Source: Paracoccaceae bacterium
GTDB lineage: Bacteria; Pseudomonadota; Alphaproteobacteria; Rhodobacterales; Rhodobacteraceae
Length of the DNA: 64,000 nt
NCBI GenBank assembly: GCA_024304985.1
Contig: JAMWZC010000001.1
Span: forward strand, 248,001 to 312,000
Reading direction: 5' to 3'
The first letter of the stretch is position 1; every line of letters begins with the position of its first letter. The notes below the pieces were generated by a model. The model saw only the letters and a program-made list of their open reading frames with translations. It was not told the DNA's origin and ran no database searches. This document shows positions 1 through 64,000 of the stretch, piece after piece. Made by a program: the position numbers and the translations under genes.

Positions 1-645
1 GACTGGCCGGAACTCGAGGGCGAGTTGGGCGACCTGCTGTTGCAGGTGGTCTATCATTCGCAGATGGCGGATGAGGCGGGACTGTTCAGCTTTGACAGCG
101 TCACGCGACGGGTCTCGGACAAGATGGTGGCCCGGCATCCGCATGTGTTCGGGGATGAAAGTCGCGACAAATCCGCAGAGCAACAGACCGCCGACTGGGA
201 GAAAATCAAAGCCTCGGAACGCGCAGGCAAGGCGCAGGTCGGGGTTCTGGACGGGGTGGCGGTGGGATTGCCCGCGTTGTTGCGTGCGGTGAAGTTGCAA
301 AAGCGCGCGGCGCGGGTGGGATTCGACTGGCCGGATGTCGGCCAGGTGCTGGACAAGATCACCGAGGAAGCCCGCGAATTGACCGAGGCGCGCGCCACGC
401 TGTCGCAGGATGAGATCACCGAGGAATTCGGTGATCTGCTGTTCGTGATGGCCAATCTGGCGCGGCATCTTGAGATTGATCCCGAAGCCGCCCTGCGTGC
501 CGCCAATGCCAAGTTCATCCGCCGTTTTCAACATATAGAACAGCAACTTGCAAAGCGCGGCTCATCCCCGGCGCAATCCGATCTGACAGAGATGGACGCG
601 CTGTGGAACGAGGCCAAGGCGCGGGACAAGATGGCCAAGAGTTAG
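1..645 (+). CDS. mazG: Nucleoside triphosphate pyrophosphohydrolase MazG, 5' end missing
   Basis: The reading frame is open from base 1 and ends at 645, so about 214 C-terminal residues are present and the start lies outside the window. MazG hydrolyses (d)NTPs to the monophosphate and pyrophosphate in the cytoplasm. The first visible residues, ELEGELGDLLLQVVYHSQ, are a metal-binding helix of a MazG domain. A second copy of the pattern, EEFGDLLFVMANLARHL, lies near residue 140, so the two-domain layout of the roughly 260-residue family is kept. No overlapping neighbour follows; the next gene starts after a 106-base gap with its own promoter-like sequence. Identification is secure. Confidence 0.93.
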   Translation, partial: DWPELEGELGDLLLQVVYHSQMADEAGLFSFDSVTRRVSDKMVARHPHVFGDESRDKSAEQQTADWEKIKASERAGKAQVGVLDGVAVGLPALLRAVKLQKRAARVGFDWPDVGQVLDKITEEARELTEARATLSQDEITEEFGDLLFVMANLARHLEIDPEAALRAANAKFIRRFQHIEQQLAKRGSSPAQSDLTEMDALWNEAKARDKMAKS

Positions 646-687
646 GTGCCCCGCACCCGGCTTTTGTCCGACAATTTCATTCAGGTA

Positions 688-716
688 TTGACCCGACAAA
701 AAAACTCGGGTTTAGA
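688..716 (+). promoter_or_regulatory. Candidate promoter with an inverted repeat, upstream of the iron-binding protein
   Basis: TTGACC (688-693) and TTTAGA (711-716) are 17 bases apart. The spacer contains the inverted repeat ACCCGA (691-696) / TCGGGT (706-711) around an A-rich loop. It could be an operator overlapping the promoter. It could also be a weak terminator for mazG, since T-rich sequence follows only briefly. The -10 match is mediocre. Confidence 0.4.
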
Positions 717-751
717 GGGGCTATCGCAACACCCGTTTTGACGAGGACACC

Positions 752-1765
752 ATGACCCGACACCTGACCACCGCCCTGCTGAGCGCCACCGCGATCTCGC
801 TGGCCCTGCCCGTTCTGGCCGAGGAGGTGAATGTCTATTCCTATCGCCAGCCCGAGTTGATCAAGCCGCTGACCGATGCGTTCACCGCCGAGACCGGAAT
901 CGATGTGAACGTGGCCTTTCTGGACAAGGGGATGGTCGAACGTCTGACCGCTGAAGGCGATCGCTCGCCCGCCGATCTGGTGCTGACTGTCGATATCTCG
1001 CGTCTGGCCGAGGTGGTCGAGGCCGGTCTGACCCAGCCGGTCGACAGCGAGGTTCTGCGCGCCAATGTGCCCGACATCTATCACGATCCCGAAGGACATT
1101 GGTGGGGTCTGACCACCCGCGCCCGCATCATCTATGCCTCGAAAGAGCGTGTGGCCGAGGGCGAAGTGACCACCTACGAGGATCTGACCGATCCCAAATG
1201 GAAGGGCCGCATCTGCACCCGTTCCGGCACCAACTCCTATACGCTGGGCCTGACATCGGCGGTGATCCATCACCATGGCGAGGAAGCCGCGAAAGAGTGG
1301 CTGGAAGGTCTGAAGGCCAATCTGGCGCGCAAGCCCGAAGGCAATGACCGCGCGCAGGTCCGTGCGATCTGGGCCGGTGAATGCGATATCAGCCTTGGCA
1401 ACACATATTACATGGCGCAGATGCTGGCCGATCCCGAGCAGCAGGAATGGGCCAATTCCGTCAACATCGTCTTTCCGACCTTCGAGAATGGCGGCACCCA
1501 TGTGAATATCTCGGGGGTGGCGATGACCAAGGCGGCCCCGAACCGCGAGAATGCGTTGAAGATGATGGAATTCCTGACCTCGCCCACCGCGCAGCAGATC
1601 TATGCCGAGGCGAATGCCGAGTATCCGATCGCACCGGGAACCGAACCCGACGAACTGGTGAAAAGCTGGGGCACATTCACGGCGGATGACATCAATCTGA
1701 TGGATCTGGCCAAGCTGCGCGGCGCCGCGCTGCGCCTGACCGAAACCGTCGATTTCGACGGCTGA
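752..1765 (+). CDS. Iron(III) ABC transporter periplasmic substrate-binding protein (FbpA/FutA family)
   Basis: This 337-residue periplasmic binding protein probably captures ferric iron for an ABC importer whose permease and ATPase are not in this window. Residues 1 to about 23 form a signal peptide ending ALPVLAEE. The mature protein starts with EVNVYSYRQPELIKPL, typical of the FbpA/FutA/AfuA group. The paired tyrosines in LGNTYYMAQML near residue 215 match the tyrosine ligands of ferric iron in this family. GACGAGGACACC before the ATG gives a Shine-Dalgarno sequence. A strong terminator follows, so it is probably a single-gene transcript. An Fe-specific role is inferred from family and motif; related proteins also carry other ligands. 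Confidence 0.88.
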   Translation: MTRHLTTALLSATAISLALPVLAEEVNVYSYRQPELIKPLTDAFTAETGIDVNVAFLDKGMVERLTAEGDRSPADLVLTVDISRLAEVVEAGLTQPVDSEVLRANVPDIYHDPEGHWWGLTTRARIIYASKERVAEGEVTTYEDLTDPKWKGRICTRSGTNSYTLGLTSAVIHHHGEEAAKEWLEGLKANLARKPEGNDRAQVRAIWAGECDISLGNTYYMAQMLADPEQQEWANSVNIVFPTFENGGTHVNISGVAMTKAAPNRENALKMMEFLTSPTAQQIYAEANAEYPIAPGTEPDELVKSWGTFTADDINLMDLAKLRGAALRLTETVDFDG

Positions 1766-1792
1766 ACCTGTCGTCACCCGCGTACAGGGATG

Positions 1793-1822
1793 GGGCGGCC
1801 GCTGGGCCGCCCTTTTCGTTTT
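1793..1822 (+). terminator. Rho-independent terminator of the iron-binding protein gene
   Basis: GGGCGGCC (1793-1800) pairs perfectly with GGCCGCCC (1805-1812) across a four-base loop and is followed by TTTTCGTTTT. Confidence 0.88.
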
Positions 1823-1846
1823 AATCTGTCAGATTGCCGGGATGCG

Positions 1847-2521
1847 CTACTGGATCTCGACCGCGACCTGCATGTCGGAAAAGGCGATATAGCGGTAGGT
1901 CAGCCGCTTCTTGGCGCAAACCTCTTGCCAGGCGCGGTGTTCGCCGAACCGCCAGTTCGGATAGCCGTAATATTCGTCAAACACGACGATGCTGCCCTTG
2001 ACCAAGCGCGGGGCAACCTGCTGCAGCACATAAAGACTGCTTTCATAGGTGTCGCAGTCGATGTGGCACAGGCGGATGTCGAACGTGTTCTTCTTCAGGA
2101 ATGCGGGCAGGGTCTTGTCGAACCAGCCTTTGTGCAAGGTGACATTCTCTTTCACCTGCGGCAGTTTGCCTTCCAGATTGAAGGTGCCCTTGGGCAGGTG
2201 ATAGCCGGTCCAATCCTCGGCCAGACCTTCGAAGCTGTCAAACCCGTGCAGGGTCTCGGTCTTGAAGATGTCGGCGAAATGGTTGATCGAGCGCCCTTTG
2301 AAAACGCCAAACTCAAGGATCGCGCCGCCTTCGATCCGGGCGGATGATGCGGCGTAGTTCCACAACTCCTCGGTCGTGGCAAAGATCATGGCCGTTTTGA
2401 TGTGCTGTTCAGCGTAAGAGGCGGAGTCTTCTATCGCCCGCTCCTTGAGCAGCTTGTAGACACTGAGCTTGTAGGGCGTGAAAACGCGTTTCAGGACATT
2501 GGCCAGACGACGATTATCCAT
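1847..2521 (-). CDS. TylF/MycF-like class I SAM-dependent methyltransferase
   Basis: A 224-residue protein with a Rossmann-type methyltransferase core. ILEFGVFKGRSINHF is the SAM-binding motif I, LHGFDSFEGLAEDW follows at motif II, and LCHIDCDTYESS plus GSIVVFDEYYG mark the metal and catalytic region seen in the macrocin O-methyltransferase (TylF/MycF) group. Such enzymes O-methylate sugars of antibiotics or surface polysaccharides. The ATG at 2521 is chosen because AAAGAGGA lies seven bases upstream; a GTG five codons earlier is possible. The gene is convergent with the iron-binding gene and divergent from the LicD/TagD pair, so a shared role in glycan decoration is plausible. The substrate cannot be read from sequence. 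Confidence 0.75.
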   Translation of the reverse strand: MDNRRLANVLKRVFTPYKLSVYKLLKERAIEDSASYAEQHIKTAMIFATTEELWNYAASSARIEGGAILEFGVFKGRSINHFADIFKTETLHGFDSFEGLAEDWTGYHLPKGTFNLEGKLPQVKENVTLHKGWFDKTLPAFLKKNTFDIRLCHIDCDTYESSLYVLQQVAPRLVKGSIVVFDEYYGYPNWRFGEHRAWQEVCAKKRLTYRYIAFSDMQVAVEIQ

Positions 2522-2926
2522 GATGTCCTCTTTCACACTCTTCTCACTTCACACGCGAAACACGGCCATTTCGGCCTCTTCGCCATGCCTAGGGTCTGGG
2601 ATGCGTCCGGTCAATCGGGATAGATGGCGCGGTCTGTTTTTCACAGTCCCGCCCTGCGGGATGCGCGACTCCGGTGCAACACCTAAGGCGCAAGACCCAT
2701 CCAGTTACCACCAAGTCCGAATTATGTTTGGTGCCGCTGGGCCTTTTGCCGCATATTCAGCGAAAAAGAAGAGTTCGGGCAGTATGGTTCATCAGACAGA
2801 ACGCGCCTTCGGGCCACCCAAGGCTGCGCAGTCAGGGTTGGTCGGCCATGTTCCGGCCAACTGTCCGTTGCGCCGCGGCGCATTGAAGGACTGCGGTTGC
2901 ATCCGCCCGACTGACAAGGATGACAG
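2522..2926. other. Gene-less divergent intergenic region
   Basis: About 400 bases between the methyltransferase and the LicD-like gene. It is less GC-rich than its surroundings. The short reading frames in it show no protein-like composition or usable ribosome-binding sites. It presumably holds the two divergent promoters, but I cannot place them with confidence. Confidence 0.5.
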
Positions 2927-3886
2927 GTGTTGACACAGGCGATGGGCATGACATCTGCGCAGCAGGACACACGGATCACGGTCTGCGCTGGTGAAATACG
3001 CGATATCCCGCAGGCCCAGTTGACTTTGCCGCGCGCAGGGTTCGTCGCGGCCCCCTACAACAAGGAACTGGAAGAGATGGCCGCCGATTTGGGCGACGCT
3101 TTCTCGGTCGACTATCTTGGGGCGTTCATCCCGCTGCCACTCGGGATTGGAGAGCGTTCGCGACGCACGCAGAAGCCCTTTTACCGGCCAAATAGAAAGC
3201 GTCTGACGTCCGGGCAAAAGAGCGCATTCGAAGCGTTTGCCGATGTGCCGCAGGCAGCAGAAGGCAGGGGCTATTCCCTTGACGGCATCTATTTCCCGCA
3301 GAGCTTCCAGAACAAGGATCATGAAAGGATCTGGGCCGACGTCCGCGCGACGCTGGACAAGGTCAAGGCGATGATAGGTCCTGTATTCCTGGATTCCGGC
3401 ACCCTTCTGGGCGTGGTGCGGGACCAGAGCCTGATTGCCCATGACGATGATGTCGATCTTGCCGTTCTGATGCAGTCAGACAGTCAGGAAAGCGCTGCGC
3501 GCGACTGGCAGGATATCCGCCTGCGCCTGCAAGAGGCGGGGCTGTTGTCGGACAAGCAAGTCCCTAATCCGGGTGTCTACACGCTTCGATCCGGCGGCAC
3601 CTGCAAAATCAACCTCGTCCCGGCCTGGATCGCGGACGGCAAGTTGCATGTCTATCCCCACACCTACGGCGACCTGCCCGGCGCGGCCTTGTTGCCGTTG
3701 GCGACATGCAAAGTCACAGGTCTGCCCATTCCGGCCCGGGCGGAAGATGTTCTGGACGTCAACTATGGCGAGGGTTGGCGCGTGCCTGACCCCGGATTTT
3801 CATCTCCCTGGAGCCGCGCCAATCGCCGGTTCCGCAGTTTCATGGACGCTCTCGGCGGTAATCAAAAAGGTTCAGAGAATGAGTAA
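2927..3886 (+). CDS. LicD-family phosphotransferase-like protein
   Basis: A 319-residue protein. The C-terminal half carries the LicD/fukutin signature: LDSGTLLGVVRD (155-166) followed by LIAHDDDVDLAVL (169-181), the acidic cluster expected to bind metal in this nucleotidyltransferase-fold group. LicD proteins transfer phosphocholine, and relatives transfer polyol phosphates, from CDP-activated donors onto glycans. About 130 N-terminal residues precede the core and are not recognised. GTG 2927 is taken as start because AAGGA lies about seven bases upstream. It overlaps the downstream cytidylyltransferase by eight bases (ATGAGTAA), so the two are almost surely co-translated. That suggests a CDP-glycerol donor. 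No membrane segment is seen. Confidence 0.72.
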   Translation: MLTQAMGMTSAQQDTRITVCAGEIRDIPQAQLTLPRAGFVAAPYNKELEEMAADLGDAFSVDYLGAFIPLPLGIGERSRRTQKPFYRPNRKRLTSGQKSAFEAFADVPQAAEGRGYSLDGIYFPQSFQNKDHERIWADVRATLDKVKAMIGPVFLDSGTLLGVVRDQSLIAHDDDVDLAVLMQSDSQESAARDWQDIRLRLQEAGLLSDKQVPNPGVYTLRSGGTCKINLVPAWIADGKLHVYPHTYGDLPGAALLPLATCKVTGLPIPARAEDVLDVNYGEGWRVPDPGFSSPWSRANRRFRSFMDALGGNQKGSENE

Positions 3887-4334
3887 CGAGACAACACGAA
3901 CAGCTGGGCGCACGGTTCTGACCTATGGCACGTTCGATCTTTTCCATGTGGGGCATGTCCGTCTGCTGCGGCGGCTGGCCGATCTGGGCGACAGGCTGAT
4001 CGTTGCCTGCTCGACCGACGAGTTCAATACGCTCAAGGGCAAGAGGACCGCGATCCCCTATGCGCACCGGGTCGAGGTTCTGGAAGCGTGTCAATATGTG
4101 GATCTGGTCATCCCCGAGACCGAGTGGGAACAGAAACCCAAGGATATCAAGACTTACAACGTCGATCTTTTCGCGATGGGTGATGACTGGGAAGGCAAGT
4201 TCGATGATCTGAGGCAGTATTGCGATGTGCTCTACCTGCCCCGGACCGAGAACATCTCGACCACGAAGCTGAAAGAGTTGATCCAGTCGATGCATCTGAT
4301 CCTGCCGGACGCGGCACAGCAGAAAATCGGCTGA
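3879..4334 (+). CDS. tagD: Glycerol-3-phosphate cytidylyltransferase, TagD-like
   Basis: A 151-residue cytoplasmic enzyme predicted to make CDP-glycerol from CTP and sn-glycerol 3-phosphate. It carries the cytidylyltransferase signature GTFDLFHVGH (17-26), STDEFN (45-50), the GDDWEGKFD block (101-109) and RTENISTTKL (122-131), all in the positions of Bacillus TagD. In Gram-positives TagD feeds teichoic acid synthesis. Here, in a Gram-negative, the partner is the overlapping LicD-like gene, so the product probably decorates a capsule, LPS or exopolysaccharide. ATG 3879 is fixed by the ATGAGTAA overlap. The glycero- specificity rests on similarity; related enzymes use ethanolamine or choline phosphate, but the GDDWEGKF block favours glycerol. 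Confidence 0.87.
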   Translation: MSNETTRTAGRTVLTYGTFDLFHVGHVRLLRRLADLGDRLIVACSTDEFNTLKGKRTAIPYAHRVEVLEACQYVDLVIPETEWEQKPKDIKTYNVDLFAMGDDWEGKFDDLRQYCDVLYLPRTENISTTKLKELIQSMHLILPDAAQQKIG

Positions 4335-4487
4335 AACCCGCGTGCATCTGCAATCTGGCCGATGGCATCACCGTGATCTGTTTGCATGGTCGCGGTGCAG
4401 GTTCCATAGTGGCGTCGAACCGGGTCACAGGGCAAAGCCGACGGCCCGGTTGACATCAGGACAGGACACCGGGACCCCATACCGCTC

Positions 4488-5429
4488 ATGAGCAAGCAGA
4501 AGATCATCATCGACACCGACCCCGGACAGGATGACGCCGTGGCGATCCTTCTGGCACTGGCCAGCCCTGACGAGATCGAGGTTCTGGGCATCACGGCCGT
4601 CGCGGGCAATGTGCCGCTGGCGCTGACGCAGCGCAATGCGCGGATGGTTTGTGAACTGGCGGGACGGCCGGATATCCGCGTCTTTGCCGGATGTGATCGG
4701 CCGCTGGGGCGCGATCTGGTGACGGCGGAACATGTGCATGGCAAAAGCGGGCTGGACGGCCCGGTGCTGCCCGATCCGGTGATGCCCCTGCAGGAACAGC
4801 ATGCGGTGGATTTCATCATCGATACAGTGCGGGAACATGCGTCGGGCAGCGTGACGCTCTGCCCTCTCGGCCCGCTGACGAATGTCGCCATGGCGCTGGA
4901 GAAGGCACCTGATATCGCGCCCCGCATCCGCCAGATCGTGCTGATGGGGGGCGCCTATTTCGAAGTGGGCAACATCACCCCCTCGGCAGAGTTCAACATC
5001 TATGTCGATCCGCAGGCGGCCCGTATAGTCTTCCGGTCGGGTGTGCCTTTGGTCGTGATGCCGCTGGACGTGACGCACAAGGCGCTGGTCACGGCCGCGC
5101 GTAACGACGCCTTTCGCGCGATCGGCAGCCCTGTGGGGATTGCCGTGGCCCAGATGACCGAGTTTTTCGAGCGGTTCGACAAGGAGAAATACGGCTCTTT
5201 GGGCGCACCGCTGCATGATCCTTGCGTGACCGCGTGGCTGATCCGGCCTGATCTGTTCACGGGGCGGCATGTGAATGTCGAGATCGAGACGCAGTCGGAA
5301 CTGACCATGGGCATGACCGTCGCCGATTGGTGGCGTGTCACCCGGCGCGCGCCCAATGCGCTGTTCATGGGTGATGTGGACGCGGACGGATTTTTTGACC
5401 TGCTGACGGAAAGGCTGGCGCGGTTATGA
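4488..5429 (+). CDS. Inosine/uridine-preferring nucleoside hydrolase
   Basis: A 313-residue member of the IUNH/RihA-B-C family, which cleaves the N-glycosidic bond of ribonucleosides to base plus ribose in salvage. The calcium-binding aspartate cluster DTDPGQDDA is at residues 9-17. LGPLTNVAMAL, VLMGGAYFEVGN and PSAEFNIYVDPQAA are the usual family blocks, and HDPCVTAWLI near residue 245 supplies the conserved HD. Length is normal. Its stop overlaps the start of the downstream acetyltransferase (ATGA), so the two are translationally coupled. The preferred base is not predictable from the visible motifs. Confidence 0.92.
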   Translation: MSKQKIIIDTDPGQDDAVAILLALASPDEIEVLGITAVAGNVPLALTQRNARMVCELAGRPDIRVFAGCDRPLGRDLVTAEHVHGKSGLDGPVLPDPVMPLQEQHAVDFIIDTVREHASGSVTLCPLGPLTNVAMALEKAPDIAPRIRQIVLMGGAYFEVGNITPSAEFNIYVDPQAARIVFRSGVPLVVMPLDVTHKALVTAARNDAFRAIGSPVGIAVAQMTEFFERFDKEKYGSLGAPLHDPCVTAWLIRPDLFTGRHVNVEIETQSELTMGMTVADWWRVTRRAPNALFMGDVDADGFFDLLTERLARL

Positions 5430-5872
5430 GTTTGTTGCATCTGGCCACGGTCGAGGATCTGGAGCGTGTGGTGCCGCTGGTTGCGGCCTTTCATGCGGAA
5501 ATGGGGTATGACACCGATACTGCCCATCACGAAGGGGCGGTGCTGCCGCTACTGGAAGGCTCGCCCCATGGGGCGATCTGGCTGGTTGGGCCGCGTCGCG
5601 CTCCGGTCGGCTATGTGGTGATCTCGTTCGGATGGTCGGTGGAATATGGCGGGCTGGACGGTGTGGTGGACGAAATTTTCGTGCGCCCGCCCGTGCGGGG
5701 CCGGGGCATGGGGTTCGAGGCGTTGAACGGCATTGCCAAGGCGCTGGGCTCCAGTGGAGTGCGTGCCTTGCATCTTGAGGTGGCCCGTGATGACGCGCGC
5801 GCCCAACGTTTCTACACCCGCGCGCGGTTTCATCCCCGCGATCATACGATGTTCATGTCGCGCGTGCTGTAA
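5426..5872 (+). CDS. GNAT-family N-acetyltransferase
   Basis: A 148-residue single-domain GNAT protein. VDEIFVRPPVRGRGMGFEAL is the beta4/motif A region, with the RGRGMG pyrophosphate loop that binds acetyl-CoA. VRALHLEVARDDARAQRFY is motif B with the final tyrosine. The start overlaps the stop of the nucleoside hydrolase by four bases, indicating co-translation, but this does not reveal the acceptor. Acceptors in this family range from small amines to protein N-termini, and I do not assign one. Confidence 0.85.
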   Translation: MSLLHLATVEDLERVVPLVAAFHAEMGYDTDTAHHEGAVLPLLEGSPHGAIWLVGPRRAPVGYVVISFGWSVEYGGLDGVVDEIFVRPPVRGRGMGFEALNGIAKALGSSGVRALHLEVARDDARAQRFYTRARFHPRDHTMFMSRVL

Positions 5873-5901
5873 CGCAGGCGCCCTGCCCCTATATGTGACC
5901 C

Positions 5902-7320
5902 ATGACCCTGCATATCCCCTTTGACAACAGCTATGCCGCCTTGCCGCCGCGCTTCTATACGCGGCAGGTGGCGCAACCTGTCACCGCCCCGCGCCTTCTG
6001 GTCTTCAATCACGCGCTTGCCGCAGATCTTGGGATCACGCCCGGCGATCCGGACGAGATGGCGTCTGTGTTCGCGGGCAATGCCGTGCCCGATGGGGCGG
6101 CTCCTCTGGCGCAGGTCTATGCCGGGCATCAGTTCGGCGGCTTCTCTCCCCAGTTGGGGGATGGCCGCGCGTTGCTGCTGGGCGAGGTGGTGGATATCCA
6201 CGGCCAGCGCCGGGATATTCAGCTCAAGGGATCGGGCCAGACACCCTATAGCCGGATGGGTGACGGGCGCGCGTGGTTGGGCCCGGTATTGCGGGAATAT
6301 CTTCTGTCCGAGGCGATGCATGCCTTGGGCGTGCCCACGACCCGCGCGCTGGCCGCCGTGCTGACCGGCGAGAGGGTCTATCGCGAGGCCGCCTTGCCAG
6401 GTGCGGTGCTGACCCGGGTGGCCGCAAGCCATATCCGCGTCGGCACCTTCCAGTATTTCGCCGCGCGCCGCGATATTGATGCGTTGCAGGCGCTGTATGA
6501 TCATACCCGCGCCAGGCATTATCCCGAGGCCGACAGCCCGGCCCAAATGCTGCAGGCTGTGATTGCCGCGCAGGCCAAGCTGGTGGCCAGATGGCTGTCC
6601 ATCGGCTTCATTCACGGGGTGATGAACACCGACAACACGAGCCTGTCGGGAGAAACCATCGACTATGGCCCTGCGGCCTATATGGACAGCTATCACCCGG
6701 TAACGGTCTACAGCTCCATCGATGCGCATGGGCGCTATGCCTATGACAATCAGGCCAATGTGATCGTGTGGAACATGGCGCAACTGGCGACTGCCTTGGT
6801 GCCGCTGATGCCCGACACGGACGCGGCAATTGCCGCGTTCACCGCCGCCATCAACGCCATGCCCGCGCAGATCGAGGCCGAACGGCTGACGGCGTTCCGG
6901 CCCAAGCTGGGGCTGACGGGGGACGATCCTGCGGATGCGGCGCTGATCGCTGATCTGTTGGCACTGATGCAGGCGGGTCAGGCCGATTTCACCAACACAT
7001 TCCGCGCGCTGGCCCATGGTAATGCCCGCGATCAGTTCACAGATCGCGCCGCCTATGACGTCTGGCATGCGCGATGGCAGGACAGGTTGCACGGGGAATC
7101 GGGGGTCGAGGCACGTATGCTGTCCGCGAACCCTGCCTATATCCCGCGCAATCACCGTGTCGAGGAGATGATCAAGGCTGCCGTTGCGGGCGATATGGCG
7201 CCGTTCGAACGTCTGCTTCGCGTGCTGTCCGATCCGTTCACCGACCAGCCGGGCGCCGAGGATCTGACGCGTCCTCCCCTCAGCCACGAGGTGGTGGCGC
7301 AGACTTTCTGCGGAACCTGA
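5902..7320 (+). CDS. selO: Protein adenylyltransferase SelO (YdiU/UPF0061 family)
   Basis: A 472-residue pseudokinase-fold enzyme. SelO transfers AMP from ATP to Ser, Thr or Tyr of target proteins and is linked to redox stress. Visible blocks are [15 protein letters not shown] at the N-terminus, [40 protein letters not shown] and [20 protein letters not shown], which carries the catalytic and metal residues. The protein ends FCGT. Cysteine occupies the penultimate region where many eukaryotic homologues use selenocysteine. There are 29 bases to the upstream acetyltransferase stop. It is convergent with the next gene, leaving only six bases between stops. Confidence 0.93.
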
Positions 7321-7326
7321 GGCGTC

Positions 7327-8217
7327 TCAGGCCGGGATGCGCGGGCGGCGGTTGATCAGCACGATTCCCGCCGCAACCAGCACCAATCCGATCAGGACGC
7401 CGGGGCCGATCTCTTCCGACAGGATCAGCCAGCCGAGACCCACGGCCAGAACCGGGGTGAGGAAAGAGAAACTGGCCACACCCGAGGCCGGATAGCGCTT
7501 GAGCAGGAAGAACCAGAACAGAAAGCCAAAGCTGGCGACGGCCACGATCTGATAGGTCAGACCCAGAATATGCGAGATATCCAGATCGCGCAGAAAGGGG
7601 CCGAAAAGCGGGGCAGCGATCATCAGCAATACGGCACTGACCGAAAGTTGCCAGAACAGCTGCATCTCGGGCACGACGCGCTGCACAGGCGTCAGGCGCA
7701 CCACCAAGGCGATACCTGTCCAGCCGAATGCCGCGCCGAGGGCGGCCAGATCGCCCTGCCATGACGCCTCGCCGCTGCTACGCTGGCCCAGAACGATGGC
7801 CACGCCGGTCATGGCCATCACAAGGCCGATGATGCGCCGTTGCGTCAACCGCTCGCCCGGCAGCAGGAAATGGGCAGAGACCGACAGGAGCACCGGCATC
7901 GAGTAGAGCAGGATCGAGGCTCGCGCGACAGTGGTGTGGTCCAGCGCCCAGAAAAGGCAAAGAAATTCAGCGGCAAACAAAGCCCCCAGCAGGAAGCCCG
8001 GCCAAAGCGTGTCGCGCGCAAAATCGAAGCGCACGCCGCGCAGCCGCATCCAGAGCAGCAGCACCAGCAGCGCCCCGGCCGAGCGCAGTGCCGCCATGAA
8101 GACGGGTTGAAACCCGCCATTGCCCAGCTTGATCACCACCTGATTGAAGGCCATGGCCGCCGCGAAACCGATCAGCGCCACCGCCCCGATGGCGTCTATC
8201 CTGTCCTTGCGTTCCAT
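7327..8217 (-). CDS. DMT-superfamily (EamA) transporter
   Basis: A 296-residue inner-membrane protein with about ten hydrophobic segments arranged as two EamA repeats. The first starts AIGAVALIGFAAAMAFNQ and the second near LAALGAAFGWTGIALVV. FLTPVLAVGLGWLILSEEI near the end is the family pattern around the last helices. Such proteins export metabolites or amino acids by proton exchange; the substrate is unknown. The frame stays open upstream to 8655 but that part is not protein-like. ATG 8217 is used because it begins the hydrophobic protein. It lies 50 bases downstream of the membrane protein gene on the same strand and may be co-transcribed. Confidence 0.85.
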   Translation of the reverse strand: MERKDRIDAIGAVALIGFAAAMAFNQVVIKLGNGGFQPVFMAALRSAGALLVLLLWMRLRGVRFDFARDTLWPGFLLGALFAAEFLCLFWALDHTTVARASILLYSMPVLLSVSAHFLLPGERLTQRRIIGLVMAMTGVAIVLGQRSSGEASWQGDLAALGAAFGWTGIALVVRLTPVQRVVPEMQLFWQLSVSAVLLMIAAPLFGPFLRDLDISHILGLTYQIVAVASFGFLFWFFLLKRYPASGVASFSFLTPVLAVGLGWLILSEEIGPGVLIGLVLVAAGIVLINRRPRIPA

Positions 8218-8267
8218 GGCGCGAGTGGAGGGGAATTCGCGGGGATCGTCAAGTCGGCAATGGGCGA

Positions 8268-8909
8268 TCAGCGGCGGTTTCGGTGACGGCGGAAAAAGCG
8301 CGGGTTGCGTCGCACGAAATCGTCGATCAGGCCCATCAGCCCGCCCTTGGCGCGGCCCTTGAGATAGGCATAGCCGGTCCCTGCCCCGATCAGCGCGCCG
8401 ATGAAGTCCATGATCAGGTCCCACATCGTGTCCATCAGGCCGGATTTCTGCATGTTCAGACCAAAGATCTGATCCATGCCGAATTCGAAGATCTCCCACA
8501 TGGCGCCGATGGCCAGCGCAAAGCAGAAGGCGAAGAACGCCACCGCGATGGGGGGCGCGGCATAGCGGTCGCCCTGAAACATCATGAAAACCAGCACAAA
8601 GCCGATCAGGCCGAAGCCGATCGCGCTGCCGCCATGCATGATCAGATCCCACCACCAGAACCGGTTGTAGAAATCATAGACCTCGCCCAGAAAGAGAGTG
8701 CCGCCGATAAAGACAACGATGGCGGCGATGAAGGAGGGCGGCACCATGATCTCGGCCCAGCGGGCGGCGAAGACCGGCGTGAGCGACAACAGCAGGGTTG
8801 CCAGTGACACGAAGGCCAGCGGCCAGTTGCGCTGCACCAGTGCATCGAGCATGAACAGCGCCAGCAAAAGCCAGATGATTTTGGCCAGCCATGTCTGATC
8901 GCCAAACAC
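8268..8909 (-). CDS. Multi-spanning membrane protein, DUF2238/YjdF-like
   Basis: A 213-residue protein with about six hydrophobic segments. The pattern EVYDFYNRFWWWDLIMHGGS followed by GAMWEIFEFGMDQIFG resembles the YjdF/DUF2238 inner-membrane group, with conserved charged and aromatic residues inside membrane segments. A very basic tail (RRNPRFFRRHRNRR) closes the protein on the cytoplasmic side. GTG 8909 is the likely start, without a strong Shine-Dalgarno sequence. No function is known for the group and I infer none. It is divergent from the endonuclease/exonuclease/phosphatase-family gene, with 30 bases between starts. Confidence 0.7.
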   Translation of the reverse strand: MFGDQTWLAKIIWLLLALFMLDALVQRNWPLAFVSLATLLLSLTPVFAARWAEIMVPPSFIAAIVVFIGGTLFLGEVYDFYNRFWWWDLIMHGGSAIGFGLIGFVLVFMMFQGDRYAAPPIAVAFFAFCFALAIGAMWEIFEFGMDQIFGLNMQKSGLMDTMWDLIMDFIGALIGAGTGYAYLKGRAKGGLMGLIDDFVRRNPRFFRRHRNRR

Positions 8910-8939
8910 CCTGTTACGCTCCCGTCAATTCATGACTAT

Positions 8940-9662
8940 ATGCCTTCCATGTCCGCATCCCGTCTGAGAATTGCAAGCTATAACCTGCAAAAATGTGTAG
9001 GCCTTGACCTGCGCCGCCGCCCTGACCGCAGCCTCAAGGTGATCGAGGGGCTTGGGGCGGATGTGGTCGTGCTGCAGGAGGCGGACAAACGCCTGCCCCC
9101 GCGTCCAGCCGCCCTGCCTCATGGCATGATCGAGGATGACGGCTGGCAGATCGTGCCGGTGGGCACAGGCGGGCACCGACCCGGCGGGTCACTTGGCTGG
9201 CATGGCAATGCCATGCTGATCCGGCCCGAGGTCCGGATTCTGGCGACCGCACATCTGGACCTGCCGGGACTGGAGCCACGCGGGGCGATCCGGGTCGATC
9301 TGGACACGCGCATCGGTCCTGTCAGGGTGATCGGGCTGCATCTGGGGCTGATCCGGCGGTATCGGTTGTTGCAGGTCGCAGCGATCATGCGCTGCCTGAG
9401 GGAATTGCCGCATCTGCCAACGGTTATGGCCGGGGATTTCAACGAATGGGGATCGGTCATGCCGCTGGACACGATGGCGCAGGGCCTGCGCTTCTTGCCC
9501 GGAAGCCCCAGTTTTCCGGCTGCTCGTCCCGTGGCCCGGCTGGATCGTTTCGCGCTGTCTGATGATCTGACCGCGCTGGAGCAAGGAGCCTATCTGGGCA
9601 ATCCGGCGCGCGTCGCCTCGGATCATTTGCCGGTCTGGGCGGATATCGCCGCGACGCGTTGA
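8940..9662 (+). CDS. Endonuclease/exonuclease/phosphatase (EEP) family protein
   Basis: A 240-residue EEP-fold hydrolase. Family blocks are RIASYNLQKCVGLD at the N-terminus, VVVLQEADKR with the metal-binding glutamate, GLHLGL, VMAGDFNEWG with the Asp/Asn pair, and ASDHLPVWADI with the C-terminal catalytic Asp-His. The fold includes DNA repair nucleases, phosphodiesterases and phospholipases. The visible motifs fix the mechanism but not the substrate. No signal peptide is seen. ATG 8940 or ATG 8949 could be the start. A bidirectional terminator separates it from the convergent rhlE. Confidence 0.83.
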   Translation: MPSMSASRLRIASYNLQKCVGLDLRRRPDRSLKVIEGLGADVVVLQEADKRLPPRPAALPHGMIEDDGWQIVPVGTGGHRPGGSLGWHGNAMLIRPEVRILATAHLDLPGLEPRGAIRVDLDTRIGPVRVIGLHLGLIRRYRLLQVAAIMRCLRELPHLPTVMAGDFNEWGSVMPLDTMAQGLRFLPGSPSFPAARPVARLDRFALSDDLTALEQGAYLGNPARVASDHLPVWADIAATR

Positions 9663-9691
9663 TCCTGCATCCGTGATGCGACCAAAAGAAG

Positions 9692-9718
9692 AAAGGCACC
9701 CCGAAGGGTGCCTTTGTC
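9692..9718. terminator. Bidirectional Rho-independent terminator
   Basis: AAAGGCACCC (9692-9701) and GGGTGCCTTT (9706-9715) form a perfect ten-base stem closed by a CGAA tetraloop. A-tract and T-tract flanks let it work on both strands, for the EEP gene and for rhlE. Confidence 0.92.
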
Positions 9719-9725
9719 GTTTGTC

Positions 9726-11066
9726 TTAGGCCGCTTGGCTGGCGGCAGAACCGCTCTTGCCACCGCCCGACCGACGCCGCCGGCGCTGTTGGGTGGTGCC
9801 GGGCTTTGCACCGCCTTCGCTGGCGCGTGCGCCACCGCCACGCGGACCACCGCCCTTGTTGCCGCCGCGACCGCGACCGCCGCCGGATTTCGGCGCGTCA
9901 GGCGCATCGAGAGCTTCCCACGGACGTCCCGACGCGATGGGGATCGAAATCTTCATCACTTTCTGGATGTCACGCAGTTCGCTCATCTCATCCGGTGCGC
10001 AGAAGGCGATGGCCGCGCCATCCTTGCCCGCCCGCGCGGTCCGGCCGATCCGGTGGACATAGTTTTCAGGCACATTGGGCAGTTCGTAGTTGTAGACATG
10101 TTTCACGTCCGGGATGTCCAGACCACGCGCGGCCACATCGGTGGCCACCAGCACGCGGATCTTGCCCGCCTTGAACGCCTCGATCGCGCGGTCGCGCTGA
10201 CCCTGGCTTTTGTTGCCGTGGATGGAGCCAGCCGCGAAGCCCGCCTTTTCCAGCGTCTTCATCAGCTTTTCGCAGCCATGCTTGGTGCGACCGAAAACCA
10301 GCGCCAGCTCGTCGCGGTGCTTGTCCAGCAGCTCGATCAACAGGTTGGTCTTTTCCGCCTTGGCGATGAAATGGACCAGCTGCGTGACCTTGTCGGCCAC
10401 CTTGCCAGCGGGGCTGACCTCGACCCGCATCGGGTTTTCGAGATAAGCACTGGCGATTTCGCTCATCTGCTTGTTCATCGTGGCCGAGAACAGCATCGTC
10501 TGGCGCTGCTTGGGCAGCAGGCCCGCGATCTTGCGCAGGGCGTGGATGAAGCCCAGATCCAGCATCTGATCGGCCTCGTCCAGCACCAGAAAGCGGGTCG
10601 AGTCCAGACGCACGGCGCGGCGGTCCAGAAGGTCCAGCAGACGGCCCGGTGTAGCCACGAGGATATCCGTGCCCCGGATCAGACGCCCGGCCTGCGCCGA
10701 GATCGACTGCCCGCCCACGACAAGGTTCACCTTCATCGGCGTTCCCTTGACGAAACCAGCCAGAGTGTCCGCGATCTGTTTGGCCAGTTCACGGGTCGGC
10801 GCGAGGATCAGCCCGTGGACATGTTTTTCCATCGGGCGTTTGGGATCGGCCATCAGTTGCGCCACCAGAGGCAGGCCAAAGGCCGCCGTCTTGCCGGTGC
10901 CGGTCTGGGCCAGACCCATCACATCCTTGCCGTCCAGCGCATGCGGGATGGCCCGGCTCTGGATCGGGGTGGGTTCGGTGATCCCGGTCTCGGCCAGGCG
11001 TTTCACCAGAATGGCCGGAAGGCCCATCATTTCAAATTCGTTCAACGTCATTTCCTTCACAGGCAT
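9726..11066 (-). CDS. rhlE: DEAD-box ATP-dependent RNA helicase, RhlE type
   Basis: A protein of about 446 residues with the two RecA-like domains of DEAD-box helicases: PTPIQSRAIP (Q motif), AQTGTGKT (motif I), PTRELAKQ (Ia), LDEADQML (II), SATMN (III), ATDVAARGLD (V) and HRIGRTARAG (VI). A Gly/Arg-rich basic tail of about 60 residues (GGGRGRGGNKGG and similar) follows, as usual for RhlE and likely to bind RNA. It remodels structured RNA in ribosome assembly and mRNA decay. The start is uncertain: ATG 11066 gives MPVKEMTLNEF and ATG 11051 gives MTLNEF, where the Shine-Dalgarno sequence would be too close. Confidence 0.94.
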   Translation of the reverse strand: MPVKEMTLNEFEMMGLPAILVKRLAETGITEPTPIQSRAIPHALDGKDVMGLAQTGTGKTAAFGLPLVAQLMADPKRPMEKHVHGLILAPTRELAKQIADTLAGFVKGTPMKVNLVVGGQSISAQAGRLIRGTDILVATPGRLLDLLDRRAVRLDSTRFLVLDEADQMLDLGFIHALRKIAGLLPKQRQTMLFSATMNKQMSEIASAYLENPMRVEVSPAGKVADKVTQLVHFIAKAEKTNLLIELLDKHRDELALVFGRTKHGCEKLMKTLEKAGFAAGSIHGNKSQGQRDRAIEAFKAGKIRVLVATDVAARGLDIPDVKHVYNYELPNVPENYVHRIGRTARAGKDGAAIAFCAPDEMSELRDIQKVMKISIPIASGRPWEALDAPDAPKSGGGRGRGGNKGGGPRGGGARASEGGAKPGTTQQRRRRRSGGGKSGSAASQAA

Positions 11067-11417
11067 GCGGACGCGCCGCCATGCCGATGGTTGATGTCCC
11101 GTCAGGGGACACCCGTGGTTGCACACTGGTCATGACCGACGGACGACATGTCCGATCAGCCGCCAGAGCGCTGATCCCCACGCGTGATCTTGGGAAAAAC
11201 AACCGCTGCCCTGTTCCGCCCTTCGCGCCTGTCCCGTCAGGGTGGCGCATGGGTCTTGCTTCTTCTGCTCACGCGGCAGAGGGCATCGCTTGGGATGCAC
11301 ATGCGCTTTCACAGGCCGGAAGTCAACCCTTGGGTCGGAGTCGCGGCGAAACGGGGTGGAACTGCGGCGCGGCTGCCGCTAAACCCGGACGGATTGGAAT
11401 TCACGCGGAACAGGCCC
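11067..11417. other. Divergent intergenic region rhlE / Fur-family gene
   Basis: About 350 bases without a convincing gene. The rhlE side holds a short hairpin, TGTCCC (11095-11100) with GGGACA (11106-11111), that would lie in the rhlE leader. The reading frame of the Fur-family gene is open upstream to 11184, but that part is not family-like. No clear promoter was found. Confidence 0.5.
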
Positions 11418-11843
11418 ATGGCTGACACGATCATTTCCCGCTGCGAGGCCAAGGGGCTGCGCATGACCGACCAGCGTCGGACCATCGCGACAGTTCTGGA
11501 AGGCTCGGACGACCATCCCGACGTCGAGGAGCTTTATGCCCGCGCCTCGGCCATTGATCCGCGCATTTCGATTGCCACGATCTACCGCACCGTCAAACTG
11601 TTCGAGGAGGCGGGGATTCTGGACAAGCTGGAGTTCGGGGATGGCCGTGCCCGCTATGAGGATGGCGCGCGCGAGCATCACGACCATCTGATCGACATGC
11701 AGACCGGAGAAGTGATCGAGTTCTGCGACCCCGAGATCGAGGCGCTTCAGGAGAAGATCGCGCGGAGGCTGGGTTATACGCTGAAAGGCCACAAGCTCGA
11801 GCTTTATGGCGTGCCGTTGAAGCCGCGTGCGGAAAAGACCTGA
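11418..11843 (+). CDS. Fur-family metal-responsive transcriptional regulator
   Basis: A 141-residue regulator with an N-terminal winged helix (LRMTDQRRTIATVL, then the recognition region ISIATIYRTVKLFEEAG) and a C-terminal metal-binding dimerisation domain (REHHDHLIDMQTGEVIEFCD). The HHDH motif gives the regulatory metal site. The CxxC pair of E. coli Fur that holds structural zinc is absent: the expected first Cys-x-x-Cys is replaced by DMQTG. That is common in alphaproteobacterial Fur/Mur/Irr proteins. It could be Fur or Mur (manganese). Irr is less likely because its heme motif is not seen. ATG 11418 is chosen as the start of the conserved domain. Confidence 0.87.
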   Translation: MADTIISRCEAKGLRMTDQRRTIATVLEGSDDHPDVEELYARASAIDPRISIATIYRTVKLFEEAGILDKLEFGDGRARYEDGAREHHDHLIDMQTGEVIEFCDPEIEALQEKIARRLGYTLKGHKLELYGVPLKPRAEKT

Positions 11844-11874
11844 CGGCACCGAAAAGCTGCGCTAGGTCTGGGGC

Positions 11875-13146
11875 ATGACCCGTGACGCGCCCTTTTCCTC
11901 CGGCCTTGAGGCCCCCGTTCTGACGGGGGCGGCCCGCCCCGGCCTTTGCACCGATTGCGGTGTGTCGCGCATGGGGGACGGGCGCGCCTGCGGGCGGGCC
12001 TGTCAGTTCATTCAACCCGACTATCCCGGCCTTGAACGTGCGACGCACGGGCGCGAGACGGACCCCTCGCGCGGCGAGGAAGGGTTCTTCGGCGTGACCA
12101 CCCGGATGATGCGCGCGCGGCTGGACCCGCCCGCGCAGGGCGCGCAATGGACGGGCATCACCACGGCGGTGGCGGCGGAATTGCTGCGCGATGGCACAGT
12201 GGATGCGGTGCTGACCATGGCCCCCGACCCGGACGACCGCTGGAAACCCATGCCCGTCATCGTGACCGAACCCGAGGCGCTGGCGCAATGTCGCGGCATG
12301 CGGATGGGCTATGCGCCCCTGCTGGCCTTGCTGGAACCGGCCCGTGCGGCGGGGCATCTGCGGCTGGCGATCATCGGTATTCCCTGTCAGGTCTATGCCC
12401 TGCGCGCGCTGGAAGCCGAACTGGGGTTCGAACGGCTGTATGTCATAGGCACCCCCTGCTCGGACAATACCACGACCGAGAATTTCCACAGCTTTCTGAA
12501 GCTTCTGGACGCCAGGCCCGAAACCATCAGCTATCTGGAGTTCCGTGCGGACTACCATGTGGAGCTGCGCTTTGACGATGGTCGCAAGGCGCGGATGATC
12601 CCTTTCCTGCAATTGCCGATCTCTCAGTTGCCCGATGACTTCTTTCCGATGACCTGCAAGACCTGCGTCGACTACACCAACCGTCTGGCCGATATCACCG
12701 TGGGCTATATGGGCGGGGATGGCGATCAATGGATCATCAGTCGCAACGCACGCGGCGACGAGATGCTGTCCGCTTTGGGTGATCGCCTGACCATCCTGCC
12801 CCTGACCGACAAGGGCAAGCGCGCGGGGGCTGTCAAAGGGTTCATGGAGAATACCGCCCGCGCCGCAGGCGGCATGCCGCTGCGCCGTATGCCCGACTGG
12901 CTGCGCCCCATCGTGTCCTTCCTGCAGCCGCGCATCGGCCCGCGCGGCGTCGAATTCGCCCGCACGCGGGTCGAGATGAAAGCGATCGAGACTGTCCTGC
13001 ACCTGCGCCGGGCACATCCGGCGCGGCTCAAGAACATGGTGCCCGCCCATGTCTGGCGTCTGGTCGCCCCTTACGGTCTGCGCCCGGACCCGGGCGAGAG
13101 GCGCGCGGAACCACCGCCCCTTGCACCTTCCCCGCCGCAGGACTAA
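11875..13146 (+). CDS. Coenzyme F420 hydrogenase/dehydrogenase beta-subunit family Fe-S flavoprotein (FrhB/HCAR/BciB-like)
   Basis: A 423-residue soluble protein with the FrhB N- and C-terminal domains. Cysteines expected to hold [4Fe-4S] clusters are visible in LCTDCGV, ACGRACQ, GIPCQVYA, GTPCSDN and MTCKTCVDY. The family includes 7-hydroxymethyl chlorophyll a reductase and the BciB 8-vinyl reductase of chlorophyll biosynthesis. It also has many members of unknown role in bacteria lacking F420 and photosynthesis. No bacteriochlorophyll gene is in this window, so I do not assign BciB. It sits 31 bases after the Fur-family gene, so iron-responsive regulation is possible but not shown. Confidence 0.75.
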   Translation: MTRDAPFSSGLEAPVLTGAARPGLCTDCGVSRMGDGRACGRACQFIQPDYPGLERATHGRETDPSRGEEGFFGVTTRMMRARLDPPAQGAQWTGITTAVAAELLRDGTVDAVLTMAPDPDDRWKPMPVIVTEPEALAQCRGMRMGYAPLLALLEPARAAGHLRLAIIGIPCQVYALRALEAELGFERLYVIGTPCSDNTTTENFHSFLKLLDARPETISYLEFRADYHVELRFDDGRKARMIPFLQLPISQLPDDFFPMTCKTCVDYTNRLADITVGYMGGDGDQWIISRNARGDEMLSALGDRLTILPLTDKGKRAGAVKGFMENTARAAGGMPLRRMPDWLRPIVSFLQPRIGPRGVEFARTRVEMKAIETVLHLRRAHPARLKNMVPAHVWRLVAPYGLRPDPGERRAEPPPLAPSPPQD

Positions 13147-13204
13147 TCCGGGTGCTGACCCCTGCCGCGCCTGCGCGCGCGGCCTTCCCGATCACAGGCC
13201 GGAC

Positions 13205-14083
13205 ATGATGGAAAACCTGCGCGGCGCGCTTCTGATGACCGCAGCCATGCTTGGCTTCGCCATCGAGGACATGTTCATCAAGATGCTTTCGGCAACGGTG
13301 CCGCTGGGGATGGTGTTGATCATGCTGGGCGCGGGCGGTGCTGTGGTCTTTGCCATCCTTGCGCTGTTGCGCGGCGATGCGCTGTTTTCGCGCGATCTGC
13401 TGGCGCGCTCGGTGCTGATCCGGAATACAGGAGAGTTGATCGGCACCATCGGATTTGTCAGCGCCATCGTGCTGACGCCGCTGTCGTCGGCCTCGGCCAT
13501 TCTGCAGGCCACGCCGCTGGTGGTCACGCTGGGGGCGGCGCTGTTTCTGGGCGAGCAAGTCGGTTGGCGTCGCTGGAGCGCGATCCTTGTAGGGTTTGCA
13601 GGGGTTCTGCTGATCATCCGGCCGGGCCTTGCAGCGTTCGAGCCGTTGTCGCTTCTGGCGCTTCTGGGTGTGTTCGGACTGGCGGTGCGCGATCTGGCGA
13701 CACGTGCCGTGCCCCGCGCGATCTCGTCGATGCAGTTGTCTACCTATGCCTTCGCAACGCTGGTGCCGGCCGGTCTGGGGATGCTGACCTTCACCGGGCA
13801 AGGTCTGCGGATGCTGACACCTCTGGAAGGCGCGCTGATGGCGGCGGCTCTGGGCTTTGGCGTTCTGGCCTATTACGCGATCGTGGCGGCGATGCGGATG
13901 GGGGATGTGGCGGTGATCACGCCGTTCCGCTATTCGCGACTGGTCTTTGCCTTGGGGTTTGGCGTCCTGTTCTTCGGCGAGCGTCCGGACGCGATGACGC
14001 TTGCGGGATCTGCGCTGATCGTGGCCTCGGGGATCTATACCTTTTGGCGTGAAGCGCGACTGCAGCGCGGGCCCCGGCACTGA
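13205..14083 (+). CDS. DMT-superfamily (EamA) transporter
   Basis: A 292-residue inner-membrane protein with about ten hydrophobic segments in two EamA repeats. RGALLMTAAMLGFAIEDM opens the first repeat, LSSASAILQATPLVVTLGAA and WRRWSAILVGFAGVLLI close it, and the second begins LSLLALLGVFGLAVRDLA. AVITPFRYSRLVFAL and LFFGERPDAMTLAG are the usual last-helix blocks. Substrate is unknown. The frame is open upstream to 13049 but overlaps the Fe-S flavoprotein; ATG 13205 (or 13208) starts the hydrophobic protein. It follows that gene by 58 bases and could share its transcript. Confidence 0.85.
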   Translation: MMENLRGALLMTAAMLGFAIEDMFIKMLSATVPLGMVLIMLGAGGAVVFAILALLRGDALFSRDLLARSVLIRNTGELIGTIGFVSAIVLTPLSSASAILQATPLVVTLGAALFLGEQVGWRRWSAILVGFAGVLLIIRPGLAAFEPLSLLALLGVFGLAVRDLATRAVPRAISSMQLSTYAFATLVPAGLGMLTFTGQGLRMLTPLEGALMAAALGFGVLAYYAIVAAMRMGDVAVITPFRYSRLVFALGFGVLFFGERPDAMTLAGSALIVASGIYTFWREARLQRGPRH

Positions 14084-14243
14084 TCCAAGCCGCCATGCGG
14101 CGCGCAAGCCGATGAATCCGGCCCTTGCGGCAAGATTGTTGACGGCAAAGGCGAAAACCTTGCGGGGTTAGCGCAAACCTGTGCGCTGGCCCCTTTTCCT
14201 TGGCCGCCGCGCCCTCTAAAAGCCCCCCAACGCATCGCCATAG

Positions 14244-15533
<1,290 letters not shown>

Positions 15534-15555
15534 GCGCGAAGCGATGCCAGCCTCC

Positions 15556-15585
15556 AAAGCGGCCCCGATTGTGGGCCGCTTTTTC
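15556..15585 (+). terminator. Rho-independent terminator of eno
   Basis: AGCGGCCC (15558-15565) pairs with GGGCCGCT (15573-15580) and is followed by TTTT. Confidence 0.9.
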
Positions 15586-15593
15586 ACATCCCG

Positions 15594-15618
15594 TTTCTTC
15601 TTGCTGCAAGTATCCTCG
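15594..15618 (-). repeat. Dispersed 25-base intergenic motif, copy 1
   Basis: On the minus strand this reads CGAGGATACTTGCAGCAAGA followed by AGAA. It matches the copies at 23006-23030 and 47049-47070, consensus CGAGGATATTTG..GCAAGAAGAA. It lies directly after the eno terminator. Confidence 0.65.
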
Positions 15619-15752
15619 CCGAAGGCATGCGACGGCGCGGCCGGACGGCGCATCTGAAAAAATGCATGCTGCGTGAAACTAATTTTCCCTCCCCGCCGTG
15701 ACTGACACATGCCCCACCTGAATGGGGCGCAGCTCAAATGGGAGAGAGACCG

Positions 15753-16304
15753 ATGAACAGCACGATCAAGGCCCTGCTACTGGCCACAAGCCTGACCACC
15801 GCCTCGGCCGCCATGGCCGCCAATCCGCAGGTCGGTGGCGCGGATATGTTCGAGACCCGCAACATCGTCGAGAATGCCGTCAATTCCGCTGACCACACCA
15901 CGCTGGTCGCCGCAGTGCAGGCCGCCGAACTGGTCGAGACGCTGCAAGGCCCCGGCCCTTTCACCGTTTTCGCGCCGGTCAATGATGCCTTCGCCGCCCT
16001 GCCTGCGGGCACGGTCGAGACCCTGCTCAAGCCCGAGAACAAGGCCATGTTGCAGAAGGTGCTGACCGCCCATGTGGTGGCGGGCAACATGTCCACCGCC
16101 CAGATCGCGGCGCGGGCGCGGGCCAGCGCGGACGGATTTTATCATTTCAATGCCGTATCCGGCGACGCGCTGTCGGCGCAGGTGCGTGGGCGCAATCTTT
16201 ACATCTACGACGAAAGCGGCAACGCGGCGCGGGTCACGATCTCGGATGTGGTCCAGTCCAATGGCGTGATCCATGTGGTCAACACGGTGCTTGTGCCCAA
16301 GTGA
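15753..16304 (+). CDS. Secreted fasciclin (FAS1) domain protein
   Basis: A 183-residue exported protein: signal peptide MNSTIKALLLATSLTTASA with cleavage near AMA, then one FAS1 domain. The domain shows DHTTLVAAVQAAELVETLQG (H1 region), GPFTVFAPVNDAFAALPAG (FAS1 motif 1), LTAHVVAGN, and NGVIHVVNTVLVPK (motif 2 at the C-terminus). FAS1 proteins mediate adhesion or cell-surface interactions. GGGAGAGAGACCG is the Shine-Dalgarno region; an in-frame ATG at 15738 lies inside it and is less likely. No clear terminator follows. Confidence 0.9.
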   Translation: MNSTIKALLLATSLTTASAAMAANPQVGGADMFETRNIVENAVNSADHTTLVAAVQAAELVETLQGPGPFTVFAPVNDAFAALPAGTVETLLKPENKAMLQKVLTAHVVAGNMSTAQIAARARASADGFYHFNAVSGDALSAQVRGRNLYIYDESGNAARVTISDVVQSNGVIHVVNTVLVPK

Positions 16305-16438
16305 CGACAGGACAGGTCGCCTTATCCTGATGTCATGAAGGCAAGGACCGGGTGGCCTCAGGCGGGGGCGGAGTCTTGTGGCAGCAAGAACCGTCCCCGT
16401 TCAATCACGATTTCCGTTCCATTCCGAGGGAGAGTGCG

Positions 16439-16597
16439 ATGCGCCCCCGTTCCGATCTGGAAACACCGCCCACGCGCCCGGCCACAGGCGATCACAAACC
16501 GGGGCCGCGTCGGGGTATAAGGTTGCAGGAAGGGCTGGTCCTTGCGCTGCTGGGCGTGATGATGGCCTGCGCCTGGGCCATCACATTGACGGGCTGA
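16439..16597 (+). CDS. Small single-span membrane protein, unknown function
   Basis: A 52-residue protein. About 28 polar, Pro/Arg-rich residues (MRPRSDLETPPTRPATGDHK) are followed by one hydrophobic segment, LVLALLGVMMACAWAITLTG, ending at the C-terminus, so it is probably tail-anchored with the N-terminus in the cytoplasm. GAGGGAGAG lies about five bases before the ATG, a strong ribosome-binding site, which is why I accept this short frame. I do not recognise the family. It is convergent with pgi; the stop codons are 27 bases apart. Confidence 0.6.
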   Translation: MRPRSDLETPPTRPATGDHKPGPRRGIRLQEGLVLALLGVMMACAWAITLTG

Positions 16598-16623
16598 GAA
16601 TACGCGACCGATTGGATCTGGGC

Positions 16624-18225
16624 CTATCGTCCGGTCAGAAAATCGATCAGCGCGCGGGTCGAGCCGTCCTTGGTGGCCGTATCGCCCCCCTCCAGCAGTG
16701 GTTGCAGCGCCGTGGCCAGTTCCTTGCCCAGTTCCACCCCCCATTGATCGAAACTGTTGATCCCAAGGATCACGCCTTCGACAAAGACACGGTGTTCATA
16801 AAGCGCCACGATCTGCCCCAGACGGCGGGGTGTCAGCCTGTCATAGGCCAGCGTGACCGAGGGCCTGTTGCCCGGAAAGACCCGGTGCCGCGCCTGTCGC
16901 TCCAATTCGGCCCCGGTCAACCCCTTGGCCGTCATGATGGCGCGAGCTTCATCCAGCGACCGCCCTGTCATCAAGGCCTCGGACTGGGCGAGGCAATTGG
17001 CGATCAGCAGGCGGTGCTGGTGCGCCAGATCAGGCTCATGCCCTTGGGCGGCGATCAGGAATTCACAGGGGATGACATCGGTGCCCTGATGGATCAGCTG
17101 GTAAAAGGCGTGTTGTCCATTGGTGCCTGGCTCGCCCCAGACGACAGGTCCCGAGGGACGGGACAGGTCGCTGCCATCCATGGAAACGCGCTTGCCATTG
17201 CTCTCCATCTCGAGTTGCTGGAGATAGGCCGGAAGGCGCGACAGGCGCTGATCATAGGGCAGCACGGCCCGCGTGGCATGGCCCTGCACCTGACGGTGCC
17301 AGATGCCGGTCAACGCCAGAAGGACGGGCAGATTCGCGTCAAGCGGCGCCTTTCGGAAATGCGCATCCATCGCCGCCGCCCCGTCAAGCATCTGGCGAAA
17401 ATGCTCAGGCCCGACAGCAAGCATCAGCGACAGCCCAATCGGCCCCCACATGGAATAACGTCCGCCCACCCAATCTTCGAAACCGAAGACGCGGTCGGAG
17501 CCGATGCCGAAGGCGGCGGCCTTGTCTGCCGCTGTGGACAGGGCCACGAACTGCGCGCCGGGTTCTGCAACGCTGGCCGCCATCCATTCGCGCGCCGTGG
17601 CAGCGTTTGTCATCGTCTCGATCGTGGTGAAGGTCTTGGAGGCCACGATGACCAGCGTCCGTGCCGGGTCCAGACCCTTGAGCGTATCCGCGATATGCGC
17701 CCCGTCCACGTTCGACACGAAATGACAGCGCGGGCCGTCGTGATAAGGGGCCAGCGCCAGCGTGGCCATAGCGGGGCCAAGGTCGGACCCGCCTATCCCG
17801 ATATTGACCACATCGGAGATGCGACCGCCCTGCCCCGTGATGCGGCCTGCACGGATGGAGTCGGCAAATGCCTCCATCCTTGCGCGGGTCGCGCGGATAC
17901 CGGGCAACACGTCCTGTCCATCGACGCGGATGACTGCATCATCCGGCGCACGCAGGGCCGTGTGCAGAACGGCGCGGCCCTCGGTTTCGTTGATCTTCGC
18001 ACCGGAGAACATCGCGTCGCGCCATGTCTCGACATCCGCCGCGCGCGCGAGATCCAGCAAGCCAGCCCGGATATCGTCGTCGATCCCGGTCTTGGAGTAG
18101 TCGAACAGCAGCCCGTCAACCTGGGCGGAAAACCGGGCTGCGCGGTCCGGATCCGCCGCAAAAAGGGACAGGATCCGTGGGGGTGTCATGGCCGCAAGGC
18201 GGCTCCAGCAGTCATCCATCGTCAT
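16624..18225 (-). CDS. pgi: Glucose-6-phosphate isomerase
   Basis: A 533-residue cytoplasmic enzyme interconverting glucose 6-phosphate and fructose 6-phosphate. Family blocks include [56 protein letters not shown] (phosphate-binding SKTFTT), [16 protein letters not shown], the [10 protein letters not shown] block and [18 protein letters not shown] near the catalytic His. [11 protein letters not shown] near the C-terminus contains the conserved Lys. The start ATG 18225 overlaps the pgl stop (ATGA), making it the last gene of the zwf-pgl-pgi operon. Confidence 0.97.
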
Positions 18226-18893
18226 GCGGCCCAATGCACCTCTGCCTCATTCAGGATCGCGGCCACTGGCGCCTCTTCCGGCGGCAGGGTCAGCGCGCGT
18301 TCAAGCGCGGTGCGTTTTTCATCGCCGGTGATGACAAGATGCAGGCTCATGGCATCGCAGATCACGCGTGCGCTCAGGCTGACGCGCGTGCAGGCCAGAC
18401 CTGCGGCGCGCATCGACACCAGGATCGGCGCAGCCGGGTCAAGTGCGAGGCGCAGGTTGTCGCCACGGGGAAAGAGGCTGGCCGTGTGCATGTCGGTCCC
18501 CATGCCCAGAAGGGCGACCGACACCGGCAGAAGGGGCTCGATCCGGGTTTCGACCTCGGACAGGCTATCTTCCGGGTCGTCCCCCCCCGCATAGAAGGGG
18601 TGAAAGGTCGCCGCCCCAGCCCGTCCCGTCAACAGCCGCGCGCGCACCAGCCCGGCGTTGGACCGAGGGTCATCCTGCGGCACCCAGCGTTCATCGCTGA
18701 GCATGACATCGACGCGGGACCAGTCCAGATCGGCATCGCAAAGCGCATCGAAGATCGGCCCCGGCGTCGTGCCGCCCGGCACGACCAGCGTGGCGCGATC
18801 CTCGTGCATCAGGGCGGCGGTCAGCTTGCCCGCCAGCACATTGGCCAGATTGATGGCCAGCATCTCGGCATCGGCATATTCGTGCATATTCAT
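18222..18893 (-). CDS. pgl: 6-phosphogluconolactonase
   Basis: A 223-residue DevB/Pgl-type enzyme hydrolysing 6-phosphogluconolactone to 6-phosphogluconate. The sugar-phosphate fold is marked by [16 protein letters not shown] near residue 40, [20 protein letters not shown] (active-site DERWV) and [15 protein letters not shown] (GMGxDGHTASLFP-type, here with M in place of G). ATG 18893 overlaps the zwf stop (18890) and its own stop overlaps the pgi start, so all three are translated as a coupled unit. Together they feed the oxidative pentose phosphate or Entner-Doudoroff pathways. Confidence 0.95.
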
Positions 18894-20344
18894 GTCCGGA
18901 TCTCCCTCCAGCGGCGACCGTCACGGTGCATCAGGGCCAGCGCCTCTTCGGGGCCGGCGCTGCCTGAATCATACAGTATGGGCTCGGTCCCGCCCGCGTC
19001 CCATGCCGCAATGATCGGGTCGGTCCAGGCCCAGGCGGCCTCGACCTCGTCGCCGCGCATGAAGAGGGTCTGATTGCCCCGGATCACATCCATGATCAGT
19101 CGCTCATAAGCATCGGGCACATCCTCGGCGTCCGGTCCCAGTGCCTCGGTAAAGGTCATGTCCAGGGGCACGTCAATCAAACGCATCCCCCCCGGCCCCG
19201 GTTCCTTGATGGTCACGTCAAGGTCGATCCCCTCGTTCGGTTGCAGGCGGATCGTCAGGATGTTGCGGTGCCGCCCGGCCTCGGCCCCGAAGATGGAATG
19301 GGGCGCTTCCTTGAACACGACCGCGATTTCCGAGGTGCGCGCACGCAGGCGTTTGCCAGTGCGCAGATAGAAGGGCGTGCCCGCCCATCGCCAATTGCTG
19401 ATATGCGCCTTGAGGGCGACGAAGCTTTCGGTGGTTGAGGCTTGGTTGTCCACATGATCGCGATACCCCGGCTTGTCGCCATCGGCGCGGTATTGGCCAC
19501 GCACGATCTGCGCTGGGGCTACGGGATCTAGGGCGCGGATAACCTTGAGCTTTTCGTCCCGCACGGCGGCGGGATCGAACTTGGCGGGGGGTTCCATCGC
19601 GATCAGGCACAAAAGCTGCATCAGATGGTTCTGGACCATGTCGCGCATGGCCCCCGCGCGATCGTAGTAATCGCCACGCCCGCCGACGCCCACGGTCTCC
19701 GCCACGGTGATCTGAATATGATCGACATACTGGCTGTTCCACAACGGTTCGAACAGCATGTTGCCGAAGCGGATCGCCATCAGGTTCTGGACGGTTTCCT
19801 TGCCCAGATAATGGTCGATCCGGTAGATCTGTGTTTCGTCGAAATGCTGCGCCAGCGTACGGTTCAGATCGCGAGCCGTTTCAAGATCGCGGCCAAAGGG
19901 TTTTTCAACCACGATCCTTGCCCCCGCATCCGCCATGCCGTGACGGTGCAGACGCTCTGCCAAGGGGCCGAAAAGCGCCGGTCCGACAGAAAAGTAATAG
20001 GCCTTGATCCGGTCGCGCGACATCAGGCCGGCGAGACGGTCCCAGCCTTCATCGCCCATCGCGTCCAGTGTGACGTAATGCAGATCGTCGAGAAAGGCGC
20101 TGCGTTGCGCAGGGCTATGGGTATGGGGAGTGTCGAACTCATCAAGGGCGGCGGCCACGAAGTCACGATAGGCCGCGTCCGACATGTCGGCGCGCGCGGC
20201 CCCGATCAGCCGGGTGCCCGGTTGCATCTGCCCCGCGCAATAGCGCCGGAACAGCGCCGGCAGGATCTTGCGCCGCGCCAGATCGCCGGTGCCGCCGAAG
20301 ATGACCAGATCGAAAGGATCGACCGGAATGACCCGTGATGCCAT
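18890..20344 (-). CDS. zwf: Glucose-6-phosphate 1-dehydrogenase
   Basis: A 484-residue enzyme oxidising glucose 6-phosphate with NADP+ (or NAD+). FGGTGDLARRKILPALF is the dinucleotide-binding fingerprint near residue 15. RIDHYLGKETVQNLMAIRFGN contains the catalytic His/Lys block RIDHYLGKE. The substrate region has the pattern GTPFYLRTGKRL. Length is standard. It is the first gene of zwf-pgl-pgi. The 136-base upstream gap holds TTGTGC and TAAAGT 16 bases apart on this strand and begins at a perfect LacI-type palindrome, so regulation by a sugar-responsive LacI protein is likely. Confidence 0.97.
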   Translation of the reverse strand: MASRVIPVDPFDLVIFGGTGDLARRKILPALFRRYCAGQMQPGTRLIGAARADMSDAAYRDFVAAALDEFDTPHTHSPAQRSAFLDDLHYVTLDAMGDEGWDRLAGLMSRDRIKAYYFSVGPALFGPLAERLHRHGMADAGARIVVEKPFGRDLETARDLNRTLAQHFDETQIYRIDHYLGKETVQNLMAIRFGNMLFEPLWNSQYVDHIQITVAETVGVGGRGDYYDRAGAMRDMVQNHLMQLLCLIAMEPPAKFDPAAVRDEKLKVIRALDPVAPAQIVRGQYRADGDKPGYRDHVDNQASTTESFVALKAHISNWRWAGTPFYLRTGKRLRARTSEIAVVFKEAPHSIFGAEAGRHRNILTIRLQPNEGIDLDVTIKEPGPGGMRLIDVPLDMTFTEALGPDAEDVPDAYERLIMDVIRGNQTLFMRGDEVEAAWAWTDPIIAAWDAGGTEPILYDSGSAGPEEALALMHRDGRRWREIRT

Positions 20345-20473
20345 CAGAACAGCCCTTGTGGTTCAACAGGTTGCGCGCGGTTCGCAGGAGGTTGCGCCCG
20401 TTGCGTGTCGCGCGGGACTTTATCACGCTTGGGCACGGGCACAATGGCCGCAAACCGCAAGCGGCAAAAAAAT

Positions 20474-20485
20474 GTTAGCGCTAAC
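20474..20485. promoter_or_regulatory. Perfect LacI-family-type operator palindrome upstream of zwf
   Basis: GTTAGCGCTAAC is a perfect 12-base palindrome with the central CG step typical of LacI-family operators. It lies about 130 bases upstream of the zwf start and overlaps the anmK stop codon (20481-20483). No regulator gene of this type is in the window. Confidence 0.7.
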
Positions 20486-21590
20486 GTATGCCCTGAAGTA
20501 CGCCGCTGAGGATGCCACCACCGACCGCCGCGCGCACACCAGTCGTCGCAGGGCCGGAGGTGGGCAGACCGCGTGCGACGCGCACGGCCAGATAGGCGAA
20601 GGCCTGCGCCTCGAGCATGTCACCGTCCAGTCCGACGGATTCGACCGGATCCACGGAACAGTCCAGACCTGCGCGCAGCATCTGCATCATGACAGGGTTG
20701 TGCCGTCCGCCACCTGTGACAAGCAGGCGCTGGGGCGGTGCAGGGCAATGTTCCATCCCGCGCATCACGGCGGCGGCGGCCATGGCGGTCATCGTGGCGG
20801 CCGCATCGGCATCGTCCAGTTCGCGCACCAGGTCCAGCATGTCGGCAAAGGCGTCTCGGTCCAGCGACTTGGGCGGCATCTTGAGGAAATAGGGCTCGTC
20901 CAGAAACAGCTCCAGCGCGCCATCGGCGACCGTGCCTTTGGCCGCCAACTGCCCCCCCTTGTCATAGGACAGGCCAAGCCGCCTGTGCACAAGGTCGTTG
21001 ATCGGCGCATTAGCAGGCCCGGTGTCGAAAGCCAGCAACGCGCCCTCTTCCTCGGGCTTTGCACGCGACGGGTCGATCCATGTCAGATTGCCCACGCCGC
21101 CAAGGTTCAGAAAGGCCAGCGGTTCGGTGGCTCCGATCCATTTGGCGCAGGCAAAGTGGAAGAATGGCGCCAGCGGCGCGCCCTGCCCGCCAAGTCGCAC
21201 ATCGGCCGAGCGGAAATCCCAGACCACGGGCCTGCCCAGCCGTTCCGCCAGGGCTGCACCATCGCCCAGTTGATGCGTGCCACGTCCCCCCGGATCATGG
21301 GCCAGAGTCTGGCCATGAAAACCCACCAGTTCGACATCGTCGAATTGCGACAAGACCGCGTGATGCGCATCTTCGACCAGTGTCTGCGCCTCCTCCAAGC
21401 CCGGATCGCCGGGCCATTTGCCAAGGGCGGCGCGCAGCACGTCCTGCTCGGCATCCGTATAGGCGCGATAGGCGGTAGGGCCGAAGGCGCGGATCGCGAT
21501 ACCATCCGTTTCCACAACGGCGGCATCGACCCCGTCCAGCGAGGTGCCCGACATCGCGCCCAGAGCGCGGATCACCCTTGCCTCTTTCAT
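20481..21590 (-). CDS. anmK: Anhydro-N-acetylmuramic acid kinase
   Basis: A 369-residue peptidoglycan-recycling kinase that opens 1,6-anhydro-MurNAc and phosphorylates it to MurNAc 6-phosphate. [16 protein letters not shown] at the N-terminus is the ATP-binding signature. [40 protein letters not shown] and [17 protein letters not shown] are all family blocks. ATG 21590 gives the usual family length; the open frame upstream to 21692 overlaps the tyrS promoter region and is ignored. It is divergent from tyrS (107 bases between starts). A following zwf transcript would need its own promoter. Confidence 0.95.
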
Positions 21591-21697
21591 CCCCTCAAAC
21601 CCCTGCTCTGCTGGCCTGTCCCGGCCCCCGAATTGCGGTTTGCATGCCCCGCTTTGCACTCTATACATGCCGCGCAAACCACCAAGGGACAAGAGAG

Positions 21698-22954
21698 ATG
21701 ACCTACCGCCCGAAATCGGAATTCCTGCGCATCATCATGGAGCGTGGATTTCTGGCCGATTGCACCGACCTTCAGGGTCTGGACGATGCGCTGATCGCGG
21801 GGGTGGTTCCGGCCTATATCGGTTATGACGCCACGGCGAAATCGCTGCATGTAGGGCATCTGCTGAACATCATGCTGCTGCGCTGGTTGCAGAAGACGGG
21901 GCACAAACCCGTGACCCTGATGGGCGGCGGCACGACCAAGGTGGGTGATCCCAGCTTCCGTTCGGACGAACGACCGATGCTGAGCGCGGCACAGATCGAC
22001 GACAATATCGCAGGCATGGGACAGGTGTTCGGGCGCTATCTTGCCTATGGCGAGGGCGTCACCGACGCGATCATGCTGAACAATGCCGAATGGCTGGACG
22101 GGTTGAATTACCTTGAGTTCCTGCGCGACATCGGGCGACATTTCTCGATCAACCGGATGCTGAGCTTTGACAGCGTGAAGTCGCGGCTGAACGATCCGGA
22201 CAAGTCGCTGTCGTTCCTTGAATTCAACTACATGATCCTGCAAGCCTATGATTTCATGGAGCTGAACCGCCGTTACGGCGTGCGCTTGCAGATGGGCGGA
22301 TCGGATCAATGGGGCAATATCGTCAACGGCATTGACCTGACACGGCGGGTGATTGACACACAGGTGTTTGGCCTGACCACCCCGTTGCTCACCACCAGCG
22401 ACGGGCGCAAGATGGGCAAATCGGCGGGGGGCGCGATCTGGCTGAATGCGGATATGCTCTCGCCCTATAACTTCTGGCAGTTCTGGCGGAATACGACCGA
22501 TGCGGACACGGGTCGCTTTCTGAAGCTTTATACCGATCTGCCGGTCGCGGAATGCGAGCGGTTGGGCGCGCTGCAGGGGGCAGAGATCAATGCCGCCAAG
22601 ATCATCCTTGCCAATGAGGTGACCAGCCTGCTGCACGGTGCCGAAGCGGCCGCAGCAGCCGAGGCCACGGCGCGTGAGGTCTTTGAAAAGGGCGGTATGG
22701 GCGATGACCTGCCCACGCTCGAGGTGACGGCGGCGGAAGTGGGCGACGGGATTTCCATCGTGCAACTGATTGTACGCAGCGGTTTGGCGGCATCAGGCAA
22801 AGAGGCGAAACGCCTGATCGCCGAGGGTGGCGCCAAGCTGGACGATGCCGATGTGACCGATGCGGGCCTGTTGCTGGATGCAGACCGTCTGGCTGGCACG
22901 ATCAAGCTGAGCGCAGGGAAAAAGCGCCATGCCTTGGTGCGGATCGTGGGCTGA
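21698..22954 (+). CDS. tyrS: Tyrosyl-tRNA synthetase
   Basis: A 418-residue class I synthetase charging tRNA-Tyr. The HIGH-equivalent HVGHLLN is at residues 51-57, the tyrosine-binding [15 protein letters not shown] block is central, [15 protein letters not shown] is diagnostic, and the KMSKS loop is KMGKS (238-242). The last 65 residues form an S4 RNA-binding domain ([20 protein letters not shown]). The start ATG 21698 follows AAGAGAG; upstream in-frame codons lie in the divergent promoter region. It ends at a strong terminator. Confidence 0.97.
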
Positions 22955-22964
22955 AGCGTGGCGA

Positions 22965-22986
22965 GGGGGGCTGTCTGCCCCCCTTT
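22965..22986 (+). terminator. Rho-independent terminator of tyrS
   Basis: GGGGGGC (22965-22971) pairs with GCCCCCC (22977-22983) over a five-base loop, then TTTG. The T-tract is short. Confidence 0.65.
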
Positions 22987-23005
22987 GTCCCTGCGGGACA
23001 CCCCC

Positions 23006-23030
23006 CGAGGATATTTGCCGCAAGAAGAAG
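23006..23030 (+). repeat. Dispersed 25-base intergenic motif, copy 2
   Basis: Reads CGAGGATATTTGCCGCAAGA followed by AGAAG, between the tyrS terminator and the aroB stop codon. Same motif as 15594-15618 and 47049-47070. Confidence 0.7.
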
Positions 23031-23034
23031 CGGC

Positions 23035-24153
23035 TCAGCGGCGGCTGGCCAGAGCGTCGCTCAGCAGTTTGTGGAGCACCTCGCGCGGCACGTCGCGGGT
23101 AATGAAGGCCTGCCCGATCCCGCGCGCAAGGATGAAGGTCAGCTTGCCATCCGAGACCTTCTTGTCCTGCGCCATGAGCGCGATCAGCGCGTCCGCATCC
23201 GGCAAATCTCCTTCTATGTCAGAGAGATCGGCCTTCATCTTCATGTCACGCAGATGGGCGCGCAGACGGCTGGGATCTTCCTGTGGGCACAGGCCGAGGC
23301 GGGCCGACAGGTCAAAGGCCAGCGCGCAGCCGATGGCGACTCCTTCGCCGTGCAGCAACCTGTCGGAATAGCCGGTGGCAGCTTCGAGCGCATGGCAGAA
23401 GGTGTGGCCAAGGTTCAGAAGGGCGCGGTCGCCCTCTTCGGTTTCATCCCTGGCGACGATCTCGGCCTTCATCTGGACCGACCGGGTCACGGCATGGATC
23501 CGCGCCTGCATGTCACCTGTCGCAGCGCGTGAGGCGTTTTCTTCAAGCCATTGGAAAAATTCATAATCTCCCAAGAGCCCGTATTTCACTACTTCGCCGT
23601 AGCCCGCCAGAAAATCACGTTCCGTGAGCGTTCCCAAAACGGCGGTATCCGCCAGCACGAGGCTGGGTTGGTGGAAAGCGCCGATCAGGTTCTTGCCATG
23701 GGTCGAGTTGATTCCGGTCTTGCCCCCGACGGAACTGTCGACCTGTGCCAGAAGGCTGGTGGGCAATTGCACGAACCGCACACCACGGCGCAGGATGGCC
23801 GCCGCAAAGCCCACCAGATCCCCGATCACACCACCGCCGAAAGCGATGACCAGATCCTTGCGCTCGATCTTCTGTTCCAGCAGCCACTCGACGCATCGGG
23901 TCAGATGCGGCCAGCTTTTCGTGCCCTCGCCCGGAGGCAGGCTCAACGCGACCATCGCGATACCAGAGGCGGCGAGGCCGGCGCGCAGGGTTTCGAGATG
24001 CAGCGCGGCCACATTGTCGTCAGTGATGACGGCCACGCGGGGGCGGCGCAGCAAAGGGGCGATCAGCCTGCCCGACTGCGTCAGCAGATCGGGGCCGATA
24101 TGCACATCATAGGCGCGGTCTCCCAGCGGCACATGGACGATTTCGGACATCAT
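23035..24153 (-). CDS. aroB: 3-dehydroquinate synthase
   Basis: A 372-residue NAD+- and zinc-dependent enzyme, second step of the shikimate pathway, turning DAHP into 3-dehydroquinate. The NAD region is LPPGEGTKSWPHL plus IAFGGGVIGDLVGFAAAIL. The catalytic block is FVQLPTSLLAQVDSSVGGKTGIN. Metal ligands lie in GYGEVVKYGLLGD, LNLGHTFCHALE and LHGEGVAIGCA. Its ATG overlaps the aroK stop (ATGATG), so the pair is co-translated in the usual aroK-aroB order. Confidence 0.97.
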   Translation of the reverse strand: MMSEIVHVPLGDRAYDVHIGPDLLTQSGRLIAPLLRRPRVAVITDDNVAALHLETLRAGLAASGIAMVALSLPPGEGTKSWPHLTRCVEWLLEQKIERKDLVIAFGGGVIGDLVGFAAAILRRGVRFVQLPTSLLAQVDSSVGGKTGINSTHGKNLIGAFHQPSLVLADTAVLGTLTERDFLAGYGEVVKYGLLGDYEFFQWLEENASRAATGDMQARIHAVTRSVQMKAEIVARDETEEGDRALLNLGHTFCHALEAATGYSDRLLHGEGVAIGCALAFDLSARLGLCPQEDPSRLRAHLRDMKMKADLSDIEGDLPDADALIALMAQDKKVSDGKLTFILARGIGQAFITRDVPREVLHKLLSDALASRR

Positions 24154-24695
24154 TCACCTTCCAGAACATCGGGACGCGTCAGCAGCGCCTGGATCACCTG
24201 CTCGGCTGTCTCTTCGATCGAGTAGCGCGGCAAAACCTTGACCCGCAGGTCGGCCAGCGCATAGACGGGCACCCGCGCCTCGTACAGTCCGCGCAGGGTG
24301 CCCAGAGGATCGGGCGTGCGCAAGAGTGGACGGCTGTCCTTGTGCCGCACGCGTTGCCACAAAAGCGGAAGATCCGCATCCAGCCAGACCGCCACGCCAC
24401 GCGACGAAATGGCCTCGCGGTTGCGTTCGGCCATATAGGCCCCGCCACCCGTCGAGAGAATCCCGCAGCGACTGTCCAGCAGGCGTTCGATCACCTGGGA
24501 TTCCTTGAGGCGGAAGAATGGCTCGCCGTCGCGGGCGAATATCTCGGGGATGGTGCGGGCCGCGGCGCGTTCGATTTCGGCGTCCGAATCGAGGAACGGC
24601 ACTTTCAGACGGGTTGCCAAAGCCTTGCCCACAGCCGTTTTTCCTGCCCCCATCATCCCCACAAGGACCACGGTCTTCTTCAGTTTGCCGCCCAT
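24150..24695 (-). CDS. aroK: Shikimate kinase
   Basis: A 181-residue NMP-kinase-fold enzyme phosphorylating shikimate at O3. Walker A is GMMGAGKTAVGKALA near residue 14, the shikimate-binding DSDAEIERAA follows, then FFRLKESQVI and the STGGGAYM glycine loop (GGG motif). RHKDSRPLLRTPDP is the lid. ATG 24695 is taken; a GTG one codon earlier is possible. It is first in aroK-aroB and divergent from the small membrane protein gene. The shared upstream region is AT-rich and contains an inverted repeat. Confidence 0.96.
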   Translation of the reverse strand: MGGKLKKTVVLVGMMGAGKTAVGKALATRLKVPFLDSDAEIERAAARTIPEIFARDGEPFFRLKESQVIERLLDSRCGILSTGGGAYMAERNREAISSRGVAVWLDADLPLLWQRVRHKDSRPLLRTPDPLGTLRGLYEARVPVYALADLRVKVLPRYSIEETAEQVIQALLTRPDVLEGE

Positions 24696-24735
24696 CACAC
24701 GCCTGTTTCGGCCAAGTTGTGCCGTTTTTCACCTA

Positions 24736-24780
24736 ATCACGATTGAATGACGTGATATTGCGCAAAATGCCAGTTATAAC
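24736..24780 (+). promoter_or_regulatory. Inverted repeat and candidate promoter between aroK and the small membrane protein gene
   Basis: ATCACG (24736-24741) and CGTGAT (24751-24756) form an inverted repeat with a nine-base spacer. GTGATA (24752-24757), 17 bases, then TATAAC (24775-24780) looks like a plus-strand promoter whose -35 overlaps the repeat. The region is clearly less GC-rich than its surroundings. Confidence 0.4.
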
Positions 24781-24825
24781 TTGGTCAAAACAGGACCGCG
24801 CAGGCAGGCGGACAGGCAGGACATC

Positions 24826-24975
24826 ATGGGACGCATTCTGAAATATTTGTTCTATCTCGTTATTTTGGGAGCTTTTGGTATTGTCGTCTATGCCTATGTC
24901 GGCCCCCATCTGGGCGAGGATTTTTCCCGCCCCCAGCAGGAGATCCGCCAAAAGGTCACGCTGGATGCCGAATAG
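24826..24975 (+). CDS. Small single-span membrane protein, unknown function
   Basis: A 49-residue protein: a basic start (MGRILK), one hydrophobic segment YLFYLVILGAFGIVVYAYVG (residues 7-26), then a polar C-terminal tail with PQQEIRQKVTLDAE. Topology is probably N-in, C-out. GCAGGACATC precedes the ATG. Its stop overlaps the next gene by 11 bases, indicating co-translation with the secreted protein. I do not recognise a function. The overlap, promoter and clean membrane segment make it a credible gene. Confidence 0.72.
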   Translation: MGRILKYLFYLVILGAFGIVVYAYVGPHLGEDFSRPQQEIRQKVTLDAE

Positions 24976-26614
24976 AGCGGCACCAATCGGTGTCTGGTCC
25001 CCCGCCGCGCTGAGCGCGTTCTTGTCCGCCGTGCTTTGGCCCGCCCTCTCCCTCGGACAGGGGGATGTCGCACAGACCCCCGCCGCGCAACAGGAGATCA
25101 TCACGCAGCCCGTGGCACAGCCCCTCTCCGCCATTGACTGGCTGAGCGATGACAGATTGCCGCCCGATCCCCGCCTGCTGACCCCCGGCGCGCCGCTGGC
25201 CGGCCCCTTGCCGCTGGCAGAGCCGCCGGTCAGCAATACGGTGGTCACGCCGGATGTGACCGTGACGCCGCTGGACAGTGCCGGGCTGGATGCCGTCGGG
25301 CTGCTGCCCGCCTCGGTCACAGGGTTGCCGCTGAGCCTGTGGCAGGGCAGCCGCACGCTGGATCTGGTGACTCTGATCGACCAGCCCGCGCGGATGGGTT
25401 TGCCCGCGATGCAGGCCTTGCTCTATACGCTGTTGCTGGCCGAGGCGGATGCGCCGCTGGACGCGGGACGTGACAGTCGCTTGTTGCAGGCGCGGATCGA
25501 CGCGCTGATGCGCTTGGGCGCGGTGGAACCGGCGCAGGCGCTGCTGGAACGGGCGGGTCCCGAGACACCGGCGCTATTCGGGCGATGGTTCGATGCGACG
25601 CTTCTGACGGGGGCCGAGGATACGGCCTGTGCCGCCCTGATGCGCGCGCCGCATCTGTCGCCATCCTATGGCGCGCAGGTGTTCTGCACGGCGCGCCGGG
25701 GAAACTGGGCGGATGCGATGCTGACGCTGGACACGGCCCGCGCGCTGGAGGCCATGCCGGAAACGGAAGGCGATCTGCTGGCACGGTTCATGGATCCCGA
25801 ATTGTTCGAGGACTTGCCACTGCCCCGCGCACCTGTGCGGCCCAGTCCACTTGTATTCCGCCTGTATGAGGCGCTGGGAGAGCCCTTGCCCACAGCGCCG
25901 CTGCCGCGCGCCTTCGCCGTGGCCGATCTGCGCGATACCGCCGGATGGCGCGCCCAGATCGAGGCGGCAGAGCGTCTGGCCAGTTCCGGGGCTTTGGCGG
26001 CCAATCGCCTGCTGGGCATCTATTCCGAACGCAAGCCTGCCGCGTCGGGCGGGGTTTGGGACCGGGTCGCCGCCGTGCAGCGGTTTGACGAAGCGATCCG
26101 ATCGGGCGATCCCGAGGCGGTTGCGGCAAGCCTGCCACGCGTCTGGTCCGCCATGCAGACCGCCGATCTGGGAGTGGCCTTTGCCAGTCTTTACAGTCCC
26201 GCACTGCTGCGCCTTGCGTTGAACGGACAGGCCGGGGATCTGGCCTATGGAATTGCGCTCTTGGGCCCGGATTACGAAGCTGCGGCACAGGCGGAAGGGG
26301 ATGCCCATCCCGACATGGCTTTTGTCACGGCGCTGGCACAGGGTCAGGTCGACCGGATGGCCGCCGCGGATCCGGTGCAGGCCGCGATCTTGCAGGGGTT
26401 CACCGCTGGCGGTGCTCCGGCGGAAATGGCTGCCCTGTTATCCGAGCGGCGTCTGGGCGAGGCGATCCTGCGGACGATCCAGATGATCCAGCGGGCCGCA
26501 CAAGGCGATACCGGCGGGCTGGCCGACGGAATTGCGACCCTGCGCGCTGTGGGGCTGGAGGACACGGCGCGCCGTGCGGCGTTGCAACTGATCCTGATGG
26601 ACCACAGGGGATGA
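24965..26614 (+). CDS. Secreted or periplasmic protein of unknown function (alpha-helical repeat type)
   Basis: A 549-residue protein. A hydrophobic stretch (VWSPAALSAFLSAVLWPALS) after MPNRAAPIG suggests a signal peptide cleaved near SLG. A Pro-rich segment of about 100 residues follows. The rest is Ala/Leu/Asp-rich and helix-like, with short degenerate repeats of the kind MRLGAVEPAQALLERAG and LLGIYSERKPAASGG, reminiscent of TPR-type solenoids though I see no clean TPR consensus. It overlaps the upstream small membrane protein and is followed ten bases later by xerD. The start is fixed by the overlap. Function unknown; a structural envelope role is a guess. Confidence 0.65.
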   Translation: MPNRAAPIGVWSPAALSAFLSAVLWPALSLGQGDVAQTPAAQQEIITQPVAQPLSAIDWLSDDRLPPDPRLLTPGAPLAGPLPLAEPPVSNTVVTPDVTVTPLDSAGLDAVGLLPASVTGLPLSLWQGSRTLDLVTLIDQPARMGLPAMQALLYTLLLAEADAPLDAGRDSRLLQARIDALMRLGAVEPAQALLERAGPETPALFGRWFDATLLTGAEDTACAALMRAPHLSPSYGAQVFCTARRGNWADAMLTLDTARALEAMPETEGDLLARFMDPELFEDLPLPRAPVRPSPLVFRLYEALGEPLPTAPLPRAFAVADLRDTAGWRAQIEAAERLASSGALAANRLLGIYSERKPAASGGVWDRVAAVQRFDEAIRSGDPEAVAASLPRVWSAMQTADLGVAFASLYSPALLRLALNGQAGDLAYGIALLGPDYEAAAQAEGDAHPDMAFVTALAQGQVDRMAAADPVQAAILQGFTAGGAPAEMAALLSERRLGEAILRTIQMIQRAAQGDTGGLADGIATLRAVGLEDTARRAALQLILMDHRG

Positions 26615-26624
26615 GGGTATCAGG

Positions 26625-27551
26625 ATGACCGAAAGCGCGCGCTGGATATCGGCCTTTCTGGAGGCACAGGCGGCAGAATTGGGGGCGGCAACCAATACGT
26701 TGCTGGCCTATGGCCGCGATCTCAAGGATTTTGCCGACTGGCTGGACGGGCGACGCGATTTCCCCCGCGCCACGCGCGACGATGTCGAGGCCTATCTGAT
26801 CCATTGCGATGCGCAAGGGCTGGCGAAATCCACCCGCGCGCGGCGTCTGTCGGCGATAAAGCAGCTTTACCGCTTTGCTTTCGAGGAAGGCTGGCGGACG
26901 GACAATCCGGCGATCCAGATCAGCGGACCGGGGCGGGATCAGCGGTTGCCCAAGGTTCTGAGCGTCGACGAGGTTGACCGCCTGTTGCAGGCCGCCCGCG
27001 CATTAGGCCGCAACCGGGAGGATCGGGTCCGCAATACCTGTCTGATGGAATTGCTTTATGCCACCGGCATGAGGGTCAGCGAATTGGTCTCGTTGCCGGT
27101 GACGGCGGCGCGGGGCGATCCTCGCATGCTGTTGATCATGGGCAAGGGCGGCAAAGAGCGCATGGTGCCGTTGTCGCCGCCCGCACGCGCCGCGATGAGC
27201 CTTTGGTTGGACCTGCGCGACAGCGGGCAGGACGCGTTGCGCGCCAAGGGCAAGCCTGCGTCGAAGTTCCTGTTTCCATCAAGCGGGCGACTGGGCCATC
27301 TGACGCGGCACCGGTTCTATCTGCTGATCAAGGACATCGCCGTTCAGGCGGGCATTTCACCGGCCAAGGTGACACCGCATACGCTGCGCCATGCCTTTGC
27401 CACCCATCTTCTGGCCAATGGCGCCGACCTGCGCGCGATCCAGACACTTCTGGGCCATGCCGATGTGGCGACCACCGAAATCTACACCCATGTGCTGGAC
27501 GAGCGATTGACCGCTCTGGTGATGGACCATCACCCACTGGCGCGGGACTGA
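26625..27551 (+). CDS. xerD: Tyrosine recombinase XerD
   Basis: A 308-residue site-specific recombinase. With XerC it resolves chromosome dimers at dif during FtsK-coupled segregation. The N-terminal SAM-like domain holds ATNTLLAYGRDLKDFADWL. The catalytic residues appear in ATGMRVSELVSLP (Arg), GKGGKERMVPL (Lys), HTLRHAFATHLL (His-x-x-Arg), LGHADVATTEIYTHV (His and nucleophilic Tyr). The IYTHV ending and 308-residue length fit XerD better than phage integrases. It follows the secreted protein gene by ten bases; no attachment site or phage gene is near, so this is the housekeeping enzyme. Confidence 0.92.
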   Translation: MTESARWISAFLEAQAAELGAATNTLLAYGRDLKDFADWLDGRRDFPRATRDDVEAYLIHCDAQGLAKSTRARRLSAIKQLYRFAFEEGWRTDNPAIQISGPGRDQRLPKVLSVDEVDRLLQAARALGRNREDRVRNTCLMELLYATGMRVSELVSLPVTAARGDPRMLLIMGKGGKERMVPLSPPARAAMSLWLDLRDSGQDALRAKGKPASKFLFPSSGRLGHLTRHRFYLLIKDIAVQAGISPAKVTPHTLRHAFATHLLANGADLRAIQTLLGHADVATTEIYTHVLDERLTALVMDHHPLARD

Positions 27552-27633
27552 ACGCGCGGTTTCGGCAGCGAGCCTCTTGATTGACAGCCCCTGTCCCCGC
27601 ATAACGCGATGAGTTTTTGAAGGACGTTTGCGA

Positions 27634-28935
27634 ATGGATACCTCGGTTTTGGATGCGGCGTTTTGGGTGACGGCCGGTGGGATCGGTCTGCTTCTGGTAA
27701 TGTCCGCCTTCTTTTCGGGGAGTGAGACGGCACTGACCGCCGCATCGCGGGGGAAGTTGCGCGCCCAGGCGGACAAGGGATCCAAAGGGGCGGAACGGGC
27801 GCTCAAGATCACCGAGGATAACGAACGGCTTATCGGTTCGGTCCTGCTGGGCAACAATCTGGTCAATATCCTTGCGACATCGCTGGCCACCGCGCTGCTG
27901 ACGCGCCTGTTTGGCGAAAGCGGCGTGGCGGTGGCCACGCTGGTCATGACCGCCACGGTCCTGATCTTTGCCGAGGTGCTGCCCAAGACCTATGCGATCA
28001 CCAATGCGGAAAGCGCCGCGGCCATGGTCTCGGGTCCGATCCAGATCGTGGTCAAGGTTTTCGCGCCGGTCGTCAGTGCCGTGCGCCTGCTGGTGCGGGG
28101 CGTGTTGCGTCTGTTCGGCGTCAAGACCGATCCGGACAGCCATATCCTTGCCGTGCGCGACGAAATCGCGGGAGCGTTGACGCTGGGCCAATCCGAAGGC
28201 GTGGTCCAGAAAGAGGATCGTGACCGGATCCTTGGCGCGCTGGATCTGGGCGAGCGCACGGTCGAGGAGATCATGCTTCACCGCAGTCAGATCCAGATGC
28301 TGGATGCCGAGACCGATCCCGAGGACCTGCTGCGCCAGTTGCTGGACAGTCCGCATACGCGTCTGCCGGTCTATCAGGGCGATCACGACAACATCGTCGG
28401 TGTGGTCCATGCCAAGGATCTGCTGCGCGCGATGCACAAGATGATGTTCGGCCCCTCGCCCTCGCCTACCGGCCTCAAGGATTTCAAGATCCTTGACGTG
28501 GTGCGACCGCCCTATTTCATTCCCGACACCACCACGCTGGACGATCAGATGCGCCAGTTCCTGCGGCGGCGCACGCATTTCGCGCTGGTGGTAGATGAAT
28601 ATGGCAGCCTGGAAGGGTTGATCACGCTGGAGGATATCCTTGAGGAGATCGTGGGCGAGATCACCGACGAGTTCGACACCGCCGCCGAACATGCCGTGCA
28701 GCGCCTGAAGGACGGTCATTTCACCGTGGACGGTGCGATGACGATCCGCGACCTGAACCGGGCGATGGACTGGAACCTGCCCGATGACGAAGCCAATACA
28801 GTGGCCGGTCTGGTGATCTATGAGGCGCAGATGATCCCGAGCGTGGGTCAGGTGTTCAGTTTCCATGGCTTCCGTTTCGAGGTCACCGGGCGCAAGGCGA
28901 ACCGCATCACCAAGCTGAAGATCCGCCCTTTGTGA
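27634..28935 (+). CDS. CNNM/CorC-type transporter with CBS domains (hemolysin-C-like family)
   Basis: A 433-residue inner-membrane protein. An N-terminal DUF21/CNNM domain with about four hydrophobic segments includes MSAFFSGSETALTAASRGK and ILATSLATALL. Two CBS domains follow (near HTRLPVYQGDHDNIVGVVH and HFALVVDEYGSLEGLITLED), and a C-terminal CorC/HlyC domain contains FTVDGAMTIRDLN and NTVAGLVIYEAQMIPSVGQ. Relatives are Mg2+/Co2+ efflux proteins, with ATP sensed by the CBS pair. ATG 27634 is preferred over a TTG two codons earlier. It is 82 bases after xerD. Confidence 0.88.
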   Translation: MDTSVLDAAFWVTAGGIGLLLVMSAFFSGSETALTAASRGKLRAQADKGSKGAERALKITEDNERLIGSVLLGNNLVNILATSLATALLTRLFGESGVAVATLVMTATVLIFAEVLPKTYAITNAESAAAMVSGPIQIVVKVFAPVVSAVRLLVRGVLRLFGVKTDPDSHILAVRDEIAGALTLGQSEGVVQKEDRDRILGALDLGERTVEEIMLHRSQIQMLDAETDPEDLLRQLLDSPHTRLPVYQGDHDNIVGVVHAKDLLRAMHKMMFGPSPSPTGLKDFKILDVVRPPYFIPDTTTLDDQMRQFLRRRTHFALVVDEYGSLEGLITLEDILEEIVGEITDEFDTAAEHAVQRLKDGHFTVDGAMTIRDLNRAMDWNLPDDEANTVAGLVIYEAQMIPSVGQVFSFHGFRFEVTGRKANRITKLKIRPL

Positions 28936-29041
28936 TGCCGCCGCAGGTGACGTAGGTTTTGCGACAAAGAATGTCGTGATCCTGCTTGCCCTTTTGACCA
29001 TCCCGGCAAACTCTGGCGGAATACCAGCGAGGGATGCTTTC

Positions 29042-31450
29042 ATGAAGACCACTACCAGAGTAGCCGTGATCGGCGGCGGCGTTGTCGGCTGTTCGGTGCT
29101 GTATCACCTGACCAAGCTGGGCTGGTCCGACGTGATGCTGATCGAACGCTCGGAACTGACGAGCGGCAGCACATGGCACGCGGCGGGCGGGTTTCATACC
29201 CTGAACGGCGACACCAACATGGCCGCGCTTCAGGGCTATACGATCCGTCTCTATAAAGAGCTTGAGGCGATCACCGGCATGTCCTGCGGCTTGCATCACG
29301 TGGGCGGGATCACGCTGGCCGATAACCGCGAACGTTTCGACATGCTGGTCGCGGAACGGGCCAAGCACCGCTACATGGGGCTGGAAACCGAGATCGTCAG
29401 TCCGGAAGAGATTGCAAAAATCGCGCCGATCACCAATCTGGACGGGATCGTGGGCGGGCTTTACGATCCTTTGGACGGGCATCTGGACCCGTCGGGCACA
29501 ACCCATGCCTATGCGCGCGCCGCCAAGATGGGCGGCGCCACGATCGAGACGCATTGCAAGGTTATCGCCACCACGCAGCGCAGCGATGGCACATGGGATG
29601 TTGTCACCGAAAAAGGCACGGTGCATGCCGAGCACGTGGTGAACGCAGGCGGGCTTTGGGCGCGCGAAGTGGGGGCGATGGCGGGCGTCTATTTCCCGCT
29701 GCACCCGATGGAGCATCAATATATCGTCACCGATGACCTGCCCGAGATCTATGAGCGCGATACCGAGCATCCGCATGTGATGGACCCCGCAGGCGAAAGC
29801 TATCTGCGGCAGGAAGGACGCGGGCTGTGTATCGGCTTCTATGAGCAGCCCTGCCGCCCCTGGGCTGTCGATGGCACGCCGTGGACGTTCGGGCACGAAC
29901 TGCTGCCCGACAACCTCGACAAGATCGAGGACAGCATCGCCTTTGCCTATCGCCGCTTTCCCATTCTGGAACGCGCGGGCGTCAAGACCGTGATCCACGG
30001 ACCCTTTACCTTTGCGCCGGATGGCAATCCGCTGGTCGGCCCCGTGCCGGGGATGCGCAATTACTGGTCAGCCTGCGCCGTGATGGCAGGGTTCTCGCAA
30101 GGTGGTGGCGTGGGCTTGATGCTGGCGCAATGGATGATCGAAGGAGAGACAGAGCGCGACACCTTCGCCATGGATTGCGCGCGCTTCGGCAATTGGACCA
30201 CGCCGGGCTTCACCCGCCCCAAGGTGATCGAGAATTACCAGAAACGCTTCTCGATCAGCTATCCGAACGAGGAATTGCCGGCGGCGCGGCCGTTCCGCAC
30301 CACGCCGATGTATGACATCTTCGACAAGATGGGTGCGGTCTGGGGCGCGCAATACGGGCTTGAGGTGGTGAACTACTTCGTCCAGGGCGACGAGCCACGG
30401 TTCGAGACACCCAGTTTCCGCCGCTCCAACGCGTTCGACGCCACTGCGCGCGAGGTCAAGGCCGTGCGTGAGGGCGTGGGCATCAACGAGGTGCAGAATT
30501 TCGGCAAGTATCTGGTGACGGGCGCGGGTGCACGCGCATGGCTGGACCGGATCATGGCGGGGCGTATTCCCCAGCCGGAACGGCTGAGCCTGACGCCGAT
30601 GCTGTCGCCCAAGGGACGGCTGATCGGGGATTTCACGGTGTCCTGTCTTGCCGAGGATCGGTTCCAACTGACCGCCAGTTATGGCGCGCAGGCCTATCAC
30701 ACGCGCTGGTTCGCACAAAACGCGGATGAGGGCGTGACGGTCGAGAATATCAGCGACCGTCTGACCGGCTTCCAGATCGCTGGCCCCAAGGCGCGCGAGG
30801 TGTTGGCCGCCTGCACGCGCATGGATATCAGCGACATGGCCTTCATGGATGTGCGGCACATGACCGTCGGCATGGCCGATTGCACCGTGCAGCGCGTCAG
30901 CTATACCGGTGATCTGGGCTATGAGATCTACTGCGATCCGATGGTTCAGCGCGCACTTTGGGCCGTGCTGTGGGAGGAAGGGCAGAAACATGGCATGAAG
31001 CCTTTCGGCATGCGCGCGATGATGAGCTTGCGGCTGGACAAGTTCTTCGGCAGTTGGCTCAATGAGTTTTCGCCCGATTACACCGCAGCGGAAACCGGGC
31101 TGGACCGTTTCATCTCGTTCAAGAAAAACGTCGATTTCATCGGGCGCAAGGCGGCCGAACGTGAGCGGGAACTGGGCGCGAAGCGCAAGCTTTGTGCCTT
31201 TGAGGTCGATGCGCTGGATGCCGATGTGGTGGCCTATGAGCCGATCTGGCTGGATGGCAAGGTGCAGGGGTTCTGCACCTCGGGCGGATATGCGCATCAT
31301 GCGGGCAAGTCCATCGCCTTGGGTTTCGTGCCATCGGACCGCGCATTTGCGGGGCTGGAAGTCGAGATCGAGATCATGGGCCAGATGCGCCCTGCCCGCC
31401 TGATCACCACACCGCTGTTCGATGCGGATGGGGCGAGGATGAGGGGCTGA
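29042..31450 (+). CDS. FAD-dependent oxidoreductase with C-terminal GcvT domains (dimethylglycine/sarcosine dehydrogenase-like)
   Basis: An 802-residue two-part enzyme. The N-terminal DAO-type FAD domain starts VAVIGGGVVGCSVLYHLT, then ERSELTSGSTWHAAGG, the region that carries the flavin-linking histidine in dimethylglycine dehydrogenases. From about residue 430 it becomes a tetrahydrofolate-binding GcvT pair (ISDRLTGFQIAGPKAREVLA, YTGDLGYEIYCDP, FSGSWLNEFSPDYTAAETGL-type block). Such enzymes demethylate methylated amines and pass the C1 unit to folate. The substrate could be dimethylglycine, sarcosine or another N-methyl compound. No other subunits lie nearby. ATG 29042 starts the FAD fingerprint. 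Confidence 0.85.
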   Translation: MKTTTRVAVIGGGVVGCSVLYHLTKLGWSDVMLIERSELTSGSTWHAAGGFHTLNGDTNMAALQGYTIRLYKELEAITGMSCGLHHVGGITLADNRERFDMLVAERAKHRYMGLETEIVSPEEIAKIAPITNLDGIVGGLYDPLDGHLDPSGTTHAYARAAKMGGATIETHCKVIATTQRSDGTWDVVTEKGTVHAEHVVNAGGLWAREVGAMAGVYFPLHPMEHQYIVTDDLPEIYERDTEHPHVMDPAGESYLRQEGRGLCIGFYEQPCRPWAVDGTPWTFGHELLPDNLDKIEDSIAFAYRRFPILERAGVKTVIHGPFTFAPDGNPLVGPVPGMRNYWSACAVMAGFSQGGGVGLMLAQWMIEGETERDTFAMDCARFGNWTTPGFTRPKVIENYQKRFSISYPNEELPAARPFRTTPMYDIFDKMGAVWGAQYGLEVVNYFVQGDEPRFETPSFRRSNAFDATAREVKAVREGVGINEVQNFGKYLVTGAGARAWLDRIMAGRIPQPERLSLTPMLSPKGRLIGDFTVSCLAEDRFQLTASYGAQAYHTRWFAQNADEGVTVENISDRLTGFQIAGPKAREVLAACTRMDISDMAFMDVRHMTVGMADCTVQRVSYTGDLGYEIYCDPMVQRALWAVLWEEGQKHGMKPFGMRAMMSLRLDKFFGSWLNEFSPDYTAAETGLDRFISFKKNVDFIGRKAAERERELGAKRKLCAFEVDALDADVVAYEPIWLDGKVQGFCTSGGYAHHAGKSIALGFVPSDRAFAGLEVEIEIMGQMRPARLITTPLFDADGARMRG

Positions 31451-31454
31451 GACT

Positions 31455-32075
31455 GTGACTGATTGCGCCGTCCTGATCCTGGCTGGTGGTTCCTCCTCGC
31501 GGATGCGGGGGGGGGACAAGCTTCTGGAGCAGGTCGCGGGCAAGCCCTTGTTGCGGGTGGTGCTGGAGCGGGCTGTCGCCGCCGCCACAGGGCCGGTTCT
31601 GTGCACCCTGCCCGGCCCTGATCATCCGCGCCGCACCTGTCTGGAGGGGCTGGATGTCACGCCGGTGATTGTCACCGATCCGTCAGAGGGCATGGGCGCG
31701 TCGATCCGGGCTGGCGTCGCGGCCTTGCCAGAGGGGGTCAGCGCGGTCATGATCCTGCCCGCCGATCTGCCTGATCTGACCACGGATGATCTGGGCCGGA
31801 TGATGATCGCTTGGCATGATACCCCTGATGCGATCCTGCGCGCGGTAGATTGCGTCGGCCAGCAGGGACATCCGGTCATTTTTCCCGCTGCGCTTTTCCC
31901 TGACCTGCTGCGATGCCGGGGCGACACGGGCGCGCGGGACCTGTTGCGGGCCCATGCCGCGCAGATGGTTACTATCGCCCTGCCCGACCGGCATGCCACG
32001 ACAGATCTGGACACACCCGAGGCCTGGGCCCAATGGCGGGCGCAACGGTGCCAGACCGACAGGCCCGAAGACTGA
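31455..32075 (+). CDS. MobA-like nucleotidyltransferase (MocA family)
   Basis: A 206-residue nucleotidyltransferase. LILAGGSSSRMRGGDKLL is the glycine-rich NTP-binding loop with the conserved Arg and Lys, GMGASIRAGVAAL follows, VMILPADLPDLTTDDL gives the metal-binding aspartate, and GQQGHPVIFPAALFPDL is the GHPxxF block typical of MocA-type molybdopterin cytidylyltransferases. The family finishes MCD cofactor for xanthine dehydrogenase-type molybdoenzymes. Here no such enzyme adjoins; the gene follows the FAD/GcvT dehydrogenase by four bases with a GTG start, so co-transcription is likely. Actual substrate is uncertain. Confidence 0.78.
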   Translation: MTDCAVLILAGGSSSRMRGGDKLLEQVAGKPLLRVVLERAVAAATGPVLCTLPGPDHPRRTCLEGLDVTPVIVTDPSEGMGASIRAGVAALPEGVSAVMILPADLPDLTTDDLGRMMIAWHDTPDAILRAVDCVGQQGHPVIFPAALFPDLLRCRGDTGARDLLRAHAAQMVTIALPDRHATTDLDTPEAWAQWRAQRCQTDRPED

Positions 32076-32096
32076 TCGACTTCGGGCCTGTATTGT
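32059..32096 (+). terminator. Strong hairpin at the end of the MobA-like gene
   Basis: ACAGGCCCGAAG (32059-32070) and CTTCGGGCCTGT (32080-32091) pair over 12 bases; the stop codon sits in the loop. ATTGTT follows, a poor T-tract. A second hairpin, GGAGAAGG with CCTTCTCC, follows around 32099-32128. Confidence 0.7.
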
Positions 32097-32177
32097 TCGG
32101 AGAAGGACCAGCCCCCTGTCCCTTCTCCGTCATGCCGACACCGCCTTGCGGCGGTTGCGACAGCTGCAACTTTTGTC

Positions 32178-32825
32178 TTACCGCGTCAAAGGGAAGCTTT
32201 CCTGTACCGTTTGTCCGATAGGGGCGTAAGGCTCGCTCCTCTTTCGCTGCCGCGATTGCAGTTCCGGGAACAGTTCGAAAAGTTCGGCGCGCTGGGCATT
32301 TCCAATACCTTTCAGCCTGTGATCCGCAGGCTGAAAGCTTTCCGTCCAGCATCCGTTGGACAAAACCACTTCATGCCGATCGAAGATGAGATGGATATAG
32401 GTGATGCCGGTCAAAGGGGCCTCGGACACGCCGGAGACGCCGATCAGATGTTTCGCCGCGACCAATCCCTCGGGCGCGTCGAAATGAAGCGCGGATTTCG
32501 CGCGATTGACCAGAAGCCGGTGATTGGGACTGACCTGCATGTCACGCTCGGGCAGCCGGTCCCCCAAGGCGCCCTGCCGGATCAGGATCGGGCGCAGATG
32601 CGGCGCGCGGTGCAGATCGGCAGCGGTCAGGGTTCTGTTGCCGACCCAGCGAATGGTCTGGATACCGTTGTCGCGGGTGATGACCCTGTCGCCGACGCGC
32701 AGTTCTTCGATCAGGCGTTCGCCGCGCGGCGTCGCAATCGCGATCCCGGGCGTGAAGCAGGTCGCCGCCGAGGTGACGTCCGCATCTCCGATTCCCCGCC
32801 TGCGAGACCTGTCACTGTTCATCAT
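32178..32825 (-). CDS. Hint-domain (hedgehog/intein-like) protein
   Basis: A 215-residue protein whose central 140 residues form a Hint module: ATCFTPGIAIATPRGERLIE at the start, ELRVGDRVITRDNGIQTIRW, then DMQVSPNHRLLV, HLIGVSGVSEAP and HEVVLSNGCWTESF. The leading Cys and the SPNHRLLV His match splicing-block residues. In Rhodobacterales such Hint domains are usually C-terminal parts of larger secreted proteins; here it stands almost alone, so the partner is missing or lost. ATG 32825 is preferred because GGAG lies six bases upstream; other in-frame starts extend to 32837. No role can be assigned. Confidence 0.72.
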   Translation of the reverse strand: MMNSDRSRRRGIGDADVTSAATCFTPGIAIATPRGERLIEELRVGDRVITRDNGIQTIRWVGNRTLTAADLHRAPHLRPILIRQGALGDRLPERDMQVSPNHRLLVNRAKSALHFDAPEGLVAAKHLIGVSGVSEAPLTGITYIHLIFDRHEVVLSNGCWTESFQPADHRLKGIGNAQRAELFELFPELQSRQRKRSEPYAPIGQTVQESFPLTR

Positions 32826-33548
32826 CACGCGCTCCACTGCACTGGCCGGACTTGATTTCGTCCATGGGCTTCACATCAGTCGCCCGCGCCGAAAGGCGGC
32901 GCGCTTGACCAACACCATTGTCGCGTCAAGGGATGCACATCTGGAACAGCGCGACCACAGTCGAAAGACAAGGGCGGGACACAGCCATCAAGGTGGTCAA
33001 GCCCGGCAAACAGACCGGTTCTGCGGATTACCTTTGCGCCCCAAACGGACACACTCAGTACAAGGACCACTGGCGTGGCCAACACATTGATACCCTCAGC
33101 AGGTATGCCATCTGGATAGCGCAGGCGGGGCGCTGCGGGAACATGCGTTCTCCGCGAAAACGCCAGATTGCTGCCACATTCGGGCAACGACGGCAAAGGA
33201 AGAACTGCGAACTGTTTTTCTTTTTTCGACAATGCCAGCCTAGAACGTCGGGCGGAACAGGCGATATCATCTGCTTTTGTTGGTAAAATTCGACAATGGC
33301 TGCAAAAGGCGGGCAGCAGACGTTTCGAAATATGAGACAATCGGGTCGCGAAGCTGCGCAATCAAAGATGGCCGTTTCGCGACCTTCGCATCTGCCTGCG
33401 TTGTTCATGCAAAGGCGTCAATCTCGTTCAAGAAAGATGATTAACGCCACGCCGCAGTTGCTTGGCTCGGCGGCACTATCCGAATCGCACCTATGCCGAG
33501 ATGCCGTTTGACAGCATCCGACAGGTTATTCGCTTTCCGAGGAGAATT
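32826..33548. other. Gene-less stretch between the Hint gene and tRNA-Leu
   Basis: About 720 bases of visibly lower GC than the flanks (runs such as TTTTTCTTTTTTCG near 33220). Short frames on both strands have unremarkable, non-family composition and lack good ribosome-binding sites. It adjoins the 3' end of tRNA-Leu. I found no inverted repeats, transposase remnant or promoter that I would defend. Confidence 0.5.
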
Positions 33549-33632
33549 TGGTGCGGGTGGTCGGACTCGAACCGACACACCGTGAGGTAAGGGTGTTTGA
33601 GACCCTCGCGTCTACCATTCCGCCACACCCGC
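33549..33632 (-). tRNA. tRNA-Leu (anticodon CAA)
   Basis: The minus strand folds as a cloverleaf: acceptor GCGGGTG pairs with CACCCGC before discriminator A and an encoded CCA. The anticodon stem AGGGT/ACCCT closes loop CTCAAAC, giving anticodon CAA (codon UUG). The T-arm is GTCGGTTCGAGTCCGAC. A variable arm longer than usual fits the class II leucine type. 84 bases including CCA. Confidence 0.93.
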
Positions 33633-33787
33633 ACAGGCTGCTTCGCCGCGAATGATCTACCGCCCAGACCGCGCTGCGTCCAGTCGAAAACCGAGGTCCA
33701 AGGCCAGTTTGCCCGAGTTTTCGCTTTCCGCGCTATGACCCTCTCGCTAAACACCGTCTTCAGGCAGAGCAGGCAAAGGCGGCGGGC

Positions 33788-34366
33788 ATGATACGATCCC
33801 TTTATGACTGGACGCTGCGACAGGCGGAACATCCGCGTGCGCTTTGGGTGCTGGCCTTTGTCGCCTTCATCGAATCTTCTGTCTTTCCGATCCCGCCTGA
33901 CGTGCTGATGATCCCAATGATCCTGGCCCGGCCAAACCGGGCGTGGCTGATTGCCGGGGTGGCACTTGTGGCCTCGGTGCTTGGGGGGATGCTGGGCTAT
34001 GTGATCGGCGCCTTCTTCTATGACACGCTGGGCCAACCGATCCTTCAGGCACTTGGCAAGGATGATGCGATGGCGGCCTTCAACACGCGGTTCAATGATC
34101 TGGGCTTCTGGCCCGTGCTGATCGCGGGTGTGACGCCCTTCCCCTACAAGGTCATCACCATCATGTCCGGCTGGACGGGGCTGCCGCTGGGTCTGTTCAT
34201 CGTCACGTCCATCATCGCACGCGGCCTGCGGTTCTTCATCGTGGCGGCGCTTCTGTGGAAGTTCGGCGCACCTATTCGTGATTTCATCGAGAAGCGTCTG
34301 GGCTTGCTGTTCACATTGTTCGTCATCATGCTTGTTGCCGGATTCTATGGAGTGCGTTTCCTGTGA
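33788..34366 (+). CDS. DedA/YqaA-like (SNARE-associated/VTT) membrane protein
   Basis: A 192-residue inner-membrane protein with about five hydrophobic segments. FVAFIESSVFPIPPDVLMIP is the diagnostic re-entrant loop block with a glutamate and proline pair, and GVTPFPYKVITIMSGWTG is the second loop. The YqaA branch of DedA/VTT proteins is implicated in lipid flipping and envelope integrity. Its stop overlaps the dsbB start by four bases (GTGA), so both are translationally coupled, suggesting a shared envelope role. Confidence 0.85.
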   Translation: MIRSLYDWTLRQAEHPRALWVLAFVAFIESSVFPIPPDVLMIPMILARPNRAWLIAGVALVASVLGGMLGYVIGAFFYDTLGQPILQALGKDDAMAAFNTRFNDLGFWPVLIAGVTPFPYKVITIMSGWTGLPLGLFIVTSIIARGLRFFIVAALLWKFGAPIRDFIEKRLGLLFTLFVIMLVAGFYGVRFL

Positions 34367-34836
34367 GATTGACCGCCCGCCACTGGATGATCCTTGCCGG
34401 AGCCGGATCGGCGGCCCTGATGATCGGGGCCCTGGCGTTCCAGCACATCGGGGGCATGGCCCCCTGCAAGCTGTGCATCTGGCAGCGCTGGCCGCATGTG
34501 GCGGCGATCGGAATCGGCGCTTTGGCCGCATTGGCCATCCTGCCCGCGCGGGTGCTGGCCGGTCTGGGGGCGTTGGCGGCTCTGGCCACGGCCGGGATCG
34601 GGCTCTATCACACCGGCGTCGAGCGCAAATGGTGGGAGGGTCCCGCGTCCTGCAGCGGTGCCGGCGTTGCGGATCAATCCGCGCAGGACCTTTTCGCGCA
34701 GATCATGGCCGCCCCATTGGTGCGCTGCGACGAGGTGCCGTGGGAGATGTTTGGCCTGTCCATGGCAAGCTGGAATACGCTCGTCTCCTTGGGCTTGGTG
34801 GGCCTTTGGCTGATGGCATGGCGCGCGGCGCGCTGA
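34363..34836 (+). CDS. dsbB: Disulfide bond formation protein B
   Basis: A 157-residue inner-membrane quinone reductase that re-oxidises the periplasmic DsbA. Four hydrophobic segments are visible. The first periplasmic pair is APCKLCIWQRWPH (Cys35 and Cys38, CxxC), and the second pair is in GPASCSGAG and LVRCDEVPWEMFGLS, matching DsbB spacing. CDEVPWxxFGLSMAxWN is the strong family block. GTG 34363 is the start, overlapping the upstream stop. Confidence 0.92.
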   Translation: MRLTARHWMILAGAGSAALMIGALAFQHIGGMAPCKLCIWQRWPHVAAIGIGALAALAILPARVLAGLGALAALATAGIGLYHTGVERKWWEGPASCSGAGVADQSAQDLFAQIMAAPLVRCDEVPWEMFGLSMASWNTLVSLGLVGLWLMAWRAAR

Positions 34837-34911
34837 ACACGCCAACCTGACCAATAGGCAAGGGGTGCCGCACCTCGTGGCACGGCACCCATTCCCGGGC
34901 TATGGGAGCAT

Positions 34912-35148
34912 TCAGCCCTCGGCAGGGATCATTCCACCATCGACGCCAGCCGCATATTCATCGGCATCCAGTGCCCCGTCGCCATTGATATCAAGGGCTG
35001 CGAAATCCTCGGCTGTGATGTCAGCATGGACCGCCTGCAACTCCTCGAGTGTCACCTGTCCGTCAGCATCCGTATCGGTGGATTCCATCGCTGCCAGCGG
35101 CAGGCTGAGGCTCATCAGGGCGGTCAGGGTCATCAATGTCTTTTTCAT
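34912..35148 (-). CDS. Small exported EF-hand calcium-binding protein
   Basis: A 78-residue precursor. MKKTLMTLTALMSLSLPLAA is a signal peptide, so the mature protein is about 57 residues in the periplasm. It holds two canonical EF-hand loops: DTDADGQVTLEE (25-36) and DINGDGALDADE (53-64), each with acidic ligands at loop positions 1, 3, 5, the glycine at 6 and Glu at 12. AAGGAGAAACACG precedes the ATG, a strong ribosome-binding site that rejects the longer open frame. It is divergent from the ECF-like sigma factor, 279 bases apart. It could buffer or sense periplasmic calcium. Confidence 0.9.
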   Translation of the reverse strand: MKKTLMTLTALMSLSLPLAAMESTDTDADGQVTLEELQAVHADITAEDFAALDINGDGALDADEYAAGVDGGMIPAEG

Positions 35149-35427
35149 CGTGTTTCTCCTTGTCAGAGTGTGATGAAAGCGCCTGGTTTGGCTGCCTTCC
35201 CCCTTCAAGAGCGGCAATCGGGACATCGCGTCCCCTCGCATCCGGAGAAAATCGCAACAATGGCCAGAAACCGGAATTTGCGCCAAGGACCGCCGATCGC
35301 GACTCCGCAAACCGGCGCGCCCCTGCCCAAAAAGCCCCGTCCTGCCATGTCGGCGGAAAGCCGTATCTGGAACCCGGCGTGAAGGCTGCGCAATCATCTG
35401 GGACATCACCGGCGAAGGAAATGCCCC

Positions 35428-35940
35428 ATGTCCAAGTCACCCCGTCTTCAACCGGATCAGGATCTGCTGGCGCTGCTGCCGCTGTTGACCCGCGTCGCGC
35501 GTCATATGGCGCCGGATGCCGATGCGGCGCGTGATCTGGTGCAGGATACGGTTCTCAGCCTGCATCAGCGTTTGCAGGACGGCCCCGGGATCGAGGCATT
35601 GCGCCCCTATGCATTGGCAGTGCTGCGCAACGCGGCGCGGCGCGCGCGGGGGCAGCCAGCATCGACATCCGAATTGACCGAAAGCTGTGCAGTCATCGCG
35701 CCCGACGCCCTTGCCCGGCTGGCCTGTGCGGATCTGGACCGTGCCATTGCCGGGTTGCCGCAGGATCAGGCCGAGTTGATGCGCATGGTACGTGCCGGAC
35801 ATGACAGCCCGGCGGAACTGGCGCGACTGACAGGCCTGCCACCGGGCACAGTGATGTCGCGTCTGGCACGGGCACGGCGGCGGCTACGGGTCCAGATGGA
35901 CATGGCCGACGGCGAAAGTGCCGCCAGCCTGTGTGATTGA
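35428..35940 (+). CDS. ECF-type RNA polymerase sigma factor
   Basis: A 170-residue sigma-70-family protein with only regions 2 and 4. Region 2 is represented by DAARDLVQDTVLSLHQRL and ALAVLRNAARRARGQ, and region 4 by LARLTGLPPGTVMSRLARARRRLR, a helix-turn-helix. It redirects RNA polymerase to a regulon of its own. The Rhodobacterales-like short-linker form and the 170-residue length fit the family. No anti-sigma gene overlaps it; the nearest gene is the divergent exported EF-hand protein. The signal and targets are not visible. A recognition sequence was not found in the intergenic region. Confidence 0.8.
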   Translation: MSKSPRLQPDQDLLALLPLLTRVARHMAPDADAARDLVQDTVLSLHQRLQDGPGIEALRPYALAVLRNAARRARGQPASTSELTESCAVIAPDALARLACADLDRAIAGLPQDQAELMRMVRAGHDSPAELARLTGLPPGTVMSRLARARRRLRVQMDMADGESAASLCD

Positions 35941-35960
35941 CGAGGATTCAGGCGGTTATC

Positions 35961-36389
35961 CTAGCGCCCCGATTTGCGCGTGGACAGCAGCAGGTTCGTC
36001 TCGGAACTGACCACACCGTCAAAGCGTCGGATGGTGGCCAGAGCGCGGTCCAGATCCTCAAGCGTTGCGGTGCCGATCTCGACGATCATGTCCCAGCGTC
36101 CATTGGTGCTGTGTACCGTCCGCACCTCGGGCAGGCTGGTCAACTGGCGCAGGATGCGATCCGCCCCACGCCCCTCGACCGCGATCATCATCAGCCCGCG
36201 CACAGGGTCTTGGGCCACATCGGCCTTGAGCACGACAGAAAAGCCCACGATATCGCCCTGCCGTTGCAACCGTTCGATCCGCGTCCGCACCGTGGTGCGC
36301 GACACCCCCAACTGATCGGACAAGGCCGAGAGAGAGGCGCGCGCGTCATGACGCAGGGCGCCGATCAAGGCAAGGTCGGTTTCATCCAT
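35961..36389 (-). CDS. Lrp/AsnC-family transcriptional regulator
   Basis: A 142-residue regulator: N-terminal helix-turn-helix (LSDQLGVSRTTVRTRIERL) and C-terminal RAM/AsnC ligand domain (VRGLMMIAVEGRGADRILRQ, GRWDMIVEIGTATLEDLDRA). Lrp-type proteins sense amino acids and control their metabolism. It is divergent from arginase with 116 bases between starts, the classical arrangement for a local activator, so it probably responds to arginine or ornithine. This is inference from position. Confidence 0.9.
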   Translation of the reverse strand: MDETDLALIGALRHDARASLSALSDQLGVSRTTVRTRIERLQRQGDIVGFSVVLKADVAQDPVRGLMMIAVEGRGADRILRQLTSLPEVRTVHSTNGRWDMIVEIGTATLEDLDRALATIRRFDGVVSSETNLLLSTRKSGR

Positions 36390-36414
36390 TTTGTCGCATC
36401 CCGCATCCGTTTTG

Positions 36415-36444
36415 GCAGATCATGGCCCATATTGACCAATCTGC
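36415..36444. promoter_or_regulatory. Candidate regulator-binding inverted repeat between Lrp-type gene and arginase
   Basis: GCAGAT (36415-36420) and ATCTGC (36439-36444) form an inverted repeat with an 18-base spacer in the divergent control region. It could bind the neighbouring Lrp-type protein. Sequence is the only evidence. Confidence 0.4.
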
Positions 36445-36505
36445 TGGCTTCAATCCATCCCCCAATGGCAGGATACAAGGATCATCCACCGCCAAGGAGG
36501 CCTCC

Positions 36506-37435
36506 ATGACCCCGCAAGACATCATCCTAATCGGCTGCCCCGTGGACAGTGGCAAGCGCAGCCGTGGTTGCCTGATGGGCCCGGACGCCTATCGCACCGC
36601 CGGACTGGCCGAAGCGATGACCGATCTGGGACACCGTGTGACGGATATGGGCAACCTCGCGCCCGCCTCTGTCACGGCGCCCAAGGACGCGCTGGCGCAT
36701 CTGCATGCGCTGGCGGAAACGATCGGCTGGACCCGCAGCATCGCCCAGGCCGCCGAGGCCGCCATGGCGCGCGGCTTGCCCATCTTCATGGGCGGCGATC
36801 ATAGCCTGTCGCTGGGAAGTGTGGCAGGTGTGGCAACCCATGCGGCGGCGCAAGGACGGCCGCAATTCGTGCTCTGGCTTGATGCGCATAGCGACTATCA
36901 CACGCCGCAAAGCAGCAGTTCGGGCCATCTGCACGGCACGCCCCTGGCCTATGTGACGGGGCGCGACGGGTTCGACGGCTTCCCTGCCCTGTCCGCCCCG
37001 ATCCCGCAGGAAAATATCTGCATCATCGGGTTGCGCTCGGTCGATCCAGCAGAGCGCGTGGCGCTTGAGGATAGTGACATCTACCGCCACGACATGCGCG
37101 AGATCGACGAGACAGGGATCGCCCGCCCCTTGGGCGTCTTTCTCGACCGGGTTGCCGCAGCCGGTGGCGCACTGCATGTCTCGCTGGATGTGGATTTCAT
37201 CGACCCTGCCGCCGCGCCCGGCGTGGTGACCACCGTGCCCGGCGGGGCCACCGTGCGCGAGGCCCATCTGGTGATGGAGATGCTGCATGACACCGGCCTC
37301 ATGACCTCGCTCGATCTGGTCGAGTTGAATCCCTTTCTCGATGACCGGGGCCGCACGGCGCAACTGATGGTCGATCTGGCCGCCTCGGCTCTGGGACGGC
37401 GCGTGTTCGACCGGCAAACCCGTGCCTATGGCTGA
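36506..37435 (+). CDS. rocF: Arginase
   Basis: A 309-residue manganese enzyme cleaving L-arginine to ornithine and urea. Metal ligands are seen in FMGGDHSLSLG (residues 95-105), LDAHSDYHTP (125-134) and SLDVDFIDPAAAPGV (about 224-238). HLHGTPLAYVTG is the substrate loop. This pattern is arginase rather than agmatinase, and the downstream ornithine cyclodeaminase agrees. AAGGAGG precedes ATG 36506; the frame is open upstream without coding character. First gene of a catabolic pair, divergent from the Lrp-type regulator. Confidence 0.95.
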   Translation: MTPQDIILIGCPVDSGKRSRGCLMGPDAYRTAGLAEAMTDLGHRVTDMGNLAPASVTAPKDALAHLHALAETIGWTRSIAQAAEAAMARGLPIFMGGDHSLSLGSVAGVATHAAAQGRPQFVLWLDAHSDYHTPQSSSSGHLHGTPLAYVTGRDGFDGFPALSAPIPQENICIIGLRSVDPAERVALEDSDIYRHDMREIDETGIARPLGVFLDRVAAAGGALHVSLDVDFIDPAAAPGVVTTVPGGATVREAHLVMEMLHDTGLMTSLDLVELNPFLDDRGRTAQLMVDLAASALGRRVFDRQTRAYG

Positions 37436-37483
37436 TCACCCTTTCCCTGTTCCGCAACCGCTCACTCTCACAGGACTCACTCC

Positions 37484-38542
37484 ATGCTGACCCCTTCTGC
37501 CAAGGCGCTGGTGCCTTTCGTCTCTGTCGATCACATGATGGGGCTGGTACATCACATCGGCCTGCCCCGCGTTCTGCGCGAACTGGCGGATTGCATCGAG
37601 GATGACTTCCGCCGCTGGCCGCATTTCGACAAGACGCCGCGCGTGGCCAGCCATTCGGATGTCGGGGTAATCGAGTTGATGCCCACATCTGATGGGGAAC
37701 TTTACGGGTTCAAATACGTGAACGGCCATCCCGGCAATATGCGGTCCGGGCTGCAAACCGTCACGGCTTTCGGAATGCTGGCGCGGGTGGACAATGGATA
37801 TCCGGTGCTGTTGTCGGAAATGACCCTGCTGACGGCGATCCGCACGGCGGCCACCTCGGCGATGGCCGCGCGGCATCTGGCCCCAAAGGGTGCCACGACC
37901 ATGGCGATGATCGGCAATGGCGCGCAGTCAGAGTTCCAGTGCGTCGCGATGCAGGCCATCTGCGGGATCAGCCATATCCGGCTTTACGACATCGACCCCG
38001 TCGCGACGGCCAAGGCCGCGCGCAATCTGGCTGGTTCGGGTTTGCGGATCACCGCATGCTCCAGCCCGGAAGAGGCGATCCTCGGCGCGCAGATCATCAC
38101 GACCAGTACCGCCGACAAGCAATACGCCACGATCCTGACCGACAACATGGTGGGCGCGGGCGTGCATATCAACGCGATCGGCGGGGACTGCCCCGGCAAG
38201 ACGGAACTGCATCCCGATATCCTGCGTCGATCCTCGATCTTTGTGGAATATCCCGAACAGACCCGGATCGAGGGCGAGATACAGCAACTCGCCCCGGACC
38301 ATCCTGTGACAGAGCTTTGGGAGGTCATCACGGGCAAGGCGGCAGGCCGTACAGAGTCCCGCCAGATCACGCTTTTCGACAGCGTTGGCTTTGCGATCGA
38401 GGATTTCAGTGCCCTGCGCTACATCCGTGACCGTATAGTCGGCACGCCCTACTTCAAGCCGCTTGATCTGCTGGCCGACCCTGACGACCCGCGCGATCTG
38501 TTCGGGATGCTGGCACGGGCCACCCCTTCCGACGTCACCTGA
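37484..38542 (+). CDS. Ornithine cyclodeaminase
   Basis: A 352-residue enzyme of the ornithine cyclodeaminase/mu-crystallin family, converting ornithine to proline with loss of ammonia, using NAD+. The substrate region carries ELYGFKYVNGHPGNM and the dinucleotide fold contains AMIGNGAQSEFQCVAM, followed by ITTSTADKQYATIL and INAIGGDCPGKTEL. It begins 48 bases after arginase and completes arginine to proline. The intergenic stretch has no terminator, so the two are an operon. Confidence 0.95.
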   Translation: MLTPSAKALVPFVSVDHMMGLVHHIGLPRVLRELADCIEDDFRRWPHFDKTPRVASHSDVGVIELMPTSDGELYGFKYVNGHPGNMRSGLQTVTAFGMLARVDNGYPVLLSEMTLLTAIRTAATSAMAARHLAPKGATTMAMIGNGAQSEFQCVAMQAICGISHIRLYDIDPVATAKAARNLAGSGLRITACSSPEEAILGAQIITTSTADKQYATILTDNMVGAGVHINAIGGDCPGKTELHPDILRRSSIFVEYPEQTRIEGEIQQLAPDHPVTELWEVITGKAAGRTESRQITLFDSVGFAIEDFSALRYIRDRIVGTPYFKPLDLLADPDDPRDLFGMLARATPSDVT

Positions 38543-38554
38543 GCTTTGCCGCAC

Positions 38555-38600
38555 ATTCGCTTGATACAAAAAGAAAAAGGAGGGATGCACGCATCCCTCC
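38555..38600 (-). terminator. Rho-independent terminator on the minus strand, downstream of nrdJ
   Basis: GGAGGGATGC (38579-38588) pairs perfectly with GCATCCCTCC (38591-38600), with a two-base loop as drawn. On the minus strand it is followed by TTTTTCTTTTT, a strong U-tract. It ends a minus-strand transcript. Confidence 0.9.
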
Positions 38601-38728
38601 AGTTTCACGGATCAGGCTCAATCTGTTGACCGCTCGGTACGTCTCGCCTGCGTCCCGATCCGCGCGGGGCAAGCGCACCTGCCCCGGATATCGCAGGTTT
38701 CCATCGGGAAATCCCACAACGTATAAGC
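38577..38728 (-). ncRNA. Candidate structured RNA or nrdJ 3'-UTR RNA
   Basis: Between the nrdJ hairpin (38729-38752) and the U-tract terminator lies about 130 bases without a reading frame. On the minus strand it can fold as a long rod: CCTGCG/CGCAGG, ATCCG/CGGAT and GGGGCA/TGCCCC nested in order, plus a second stem-loop near GGTCAA. No promoter with good spacing was seen, so it may be a processed 3' UTR. Confidence 0.35.
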
Positions 38729-38752
38729 GACGGGCGCCGTAAAGCGCCCGTC
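38729..38752 (-). terminator. Hairpin directly after nrdJ
   Basis: GACGGGCGC (38729-38737) pairs with GCGCCCGTC (38744-38752) eight bases after the nrdJ stop. No T-tract follows, so it may protect the 3' end rather than terminate. Confidence 0.5.
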
Positions 38753-38759
38753 AATCCTC

Positions 38760-41700
38760 TTAGCTGCACCCGCTTGTCGCGCCGCAGGTGTTGCACTTCA
38801 TGCAGGTGCCGTTGCGCACCAGCGTGTAGTTGCCGCAATCGCCGCAGGCCTCGCCTTCATAGCCCTGCATCTTGGCTTTGGTGCGGGCATCCATCGTGAC
38901 GGTGCCGCTGGCCATTGCCGTGGTCGTGGTCACGCTGGCCGAGGCACGGAAGCTGGCTTCGGGGACGAGCGTCTGCAGCGCCGAAACAGGATCGGTGCCG
39001 GTCCGCATCAGCTCGTTCATGCCGTTCTGGCCACCTTGAAAGACCACCAGTTCCTGCGGGAGACGCTTGCGCAGATAACCGGTCGAGCTGATCTGCTTGA
39101 GCACCTCAAGGCTGCGCGAGGCTGCGTTTTCCGAGATTTCCGAGACGTTGGATACGCCCTCTTCCTCGCCCCGGCCCAGATCGTCGAAGCTGGCGCCCTG
39201 CGGCTTCACATGGGCCAGATCGGTGCGGTCCAGATAGGACACGGCAAGTTCGCGGAAGATGTAATCAAGGATCGAGGTCGCATTCTTGATCGAGTCATTG
39301 CCCTGCACCAGACCGGCCGGTTCGAACTTGGTGAAGGTGAAGGCATCCACGAACTCCTCCAGCGGCACGCCATACTGAAGACCCACGGACACGGCGATGG
39401 CGAAGTTGTTCATCATCGCGCGGAAGCCCGCACCTTCCTTGTGCATGTCGATGAAGATCTCGCCCAGCTGACCATCGGCATATTCACCGGTGCGCAGATA
39501 GACCTTGTGACCGCCAACGATGGCCTTCTGGGTGTACCCCTTGCGCCGCTCGGGCAGCTTTTCACGGCCACGGGCGATTTCCTTGATGATGATCTTCTCG
39601 ACGATCTTCTCGGCGATGACAGCGGCCTTTTCCTGCGCCGAACCGGTTTCGAGGATTTCCAGCGCCTCGTCATCATCCTCGACCAGCGCAGATGCCAACG
39701 GCTGGCTGAGCTTCGAGCCGTCACGATACAGCGCGTTGGCCTTGACCCCCAGTTTCCAGCTCAACTCATAGGCTTTCTGGCAATCGGTGATCGTTGCATC
39801 GTTGGGCATGTTGATCGTCTTGGAGATCGCGCCCGAGATGAAGCTTTGCGCCGCAGCCATCATGTAGATGTGGCTGTTCACACTCAGATAGCGCTTGCCC
39901 TTCTTGCCGCAGGGGTTGGCGCAATCGAAGATGTGGTAGTGCTTGGGGTCCAGATGCGGCGCGCCCTCAAGGGTCATGGTGCCGCAGACATGGTCGTTCG
40001 CCGCTTCCACATCGGCCTTGCTGTAGCCCAGATGGCGCAGCAGATCGAAGGTCGGATCGTTCAGCTTCTCGGCCGGGATACCCAGCACGTTCTGGCAGAA
40101 CTCGGTTCCCAGCGTCCACTGGTTGAAGACGAAGCGGATGTCGAAGGCCGATCCCAGCGCGCTTTCCACCTTTTCGATCTCGCGTGGGCCAAAGCCGTGT
40201 CCGATCAGGCTGGTGGTGTTGATGCCGGGCGCGTTGCCGATGCTGCCGTGACCGACGGCATAGGACACGATCTCTTCGATCTGGGCCGAACCATAGCCCA
40301 GCTTTTCGAGGGCGGCTGGCACCGAGTGGTTGATGATCTTGAAATAGCCGCCTCCGGCCAGTTTCTTGAACTTCACCAGCGCAAAGTCTGGCTCGATCCC
40401 CGTGGTGTCGCAATCCATCACCAGACCGATGGTGCCTGTGGGCGCGATCACCGAGACCTGAGCGTTGCGGTAGCCGTGCTTTTCTCCCAGACGCAGCGCC
40501 TCGTCCCAAGAGGACATGGCCAGATCGACCAGTCGGGGATCGGGGCAGTTGGCGTGATCCAGCGGCACCGGCTTGGTGGCCAGAGCCTCGTAGCCATCGG
40601 TGGCGCCGTAAGCGGCGTTGCGATGGTTGCGGATGACGCGCAGCATGTGCGTGCTGTTGCGCTTGTAGCCGTCAAAGGCCCCCAGCTCGCCTGCCATTTC
40701 GGCCGAGGTGGCATAGGACACGCCGGTCATGATCGCGGTCAGTGCAGCACACATGGCGCGCCCCTCGTCGCTGTCATAGCCCAGACCCATGTTCATCAGG
40801 AGGCCGCCGATATTCGCATAGCCCAGCCCCAGCGTGCGGAACTCATAGGACAGCTGCGCGATCTCCTTGGAGGGGAACTGCGCCATCATCACGCTGATCT
40901 CCAGCGTCACGGTCCACAGACGGGTGGCGTGCATGTAGTCTTCGACCTGGAACACACCGTCCTTATAGAAGGTCAGCAGGTTCATGGACGCAAGGTTGCA
41001 GGCCGTGTCGTCAAGGAACATGTATTCCGAACAGGGGTTCGACCCGCGGATCGGCCCGTCTTCCGGGCAGGTGTGCCAGTCATTGACCGTGTCATGATAC
41101 TGTATGCCCGGGTCGGCGCAGGCCCATGCGGCATGGCCGATGTCTTCCCACAGATCACGCGCCTTGATCGTCTTGGCGACCGAGCCATCGGTGCGGCGGA
41201 TCAACTCCCAATCGGCGTCGTTTTCAACGGCCTTGAGGAAGGCATCCGTCACGCGGACCGAATTGTTCGAGTTCTGACCCGACACAGAGGCATAGGCCTC
41301 GGAATCCCAGTCGGTGTCATAGGTCGGGAATTCGATCGAGCCATAGCCTTGCTTGGCGTAATCCAGCACGCGCTTGACATAGGTTTCGGGGATCATGACC
41401 TTCTTCGCGCTGCGGATCGCGTCCTTCAGCTGCGGGTTCTTGGACGGATCAACGGAATCTTCCGAGCTGCCGTCCCATGCCTTGATCGCGGCGAAGATGG
41501 CGTTCAGCTTCTGCTCGTGCATCTTGGAGCCGGCAACGATGCTGGCAACCTTCTGCTCCTCTTTCACCTTCCAGTTGATGTATTCCTGAATATCGGGGTG
41601 GTCGGCATCGACGATCACCATCTTGGCCGCGCGGCGCGTGGTGCCGCCCGACTTGATCGCGCCAGCGGCACGGTCACCGATTTTCAGAAAGCCCATAAGG

Positions 41701-42437
41701 CCTGAGGACTTGCCGCCACCCGACAGCCGCTCGCCATCGGCGCGGAGCGACGAGAAGTTGGTGCCGGTGCCGGAGCCGTATTTGAACAGACGCGCCTCGC
41801 GGACCCACAGGTCCATGATGCCGCCATCGCCCACCAGATCGTCCTTGACCGACTGAATGAAGCAGGCATGCGGCTGCGGATGCTCATAGGCGCTGGTGGA
41901 TTTGGTCAGCTCTTTGGTCTGGTAATCCACATAGTAATGCCCCTGCGACGGGCCATCGATGCCATAGGCCCAGTGCAGGCCGGTGTTGAACCACTGCGGG
42001 CTGTTGGGTGCGGCGCGCTGGGTGGCCAGCATGAAACGCATTTCGTCAAAATAGGCGCGGGCATCTTCCTCGGTGGTGAAATAACCACCCTTCCAGCCCC
42101 AATAGGCCCAGGCCCCCGCCAGACGGTCGAACACCTGCTTGGACGAAGTTTCGCCCGTCTTTTCAGTCTTGTCCGAGGCAGGCACCGAGCGCCACAGGAA
42201 CTCGGGCACGCCCTCTTCGGGCACCTTCTTCAGTTTGACCGGAATGCCGGCCTTGCGGAAATACTTCTGCGCTATGACGTCAGAGGCCACCTGCGACCAG
42301 CTGGAAGGCACTTCGACCTCGTCCAGACGGAAAACGACCGTGCCATCGGGGTTGCGGATCTCGGATGCAGTCTTGACGAAATCGAGCTCCGCATATGCGT
42401 CCTGCCCGGCTTTCGTGAATTTTCTCTCGATTTTCAT
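38760..42437 (-). CDS. nrdJ: Adenosylcobalamin-dependent class II ribonucleotide reductase
   Basis: A 1225-residue enzyme reducing ribonucleotides to deoxyribonucleotides, independent of oxygen. The barrel is shown by [60 protein letters not shown] and [18 protein letters not shown]. The C-terminus carries a zinc-ribbon-like set of cysteines: [24 protein letters not shown]. The start ATG 42437 follows GAGATGAGGCAAGTC, which supplies the ribosome-binding site; a start four codons earlier would displace it. No nrdAB or nrdDG is in the window. The leader has NrdR-type boxes and a possible RNA switch (see separate entries). Confidence 0.97.
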
Positions 42438-42550
42438 GACTTGCCTCATCTCATAGCTTTAAATTTCCGATCCCGCGTCATTGCGCGACACCGTCGGACC
42501 GAAACATGAAGGACAAGGCTACCCTGTGGCTTGCCTCATCAATGAGGCAG
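42438..42550 (-). promoter_or_regulatory. nrdJ leader with a repeat of the ribosome-binding site and a complementary arm
   Basis: On the minus strand GATGAGGCAAG occurs twice, at 42440-42450 (nrdJ Shine-Dalgarno) and at 42530-42540. TGCCTCAT (42542-42549) is complementary to both copies. It can close a local hairpin with the upstream copy or pair with the nrdJ site. The repeats are exactly 90 bases apart. Confidence 0.55.
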
Positions 42551-42636
42551 TCCATCCTGCGGATCAGTTTGGCGGCCTCCACATTGCGTGAGCCACCTCT
42601 GCCCGATCTGGTTTTTGTTTGTCCCTCGCCGCGGCC

Positions 42637-42694
42637 CTTATACTCAACACAACATCTAGTGGGTCGCTCTCTCGGCTTACACAATCTGACGTAT
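42637..42694 (-). promoter_or_regulatory. nrdJ promoter with tandem NrdR-type boxes
   Basis: ACACAACATCTAGTGG (42647-42662, plus strand) is close to the NrdR box consensus. A degenerate second copy, ACACAATCTGACGTAT, starts 32 bases further on (42679), the usual spacing of paired NrdR boxes. TATAAG on the minus strand (42637-42642) is a possible -10, with the first box in the promoter spacer. Confidence 0.72.
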
Positions 42695-43036
42695 GAAGGG
42701 CGGCATCGTCAACTTAAGATTTTACCCAACTGACAAGAAAATACGCTTGACCCAGGTTTTAAGCGAGTCGCGCCGCAGTCGTGTGACGCGCGGGATTTCG
42801 GCGGCACTGGGGACAGCTTTGTGGATATGAGTTGAAAGCCGTTGATTTCGGCCCTCTTACTCCCCATTTCTCAGAAGTTGGCTTCAGTCTGGCATTGTTG
42901 CACCCCAAGGTGCGCGCATCCGGGCAAATCGCCGGATGATGCGGAAAGGACACGGGGCAACCACCACATGTTGATGGCAGATCGATTCTCTCGGCCCGAC
43001 TCAGTGACTTCCGCATCGCGTGATCGTTTCCAGATC
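42695..43036. other. Intergenic stretch upstream of the lipoprotein gene
   Basis: About 340 bases between the nrdJ promoter and the lipoprotein gene. Part of it is in frame with the lipoprotein gene, from ATG 42968 onward. I found no other gene, terminator or convincing promoter. Confidence 0.45.
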
Positions 43037-43486
43037 ATGTGCCTGATCGCACCGCTGATCCTGATACTGGCGGGCTGCGCACCGGCCCCGCCACCGCCCG
43101 CCCCAGCGGCTGGCCCCCTGCCCGAAGTCGTGGCGCGGTTCGAAACCCCGCCTGCCCGTCTGGTCACCGCATTGGAGCGGCTGTGCACAACGCCAGCCCA
43201 GCGGATCACGCGCCCCGCCGCGGGTGTGATCGAATGCCGGATGCTGCTGGGGCCCGAGGCCACGGCAGGTGCGATCCTGCGCTATGACGGCACGGTCGAG
43301 CGTTTGCCGGAAAGCGTGGTGCGGTTACGGGTGACAGAAGATGCGCAAGGATACCTGCTGGCCAGCGCCGCCTATCTGGAGGTGCCAAGGGCGGCGGGTG
43401 ATGTGTTGCGCGTCGTCTTTCCCGATCCCGCGATGGACCGCAGAATGGCCCGCGTGCTCGAAAATCTCGGCGGCACGCTGCAATGA
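43037..43486 (+). CDS. Predicted lipoprotein, unknown function
   Basis: A 149-residue protein. MCLIAPLILILAGCAPAP is a signal peptide with lipobox LAGC, so the Cys is probably lipidated. A Pro/Ala-rich linker of about 15 residues follows, then a small globular domain with CTTPAQRITRPAAGVIECRM and RVVFPDPAMDRRMARVLENL. The start is uncertain: an upstream in-frame ATG (42968) would give a 33-residue N-region, unusually long. No family is recognised. It may sit on the inner leaflet of the outer membrane, since residue +2 is Ala rather than Asp. Confidence 0.7.
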   Translation: MCLIAPLILILAGCAPAPPPPAPAAGPLPEVVARFETPPARLVTALERLCTTPAQRITRPAAGVIECRMLLGPEATAGAILRYDGTVERLPESVVRLRVTEDAQGYLLASAAYLEVPRAAGDVLRVVFPDPAMDRRMARVLENLGGTLQ

Positions 43487-43507
43487 AATTTGCGTCTCTG
43501 GTGAAGA

Positions 43508-43584
43508 TGGTCGGGGCGGAGAGATTCGAACTCCCGACCCTCTGTTCCCAAAACAGATGCGCTACCAGACTGCGCTACGCCCCG
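43508..43584 (-). tRNA. tRNA-Pro (anticodon TGG)
   Basis: The minus strand folds as a cloverleaf: acceptor CGGGGCG with CGCCCCG, discriminator A and encoded CCA. Anticodon stem TCTGT/ACAGA closes loop TTTGGGA, anticodon TGG for CCN proline codons. The T-arm is CGGGAGTTCGAATCTCT-like. 77 bases. Confidence 0.95.
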
Positions 43585-43667
43585 GACCGACCCCGCATCT
43601 AAACTGCCCGCGCGGGTTTGAAAAGCCCTTAACGCGGGCGAAGGACAATGCCCGTGCGGTTTTTTCC

Positions 43668-44183
43668 TCAGCAGGGCCAGGCGGCTGTTGCGGCGGCAAA
43701 GGCGGGATGGCGCATCTGGCTGCCGACGGTGATTCCCATCGCCCGTGCCAGACCGCCGTTGATCTCGAGAACGGTCAAAATACCGCTGCCACCATCAATC
43801 GTCGTCTCGTCACCGGGGATCGCCTCGTGATGCACATGGCGCACCACCCCAGCCTCATCCGTGAAGATCATGTCGAGCGGGATCAGCGTATTGCGCATCC
43901 AGAAAGTCGCCCGCTGCGGGCGATCATAGATGAACAGCATCCCCGTGCTGCGGGGCATGGATTCGCGGAACATCAGTCCCTGACTGCGGGTCTGCGGCGT
44001 ATCGGCCAGTTCGACGGAAAACCGCGCCTGCCCCCAGTCGCCACGCAGCAACACCGTATCCGCACGGCAGGCGGGTTCCGCCTTTTCCTGCATCGGCGCA
44101 GAGGTTTGTGCCTGCGCCCCGATCTGACCCGCGCCGCCGATCAGCCCGAGAAGGCCAAGAACCAGCAGCGCGCGCCGGATCAT
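43668..44183 (-). CDS. DUF192-domain exported protein
   Basis: A 171-residue protein with an N-terminal signal-like segment (ALLVLGLLGLIGGAGQI). The DUF192 domain follows: FSVELADTPQTRSQGLMFRE, GMLFIYDRPQRATFWMRNTL, PLDMIFTDEAGVVRHVHH and ILTVLEINGG. DUF192 proteins are small secreted proteins of unknown function in bacteria and archaea. ATG 44183 overlaps the stop of the cold-shock gene by four bases, so the two are translated together. This pairing of CSD protein and DUF192 protein is worth noting but unexplained. Confidence 0.88.
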   Translation of the reverse strand: MIRRALLVLGLLGLIGGAGQIGAQAQTSAPMQEKAEPACRADTVLLRGDWGQARFSVELADTPQTRSQGLMFRESMPRSTGMLFIYDRPQRATFWMRNTLIPLDMIFTDEAGVVRHVHHEAIPGDETTIDGGSGILTVLEINGGLARAMGITVGSQMRHPAFAAATAAWPC

Positions 44184-44728
44184 GCCAAGCGCGCCTTGAC
44201 CGCCGCTTCCCAAGCACAGACCTCGGTCGCCATGCGTCCGCGTTTGCCCTCGATCACCCGCAGGCATACAGCCTCGCCAGGTTGAAGATCCGCCAGACCC
44301 GAGCGCCGCAGCACTTCGATATGGATGAAAACGTCCTCGTGGCGCCCAAAGACATTCGCGAACCCGAACCCCTTGGCCTTGTCGAACCATTTCACCCGCG
44401 AGGGTTCAAGCGGTGCGTTGCGCATCACTTCGGGGTCGATTTCCTCGAAATCCGCCAACATCGCCGCGTCGCTTCCGGCGGGCGGCTCGATATGGAACAC
44501 TTCGACCGCCTGGACACCACGCGCGGTATCCTGAACGTCGATCTCGATCCTGGCCCCGTCGGCAACGGAACTCTGTCCGAAGTTCCGAAGCACATTGGCA
44601 TGCAGCAAAATGTCAGGGCCACCTTCGTCGGCGACTACAAACCCAAAGCCCTTTACAGGGTCAAACCACTTAACCGATCCAGACACTCTGCGGGTCGATG
44701 TCACATCATGTGTCACTTGAGCACCCAC
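44180..44728 (-). CDS. Two-domain cold-shock (CSD) RNA/DNA-binding protein
   Basis: A 182-residue protein with two cold-shock domains. The first is GSVKWFDPVKGFGFVVADEG (about residues 17-65) and the second SRVKWFDKAKGFGFANVFGR (about 109-157); each contains RNP1-type KGFGF and RNP2-type VFIH/ILLH. Single-domain CspA proteins are about 70 residues, so this is a tandem form used in alphaproteobacteria. It is an RNA chaperone. GTG 44728 is the longest start; a GTG four codons later is possible. The downstream DUF192 gene overlaps its stop. Confidence 0.88.
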   Translation of the reverse strand: MGAQVTHDVTSTRRVSGSVKWFDPVKGFGFVVADEGGPDILLHANVLRNFGQSSVADGARIEIDVQDTARGVQAVEVFHIEPPAGSDAAMLADFEEIDPEVMRNAPLEPSRVKWFDKAKGFGFANVFGRHEDVFIHIEVLRRSGLADLQPGEAVCLRVIEGKRGRMATEVCAWEAAVKARLA

Positions 44729-44786
44729 ATCCGGTTTTTACTTTTCTCACAACGTTCATGACGCAAGTGTGTAGTATTGTTCAAGC

Positions 44787-44835
44787 CAAAAAAAACCAAG
44801 CATTCTTGGTGCCTGCCATTCACGCGACGTGAATG
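44787..44835 (-). terminator. pdxH terminator
   Basis: On the minus strand ACCAAG-AATG-CTTGGT (44795-44810) is followed by eight T residues, a strong terminator. A second perfect hairpin, CATTCACG (44817-44824) with CGTGAATG (44828-44835), directly follows the pdxH stop. Confidence 0.9.
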
Positions 44836-45444
44836 TCATGGGTTTAACCGTTCGATTTTCCAAGCATCTGCAGGGGATTCGCGGCGCCAGACGAAGCGGT
44901 CATGCAACCTGAACGCCCCGTCCGCCCAGAATTCGATTTCGACAGGATCTATCCGGTAGCCGCCCCAATAAAGTGGACGATCCGGATTTGGCCCCTTCAG
45001 CGCCGTGATCTTGGCCACTTCGGCCAGCAGCGAAGCACGAGACCCCAAGGGACGCGACTGCCGTGACGCCCAGGCGCCCAGCCTGCTTTTCAGGGACCGC
45101 GAGCGATAGTATTCATCCGCCTTCGGCCCGTCCTCCTTGCTGACCAGCCCACGGACACGGATCTGGCGGTGCAGCGATTTCCAGTGCATCACGAAGGCGG
45201 CCTTCCCGGCCCCATCCAGTTCCCTCGCCTTGGCGCTTTCATAGTTGGTGTAGAACACAAAAGCCGCAGGCTCGATTTCCTTGAGCAAGACCATGCGCGC
45301 ATTGGGCAGGCCGTCGGCATCGACAGTCGACAGCGCTATGGCGTTGGGGTCGTTGACTTCGCTCTGCTCTGCCTCGGCAAGCCAGCGCCGGGCGATGTCG
45401 AAAGGATCGTCACCGGCAAAGATACCCTCACGGTCACTCATCAT
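44836..45444 (-). CDS. pdxH: Pyridoxamine 5'-phosphate oxidase
   Basis: A 202-residue FMN enzyme that oxidises pyridoxamine or pyridoxine 5'-phosphate to pyridoxal 5'-phosphate. Diagnostic blocks: [20 protein letters not shown] (FMN-binding), [50 protein letters not shown] and [20 protein letters not shown] near the C-terminus. ATG 45444 is chosen because AAAAAGG lies five bases upstream. It has its own terminator. Confidence 0.96.
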
Positions 45445-45616
45445 CTGTGCCTTTTTCAACCATGCGTTCCACACTTATACCTTACTGTCGGGCTGTCCAT
45501 CTTGATGTAACGTCACAAACGGCCAAAAGGTTTCACCGCGCGGAAGATTTTTTTGGACACTGCGGGCGCCGGACTTTGCGGCCGGGGGTCCGCACCTGCC
45601 CTTGATGCGTCAGTTG

Positions 45617-45641
45617 CAATCCCCTAAAGGGATTGAAGCAA
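45617..45641. promoter_or_regulatory. Perfect inverted repeat just upstream of fabI
   Basis: CAATCCC (45617-45623) and GGGATTG (45629-45635) pair exactly over a five-base loop. The outer TTGC (45614-45617) and GCAA (45638-45641) extend it loosely. It lies about 25 bases before the fabI start. It could be an operator or a leader hairpin. Confidence 0.45.
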
Positions 45642-45664
45642 TCACCTTGGGCAGGAATTCCGCA

Positions 45665-46489
45665 ATGTCAAACACACTTATGGCCGGCAAGCGCGGTCTT
45701 ATCATGGGGCTTGCCAATGACAAGTCGATCGCATGGGGCATCGCCAAGGCCTGTGCGGATGCAGGGGCCGAGATGGCCTTCAGCTATATGGGCGAGGCGT
45801 TCCGCAAACGCGTGGCTCCTCTGGCCGAAAGCATCGGTGTCACCACACTGATTGATTGTGACGTGTCCGACATGGACTCGGTCGATGCCGCCTTCGCCGA
45901 GATCGAAAAGACCTGGGGCAAGCTGGATTTCCTGGTCCATGCCATCGGCTTTTCCGACAAGAACGAATTGCGGGGGCGCTATGTCGATACCAGCCGCGAC
46001 AACTTTCTGATGACCCTCGATGTCAGCTGCTACAGCTTCACCGCCGTGATGCAACGCGCCGAAAAGCTGATGAAGAATGGCGGCAGCGCCCTGACCCTGA
46101 CCTATTATGGCGCCGAACAGGTCATGCCCCATTACAATGTGATGGGTGTGGCCAAGGCCGCGCTGGAGGCTTCGGTGAAATATCTGGCCGAGGATCTGGG
46201 CAAGGACGGCATCCGGGTGAATGCGATCAGCGCCGGCCCGATCAAGACGCTGGCCGCCAGCGGCATCGGCGATTTCCGCTATATCCTGAAATGGAACGAG
46301 CTCAACTCGCCCCTGCGCCGCAATGTGACGATCGAGGATGTGGGCAAATCCGCGCTCTATCTGCTGTCCGATCTGGGATCGGGTGTTACGGGCGAGAACC
46401 TGCATGTGGATGCAGGCTACCATGTCGTCGGCATGAAGGCCGTGGACGCCCCCGATATCGACGCCGTGACCGGGCGCAAGGACGCCTGA
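45665..46489 (+). CDS. fabI: Enoyl-[acyl-carrier-protein] reductase (NADH)
   Basis: A 274-residue short-chain dehydrogenase-type enzyme for the last reduction of fatty acid elongation. RGLIMGLANDKSIAWGIA is the FabI NADH fingerprint, DCDVSDMDSVDAAF follows, and the active-site region is LTYYGAEQVMPHYNVMGVAK, with Tyr and Lys in the YxxxxxxK arrangement. VNAISAGPIKTLAASGI is the substrate loop. AGGAATTCCGCA precedes ATG 45665; the open frame upstream is non-coding. An inverted repeat precedes the gene. FabI is the usual triclosan target. Confidence 0.96.
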   Translation: MSNTLMAGKRGLIMGLANDKSIAWGIAKACADAGAEMAFSYMGEAFRKRVAPLAESIGVTTLIDCDVSDMDSVDAAFAEIEKTWGKLDFLVHAIGFSDKNELRGRYVDTSRDNFLMTLDVSCYSFTAVMQRAEKLMKNGGSALTLTYYGAEQVMPHYNVMGVAKAALEASVKYLAEDLGKDGIRVNAISAGPIKTLAASGIGDFRYILKWNELNSPLRRNVTIEDVGKSALYLLSDLGSGVTGENLHVDAGYHVVGMKAVDAPDIDAVTGRKDA

Positions 46490-46519
46490 CCCGCCAGCCT
46501 CAGCACAAGGACAGATGCC

Positions 46520-47023
46520 ATGACCGACCGCCTGCCCCACGAAAAAGGTTTTCACATCAGCTGGGACCAGATCCATCGCGACAGCCGCGCTCTGGCCTGG
46601 CGGTTGCAGGGCTATGGGCCCGACAACGGCGCGTGGCGCGCAGTCGTGGCCATCACCCGCGGCGGCATGGCGCCCGCGATGATCGTCAGCCGCGAACTGG
46701 ATATCCGTGTGGTGGATACGATCTCGATCAAGTCCTATGACCACCAGAGCCAGTCCGAGGCCAAGGTGCTGAAAGCGCCCGACGCAGACCTGATGGGGGA
46801 CGGCACCGGTATCCTTATCGTCGATGATCTGGTGGACAGCGGCAAAACGCTTGAGGTCGTGCGCCGCATGTACCCCAATGCCCATTTTGCCACTGTCTAT
46901 GCCAAGCCCAAGGGCCGCCCGCAGGTGGATACCTTCATCACCGAAGTCAGCCAGGACACCTGGATCTTCTTCCCCTGGGACATGGCGTTGCAATATGTCG
47001 AACCCTATCGCGGCCGCGACTGA
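46520..47023 (+). CDS. gpt: Xanthine phosphoribosyltransferase
   Basis: A 167-residue purine salvage enzyme that adds phosphoribosyl from PRPP to xanthine or guanine. The PRPP-binding loop is [34 protein letters not shown] is the N-terminal block of the Gpt group, [16 protein letters not shown] follows, and DTWIFFPWD is the C-terminal base-recognition segment. It follows fabI by 30 bases and may be co-transcribed. Identification is firm at family level; xanthine preference rests on the Gpt-type pattern. Confidence 0.93.
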
Positions 47024-47048
47024 TCGGCGGGGTCCGCACGCCCTGCTG

Positions 47049-47070
47049 TTTCTTCTTGCTCCAAATATCC
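47049..47070 (-). repeat. Dispersed intergenic motif, copy 3 (partial)
   Basis: On the minus strand this reads GGATATTTGGAGCAAGAAGA, the same core as the copies at 15594-15618 and 23006-23030. It starts 26 bases after the gpt stop, in the gap before the aminotransferase. Confidence 0.65.
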
Positions 47071-47113
47071 ATTCCCGCGTCCTCCACCCGCGCGGCGCTC
47101 AAGGAAGGCTCCC

Positions 47114-48289
47114 ATGACCCAGACCCGCACCGCCGCGACATTCGCCCCCCCGGTGATGGAGGCGCGGCGCTGGCTGGACGGGGTCAGCTTCCCGGCGGAT
47201 CGCCCGCTGATCAATGTCAGCCAGGCCGCTCCGGTCGAGTTGCCACCGCTGGCCATGCGCGAGGCGATCGCCGATGCCGCAATCAATACCGCGCAGGCGC
47301 ATCTTTACGGCCCCGTTCTTGGCAGCCCCGAATTGCGCGCCGAGGTCGCCGCCCGCACAGCCCGCCTTTACGGCGGCATCGTAGAACCGGCACAGGTCGC
47401 CATCACCTCGGGCTGCAATCAGGCCTTCAACGCGGCGATCATGGCCCTCACCACCGAAGGGGATGAGGTTATCCTGCCAACCCCCTGGTATTTCAATCAT
47501 AAAATGTGGCTCGACATGGCTGGCGTCACCGCTGTGCCGCTGCCGACAGGGGCGGATATGCTGCCCGACCCCGATCACGCGGCCGCCCTGATCACCCCGC
47601 GCACCCGCGCGATCACACTGGTCAGCCCGAACAACCCCGCCGGCGTCGAATATCCTGCCAGTCTGATCCACGCCTTTGCCGATCTGGCCCGCCGCCACGG
47701 CATCGCATTGATCGTGGACGAGACCTATCGCGATTTCCATTCGATCAGCGGGCCTGCCCATGATCTTTTCACCGATGCCGCGTGGGACGATACGCTGATC
47801 CAGCTCTATTCCTTCTCCAAGGCCTACCGCCTGACCGGGCACCGCGTGGGCGCCATGCTGTCCAGCCCAGCCCGTCTGGCCGAGGTCGAGAAGTTCCTTG
47901 ATACAGTCACCATCTGCCCCAACCAGTTGGGCCAGATCGCGGCGCTTTGGGGCATGCGGCATCTGGACCAATGGCTCGCGGGCGAGCGGGACGAGATCCT
48001 GTCGCGCCGCGCAGCGATCGAGGCGGGCTTTCCGCGTCTGGCCGCGCAGGGCTGGGCCTTGCGCGGTGTGGGTGCCTATTTCGCCTATGTCGCGCATCCT
48101 TTCGACCTGCCCTCGGACCGGCTGGCCCAGCATATGGTCAAGGCGGCAGGTGTGTTGGCCCTGCCCGGCACGATGTTTGTGCCCGAAGGCGATCCCAGCG
48201 GCGCACGGCATCTGCGGATTGCCTTTGCCAATGTGGATGCGGCTGGCATCGGCACGCTGTTCGACCGGCTGGCGGATCTGCGGGTGTGA
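47114..48289 (+). CDS. PLP-dependent class I/II aminotransferase
   Basis: A 391-residue fold type I aminotransferase. SGCNQAFNAAIMALTTEGDE and PTPWYFNHKMWLDMAGV form the cofactor pocket, LVSPNNPAGVEYPASLI and LIVDETYRDFHS contain the Asp/Tyr contacts, and YSFSKAYRLTGHRVGAM contains the Schiff-base lysine. LRIAFANVDAAGIGTLFDR near the end carries the substrate carboxylate Arg. Specificity, such as aspartate, alanine or histidinol phosphate, is not visible. ATG 47114 follows AAGGAAGGCTCCC-like sequence. It precedes ppiD by 92 bases. Confidence 0.88.
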   Translation: MTQTRTAATFAPPVMEARRWLDGVSFPADRPLINVSQAAPVELPPLAMREAIADAAINTAQAHLYGPVLGSPELRAEVAARTARLYGGIVEPAQVAITSGCNQAFNAAIMALTTEGDEVILPTPWYFNHKMWLDMAGVTAVPLPTGADMLPDPDHAAALITPRTRAITLVSPNNPAGVEYPASLIHAFADLARRHGIALIVDETYRDFHSISGPAHDLFTDAAWDDTLIQLYSFSKAYRLTGHRVGAMLSSPARLAEVEKFLDTVTICPNQLGQIAALWGMRHLDQWLAGERDEILSRRAAIEAGFPRLAAQGWALRGVGAYFAYVAHPFDLPSDRLAQHMVKAAGVLALPGTMFVPEGDPSGARHLRIAFANVDAAGIGTLFDRLADLRV

Positions 48290-48380
48290 CCCGCCATCGG
48301 CGGGGCCGATCCGGCCTTGCCCCGCGCGGATGCAGCGCGTAGACAGTTTCAACTCGAAAACACCCGGAAAGAGGCGATTT

Positions 48381-50237
48381 ATGGCACGTGGCGGTATCAC
48401 GAAATTTCTGGTCTGGACCCTGCTTGGCCTGCTGATTGTCGGGCTTGCCGGATTTGGCGCGACAAACCTGTCGGGGGCGGCACGTTCGATCGGGTCGGTA
48501 GGCGATCAGGAGATCAATATCGACGAATATGCCCGCGCCCTGCAGGAGGAGATCCGCGCCATCGAGGCGCAGACCCGTCAGCCGCTGAGCTTTGCCGAAG
48601 CACAGGCCTTCGGACTGGACCGCAACGTGCTGGCCCGTCTGGTGACGGCTGCTGCACTGGACAATGAGGCCGCGCGCCTGGGAATTTCGGTTGGTGACGA
48701 AGTTGTAGCGGATCAGATCCTTCAGATCCCTGTATTCCAGTCGATCAATGGCGAATTCGACCGCGAGGCCTATCGCTTTGCCCTGCAACAGGCCGGATTG
48801 AACGAAAGCCGGTTCGAGGATCAACTCCGCCGTGAGACCGCGCGCAGCCTGCTGCAAGGTGCCATGGTGCAAAGCGCCGTGATGCCGCAGACCTATGTGG
48901 ATACGCTGATCGCCTTTGCGGGGGAACGGCGCGCGTTCTCTTGGGCCACGCTGGATGCAAGTCAGCTTGAGGCCCCTGTGGGGGCACCGACCGAAGAGCA
49001 GCTGCTTGCATGGTACGAGGCCAATCCCGAGGTGTTCACGACACCGGCCGCCAAGCGGATCACCCTGGCCGCGCTGACCCCCGACATGATCCTCGACCAG
49101 GTCACCATCGACGACACGGCCTTGCGGGCCGAATATGACGCCCGCGCGAATGATTACAACACGCCGGAGCGACGGCTGGTCGAGCGTCTGGCCTTTGCCA
49201 ATGACGCAGCGGCCGAAGCGGCGATCGCGGCACTGACAGCGGGTGAGACCGATTTCGAAACGCTGGTGCAGGATCGCGGCCTGACGCTGGCCGATGTGGA
49301 TCTGGGCGATGTGCCGTTGGCTGATCTGGGTGCCGCCGGCGAGGCTGTCTTTGCCGCCGAAGTGGGCGCTGTGGTCGGGCCATTCCCCAGTTCGCTGGGA
49401 CCGGCACTGTTCCGGGTGAACGGTGTTCTGGGCGCGCAGAACATCACCTTCGAGGAGGTGCGCGACGATCTGGCCGCTGAACTGGCCCCCGACCGCGCCC
49501 GCCGCGTAATCGAGGCACAGGCCAGCGGGATCGACGACATGCTGGCCGGTGGTGCCACACTGGAGGAACTGGCCGCCGATACGGATATGCAGATGCAGAC
49601 CCTCGACTGGTCGGAAGAGGTGGATGCGGGCATCGCCGCCTATCCCGCTTTCCGCCGTGCGGCGGCCGCCTTGGACGCCGATGATTATCCCACGCTGATC
49701 GAACTGGACGATGGTGGTGTATTCGCCATGCGTCTGGAGGAAGAACTGGAACCGCGCCTTCTCCCGCTGGAGGACATGCGCGAAGTCGCTGTGGCCGGAT
49801 GGCAGGCGGACGAGACGTTGCGCCTGCTGCGCACCCGCGCCGAGGCTGTCGTGGCCGGCTATGCCACGACCGGCGATCTGGCCGCCGAGGGCCTGACCGT
49901 GACCGAAGAGCGCAACATCACCCGCGATCAGTTCATCCCCGGCACGGCCCCCGGTTTCCTGAACCGCGTGTTCCAGATGGCACCCGGCGATCTGGCCGTG
50001 ATCGACGGCCCGGCCGAGGGTGCTGGCCCCACCGTCCTGATCGTGCGGATGGACGAGGTCCTGCCCGCAGACGAGACCGATCCGGGTGTGACGGCGCTGC
50101 GCGACCGTCTGTCCGAAAGCGGCCGCGCCGGTCTGGCACAGGATCTGTTTCAGGCTTATGTCGGGCAGTTGCAGACGCAGGCAGGCGTGCAACTGGATCA
50201 GGCCGCGATCAATGCGGTGCATACCAACTTCCAGTAA
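48381..50237 (+). CDS. ppiD: PpiD-like membrane-anchored peptidyl-prolyl isomerase/chaperone
   Basis: A 618-residue protein with one N-terminal membrane segment (FLVWTLLGLLIVGLAGFGA) and a large periplasmic part. A SurA_N-like helical region follows (GDQEINIDEYARALQEEI, SFAEAQAFGLDRNVLARLV, FDREAYRFALQQAGL) and then parvulin-type regions near DFETLVQDRGLTLADVDLGD and GPFPSSLGPALFRVNGVLGA. PpiD assists exported proteins leaving the Sec channel. It is 11 bases before trpE, a spacing that argues for co-transcription without any attenuator between. Confidence 0.87.
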   Translation: MARGGITKFLVWTLLGLLIVGLAGFGATNLSGAARSIGSVGDQEINIDEYARALQEEIRAIEAQTRQPLSFAEAQAFGLDRNVLARLVTAAALDNEAARLGISVGDEVVADQILQIPVFQSINGEFDREAYRFALQQAGLNESRFEDQLRRETARSLLQGAMVQSAVMPQTYVDTLIAFAGERRAFSWATLDASQLEAPVGAPTEEQLLAWYEANPEVFTTPAAKRITLAALTPDMILDQVTIDDTALRAEYDARANDYNTPERRLVERLAFANDAAAEAAIAALTAGETDFETLVQDRGLTLADVDLGDVPLADLGAAGEAVFAAEVGAVVGPFPSSLGPALFRVNGVLGAQNITFEEVRDDLAAELAPDRARRVIEAQASGIDDMLAGGATLEELAADTDMQMQTLDWSEEVDAGIAAYPAFRRAAAALDADDYPTLIELDDGGVFAMRLEEELEPRLLPLEDMREVAVAGWQADETLRLLRTRAEAVVAGYATTGDLAAEGLTVTEERNITRDQFIPGTAPGFLNRVFQMAPGDLAVIDGPAEGAGPTVLIVRMDEVLPADETDPGVTALRDRLSESGRAGLAQDLFQAYVGQLQTQAGVQLDQAAINAVHTNFQ

Positions 50238-50248
50238 GGATCGCTTCC

Positions 50249-51757
50249 GTGGAACTGACACCTGATTTCCAGACCTTCGCCCGCGCCTATGATGCGGGGC
50301 AGAATCAGGTCGTCTATGCCCGGCTCGCCGCCGATCTGGATACGCCCGTTTCCTTGATGCTCAAGCTGTCCGGCGCGGCCAAGGACGCGTTCATGCTGGA
50401 ATCCGTGACAGGCGGCGAAGTGCGTGGGCGCTATTCGATCATCGGGATGAAACCCGATCTGGTGTGGCAGTGCCACGGCACCTCCAGCCGTCTGAACCGT
50501 CACGCGCGTTTCGATCCCGACGCCTTTGCCGATCAGACGGGTGATCCACTGGCCAATCTGCGGGAACTGATCGCGGAAAGCCGGATCGACCTGCCCGAGG
50601 GTCTGCCCGCCGCCAGTGCGGGCCTCTTTGGTTATCTAGGCTATGACATGATCCGGCTGGTCGAGAACCTGCCCGATGTGAATCCGGATCCGCTGGGCCT
50701 ACCCGACGCGATGATGTTGCGCCCCACCGTGGTGGCGGTTCTGGACGGGGTCAAAGGCGATGTGACAGTCGTCTCGCCCGCATGGGTCAGTGACGGGCAA
50801 TCGGCGCGGGCCGCCTATGCGCAGGCGGCCGAGCGGGTGATGGACGCGCTGCGCGATCTGGACCGCGCCCTGCCACAGGCCACGCGCGAGATGGGCGATG
50901 CGCGCGATGCGGCACCGCCGGTCTCGAATTTCTCGCATGCCGCCTATCTGGCGGCTGTGGAGAAGGCCAAGGATTATATCCGCGCTGGCGACATCTTTCA
51001 GGTCGTCCCTTCGCAGCGCTGGACTCAGGATTTTCCGCTCCCGCCCTTCACGCTCTATCGGTCGCTGCGGCGCACGAATCCTTCGCCCTTCATGTTCTAT
51101 TTCAACTTCGGTGGCTTTCAGGTCATCGGAGCCAGCCCTGAAATCTTGGTGCGTGTCTTTGGCCGCGAGGTGACGATCCGCCCGATCGCGGGCACGCGCC
51201 CACGCGGGGCCACGCCGGAACAGGACCGCGCCTACGAGGCCGAATTGCTGGCCGACAAGAAAGAGCTTGCCGAGCATCTGATGCTGCTGGATCTGGGCCG
51301 CAACGATGTGGGCCGGGTCGCCAAAATCGGCACCGTGCGCCCGACCGAACAATTCATCATCGAGCGATACAGCCACGTCATGCATATCGTGTCGAACGTG
51401 GTGGGCGAACTGGCCGAGGATCAGGACGCGCTCAGCGCCTTTTTTGCAGGCATGCCCGCAGGCACCGTGTCCGGCGCGCCCAAGGTGCGCGCCATGCAGA
51501 TCATTGACGAGCTTGAGCCTGAAAAGCGCGGGATCTATGGCGGCGGTGTCGGCTATTTCAGCGCGGGCGGCGACATGGACATGTGCATCGCCCTGCGCAC
51601 CGCTATCGTCAAGGACCAGAAGCTATACATTCAGGCGGGCGGTGGCGTGGTCTATGACAGCGACCCCGAATCCGAGTATCAAGAGACGGTCCACAAATCG
51701 AACGCGATCCGGCGTGCTGCCGCCGATGCGGCGCGCTTCTCGGGCGGCAATGGTTGA
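50249..51757 (+). CDS. trpE: Anthranilate synthase component I
   Basis: A 502-residue enzyme making anthranilate from chorismate with ammonia from TrpG. Catalytic chorismate-binding blocks: RPIAGTRPRGATPEQDRAYE, LDLGRNDVGRVAKIGTVRPT, YSHVMHIVSNVVGEL, PAGTVSGAPKVRAMQIIDEL, and RTAIVKDQKLYIQAGGGVVY. The N-terminal part has the tryptophan-sensing ESVTGGEVRGRYSIIG region, indicating feedback inhibition. GTG 50249 follows AAGGA at eight bases. TrpE is separated from trpG by two genes, one on the other strand. Confidence 0.97.
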   Translation: MELTPDFQTFARAYDAGQNQVVYARLAADLDTPVSLMLKLSGAAKDAFMLESVTGGEVRGRYSIIGMKPDLVWQCHGTSSRLNRHARFDPDAFADQTGDPLANLRELIAESRIDLPEGLPAASAGLFGYLGYDMIRLVENLPDVNPDPLGLPDAMMLRPTVVAVLDGVKGDVTVVSPAWVSDGQSARAAYAQAAERVMDALRDLDRALPQATREMGDARDAAPPVSNFSHAAYLAAVEKAKDYIRAGDIFQVVPSQRWTQDFPLPPFTLYRSLRRTNPSPFMFYFNFGGFQVIGASPEILVRVFGREVTIRPIAGTRPRGATPEQDRAYEAELLADKKELAEHLMLLDLGRNDVGRVAKIGTVRPTEQFIIERYSHVMHIVSNVVGELAEDQDALSAFFAGMPAGTVSGAPKVRAMQIIDELEPEKRGIYGGGVGYFSAGGDMDMCIALRTAIVKDQKLYIQAGGGVVYDSDPESEYQETVHKSNAIRRAAADAARFSGGNG

Positions 51758-51767
51758 GGCGGGGTAA

Positions 51768-52325
51768 ATGCCCCGGCTGATCTTGTTCAACAAACCTTTC
51801 GACGTCTTGTCGCAATTCACCGACAAAGGCAGCGCGGACAGTCCACGCGCAACCCTGTCGCAGTTCATCGACATTCCCGGCGTCTACCCCGCAGGACGGT
51901 TGGACCGCGACAGCGAAGGGCTGCTGCTGTTGACCGATGACGGGCGTTTGCAGGCGCGCATCAGCGATCCGCGACACAAGATGGACAAGACCTATCTGGC
52001 GCAGGTTGAGGGCCTGCCCGATGCGGCGGCCCTTCAGGCGCTGCGCGCGGGCGTGACACTGAACGATGGACCGACCCGCCCCGCCAAGGTGCGCGCAGTG
52101 CCGGAACCCGACTGGCTCTGGCCACGCAATCCCCCGGTGCGGTTTCGCAAGACCGTGCCGGACAGTTGGATCGAACTGACGATTTCAGAGGGTCGCAACA
52201 GGCAGGTGCGGCGCATGACCGCCCATGTGGGGCATCCCACCTTGCGGCTGATCCGTTTGCGCGTCGGCGCGTGGTCGCTCGGAGATCTGCCCCCCGGCCA
52301 GTGGTGCGAGGCTCCCCTGCCCTGA
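51768..52325 (+). CDS. rluE: 23S rRNA pseudouridine synthase, RluE-like
   Basis: A 185-residue RsuA-family pseudouridine synthase lacking an N-terminal S4 domain, like Rlu[17 protein letters not shown] and [20 protein letters not shown] contain the catalytic Asp ([14 protein letters not shown]). [13 protein letters not shown] and [24 protein letters not shown] follow as the family blocks. It modifies a single uridine in 23S rRNA. It follows trpE by ten bases and is convergent with the next gene, four bases apart. Confidence 0.9.
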
Positions 52326-52329
52326 CCGG

Positions 52330-53943
52330 TCAGTCTGCCGGATCAAGCACCGCCGACACAGGGGCCAGCGCGACACGTTGCGCCCGATCCTGCAATCCCC
52401 ACAGCAGCAGCGCCGAGATCGTGTCCGGGCGCAGACGGCCCATCATGATCACGCCCTCACCATCTGTGGCTTGCAACCCTCCGGCTTGCTGACCGGCTTT
52501 GAACGCGCCCTGATCAAGGAACCGCCGGATGGCGGCTGCATCCTGACCGGCCCCATCGAAATCGCGGAAGACCGTGGCCGATGGCACGCCATCGCGCGCG
52601 GCTTGACGTTGAGCGGTGTTCAGCCCGTTGGGCAGCATGACCAGACCATAGCCGCGCTGACCCAGGATAGCGGATACCTGCTCGGACACCGTTCGGCTGG
52701 TCTGAAACCCGGTCGCATCGCCCTCCAGCACGGCCACCGCATCGGGAACAGCCGCAAGCGACACCTCCATCGCCACTTCGGCATCTTGTGGTGTGGAATC
52801 AGGGGCAAGGTCCACCAATGCCATGACCTCGAATCCCGCCGCGCGGTAGCGGGCGGATGCTTCGGCGGCGTCGGGGCGCGCGGCGTCAACGGCAAAGGTC
52901 AGCGGATAGGGAAAGTCGCGCAACGCCTCGACCCCGATGACGGTATCGCCCCGGTCGATCAGGACGATGGCCAGAGGGGGACGACCCTCGGGATCCTCAA
53001 ATCGCAGCGCATTGCGCCGCAGGGGGATATCGTTCTCGGCGGACAGGGTTTCGCTGTTGCCGCCGCTACCCGGTGCGGGGCGATCAATCAGCGATGTGGC
53101 AGGTGTTCCGATTGCTGGACGCACCAGTGGCGCGGTTTCCTGCACGGCCACAGGCGCATCGGGTGCGGCCTGTTCGGGCGTGACCGCCGGCGGTGCCGGC
53201 TCGATCACCGGCAAGGGCTGGCGGCGCGGCATCGGTTGAGGCTGGGGCATGGGCGCAAGCGCAGCCATCCCGGTTTCTTCTTCTGCCGGGCTTGGACGGT
53301 CGGGCGTGGCTTGATCAACCGCGGCTTGTGCCTGATCGGGTTGCGCCGGGTCGGTCGAGATGGCGGGCGCTGTCGCTTCGGCGCGCGAAGCGGGCGCCGT
53401 AGGCTCGGCTGGCGTTGCGCTGCGTGGTGTGCTGCCAGCCACTGACGGCGTGATCGCGGGGGCATCGCCCGCATCGGGCGGTGCGGACAGGCTGCCGCCG
53501 CCCTGATCCGCCTGCGGTTGCGCGGCAGGATCGCGTCCGAGAATCGACAAAGGCGGATTGGCGGGAGCGGTGGCGCTGTCCAGCGTCGGTGCGGTGGCGA
53601 TCTGCGGCGCGGCATCGCCTTGCGGAAGGACGGCCTGCCCGTCTTCGCGCGCCGCATTGAACACACTGCCTGCGGGCACATCCACCTCTGCTGTCGTGGG
53701 CGGCGTGGCGGTGTCAGGCGCGCTGTCCACGTTTGTCCCGTCAACGGACGCAGATGCGGGTGGCGCCGAAGGTGCCGGAGCCGCCTCGGGCGCGGCTTTG
53801 TCCTGTGGGAGCGCGGCTGTTTGCTCTGACGGCAATGATCTATCCGCCGTGTCTGGCAAACCCGACAGGATCGACAAGGCCGACAGGCCGATCACCGACA
53901 CGGCCCCACCCACAAGACTTCCGCGTATGAACCCTTTTGCCAT
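52330..53943 (-). CDS. Divergent polysaccharide deacetylase family protein with a long Pro/Ala-rich region
   Basis: A 537-residue protein. An N-terminal signal anchor is GSLVGGAVSVIGLSALSILS. Residues about 30-290 are low complexity (Pro, Ala, Asp, Gln), likely disordered and spanning the envelope. The C-terminal 220 residues are the divergent polysaccharide deacetylase (YibQ/DUF610) domain: PPLAIVLIDRGDTVIGVEAL, FPYPLTFAVDAARPDA, GFEVMALVDLAPDST and GLVMLPNGLNTAQR. Members lack several metal ligands of true deacetylases, so activity is doubtful. Gene order with trpE is unusual because it lies on the opposite strand. Confidence 0.85.
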   Translation of the reverse strand: MAKGFIRGSLVGGAVSVIGLSALSILSGLPDTADRSLPSEQTAALPQDKAAPEAAPAPSAPPASASVDGTNVDSAPDTATPPTTAEVDVPAGSVFNAAREDGQAVLPQGDAAPQIATAPTLDSATAPANPPLSILGRDPAAQPQADQGGGSLSAPPDAGDAPAITPSVAGSTPRSATPAEPTAPASRAEATAPAISTDPAQPDQAQAAVDQATPDRPSPAEEETGMAALAPMPQPQPMPRRQPLPVIEPAPPAVTPEQAAPDAPVAVQETAPLVRPAIGTPATSLIDRPAPGSGGNSETLSAENDIPLRRNALRFEDPEGRPPLAIVLIDRGDTVIGVEALRDFPYPLTFAVDAARPDAAEASARYRAAGFEVMALVDLAPDSTPQDAEVAMEVSLAAVPDAVAVLEGDATGFQTSRTVSEQVSAILGQRGYGLVMLPNGLNTAQRQAARDGVPSATVFRDFDGAGQDAAAIRRFLDQGAFKAGQQAGGLQATDGEGVIMMGRLRPDTISALLLWGLQDRAQRVALAPVSAVLDPAD

Positions 53944-54149
53944 CGTCCTGCCCTTTCTCTGCCTGCGGCCTCGTCACGGGCCTTCCTGCGTCCGGTGCGA
54001 CCAAGACTTGATTGCGTTGCGCAACCAGACGACCTGACCTTTGCGCCCGCATTCTCGGTCACGCCCCTTGACGCTCCGGCGCAAGCCTGAACAAGTATAC
54101 CGCGACCAAGGTGCGGGCCTCCAGCCCCCAAACGGAAAAGATAGGCCAG

Positions 54150-54731
54150 ATGCTGCTGCTCATCGATAACTACGACAGTTTCACCTATAATCTGGTGCAT
54201 TATCTGGGCGATCTGGGCGCGAATGTCACCGTGCGCCGCAATGATGCGCTGGATGTGCAGGCTGCGATGGCGATGAATCCGGCCGGGATCATCCTGTCAC
54301 CGGGCCCCTGCGATCCGGATCAGGCGGGCATCTGTCTGGCCTTGACCGCCGCTGCGGCAGAAACACGGACACCGCTTCTGGGCGTCTGTCTGGGGCATCA
54401 GACCATCGGTCAGGCGTTCGGTGGCAAGGTGGTGCGCTGCCACGAGATCGTGCACGGCAAGATGGGCGTCATGCATCATGCGGGCCAAGGACTTTTCGCG
54501 GGTCTGCCCAATCCGTTCGAGGCGACCCGCTATCATTCACTGGTCGTGGAGCGCGAGAGCCTGCCCGATTGCCTTGAGGTGACGGCATGGCTGGAGGATG
54601 GCACGATCATGGGCCTGCAGCATCGTGAGCTGCCCATTCACGGCGTGCAGTTCCACCCGGAATCGATCGCCTCGCAACATGGGCACGAGATGTTGCAGAA
54701 TTTCCTGAACGTGATGAAGGTTCCGGCATGA
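54150..54731 (+). CDS. trpG: Anthranilate synthase component II (glutamine amidotransferase)
   Basis: A 193-residue class I amidotransferase subunit supplying ammonia to Trp[21 protein letters not shown] at the start, nucleophile in [16 protein letters not shown], then [12 protein letters not shown], and the catalytic His-x-Glu in [18 protein letters not shown] 54150 is chosen as start of the conserved domain. Its stop overlaps trpD by four bases (ATGA). First gene of the trpG-trpD-trpC-moaC-moeA transcript. Confidence 0.97.
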
Positions 54732-55747
54732 GTGATGCGCTGAAACCGTTGATCGGCCTTGCCGCCGAGCGTGCCCTGACCCGGGTCGAGGCCGAAACCG
54801 CCTTTGGCATCCTGTTCGCGGGTGAAGCAACGCCCAGCCAGATCGGCGGCCTGCTGATGGCCCTGCGGACAAGGGGCGAAACGGTGGATGAATATGCCGC
54901 CGCCGCTGCGGTCATGCGTTCAAAGTGCCACGCGGTGCGCGCGCCCAAGGGTGCGATGGATATCGTGGGCACGGGCGGCGACGGGATGGGGACATTGAAC
55001 ATCTCGACCGCTGCGGCGTTTGTTGTCGCAGGGGCCGGCGTGACCGTGGCCAAGCATGGCAACCGCAATCTCAGCTCCAAATCAGGTGCAGCAGATGCGC
55101 TGACGCAGCTTGGCATTCAGGTGATGATCGGCCCGCAAATTGTTGAAAAAGCAATAAATGCCTGTGGCATCGCGTTCATGATGGCGCCGATGCATCATCC
55201 GGCCATGGCCCATGTCGGGCCCACGCGGACCGAACTTGGCACGCGGACGATCTTCAATATTCTCGGCCCCCTGACCAACCCCGCCGGGGTCAAGCGGCAG
55301 TTGACCGGGGCCTATCGGCGCGATCTGATCCGCCCCATGGCCGAGGTGCTGGGACAGCTTGGGTCAGAGCGCGCCTGGCTCGTGCATGGCTCTGACGGCA
55401 CAGATGAAATGACCATCACCGGCGTCAGTTGGGTGGCCGCGCTGGAAGAGGATGGCACCATCCGCGAGATCGAGCTGCACCCCGAGGATTTCGGTCTGCC
55501 CGTCCATCCGTTCGAGGATATCATCGGCGGCACGCCATCCGAGAATGCCGCAGCGCTGCGTGCCCTGCTGGAGGGAGCGCCGGGGGCGTATCGTGATGCG
55601 GTGCTCCTGAATGCGGCGGCGGCTTTGGTGGTAGCCGGTCAGGCCCCGGATCTGCGCGAGGGCGTGGCCCGCGCGCGGGAAAGTATCGACAGCGGGGCCG
55701 CAGCTGAAAAGCTCGCCGCCCTTGCCAAACTGACATCGGAGACATGA
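54728..55747 (+). CDS. trpD: Anthranilate phosphoribosyltransferase
   Basis: A 339-residue enzyme adding phosphoribosyl to anthranilate. The glycine-rich PRPP site is [40 protein letters not shown] and [20 protein letters not shown] are the other active-site blocks. [20 protein letters not shown] and [15 protein letters not shown] follow. Its start overlaps trpG and its stop overlaps trpC (ATGA each), so all three are translationally coupled. Confidence 0.98.
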
Positions 55748-56559
55748 TGACCGACACGATTCTGGACCGCATCAAGACCTACAAGCTGGAAGAGGTCGCG
55801 GCTGACAAGGCCGAGCGGCCACTGTCCGAGGTCGAGGCTGCGGCGCATGCCGCCCCGCCAGTGCGCGGCTTTGCGGATGCGCTGCATGCGGCCAGCCGCA
55901 CCGGATACGGCCTGATCGCCGAGATCAAGAAAGCCAGCCCCTCGAAAGGTCTGATCCGCGCGGATTTCGACCCCGCGGCCCTGGCCGAAGCCTATGCCGC
56001 CGGGGGGGCCGCCTGCCTGTCGGTGCTGACGGATACCCCCAGTTTTCAGGGGGCCAAGGACTATCTGGTGCAGGCCCGCGCCGCCTGCGAGTTGCCGGTG
56101 CTGCGCAAGGATTTCATGTATGACCCCTATCAGGTCGCCGAAGCACGGGCCTTGGGGGCGGATTGCATCCTGATCATCATGGCCTCGGTCGAGGATTCTC
56201 TGGCGCAGGAACTGGAAGATGCCGCAGCCCATTGGGGTATGGACGCGCTGATCGAGGTGCATGACGAGACCGAACTGGAACGCGCCTCGCTCTTGAAGTC
56301 GCGACTGATCGGCATCAACAATCGCAATCTCAACACATTCGAAACCTCACTGGACACGACGCGGCGATTGTCGAAGCAGGTGCCGGTCGACCGGATCATG
56401 GTCTGCGAAAGCGGGCTGTCCACACCCGCCGATCTGGCCGACATGGCGATGTATGGCGCGCGCTGCTTCCTGATCGGCGAAAGCCTGATGCGGCAAGACG
56501 ATGTGGAACTGGCAACACGGACCTTGCTGGCCAATCCACTAAGTCCCGGTGGCATGTGA
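55744..56559 (+). CDS. trpC: Indole-3-glycerol phosphate synthase
   Basis: A 271-residue single-domain TIM-barrel enzyme closing the indole ring. Motifs: [61 protein letters not shown] (KDF with catalytic Lys), [29 protein letters not shown] and [14 protein letters not shown]. The start ATG 55744 overlaps trpD; ATG 55747 is an alternative. Not fused to TrpF. Its stop shares a base with the moaC start. Confidence 0.97.
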
Positions 56560-57041
56560 TGGCGCAGAAGGGCCTGAGCCATTTCGATGCGCAGGGTCAG
56601 GCACATATGGTGGATGTGTCCGACAAGGCCGTGACCTCGCGGGTAGCCGTCGCCGCGGGCTGGATCAGGATGGCGCGTGAAACATTTGATATCATTGGAG
56701 AAGGTCGCGCGAAGAAGGGCGATGTTCTGGGGATTGCGCGGCTGGCCGGCATTATGGGCGCCAAGAAGACAGCCGATCTGATCCCGCTCTGCCACCCTCT
56801 GCCGATCACGAAAGTCGCAGTGGAGCTGACGCTTGATCCAGACCTTCCCGGCGTGCAGATCACGGCAACCGTCAAGACCACCGGCCAGACCGGCGTGGAA
56901 ATGGAGGCACTGACCGCTGTGAGCACGGCCGCCCTGACCGTCTATGACATGGCCAAGGCTGTGGACAAGGCGATGGAGATTGGCGGCATCCATGTGACCT
57001 TGAAGGATGGCGGCAAGTCAGGAAGGTATGAGGCGGAATGA
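56559..57041 (+). CDS. moaC: Cyclic pyranopterin monophosphate synthase MoaC
   Basis: A 160-residue enzyme that, after MoaA, forms cyclic pyranopterin in molybdenum cofactor synthesis. [20 protein letters not shown] at the N-terminus, [20 protein letters not shown] in the middle ([12 protein letters not shown] motif) and [20 protein letters not shown] before the C-terminal YDMAKAVDK with the catalytic Lys. ATG 56559 overlaps the trpC stop by one base; a GTG one codon earlier is possible. It overlaps moeA by four bases. Confidence 0.97.
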
Positions 57042-58231
57042 TCTCGGTCGCCGAAGCCCAAAAATTGTGCCTTGCCTTGGTGCGGCCATTGACGGCGGAA
57101 CAGATACCGCTGGCGCAGGCGGCAGGGCGGGTCCTCGCGGCAGATGTGCTGGCAGGGCGGGCGCAACCACCCTTTGCGGCCTCGGCCATGGATGGTTACG
57201 CGCTGCGGGATGCGGATTGTCGGCCCGGCGCGATCTTACAGGTCGTGGGCGAAGCAGCGGCAGGCCATGCTTGGGGCGGCCGGATCGGCGCTGGCGAGGC
57301 GCTGCGCATCTTTACCGGCGCGCCCGTGCCCGACGGCGCGGAACGCGTCGTCATTCAGGAGGATGTGACCCGCGCTGGCGACCGCATCACACTTGGCGAC
57401 AGATTGGACACCGGCACGAACATCCGCCCGCAAGGCGCTGATTTTCCAGCCAATCATGTTCTGAGCGCCTCCCGAAGGCTTGGCCCGTCAGAACTGGCCC
57501 TGCTGGCTGCCATGAATGCGGGCCATGTGCCTGTCACGCGCAAGCCCGAGGTGGCGATCATCGCCACAGGCGATGAGTTGGTCATGCCCGGAGAGGACCC
57601 GCGCCCGGATCAGATCATCGCGTCGAACCTTTTCGCCTTGAAGGCGATGATCGAGGCCACAGGTGGGCATGTCCGCCTGTTGCCCATTGCCCGCGACAGC
57701 GAAGCCTCGCTCATGACCGTCTACGAGATGGCGATGGGAGCAGATCTGATTGTCACCATCGGTGGCGCCTCGGTCGGGGACCACGATCTGGTGGCGCAGG
57801 TCGCGGCGCGGTTCGGGCTGGAACAGAGTTTCTACAAGATTGCCATGCGCCCCGGAAAGCCCCTGATTGCAGGGGCCTTCGGCGATGGCACACCCTATCT
57901 GGGCCTGCCCGGCAACCCGGTATCGGCCATCGTCTGCGGGCATCTGTTCCTGCTGCCGATGCTGCGGGCAATGCTGGGCCTGCGCGAGGTGTTGCCGCCT
58001 GTCCTGCGCGCCCGTCTGGCCGCCGGGATCGAGGGCAATGGTCCGCGCGCCCATTACATGCGGGCACACCTCTCTGACAGCCCAGACGGGCGGGAGGTCA
58101 CGGCCTTCGACCGTCAGGACAGTTCCCTGCTGACGGTGCTGTCCGAGGCGAATGCCCTGTTGTTGCGCCCTGCCAATGACGGACCCCGCGCGGCCGGTGA
58201 CAGTGTCGAGGTTCTACCGCTGTCGCACTGA
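57038..58231 (+). CDS. moeA: Molybdopterin molybdenumtransferase MoeA
   Basis: A 397-residue enzyme inserting molybdate into adenylylated molybdopterin. [36 protein letters not shown] and NIRPQGADF mark the N-terminal region. The MoCF_biosynth domain has [51 protein letters not shown] and [19 protein letters not shown]. Length is standard. It overlaps moaC and is the last gene of the trp-moa transcript; lexA follows after 128 bases with its own promoter. Confidence 0.97.
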
Positions 58232-58258
58232 CCGCGTGACAGGGTGCTGACAGGACTG

Positions 58259-58287
58259 TTGACACAAAACGGGAACAATGGCAGAAC
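58259..58287 (+). promoter_or_regulatory. lexA promoter with alphaproteobacterial SOS box
   Basis: GAAC (58273-58276) and GAAC (58284-58287) with seven bases between form GAAC-N7-GAAC, the direct-repeat LexA site of alphaproteobacteria (GTTC-N7-GTTC on the other strand). A perfect TTGACA (58259-58264) lies just upstream, so LexA would block its own promoter. The -10 is not clear. Confidence 0.85.
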
Positions 58288-58359
58288 AAACGGGAATTTT
58301 CCTGTTCTGCACGGTTTGGTCCATTTCTGCCCCGTGCCCGATCCAGAGGGAGCGACCCG

Positions 58360-59085
58360 ATGCTGACCAAGAAACAACTCGATCTTCTGGATTTCATCCA
58401 GACACGGCTGCAACGCGATGGAGTGCCCCCCTCGTTTGACGAGATGAAGGAAGCGCTTGATCTGCGGTCCAAGTCGGGCATCCACCGGTTGATCACCGCA
58501 CTTGAGGAGCGGGGTTTCATCCGTCGTCTGGCGCATCGTGCCCGCGCGATCGAAATTGTGAAACTGCCCGATGCGCTGGCTGACAGGCATGCGGCCCGCC
58601 CCGCCTCATCCGCCGCAAGCGGTTTTGCACCACGCGTGATTGATGGCGACCGCCCTGACAGCCCGCCCCCCGCCCGCCCCATGCCCGTTCAGGTGATCGA
58701 GGCGATGGAACTGCCCGTGATGGGTCGCATCGCCGCCGGTGTCCCGATCGAGGCGATCAGCCATGTCTCTCATTCCGTGACCGTGCCCAATTCGATGATA
58801 AGCGGACGAGGCGATCACTATGCGCTTGAAGTCCGCGGCGATTCCATGATCGAGGCCGGGATCAATGACGGCGATGTCGTGGTCATCCGCGAGACATCCA
58901 CGGCCGACAATGGCGATATCGTCGTCGCATTGGTCGAGGATCAGGAAGCGACGCTGAAAAGGTTCATGCGGCGCGGCAACACCATCGCGCTGGAAGCAGC
59001 GAACCCCGCCTATGAAACACGCGTCTATGCCGATCACATGGTCAAGGTGCAGGGTCGTCTGGTCGGGTTGATCCGCACCTATTGA
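58360..59085 (+). CDS. lexA: SOS regulon repressor LexA
   Basis: A 241-residue repressor of the DNA-damage response. The N-terminal winged helix is [20 protein letters not shown] followed by [21 protein letters not shown] linker of about 40 residues, longer than in E. coli, contains the cleavage site IAAGVP (A126-G127). The peptidase domain has [17 protein letters not shown] with nucleophile Ser162 and Lys200 in EATLKRF. Autoregulation is supported by an SOS box upstream. It is separate from the moeA transcript and has a terminator. Confidence 0.97.
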
Positions 59086-59115
59086 TCCGGGTTTGCAAGG
59101 CAAGCGTTTGGCAAG

Positions 59116-59141
59116 GGGCATGCACAAGGCATGCCCTTTTG
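59116..59141 (+). terminator. Terminator of lexA
   Basis: GGGCATGC (59116-59123) pairs with GCATGCCC (59129-59136) over a five-base loop, then TTTT. It lies just before the stop codon of comEC on the opposite strand. Confidence 0.88.
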
Positions 59142-61289
59142 TCATGGCGCGGCGCGCAGTTGCGCAAGCCGGTGCGGCATGACCGGGGCAAGCGCTGTCT
59201 CAGGCAAAGGCGCGTTGCCCACAGGGCGGGACCAGCGCCGTCTGCCATCTTCGGTCGGTCGGGGCCGCAACCCCTGCCCCTCTGACCAGAAGGCCAAGGG
59301 GCCCGTGCGCGCCAGCAGGGTCTGGTCGATCACGCGACACCCGGCGGGCGGATCAGGCACTCTTGCGGCCACCACGACCAGATCAGCCGTCAGGCAAACC
59401 TCACGCAGCCGGGCAAGGCCGGTTTTGCCGCTCAACGCGGCCACGTGGATACCGGCCAGCGTGATCTCGCGCGCGTGGCGTGGCCCCGCGAACCCTGCGC
59501 GGGCGGCGGCGGTCGTCGGGCTGACAAGGTCGCCGTCATTCTCAAGCCATGACCGGGCCGCGAAACCTGCGCCGCGATCCAATGACAGGATGCGACCGTC
59601 AGGCCCTGTGACCCCGATCAGATTGCCATCCCGCGAGATGAGCAAAGACGGGCGCGTCGTATCCGACCATAGCCAGAGCGCGAGGACCACAGGGACCAGC
59701 CCCGCCAATCGGGCCTTGCCTTGCCAGAGGATGACCCAAAGCATCCCCAGCGTGATCACCGGCAGCGCGGCAGGTGGCGGCGCTTTGATGCCGGTCACTG
59801 CGCCCTCCATTCCGGCGACCAGGTGGGCCACGGTCAGGATCCAGGCAGAGCCCGTCTCCATCACCCACAGCGGCAGATCCGCCAGACCCAAGGGGGCCAG
59901 CAAGGCCGCCATCGCCCCTGCCGGCATGACCACCGCCCCCATCACCGGGACAGTCAGAAGATTGGCCAACAGACCGTAATCCGCAAAGCGATTGAAACTC
60001 GCCGCTGCATATGGCCCAGAGGCAAGCCCACCGATGACCGAGGATAGAACCAACGTCACCAGCGGCACCACCCACCGCGGCATCCGCCCCGGCTCCATCC
60101 TGCTTTGCATGGCGGCAAAGCCCGCGATCAGGGCGGTGGTCGCGGCAAAGGACATCTGAAACCCCGGTGCCAGCAGGCTTTCCGGCTTCCACAGGATCAG
60201 AATGATCCCCGCCAGCGCGACCGAGCGCAGGGTCAGCGCCTGCCGGTCCAGCAGCACCGCCCCCAATATGACCGTCACCATGATGAAGGCCCGTTCCGTC
60301 GCCACGTTCGACCCGGACAGGAGAAGGTAGAAGAACGCCACGCCCAGCGACACAAGCGCCGCCAGTTTCTTGGCGCTGACCCGCAAGACAAGCGGCGGGA
60401 TCAAGGCCACGCCATAGCGGATCAATGCGAAAACAAAGGCGATCAGAAAGGCAAGGTTCATCCCCGAGATGGCCAACAGATGCGCCAATCCCGAATCCCT
60501 GAGCGCGGCCACTGTCTCCTGCGAGATGGCGGAGCGGTCGCCGGTCATGGCACCGGTGGCAAAGGCCCCGGCCTCGGATGGCATGGCCTGCAGCATTGCT
60601 GAGGCCAGATGGCTGCGCATCCGGTCCACGATCTGCGTTCCGGGTTCGGGGGGCTGCCAGAGCAGGACCGGTGTTCGGGTATAGCCGACCGCCCCAAGTT
60701 GCTCGAACCACGCCATGCGGCGAAAGTCGAATCCGCCCGGTTCGACCGGGCCGTCGGGGGCCGACAGATGCGCTGTCAGGATCACGGTCTGCCCGGCGTT
60801 CGGGTCGTGATAGGACTGCTCGCCATGCAGCGAAATCCGCACCCGCTCAGGTGTGCGGTCCGGTGCTGTCCGTTCCAGCACCACGCGGTCCAGCGTCAGA
60901 CGGATGACGTCGCTTTGCGACCTGTCGATCCAGACGATCCGCCCTTGCACCGGACCGTAATAGCGGAAGTCCAGCATCGGCGAGGCGACCATATATCCGC
61001 GCAGTCCCGCCGCCAGTGTGCCAAGGGCCAGACAGGCCAGCACCGCCGCCACCGGATAAAGCGCCTGTGGAGCGGTCAGACGGAGGATGACGCCCAGGGC
61101 AAGTCCGGTTGCCGCAAGGGAATAGACCATCGGCCCCGGTTCATCAGGCAGCAGGAACCACAGCCCCGCCCCCATGCCGACAAGGACCGCGCACCACGGG
61201 AAGAGATGCCCGCGCTGCCCTTCCATCATGGCGTCGATCAGATGCAGGATCCGCAACTCTTGCCCCTTGCCCCCCGCATCGCTAGACAT
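59142..61289 (-). CDS. comEC: ComEC/Rec2-family competence membrane protein
   Basis: A 715-residue inner-membrane protein with many hydrophobic segments. ComEC forms the channel for single-stranded DNA in natural transformation. The N-terminal DUF4131 domain ends in [16 protein letters not shown]. The central competence domain has [20 protein letters not shown]. Several helices follow up to [15 protein letters not shown]. The C-terminal 200 residues lack the HxHxDH pattern of the metallo-beta-lactamase-like nuclease domain of full ComEC, so this is a truncated or degenerate type. It is divergent from gltX by 47 bases. Confidence 0.88.
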
Positions 61290-61336
61290 GCGGCAAGGCT
61301 ACACCTGCCCTGGTTACCGAAAGGTTAAACGCGCCC

Positions 61337-62740
61337 ATGTCCTCGCCTGTTGTCACCCGTTTTGCGCCTTCTCCCACCGGCTATCTGCATATCGGCGGGG
61401 CGCGGACGGCCTTGTTCAACTGGCTTTACGCAAGGGCCCGCGGCGGGAAATTCCTGCTCAGGATCGAGGATACCGACCGCGAGCGGTCCACCCCCGAGGC
61501 GACGGCCGCGATCCTCAAGGGGTTGAAATGGCTGGGTCTGGATCATGATGGCGAAGCGATCAGCCAGTTCGCCCGTGCCGCGCGCCATGCGGACATCGCG
61601 CGCCAGTTGCTGGATGAGGGGCGCGCCTACAAGTGCTTTGCCACGCAGGACGAGATCGAGACTTTCCGCGAGGCGGCACGCGAGGCAGGGCAATCGACAC
61701 TCTACCGCAGCCCGTGGCGGGATGCCGACCCCGCCACCCATCCCGACGGCGTGCCATATGTGATCCGCATCAAGGCCCCGCTTGAGGGAGAGACCGTGAT
61801 CGAGGATCAGGTGCAGGGCCGCGTCGTGATCCGCAACGATCAGTTGGACGACATGGTTCTGCTACGCGGGGACGGCACGCCTGTCTATATGCTGGCCGTG
61901 GTGGTGGACGATCACGACATGGGTGTGACCCATGTGATCCGGGGCGACGACCATCTGAACAATGCCGCACGCCAGATGATGATCTATCACGCCATGGGAT
62001 GGACCGTGCCGGTCTGGGCGCATATCCCGCTGATCCATGGCCCCGATGGCAAGAAATTGTCCAAGCGGCATGGCGCGCTGGGTGTCGAGGAATATCAGGC
62101 GCTTGGCTATCCTGCTGCGGGTATGCGCAACTATCTGACACGTCTGGGCTGGAGCCATGGAGATGACGAGTTCTTCACCGATGCCCAAGCGCTGGCATGG
62201 TTCGATCTGGCGGGAATCGGCAAGTCACCGGCCCGGCTGGATTTCAAGAAACTTGAAAACATCTGCGGTCAGCATATCGCTGCGACCCCCGATGCCGCGC
62301 TGCTGCATGAGCTGATGGATTTCATGGTCGCAACGGGACAGCCCGCCCTGGCCTCCCACAAGAAAGCCATGCTTTACGCCGCCATGCCACATCTGAAAGA
62401 ACGGGCGAAGACTTTCTTCGAACTTCTTGAAAAGGCTGAGTTCATCCTTGCCGATCGCCCGATCGTGGCGGATGAGAAAGCGGCGGTGCATCTCAACGAT
62501 GTATCCCGTGGTATACTGAGAGAATTGACGCCGCATTTGCAAAATGCTAGCTGGACCCGGGGCGATCTTGAACACGTCCTGAACGAATTCGCACAGACGC
62601 AGGGAATGACTTTCGGCAAGCTGGCTGGCCCCATGCGGGCGGCCCTCGCAGGGCGCAGCGCTACGCCGAGTGTGTTCGACATGATGTTGGTGCTGGGCCG
62701 CGAGGAGAGCCTTGCCCGCCTGACAGATGCCGCCGCCTGA
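61337..62740 (+). CDS. gltX: Glutamyl-tRNA synthetase
   Basis: A 467-residue class I synthetase charging tRNA-Glu. The HIGH-type motif is [18 protein letters not shown] (residues 11-28) and the KMSKS loop is [11 protein letters not shown] (240-244 for KLSKR). Other blocks: [36 protein letters not shown] and [16 protein letters not shown]. Alphaproteobacteria often have two copies, one of which may misacylate tRNA-Gln; this window shows only one. It is 47 bases from comEC and 82 bases before gltA. Confidence 0.97.
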
Positions 62741-62822
62741 GATCGGTTCATCCTTTCTTCAGGCGTTCAGAATAGAAAGGCGGTCCCGATCTGCGGGCAT
62801 CGCCAGTGAGGAAGGGACGAAA

Positions 62823-64000
62823 ATGACGACACCCAGCAAGACAGCGACGCTCAGCTTCGATGGCAAGAGTTTCGAATTGCCCATGTACACTCCGACGGCG
62901 GGTCCCGAAGTGCTGGACATCCGCAAGCTTTACGCACAGGCGGGTGTGTTCACCTATGATCCCGGCTATACCTCGACCGCAAGCTGCGACAGCACCATCA
63001 CCTATATCGACGGGGATGAGGGTATTCTGCTGCATCGTGGGTATCCGATTGACCAGCTGGCCTCCAAGTCGCATTTCCTCGAAGTCTGCTACCTGCTGCT
63101 TTACGGTGAGCTGCCTTCTTCCGCGCAGCTTGAGGATTTCGAGACGCGGGTGACGCGCCACACGATGATCCACGAGCAGATGCACAACTTCTTCCGCGGT
63201 TTCCGCCGCGACGCACATCCAATGGCCACCATGGTGGGGGTTGTCGGTGCGATGTCCGCTTTCTATCACGACTCGCTTGATGTGAGCGATCCCTGGCAGC
63301 GCGAAGTGGCCTCGATCCGTCTGATCGCCAAGATGCCGACGATTGCGGCGATGGCGTATAAATACTCCATCGGCCAGCCTTTCGTCTATCCGCGCAACGA
63401 TCTGGATTACGCGGCGAACTTCCTGCACATGTGCTTCTCGGTGCCGGCCGAAACCTATCACGTGAACCCGATCGTCAGCCGCGCGATGGACCGCATCCTG
63501 ACGCTGCATGCCGATCACGAGCAGAACGCGTCGACCTCGACCGTGCGTCTGGCCTCGTCCTCGGGGGCGAACCCCTTTGCCTGCATCGCCGCAGGCATCG
63601 CCTGCCTCTGGGGCCCCGCGCATGGCGGCGCGAACCAGGCTTGCCTTGAAATGCTGCGCGAGATCGGGACCGTGGACCGCATTCCCGAGTTCATCGCCCG
63701 CGCCAAGGACAAGAACGATCCCTTCCGCCTGATGGGCTTTGGCCACCGCGTATACAAGAACACCGATCCGCGCGCCAAAGTGCTAAAGCAGTCGGCGGAT
63801 GAGGTGCTGGAACTGCTGGGCGTTCATGACAACCCGCTGTTGCAGGTTGCCAAGGAGCTGGAGCATGTTGCTCTGAATGATCCCTATTTCATCGAGAAGA
63901 AGCTGTTCCCGAACGTAGATTTCTACTCGGGCATCATTCTTGAGGCGATGGGTTTCCCCACTTCGATGTTCACGCCCATCTTCGCGCTGTCGCGCACGGT
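62823..64000 (+). CDS. gltA: Citrate synthase, 3' end missing
   Basis: About 392 residues of the roughly 430-residue enzyme lie before the window end. It condenses acetyl-CoA and oxaloacetate to citrate. The N-terminus shows [20 protein letters not shown] and a [20 protein letters not shown] block. Catalytic His lies in [16 protein letters not shown] and [17 protein letters not shown]; the third catalytic residue (Asp) lies in the segment [16 protein letters not shown]. This is the type II, NADH-sensitive hexamer-type layout. The start ATG 62823 follows GGAAGGGACGAAA. It is open to the edge. Confidence 0.97.

Follow-up and report, generated by a model that had tools for sequence, protein, structure and literature searches.

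An NrdR-type promoter and a conserved hairpin in the nrdJ leader of a Paracoccaceae bacterium, with a one-species repeat of the ribosome-binding site

Results

The window analyzed here is a 64,000-nucleotide stretch of a Paracoccaceae genome, and the site of interest is the region upstream of nrdJ, whose protein matches the B12-dependent ribonucleotide reductase equivalog NF005736 at 2227 bits (Table 1). As the preliminary description had pointed out, the Shine-Dalgarno (SD) region GATGAGGCAAG is found twice on the minus strand, at 42440-42450 and again exactly 90 bases upstream at 42530-42540, with no further exact copy on that strand across the window. We also confirmed that TGCCTCAT (42549-42542) is an exact 8-base complement of ATGAGGCA, which lies within both copies. 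An in-frame ATG is present inside the SD region (window 42437-42449), 12 bases ahead of the nrdJ start; four of the six congeners have an ATG there, but an in-frame ATG within the last 15 bases was seen in only 8 of 144 family leaders. Antisense to nrdJ, an 889-aa open frame runs along the plus strand (window 39036-41705) and most likely just reflects GC-rich codon usage.

Table 1. Features of the nrdJ locus, in window coordinates
Feature	Position	Strand	Basis or remark
nrdJ, B12-dependent ribonucleotide reductase, 1225 aa	38760..42437	minus	start ATG 42437
nrdJ SD region GATGAGGCAAG	42440..42450	minus	family GGGGCA/GAGGCA counts
Hairpin CGCG-CAATGA-CGCG	42474..42487	minus	recurring loop
Arm CCTTGTCC, strand 2 of candidate helix P1, also partly SD-complementary	42511..42518	minus	pairing tests
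Local hairpin TGCCTCATTGATGAGGCA	42532..42549, extended by TGG/CCA to 42527-42554	minus	8 alignment pairs
5' element GAGGGACAA, strand 1 of candidate helix P1	42619..42627	minus	GGGACA enrichment, swap test
NrdR-like box 2 CCACTAGATGTTGTGT	42647..42662	minus	just downstream of predicted start
NrdR-like box 1 ATACGTCAGATTGTGT	42679..42694	minus	overlaps -10
Predicted -10 element CAGATT	42683..42688	minus	family promoter pattern
Predicted -35 element TTGACG	42707..42712	minus	family promoter pattern

Relatives were gathered through NrdJ, for which matches were found in 97 of 101 genomes searched (part of these weak), in 288 of 295 family genomes, and, with a second query, in 381 of 394 family genomes; the loci for leader extraction were chosen among the matches listed. 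A scan of named contigs, from which the best 80 of 563 were taken, included Roseovarius, Shimia, Ruegeria, and Sulfitobacter among others, so “family” here means the Rhodobacteraceae/Roseobacter group. Leaders were extracted from 170 loci, from these 80 named loci, and from 82 of 90 new loci, the other 8 belonging to genomes already in the set. Those with a promoter score below 11 or outside set lengths were excluded. The genus comprises seven genomes and provided six leaders; in the seventh (L007), the nrdJ match begins at residue 139. Duplicates were removed by locus id in the promoter count and by identical last 150 nt in the CAAYGA-hairpin, arm-word (n = 228), SD/arm base, and closest-relative counts. 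Congeners L002-L006 were excluded from the interior-word enrichment, the element/arm and SD-arm swaps, the positional scan, the within-leader partner test, the arm-word, SD/arm base, and closest-relative tests, and the SD repeat and complement tests (n = 135), and were retained in the shuffle tests (48 and 133 leaders) and the stability and accessibility test (140 leaders).

The SD itself is well kept across the family, reading GGGGCA in 52 and GAGGCA in 42 of 144 leaders, and GRGGCA is scarce in the window's own genome (6 of 385 upstream regions, counting ORFs of at least 250 aa with the first ATG as start in 464 kb). We considered this conservation as proof of special control and dropped it, since gltX keeps its own SD word too: AAAGGT was found in 20 of 29 gltX loci and GRGGCA in 25 of 50 nrdJ loci in the same comparison. 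There was no kept SD word before trpE (top word in 6 of 22 loci); no start was found in 1 of 30 gltX and 8 of 30 trpE loci. The gltX word, upstream of window position 61337 (loci L292-L321), is thus gene-specific and family-conserved, and some genes keep a specific SD.

Upstream of nrdJ, 144 of the 164 family loci reach at least 11 of 15 for a promoter pattern of the form TTGACC-N18-CAGATTGTG. Its consensus was taken from the 131 loci with a spacer of exactly 18 bases, and spacers of 17 or 19 were permitted at a penalty. A sequence like box 2, CCACTANATNTNGTGG, is present at a match of at least 10 of 13 in 125 of the 131 loci with exact 18-base spacing. The two 16-mers of the window, separated by a 16 bp spacer, we take to be NrdR boxes by the consensus for such boxes, and the genome also contains a match above cut-off to TIGR00244, presumably the NrdR model. 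With box and model named in this way, the locus has both marks of an NrdR-type promoter, two boxes with a 15-16 bp spacer and an nrdR gene in the genome. NrdR-regulated RNR promoters likewise have two boxes 16 bp apart at the promoter of the RNR gene, and we saw no difference of the putative boxes here from them. A distance of 15-16 bp between NrdR boxes is given for Listeria, Streptomyces, and E. coli (PMC12051234). A generic sigma-70 scan returned no site at the nrdJ promoter region. From the family pattern, the nrdJ transcript is predicted to start near 42675, giving a leader of roughly 238 nt. Because the promoter overlaps box 1 and box 2 lies just after the predicted start, the main control of nrdJ is most likely transcriptional repression by NrdR. 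In some leaders (L008, L075, L103, and others), two or three GGGACA-like words are clustered after box 2, and these clusters could also be bound by a protein, as DNA or as RNA.

Within the leader, the preliminary description had claimed a local hairpin formed with the first copy of the repeat, and this hairpin is kept in the genus by compensatory changes. In a MAFFT alignment of the six congeners, 87.0% of the cells of its stem are paired vs. 70.5% in shuffled alignments (reached in 0 of 500), six of the eight pairs show two-sided changes, and the covariation score is 0.625 vs. 0.327 shuffled (0 of 500) and at most 0.325 when the register is slid. Two of the five measures were less extreme: 33 of 500 shuffles reached the two-sided pair count, and 154 of 500 reached the number of further pair types. 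The stems read TGCCTCAT/ATGAGGCA, TGCCCC/GGGGCA, CCGCACTG/CAGTGCGG, CGCCTT/AAGGCG, and CCGGCTT/AAGCCGG, and the sixth congener (L003) has a mismatch. Within the genus, selection therefore maintains the hairpin stem even as its sequence changes.

The same hairpin dominates the predicted ensemble of the full transcript, where its six outer pairs have probabilities of 0.89-0.98. Folding predictions also suggest that the leader as a whole is moderately structured. The 241-nt leader piece has a folding z of -2.93, and across 140 family leaders, the mean z of the interior is -1.04 vs. -0.49 upstream of the promoter, with values below -2 in 29 interiors and 9 upstream regions. Genus-by-genus MAFFT alignment with RNAalifold gave no clear common fold because the leaders diverge fast. 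A loop of the form CAA[TC][GA]A on a stem of at least 3 was found in 24 of 233 leaders, with differing stems. This CAAYGA-loop hairpin recurs in many genera at -20 to -110 of nrdJ, mostly near -45; its loop is mostly G-C closed, and of the 6-base loops on stems of at least 4, CAATGA (14) and CAACGA (6) were seen most often. The hairpins of the leader probably shape it, in its stability and in keeping the SD free, rather than serving as a ligand switch.

Beyond the local hairpins, the family leaders are marked by a 5' element and a downstream arm that may pair over a long range as a helix, P1. GGGACA is present in 57 of 135 leaders vs. 12.1 expected, and GGGACAG in 34 vs. 2.6 (n = 135), at a median of base 43 of the transcript. 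Pyrimidine words are enriched some 86 bases upstream of the start codon (TGTCTC in 13 vs. 1.6 expected, n = 135). The GGGACAG element scored 15.50 with its own downstream arm, and swapped elements scored 14.63 (z 3.87, 1 of 2,000, n = 128, with L033 and L035 entering with empty arms at score 0). A positional scan peaked at the element (z 3.0, n = 113), and the window 30 bases upstream reached 2.6. Unanchored complementarity tests gave a mixed picture; in the one of 133 leaders, 21 were counted for the 5' region and 14 for the SD. The family-wide excess for P1 was modest, with 30 of 133 leaders in the lowest decile, and in the genus, P1 is paired in 81% of cells with a two-sided change in none of its nine pairs. 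Still, P1, made of GGGACAG and an arm roughly 80 bases ahead of the start codon, is better supported than the arm-SD pairing of the preliminary description.

The 5' element resembles the SD, and the P1 arm could in principle serve both. Translational riboswitches work through anti-SD and anti-anti-SD pairing, and the nrdJ leader is like them in its possible mutually exclusive pairings near the SD. It differs in that no conserved aptamer-like core was found and in that conservation of the SD pairing is tentative at best. Within the Rhodobacterales, the SAM/SAH motif before metK is described (PMC2864571). We considered a switch in which the 3' strand of P1 (42511-42518, resembling CUGUCUY in part of the family) is the anti-SD, an idea that we think unlikely. 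The arm would pair either with the 5' GGGACAG, which would mimic the SD sequence GRGGCAG, or directly with the SD, and a signal would set the balance.

Several results point toward such a switch. The words enriched in the arm complement GGGACAG and the SD as a compromise between the two (TGTCTC 17 vs. 2.7 expected, the strict TGTCCC 7 vs. 3.5, in 228 leaders). In the genus, one register of P1 arm and SD gives runs of 7-12 pairs in all six congeners, with 79% of cells paired vs. 36-48% when slid. Ensemble folding pairs the P1 arm with the SD in L002, L003, and L004 (0.67, 0.40, 0.44) and with the 5' element in L001 and L006 (0.97, 1.00). The arm also beats other windows of the same leader as an SD partner (mean quantile 0.63, n = 116), in part because the 5' element resembles the SD. 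Finally, A or G at SD base 2 tracks U or C at position 6 of the arm motif YTGYCYY (counts 10, 4 and 4, 14; p 0.007, 28 leaders). This association held within GC strata (p 0.009, 28 leaders) with a null upstream control, and rose with new leaders to counts of 10, 4 and 6, 24 (p 0.0016 after the fact, 39 leaders). Among closest relatives of different SD type, 7 cases were for it, 2 against, and 3 tied; SD type follows relatedness (147 of 212 neighbors alike vs. 115.7 expected), and arm type does not (21 of 39 vs. 21.3). The 39-leader and closest-relative tests kept L206, a copy of L006 that contributes one U in the G-type row, against the prediction.

Other results argue against it. Swap tests of P1 arm and SD were flat (z -0.47 to 0.43), and in the genus, their register shows one two-sided change and covariation within shuffles (331 of 500). 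The YTGYCYY motif was found after the fact. Looser arm motifs gave weaker associations (p 0.07-0.17 in the 28-leader set, 0.024 with new leaders), and arm position 4, for which there was no prediction, also associates with the SD (p 0.055, then 0.046 with new leaders). Among the 82 new leaders, none combined an A-type SD with the arm motif, and that set alone therefore gives no test of the association, although 10 of its 11 G-type arms show the predicted C. On average, the SD is less accessible with shuffled interiors than in the native leaders (0.450 vs. 0.487, the native value being in the top fifth in 51 of 140 leaders). In L005, the P1 arm pairs with neither the 5' element nor the SD, and in both L005 and L006, the predicted partner of the SD is the NrdR-box region. 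We therefore regard the SD/P1-arm covariation as suggestive only. That the leader is an undescribed translational element, in which GGGACAG mimics the SD GRGGCAG and competes with it for the arm CUGUCUY between them, is a tentative proposal that we doubt. It is likewise doubtful that this element adds a post-transcriptional layer to NrdR control, with the window's hairpin as an insulating stem within it.

At the other extreme, the leader could be an ordinary NrdR-regulated 5' untranslated region with an incidental hairpin and no function at the RNA level. The fast divergence of the leaders, their small excess of stability, and a gltX SD that is equally conserved and gene-specific would all be reasonable on this account. 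However, it leaves the two-sided changes in the hairpin and the enrichment of the GGGACAG element and the CAAYGA-loop hairpin unexplained, and we consider it very unlikely.

The preliminary description had instead read the repeat as a switch, in which TGCCTCAT pairs with either the first copy or the SD and so controls translation of nrdJ. Within the window, the coincidence is striking. When the leader interior was shuffled with dinucleotides preserved, 24 of 20,000 shuffles repeated 11 or more bases of the last 20 nt, and just 2 of 20,000 combined such a repeat with a complement of 8 or more. The claim that this is unlikely by chance thus stands for a single leader, but that leader was one choice out of 64 kb, which carries a substantial look-elsewhere cost. 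Among 135 leaders, the SD is repeated over at least 9 bases in two (the window's 11-mer and a 9-mer in L078) and has an exact complement of 10 in one (L094). In a 161-nt fragment without the 5' part, the arm-SD pairing prevails with a probability of about 0.70, so the alternative is physically possible in the window's species. In the full predicted transcript, its probability falls to about 0.02 (0.018), and forcing it costs 3.7 kcal/mol (-95.7 vs. -99.4).

By contrast, the relatives give this switch no support. The repeat is not conserved, an outcome that the preliminary description had named as refuting it: the longest repeats of the SD region in congeners L002-L006 are 4, 6, 6, 5, and 7 bases, the longest exact SD complements are 6, 5, 4, 5, and 6, and the nearest congener has a repeat of 4. 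An arm complementary to both copies is not maintained in the genus alignment, where the arm-SD pairing occupies 77% of cells with a covariation of 0.283 vs. 0.223 (73 of 500, within shuffles). Across the family, a leader neither repeats its own SD better than a swapped one (497 of 2,000, n = 135) nor complements it better (1,344 of 2,000, n = 135), and the SD-arm swap was flat (z -0.56); swap tests are weak on the SD core because SDs are conserved. An early shuffle test of SD vs. interior (48 leaders, congeners included) gave 6 and 8 leaders at p ≤ 0.05, a small excess (combined p 0.039 and 0.004), and a test of SD vs. arm region in 133 leaders gave 14 at p ≤ 0.05 vs. 6.7 expected and 16 in the lowest decile. 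Because none of the five congeners that gave a leader keeps the repeat and the arm-SD match, the data do not support the switch in the form proposed. They already refute it as a conserved device, and as originally written we consider it extremely unlikely. The 3' strand of the window's hairpin happens to equal the SD, and the repeat with its arm-SD match is a one-species coincidence. Of the broader proposal that the leader exerts a different translational control over a B12-dependent enzyme, the version built on this arm is lost in the congeners, and the hairpin is real.

Known RNA families did not account for the leader. At gathering score, Rfam 15 gave tRNAs only in the window and 38 related loci, and in window 42300-42960 at E up to 10, there was nothing relevant, neither a cobalamin riboswitch nor RF03034. 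The earlier statement that no cobalamin riboswitch is visible here therefore held in both searches. Such a riboswitch (RF00174) would fit a B12-dependent enzyme, yet it is absent from the leader; the genome's single match sits away from nrdJ, on contig C6. The nrdJ RNA motif RF03034 is listed before nrdJ of Streptomyces lividans (PMC8079986). Like the present leader, it sits upstream of nrdJ, but there was no covariance-model match here, and none of 120 family genomes, this one included, has a match above cut-off (40.3 bits). Sub-threshold matches at E up to 1 were seen in 23 genomes at 24 places among the matches listed, 21 of them away from nrdJ and 3 in genomes without a listed nrdJ position. 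The literature searched, which covered the available parts of PMC8632094 and PMC11109978 and left most subscription journals outside its scope, contained no description of a Rhodobacterales nrdJ leader.

Least probable of all is transcription attenuation or leader-peptide control: one terminator-like site lies at 42527-42513, but shuffles average 0.6, the scan found none at the hairpin, and a stable hairpin with a U run is lacking, and although a 25-codon frame from ATG 42555 passes through the hairpin, an ATG stands at the corresponding position in only two of five congeners (L005, L006), with frames of different length and unlike peptides, and L002-L004 are without it. Both the terminator and the leader peptide were dropped as candidates.

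Discussion

Overall, we read the site as the NrdR-type leader of nrdJ with a real, conserved hairpin, in which the repeat and arm-SD match are a one-species coincidence and there is probably no ligand switch. On balance we hold this reading to be the probable one, with some reserve. The site would then be the roughly 238-nt 5' leader of nrdJ, and NrdR, at box 1 over the promoter and at box 2, would repress its transcription. In the transcript, P1, formed by the 5' GGGACA element and the arm about 80 nt before the start codon, may fold in the cell to enclose hairpins, one of them being TGCCTCAT/ATGAGGCA, and a small hairpin would stand ahead of the ribosome-binding site.

A striking repeat-plus-complement is thus best seen as a lineage coincidence atop a real hairpin. 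At the same time, an NrdR-type promoter together with a long structured nrdJ leader is now documented across the family. If the switch between the P1 arm and the SD were true, B12-dependent DNA-precursor synthesis in these marine bacteria would gain a second, RNA-level control.
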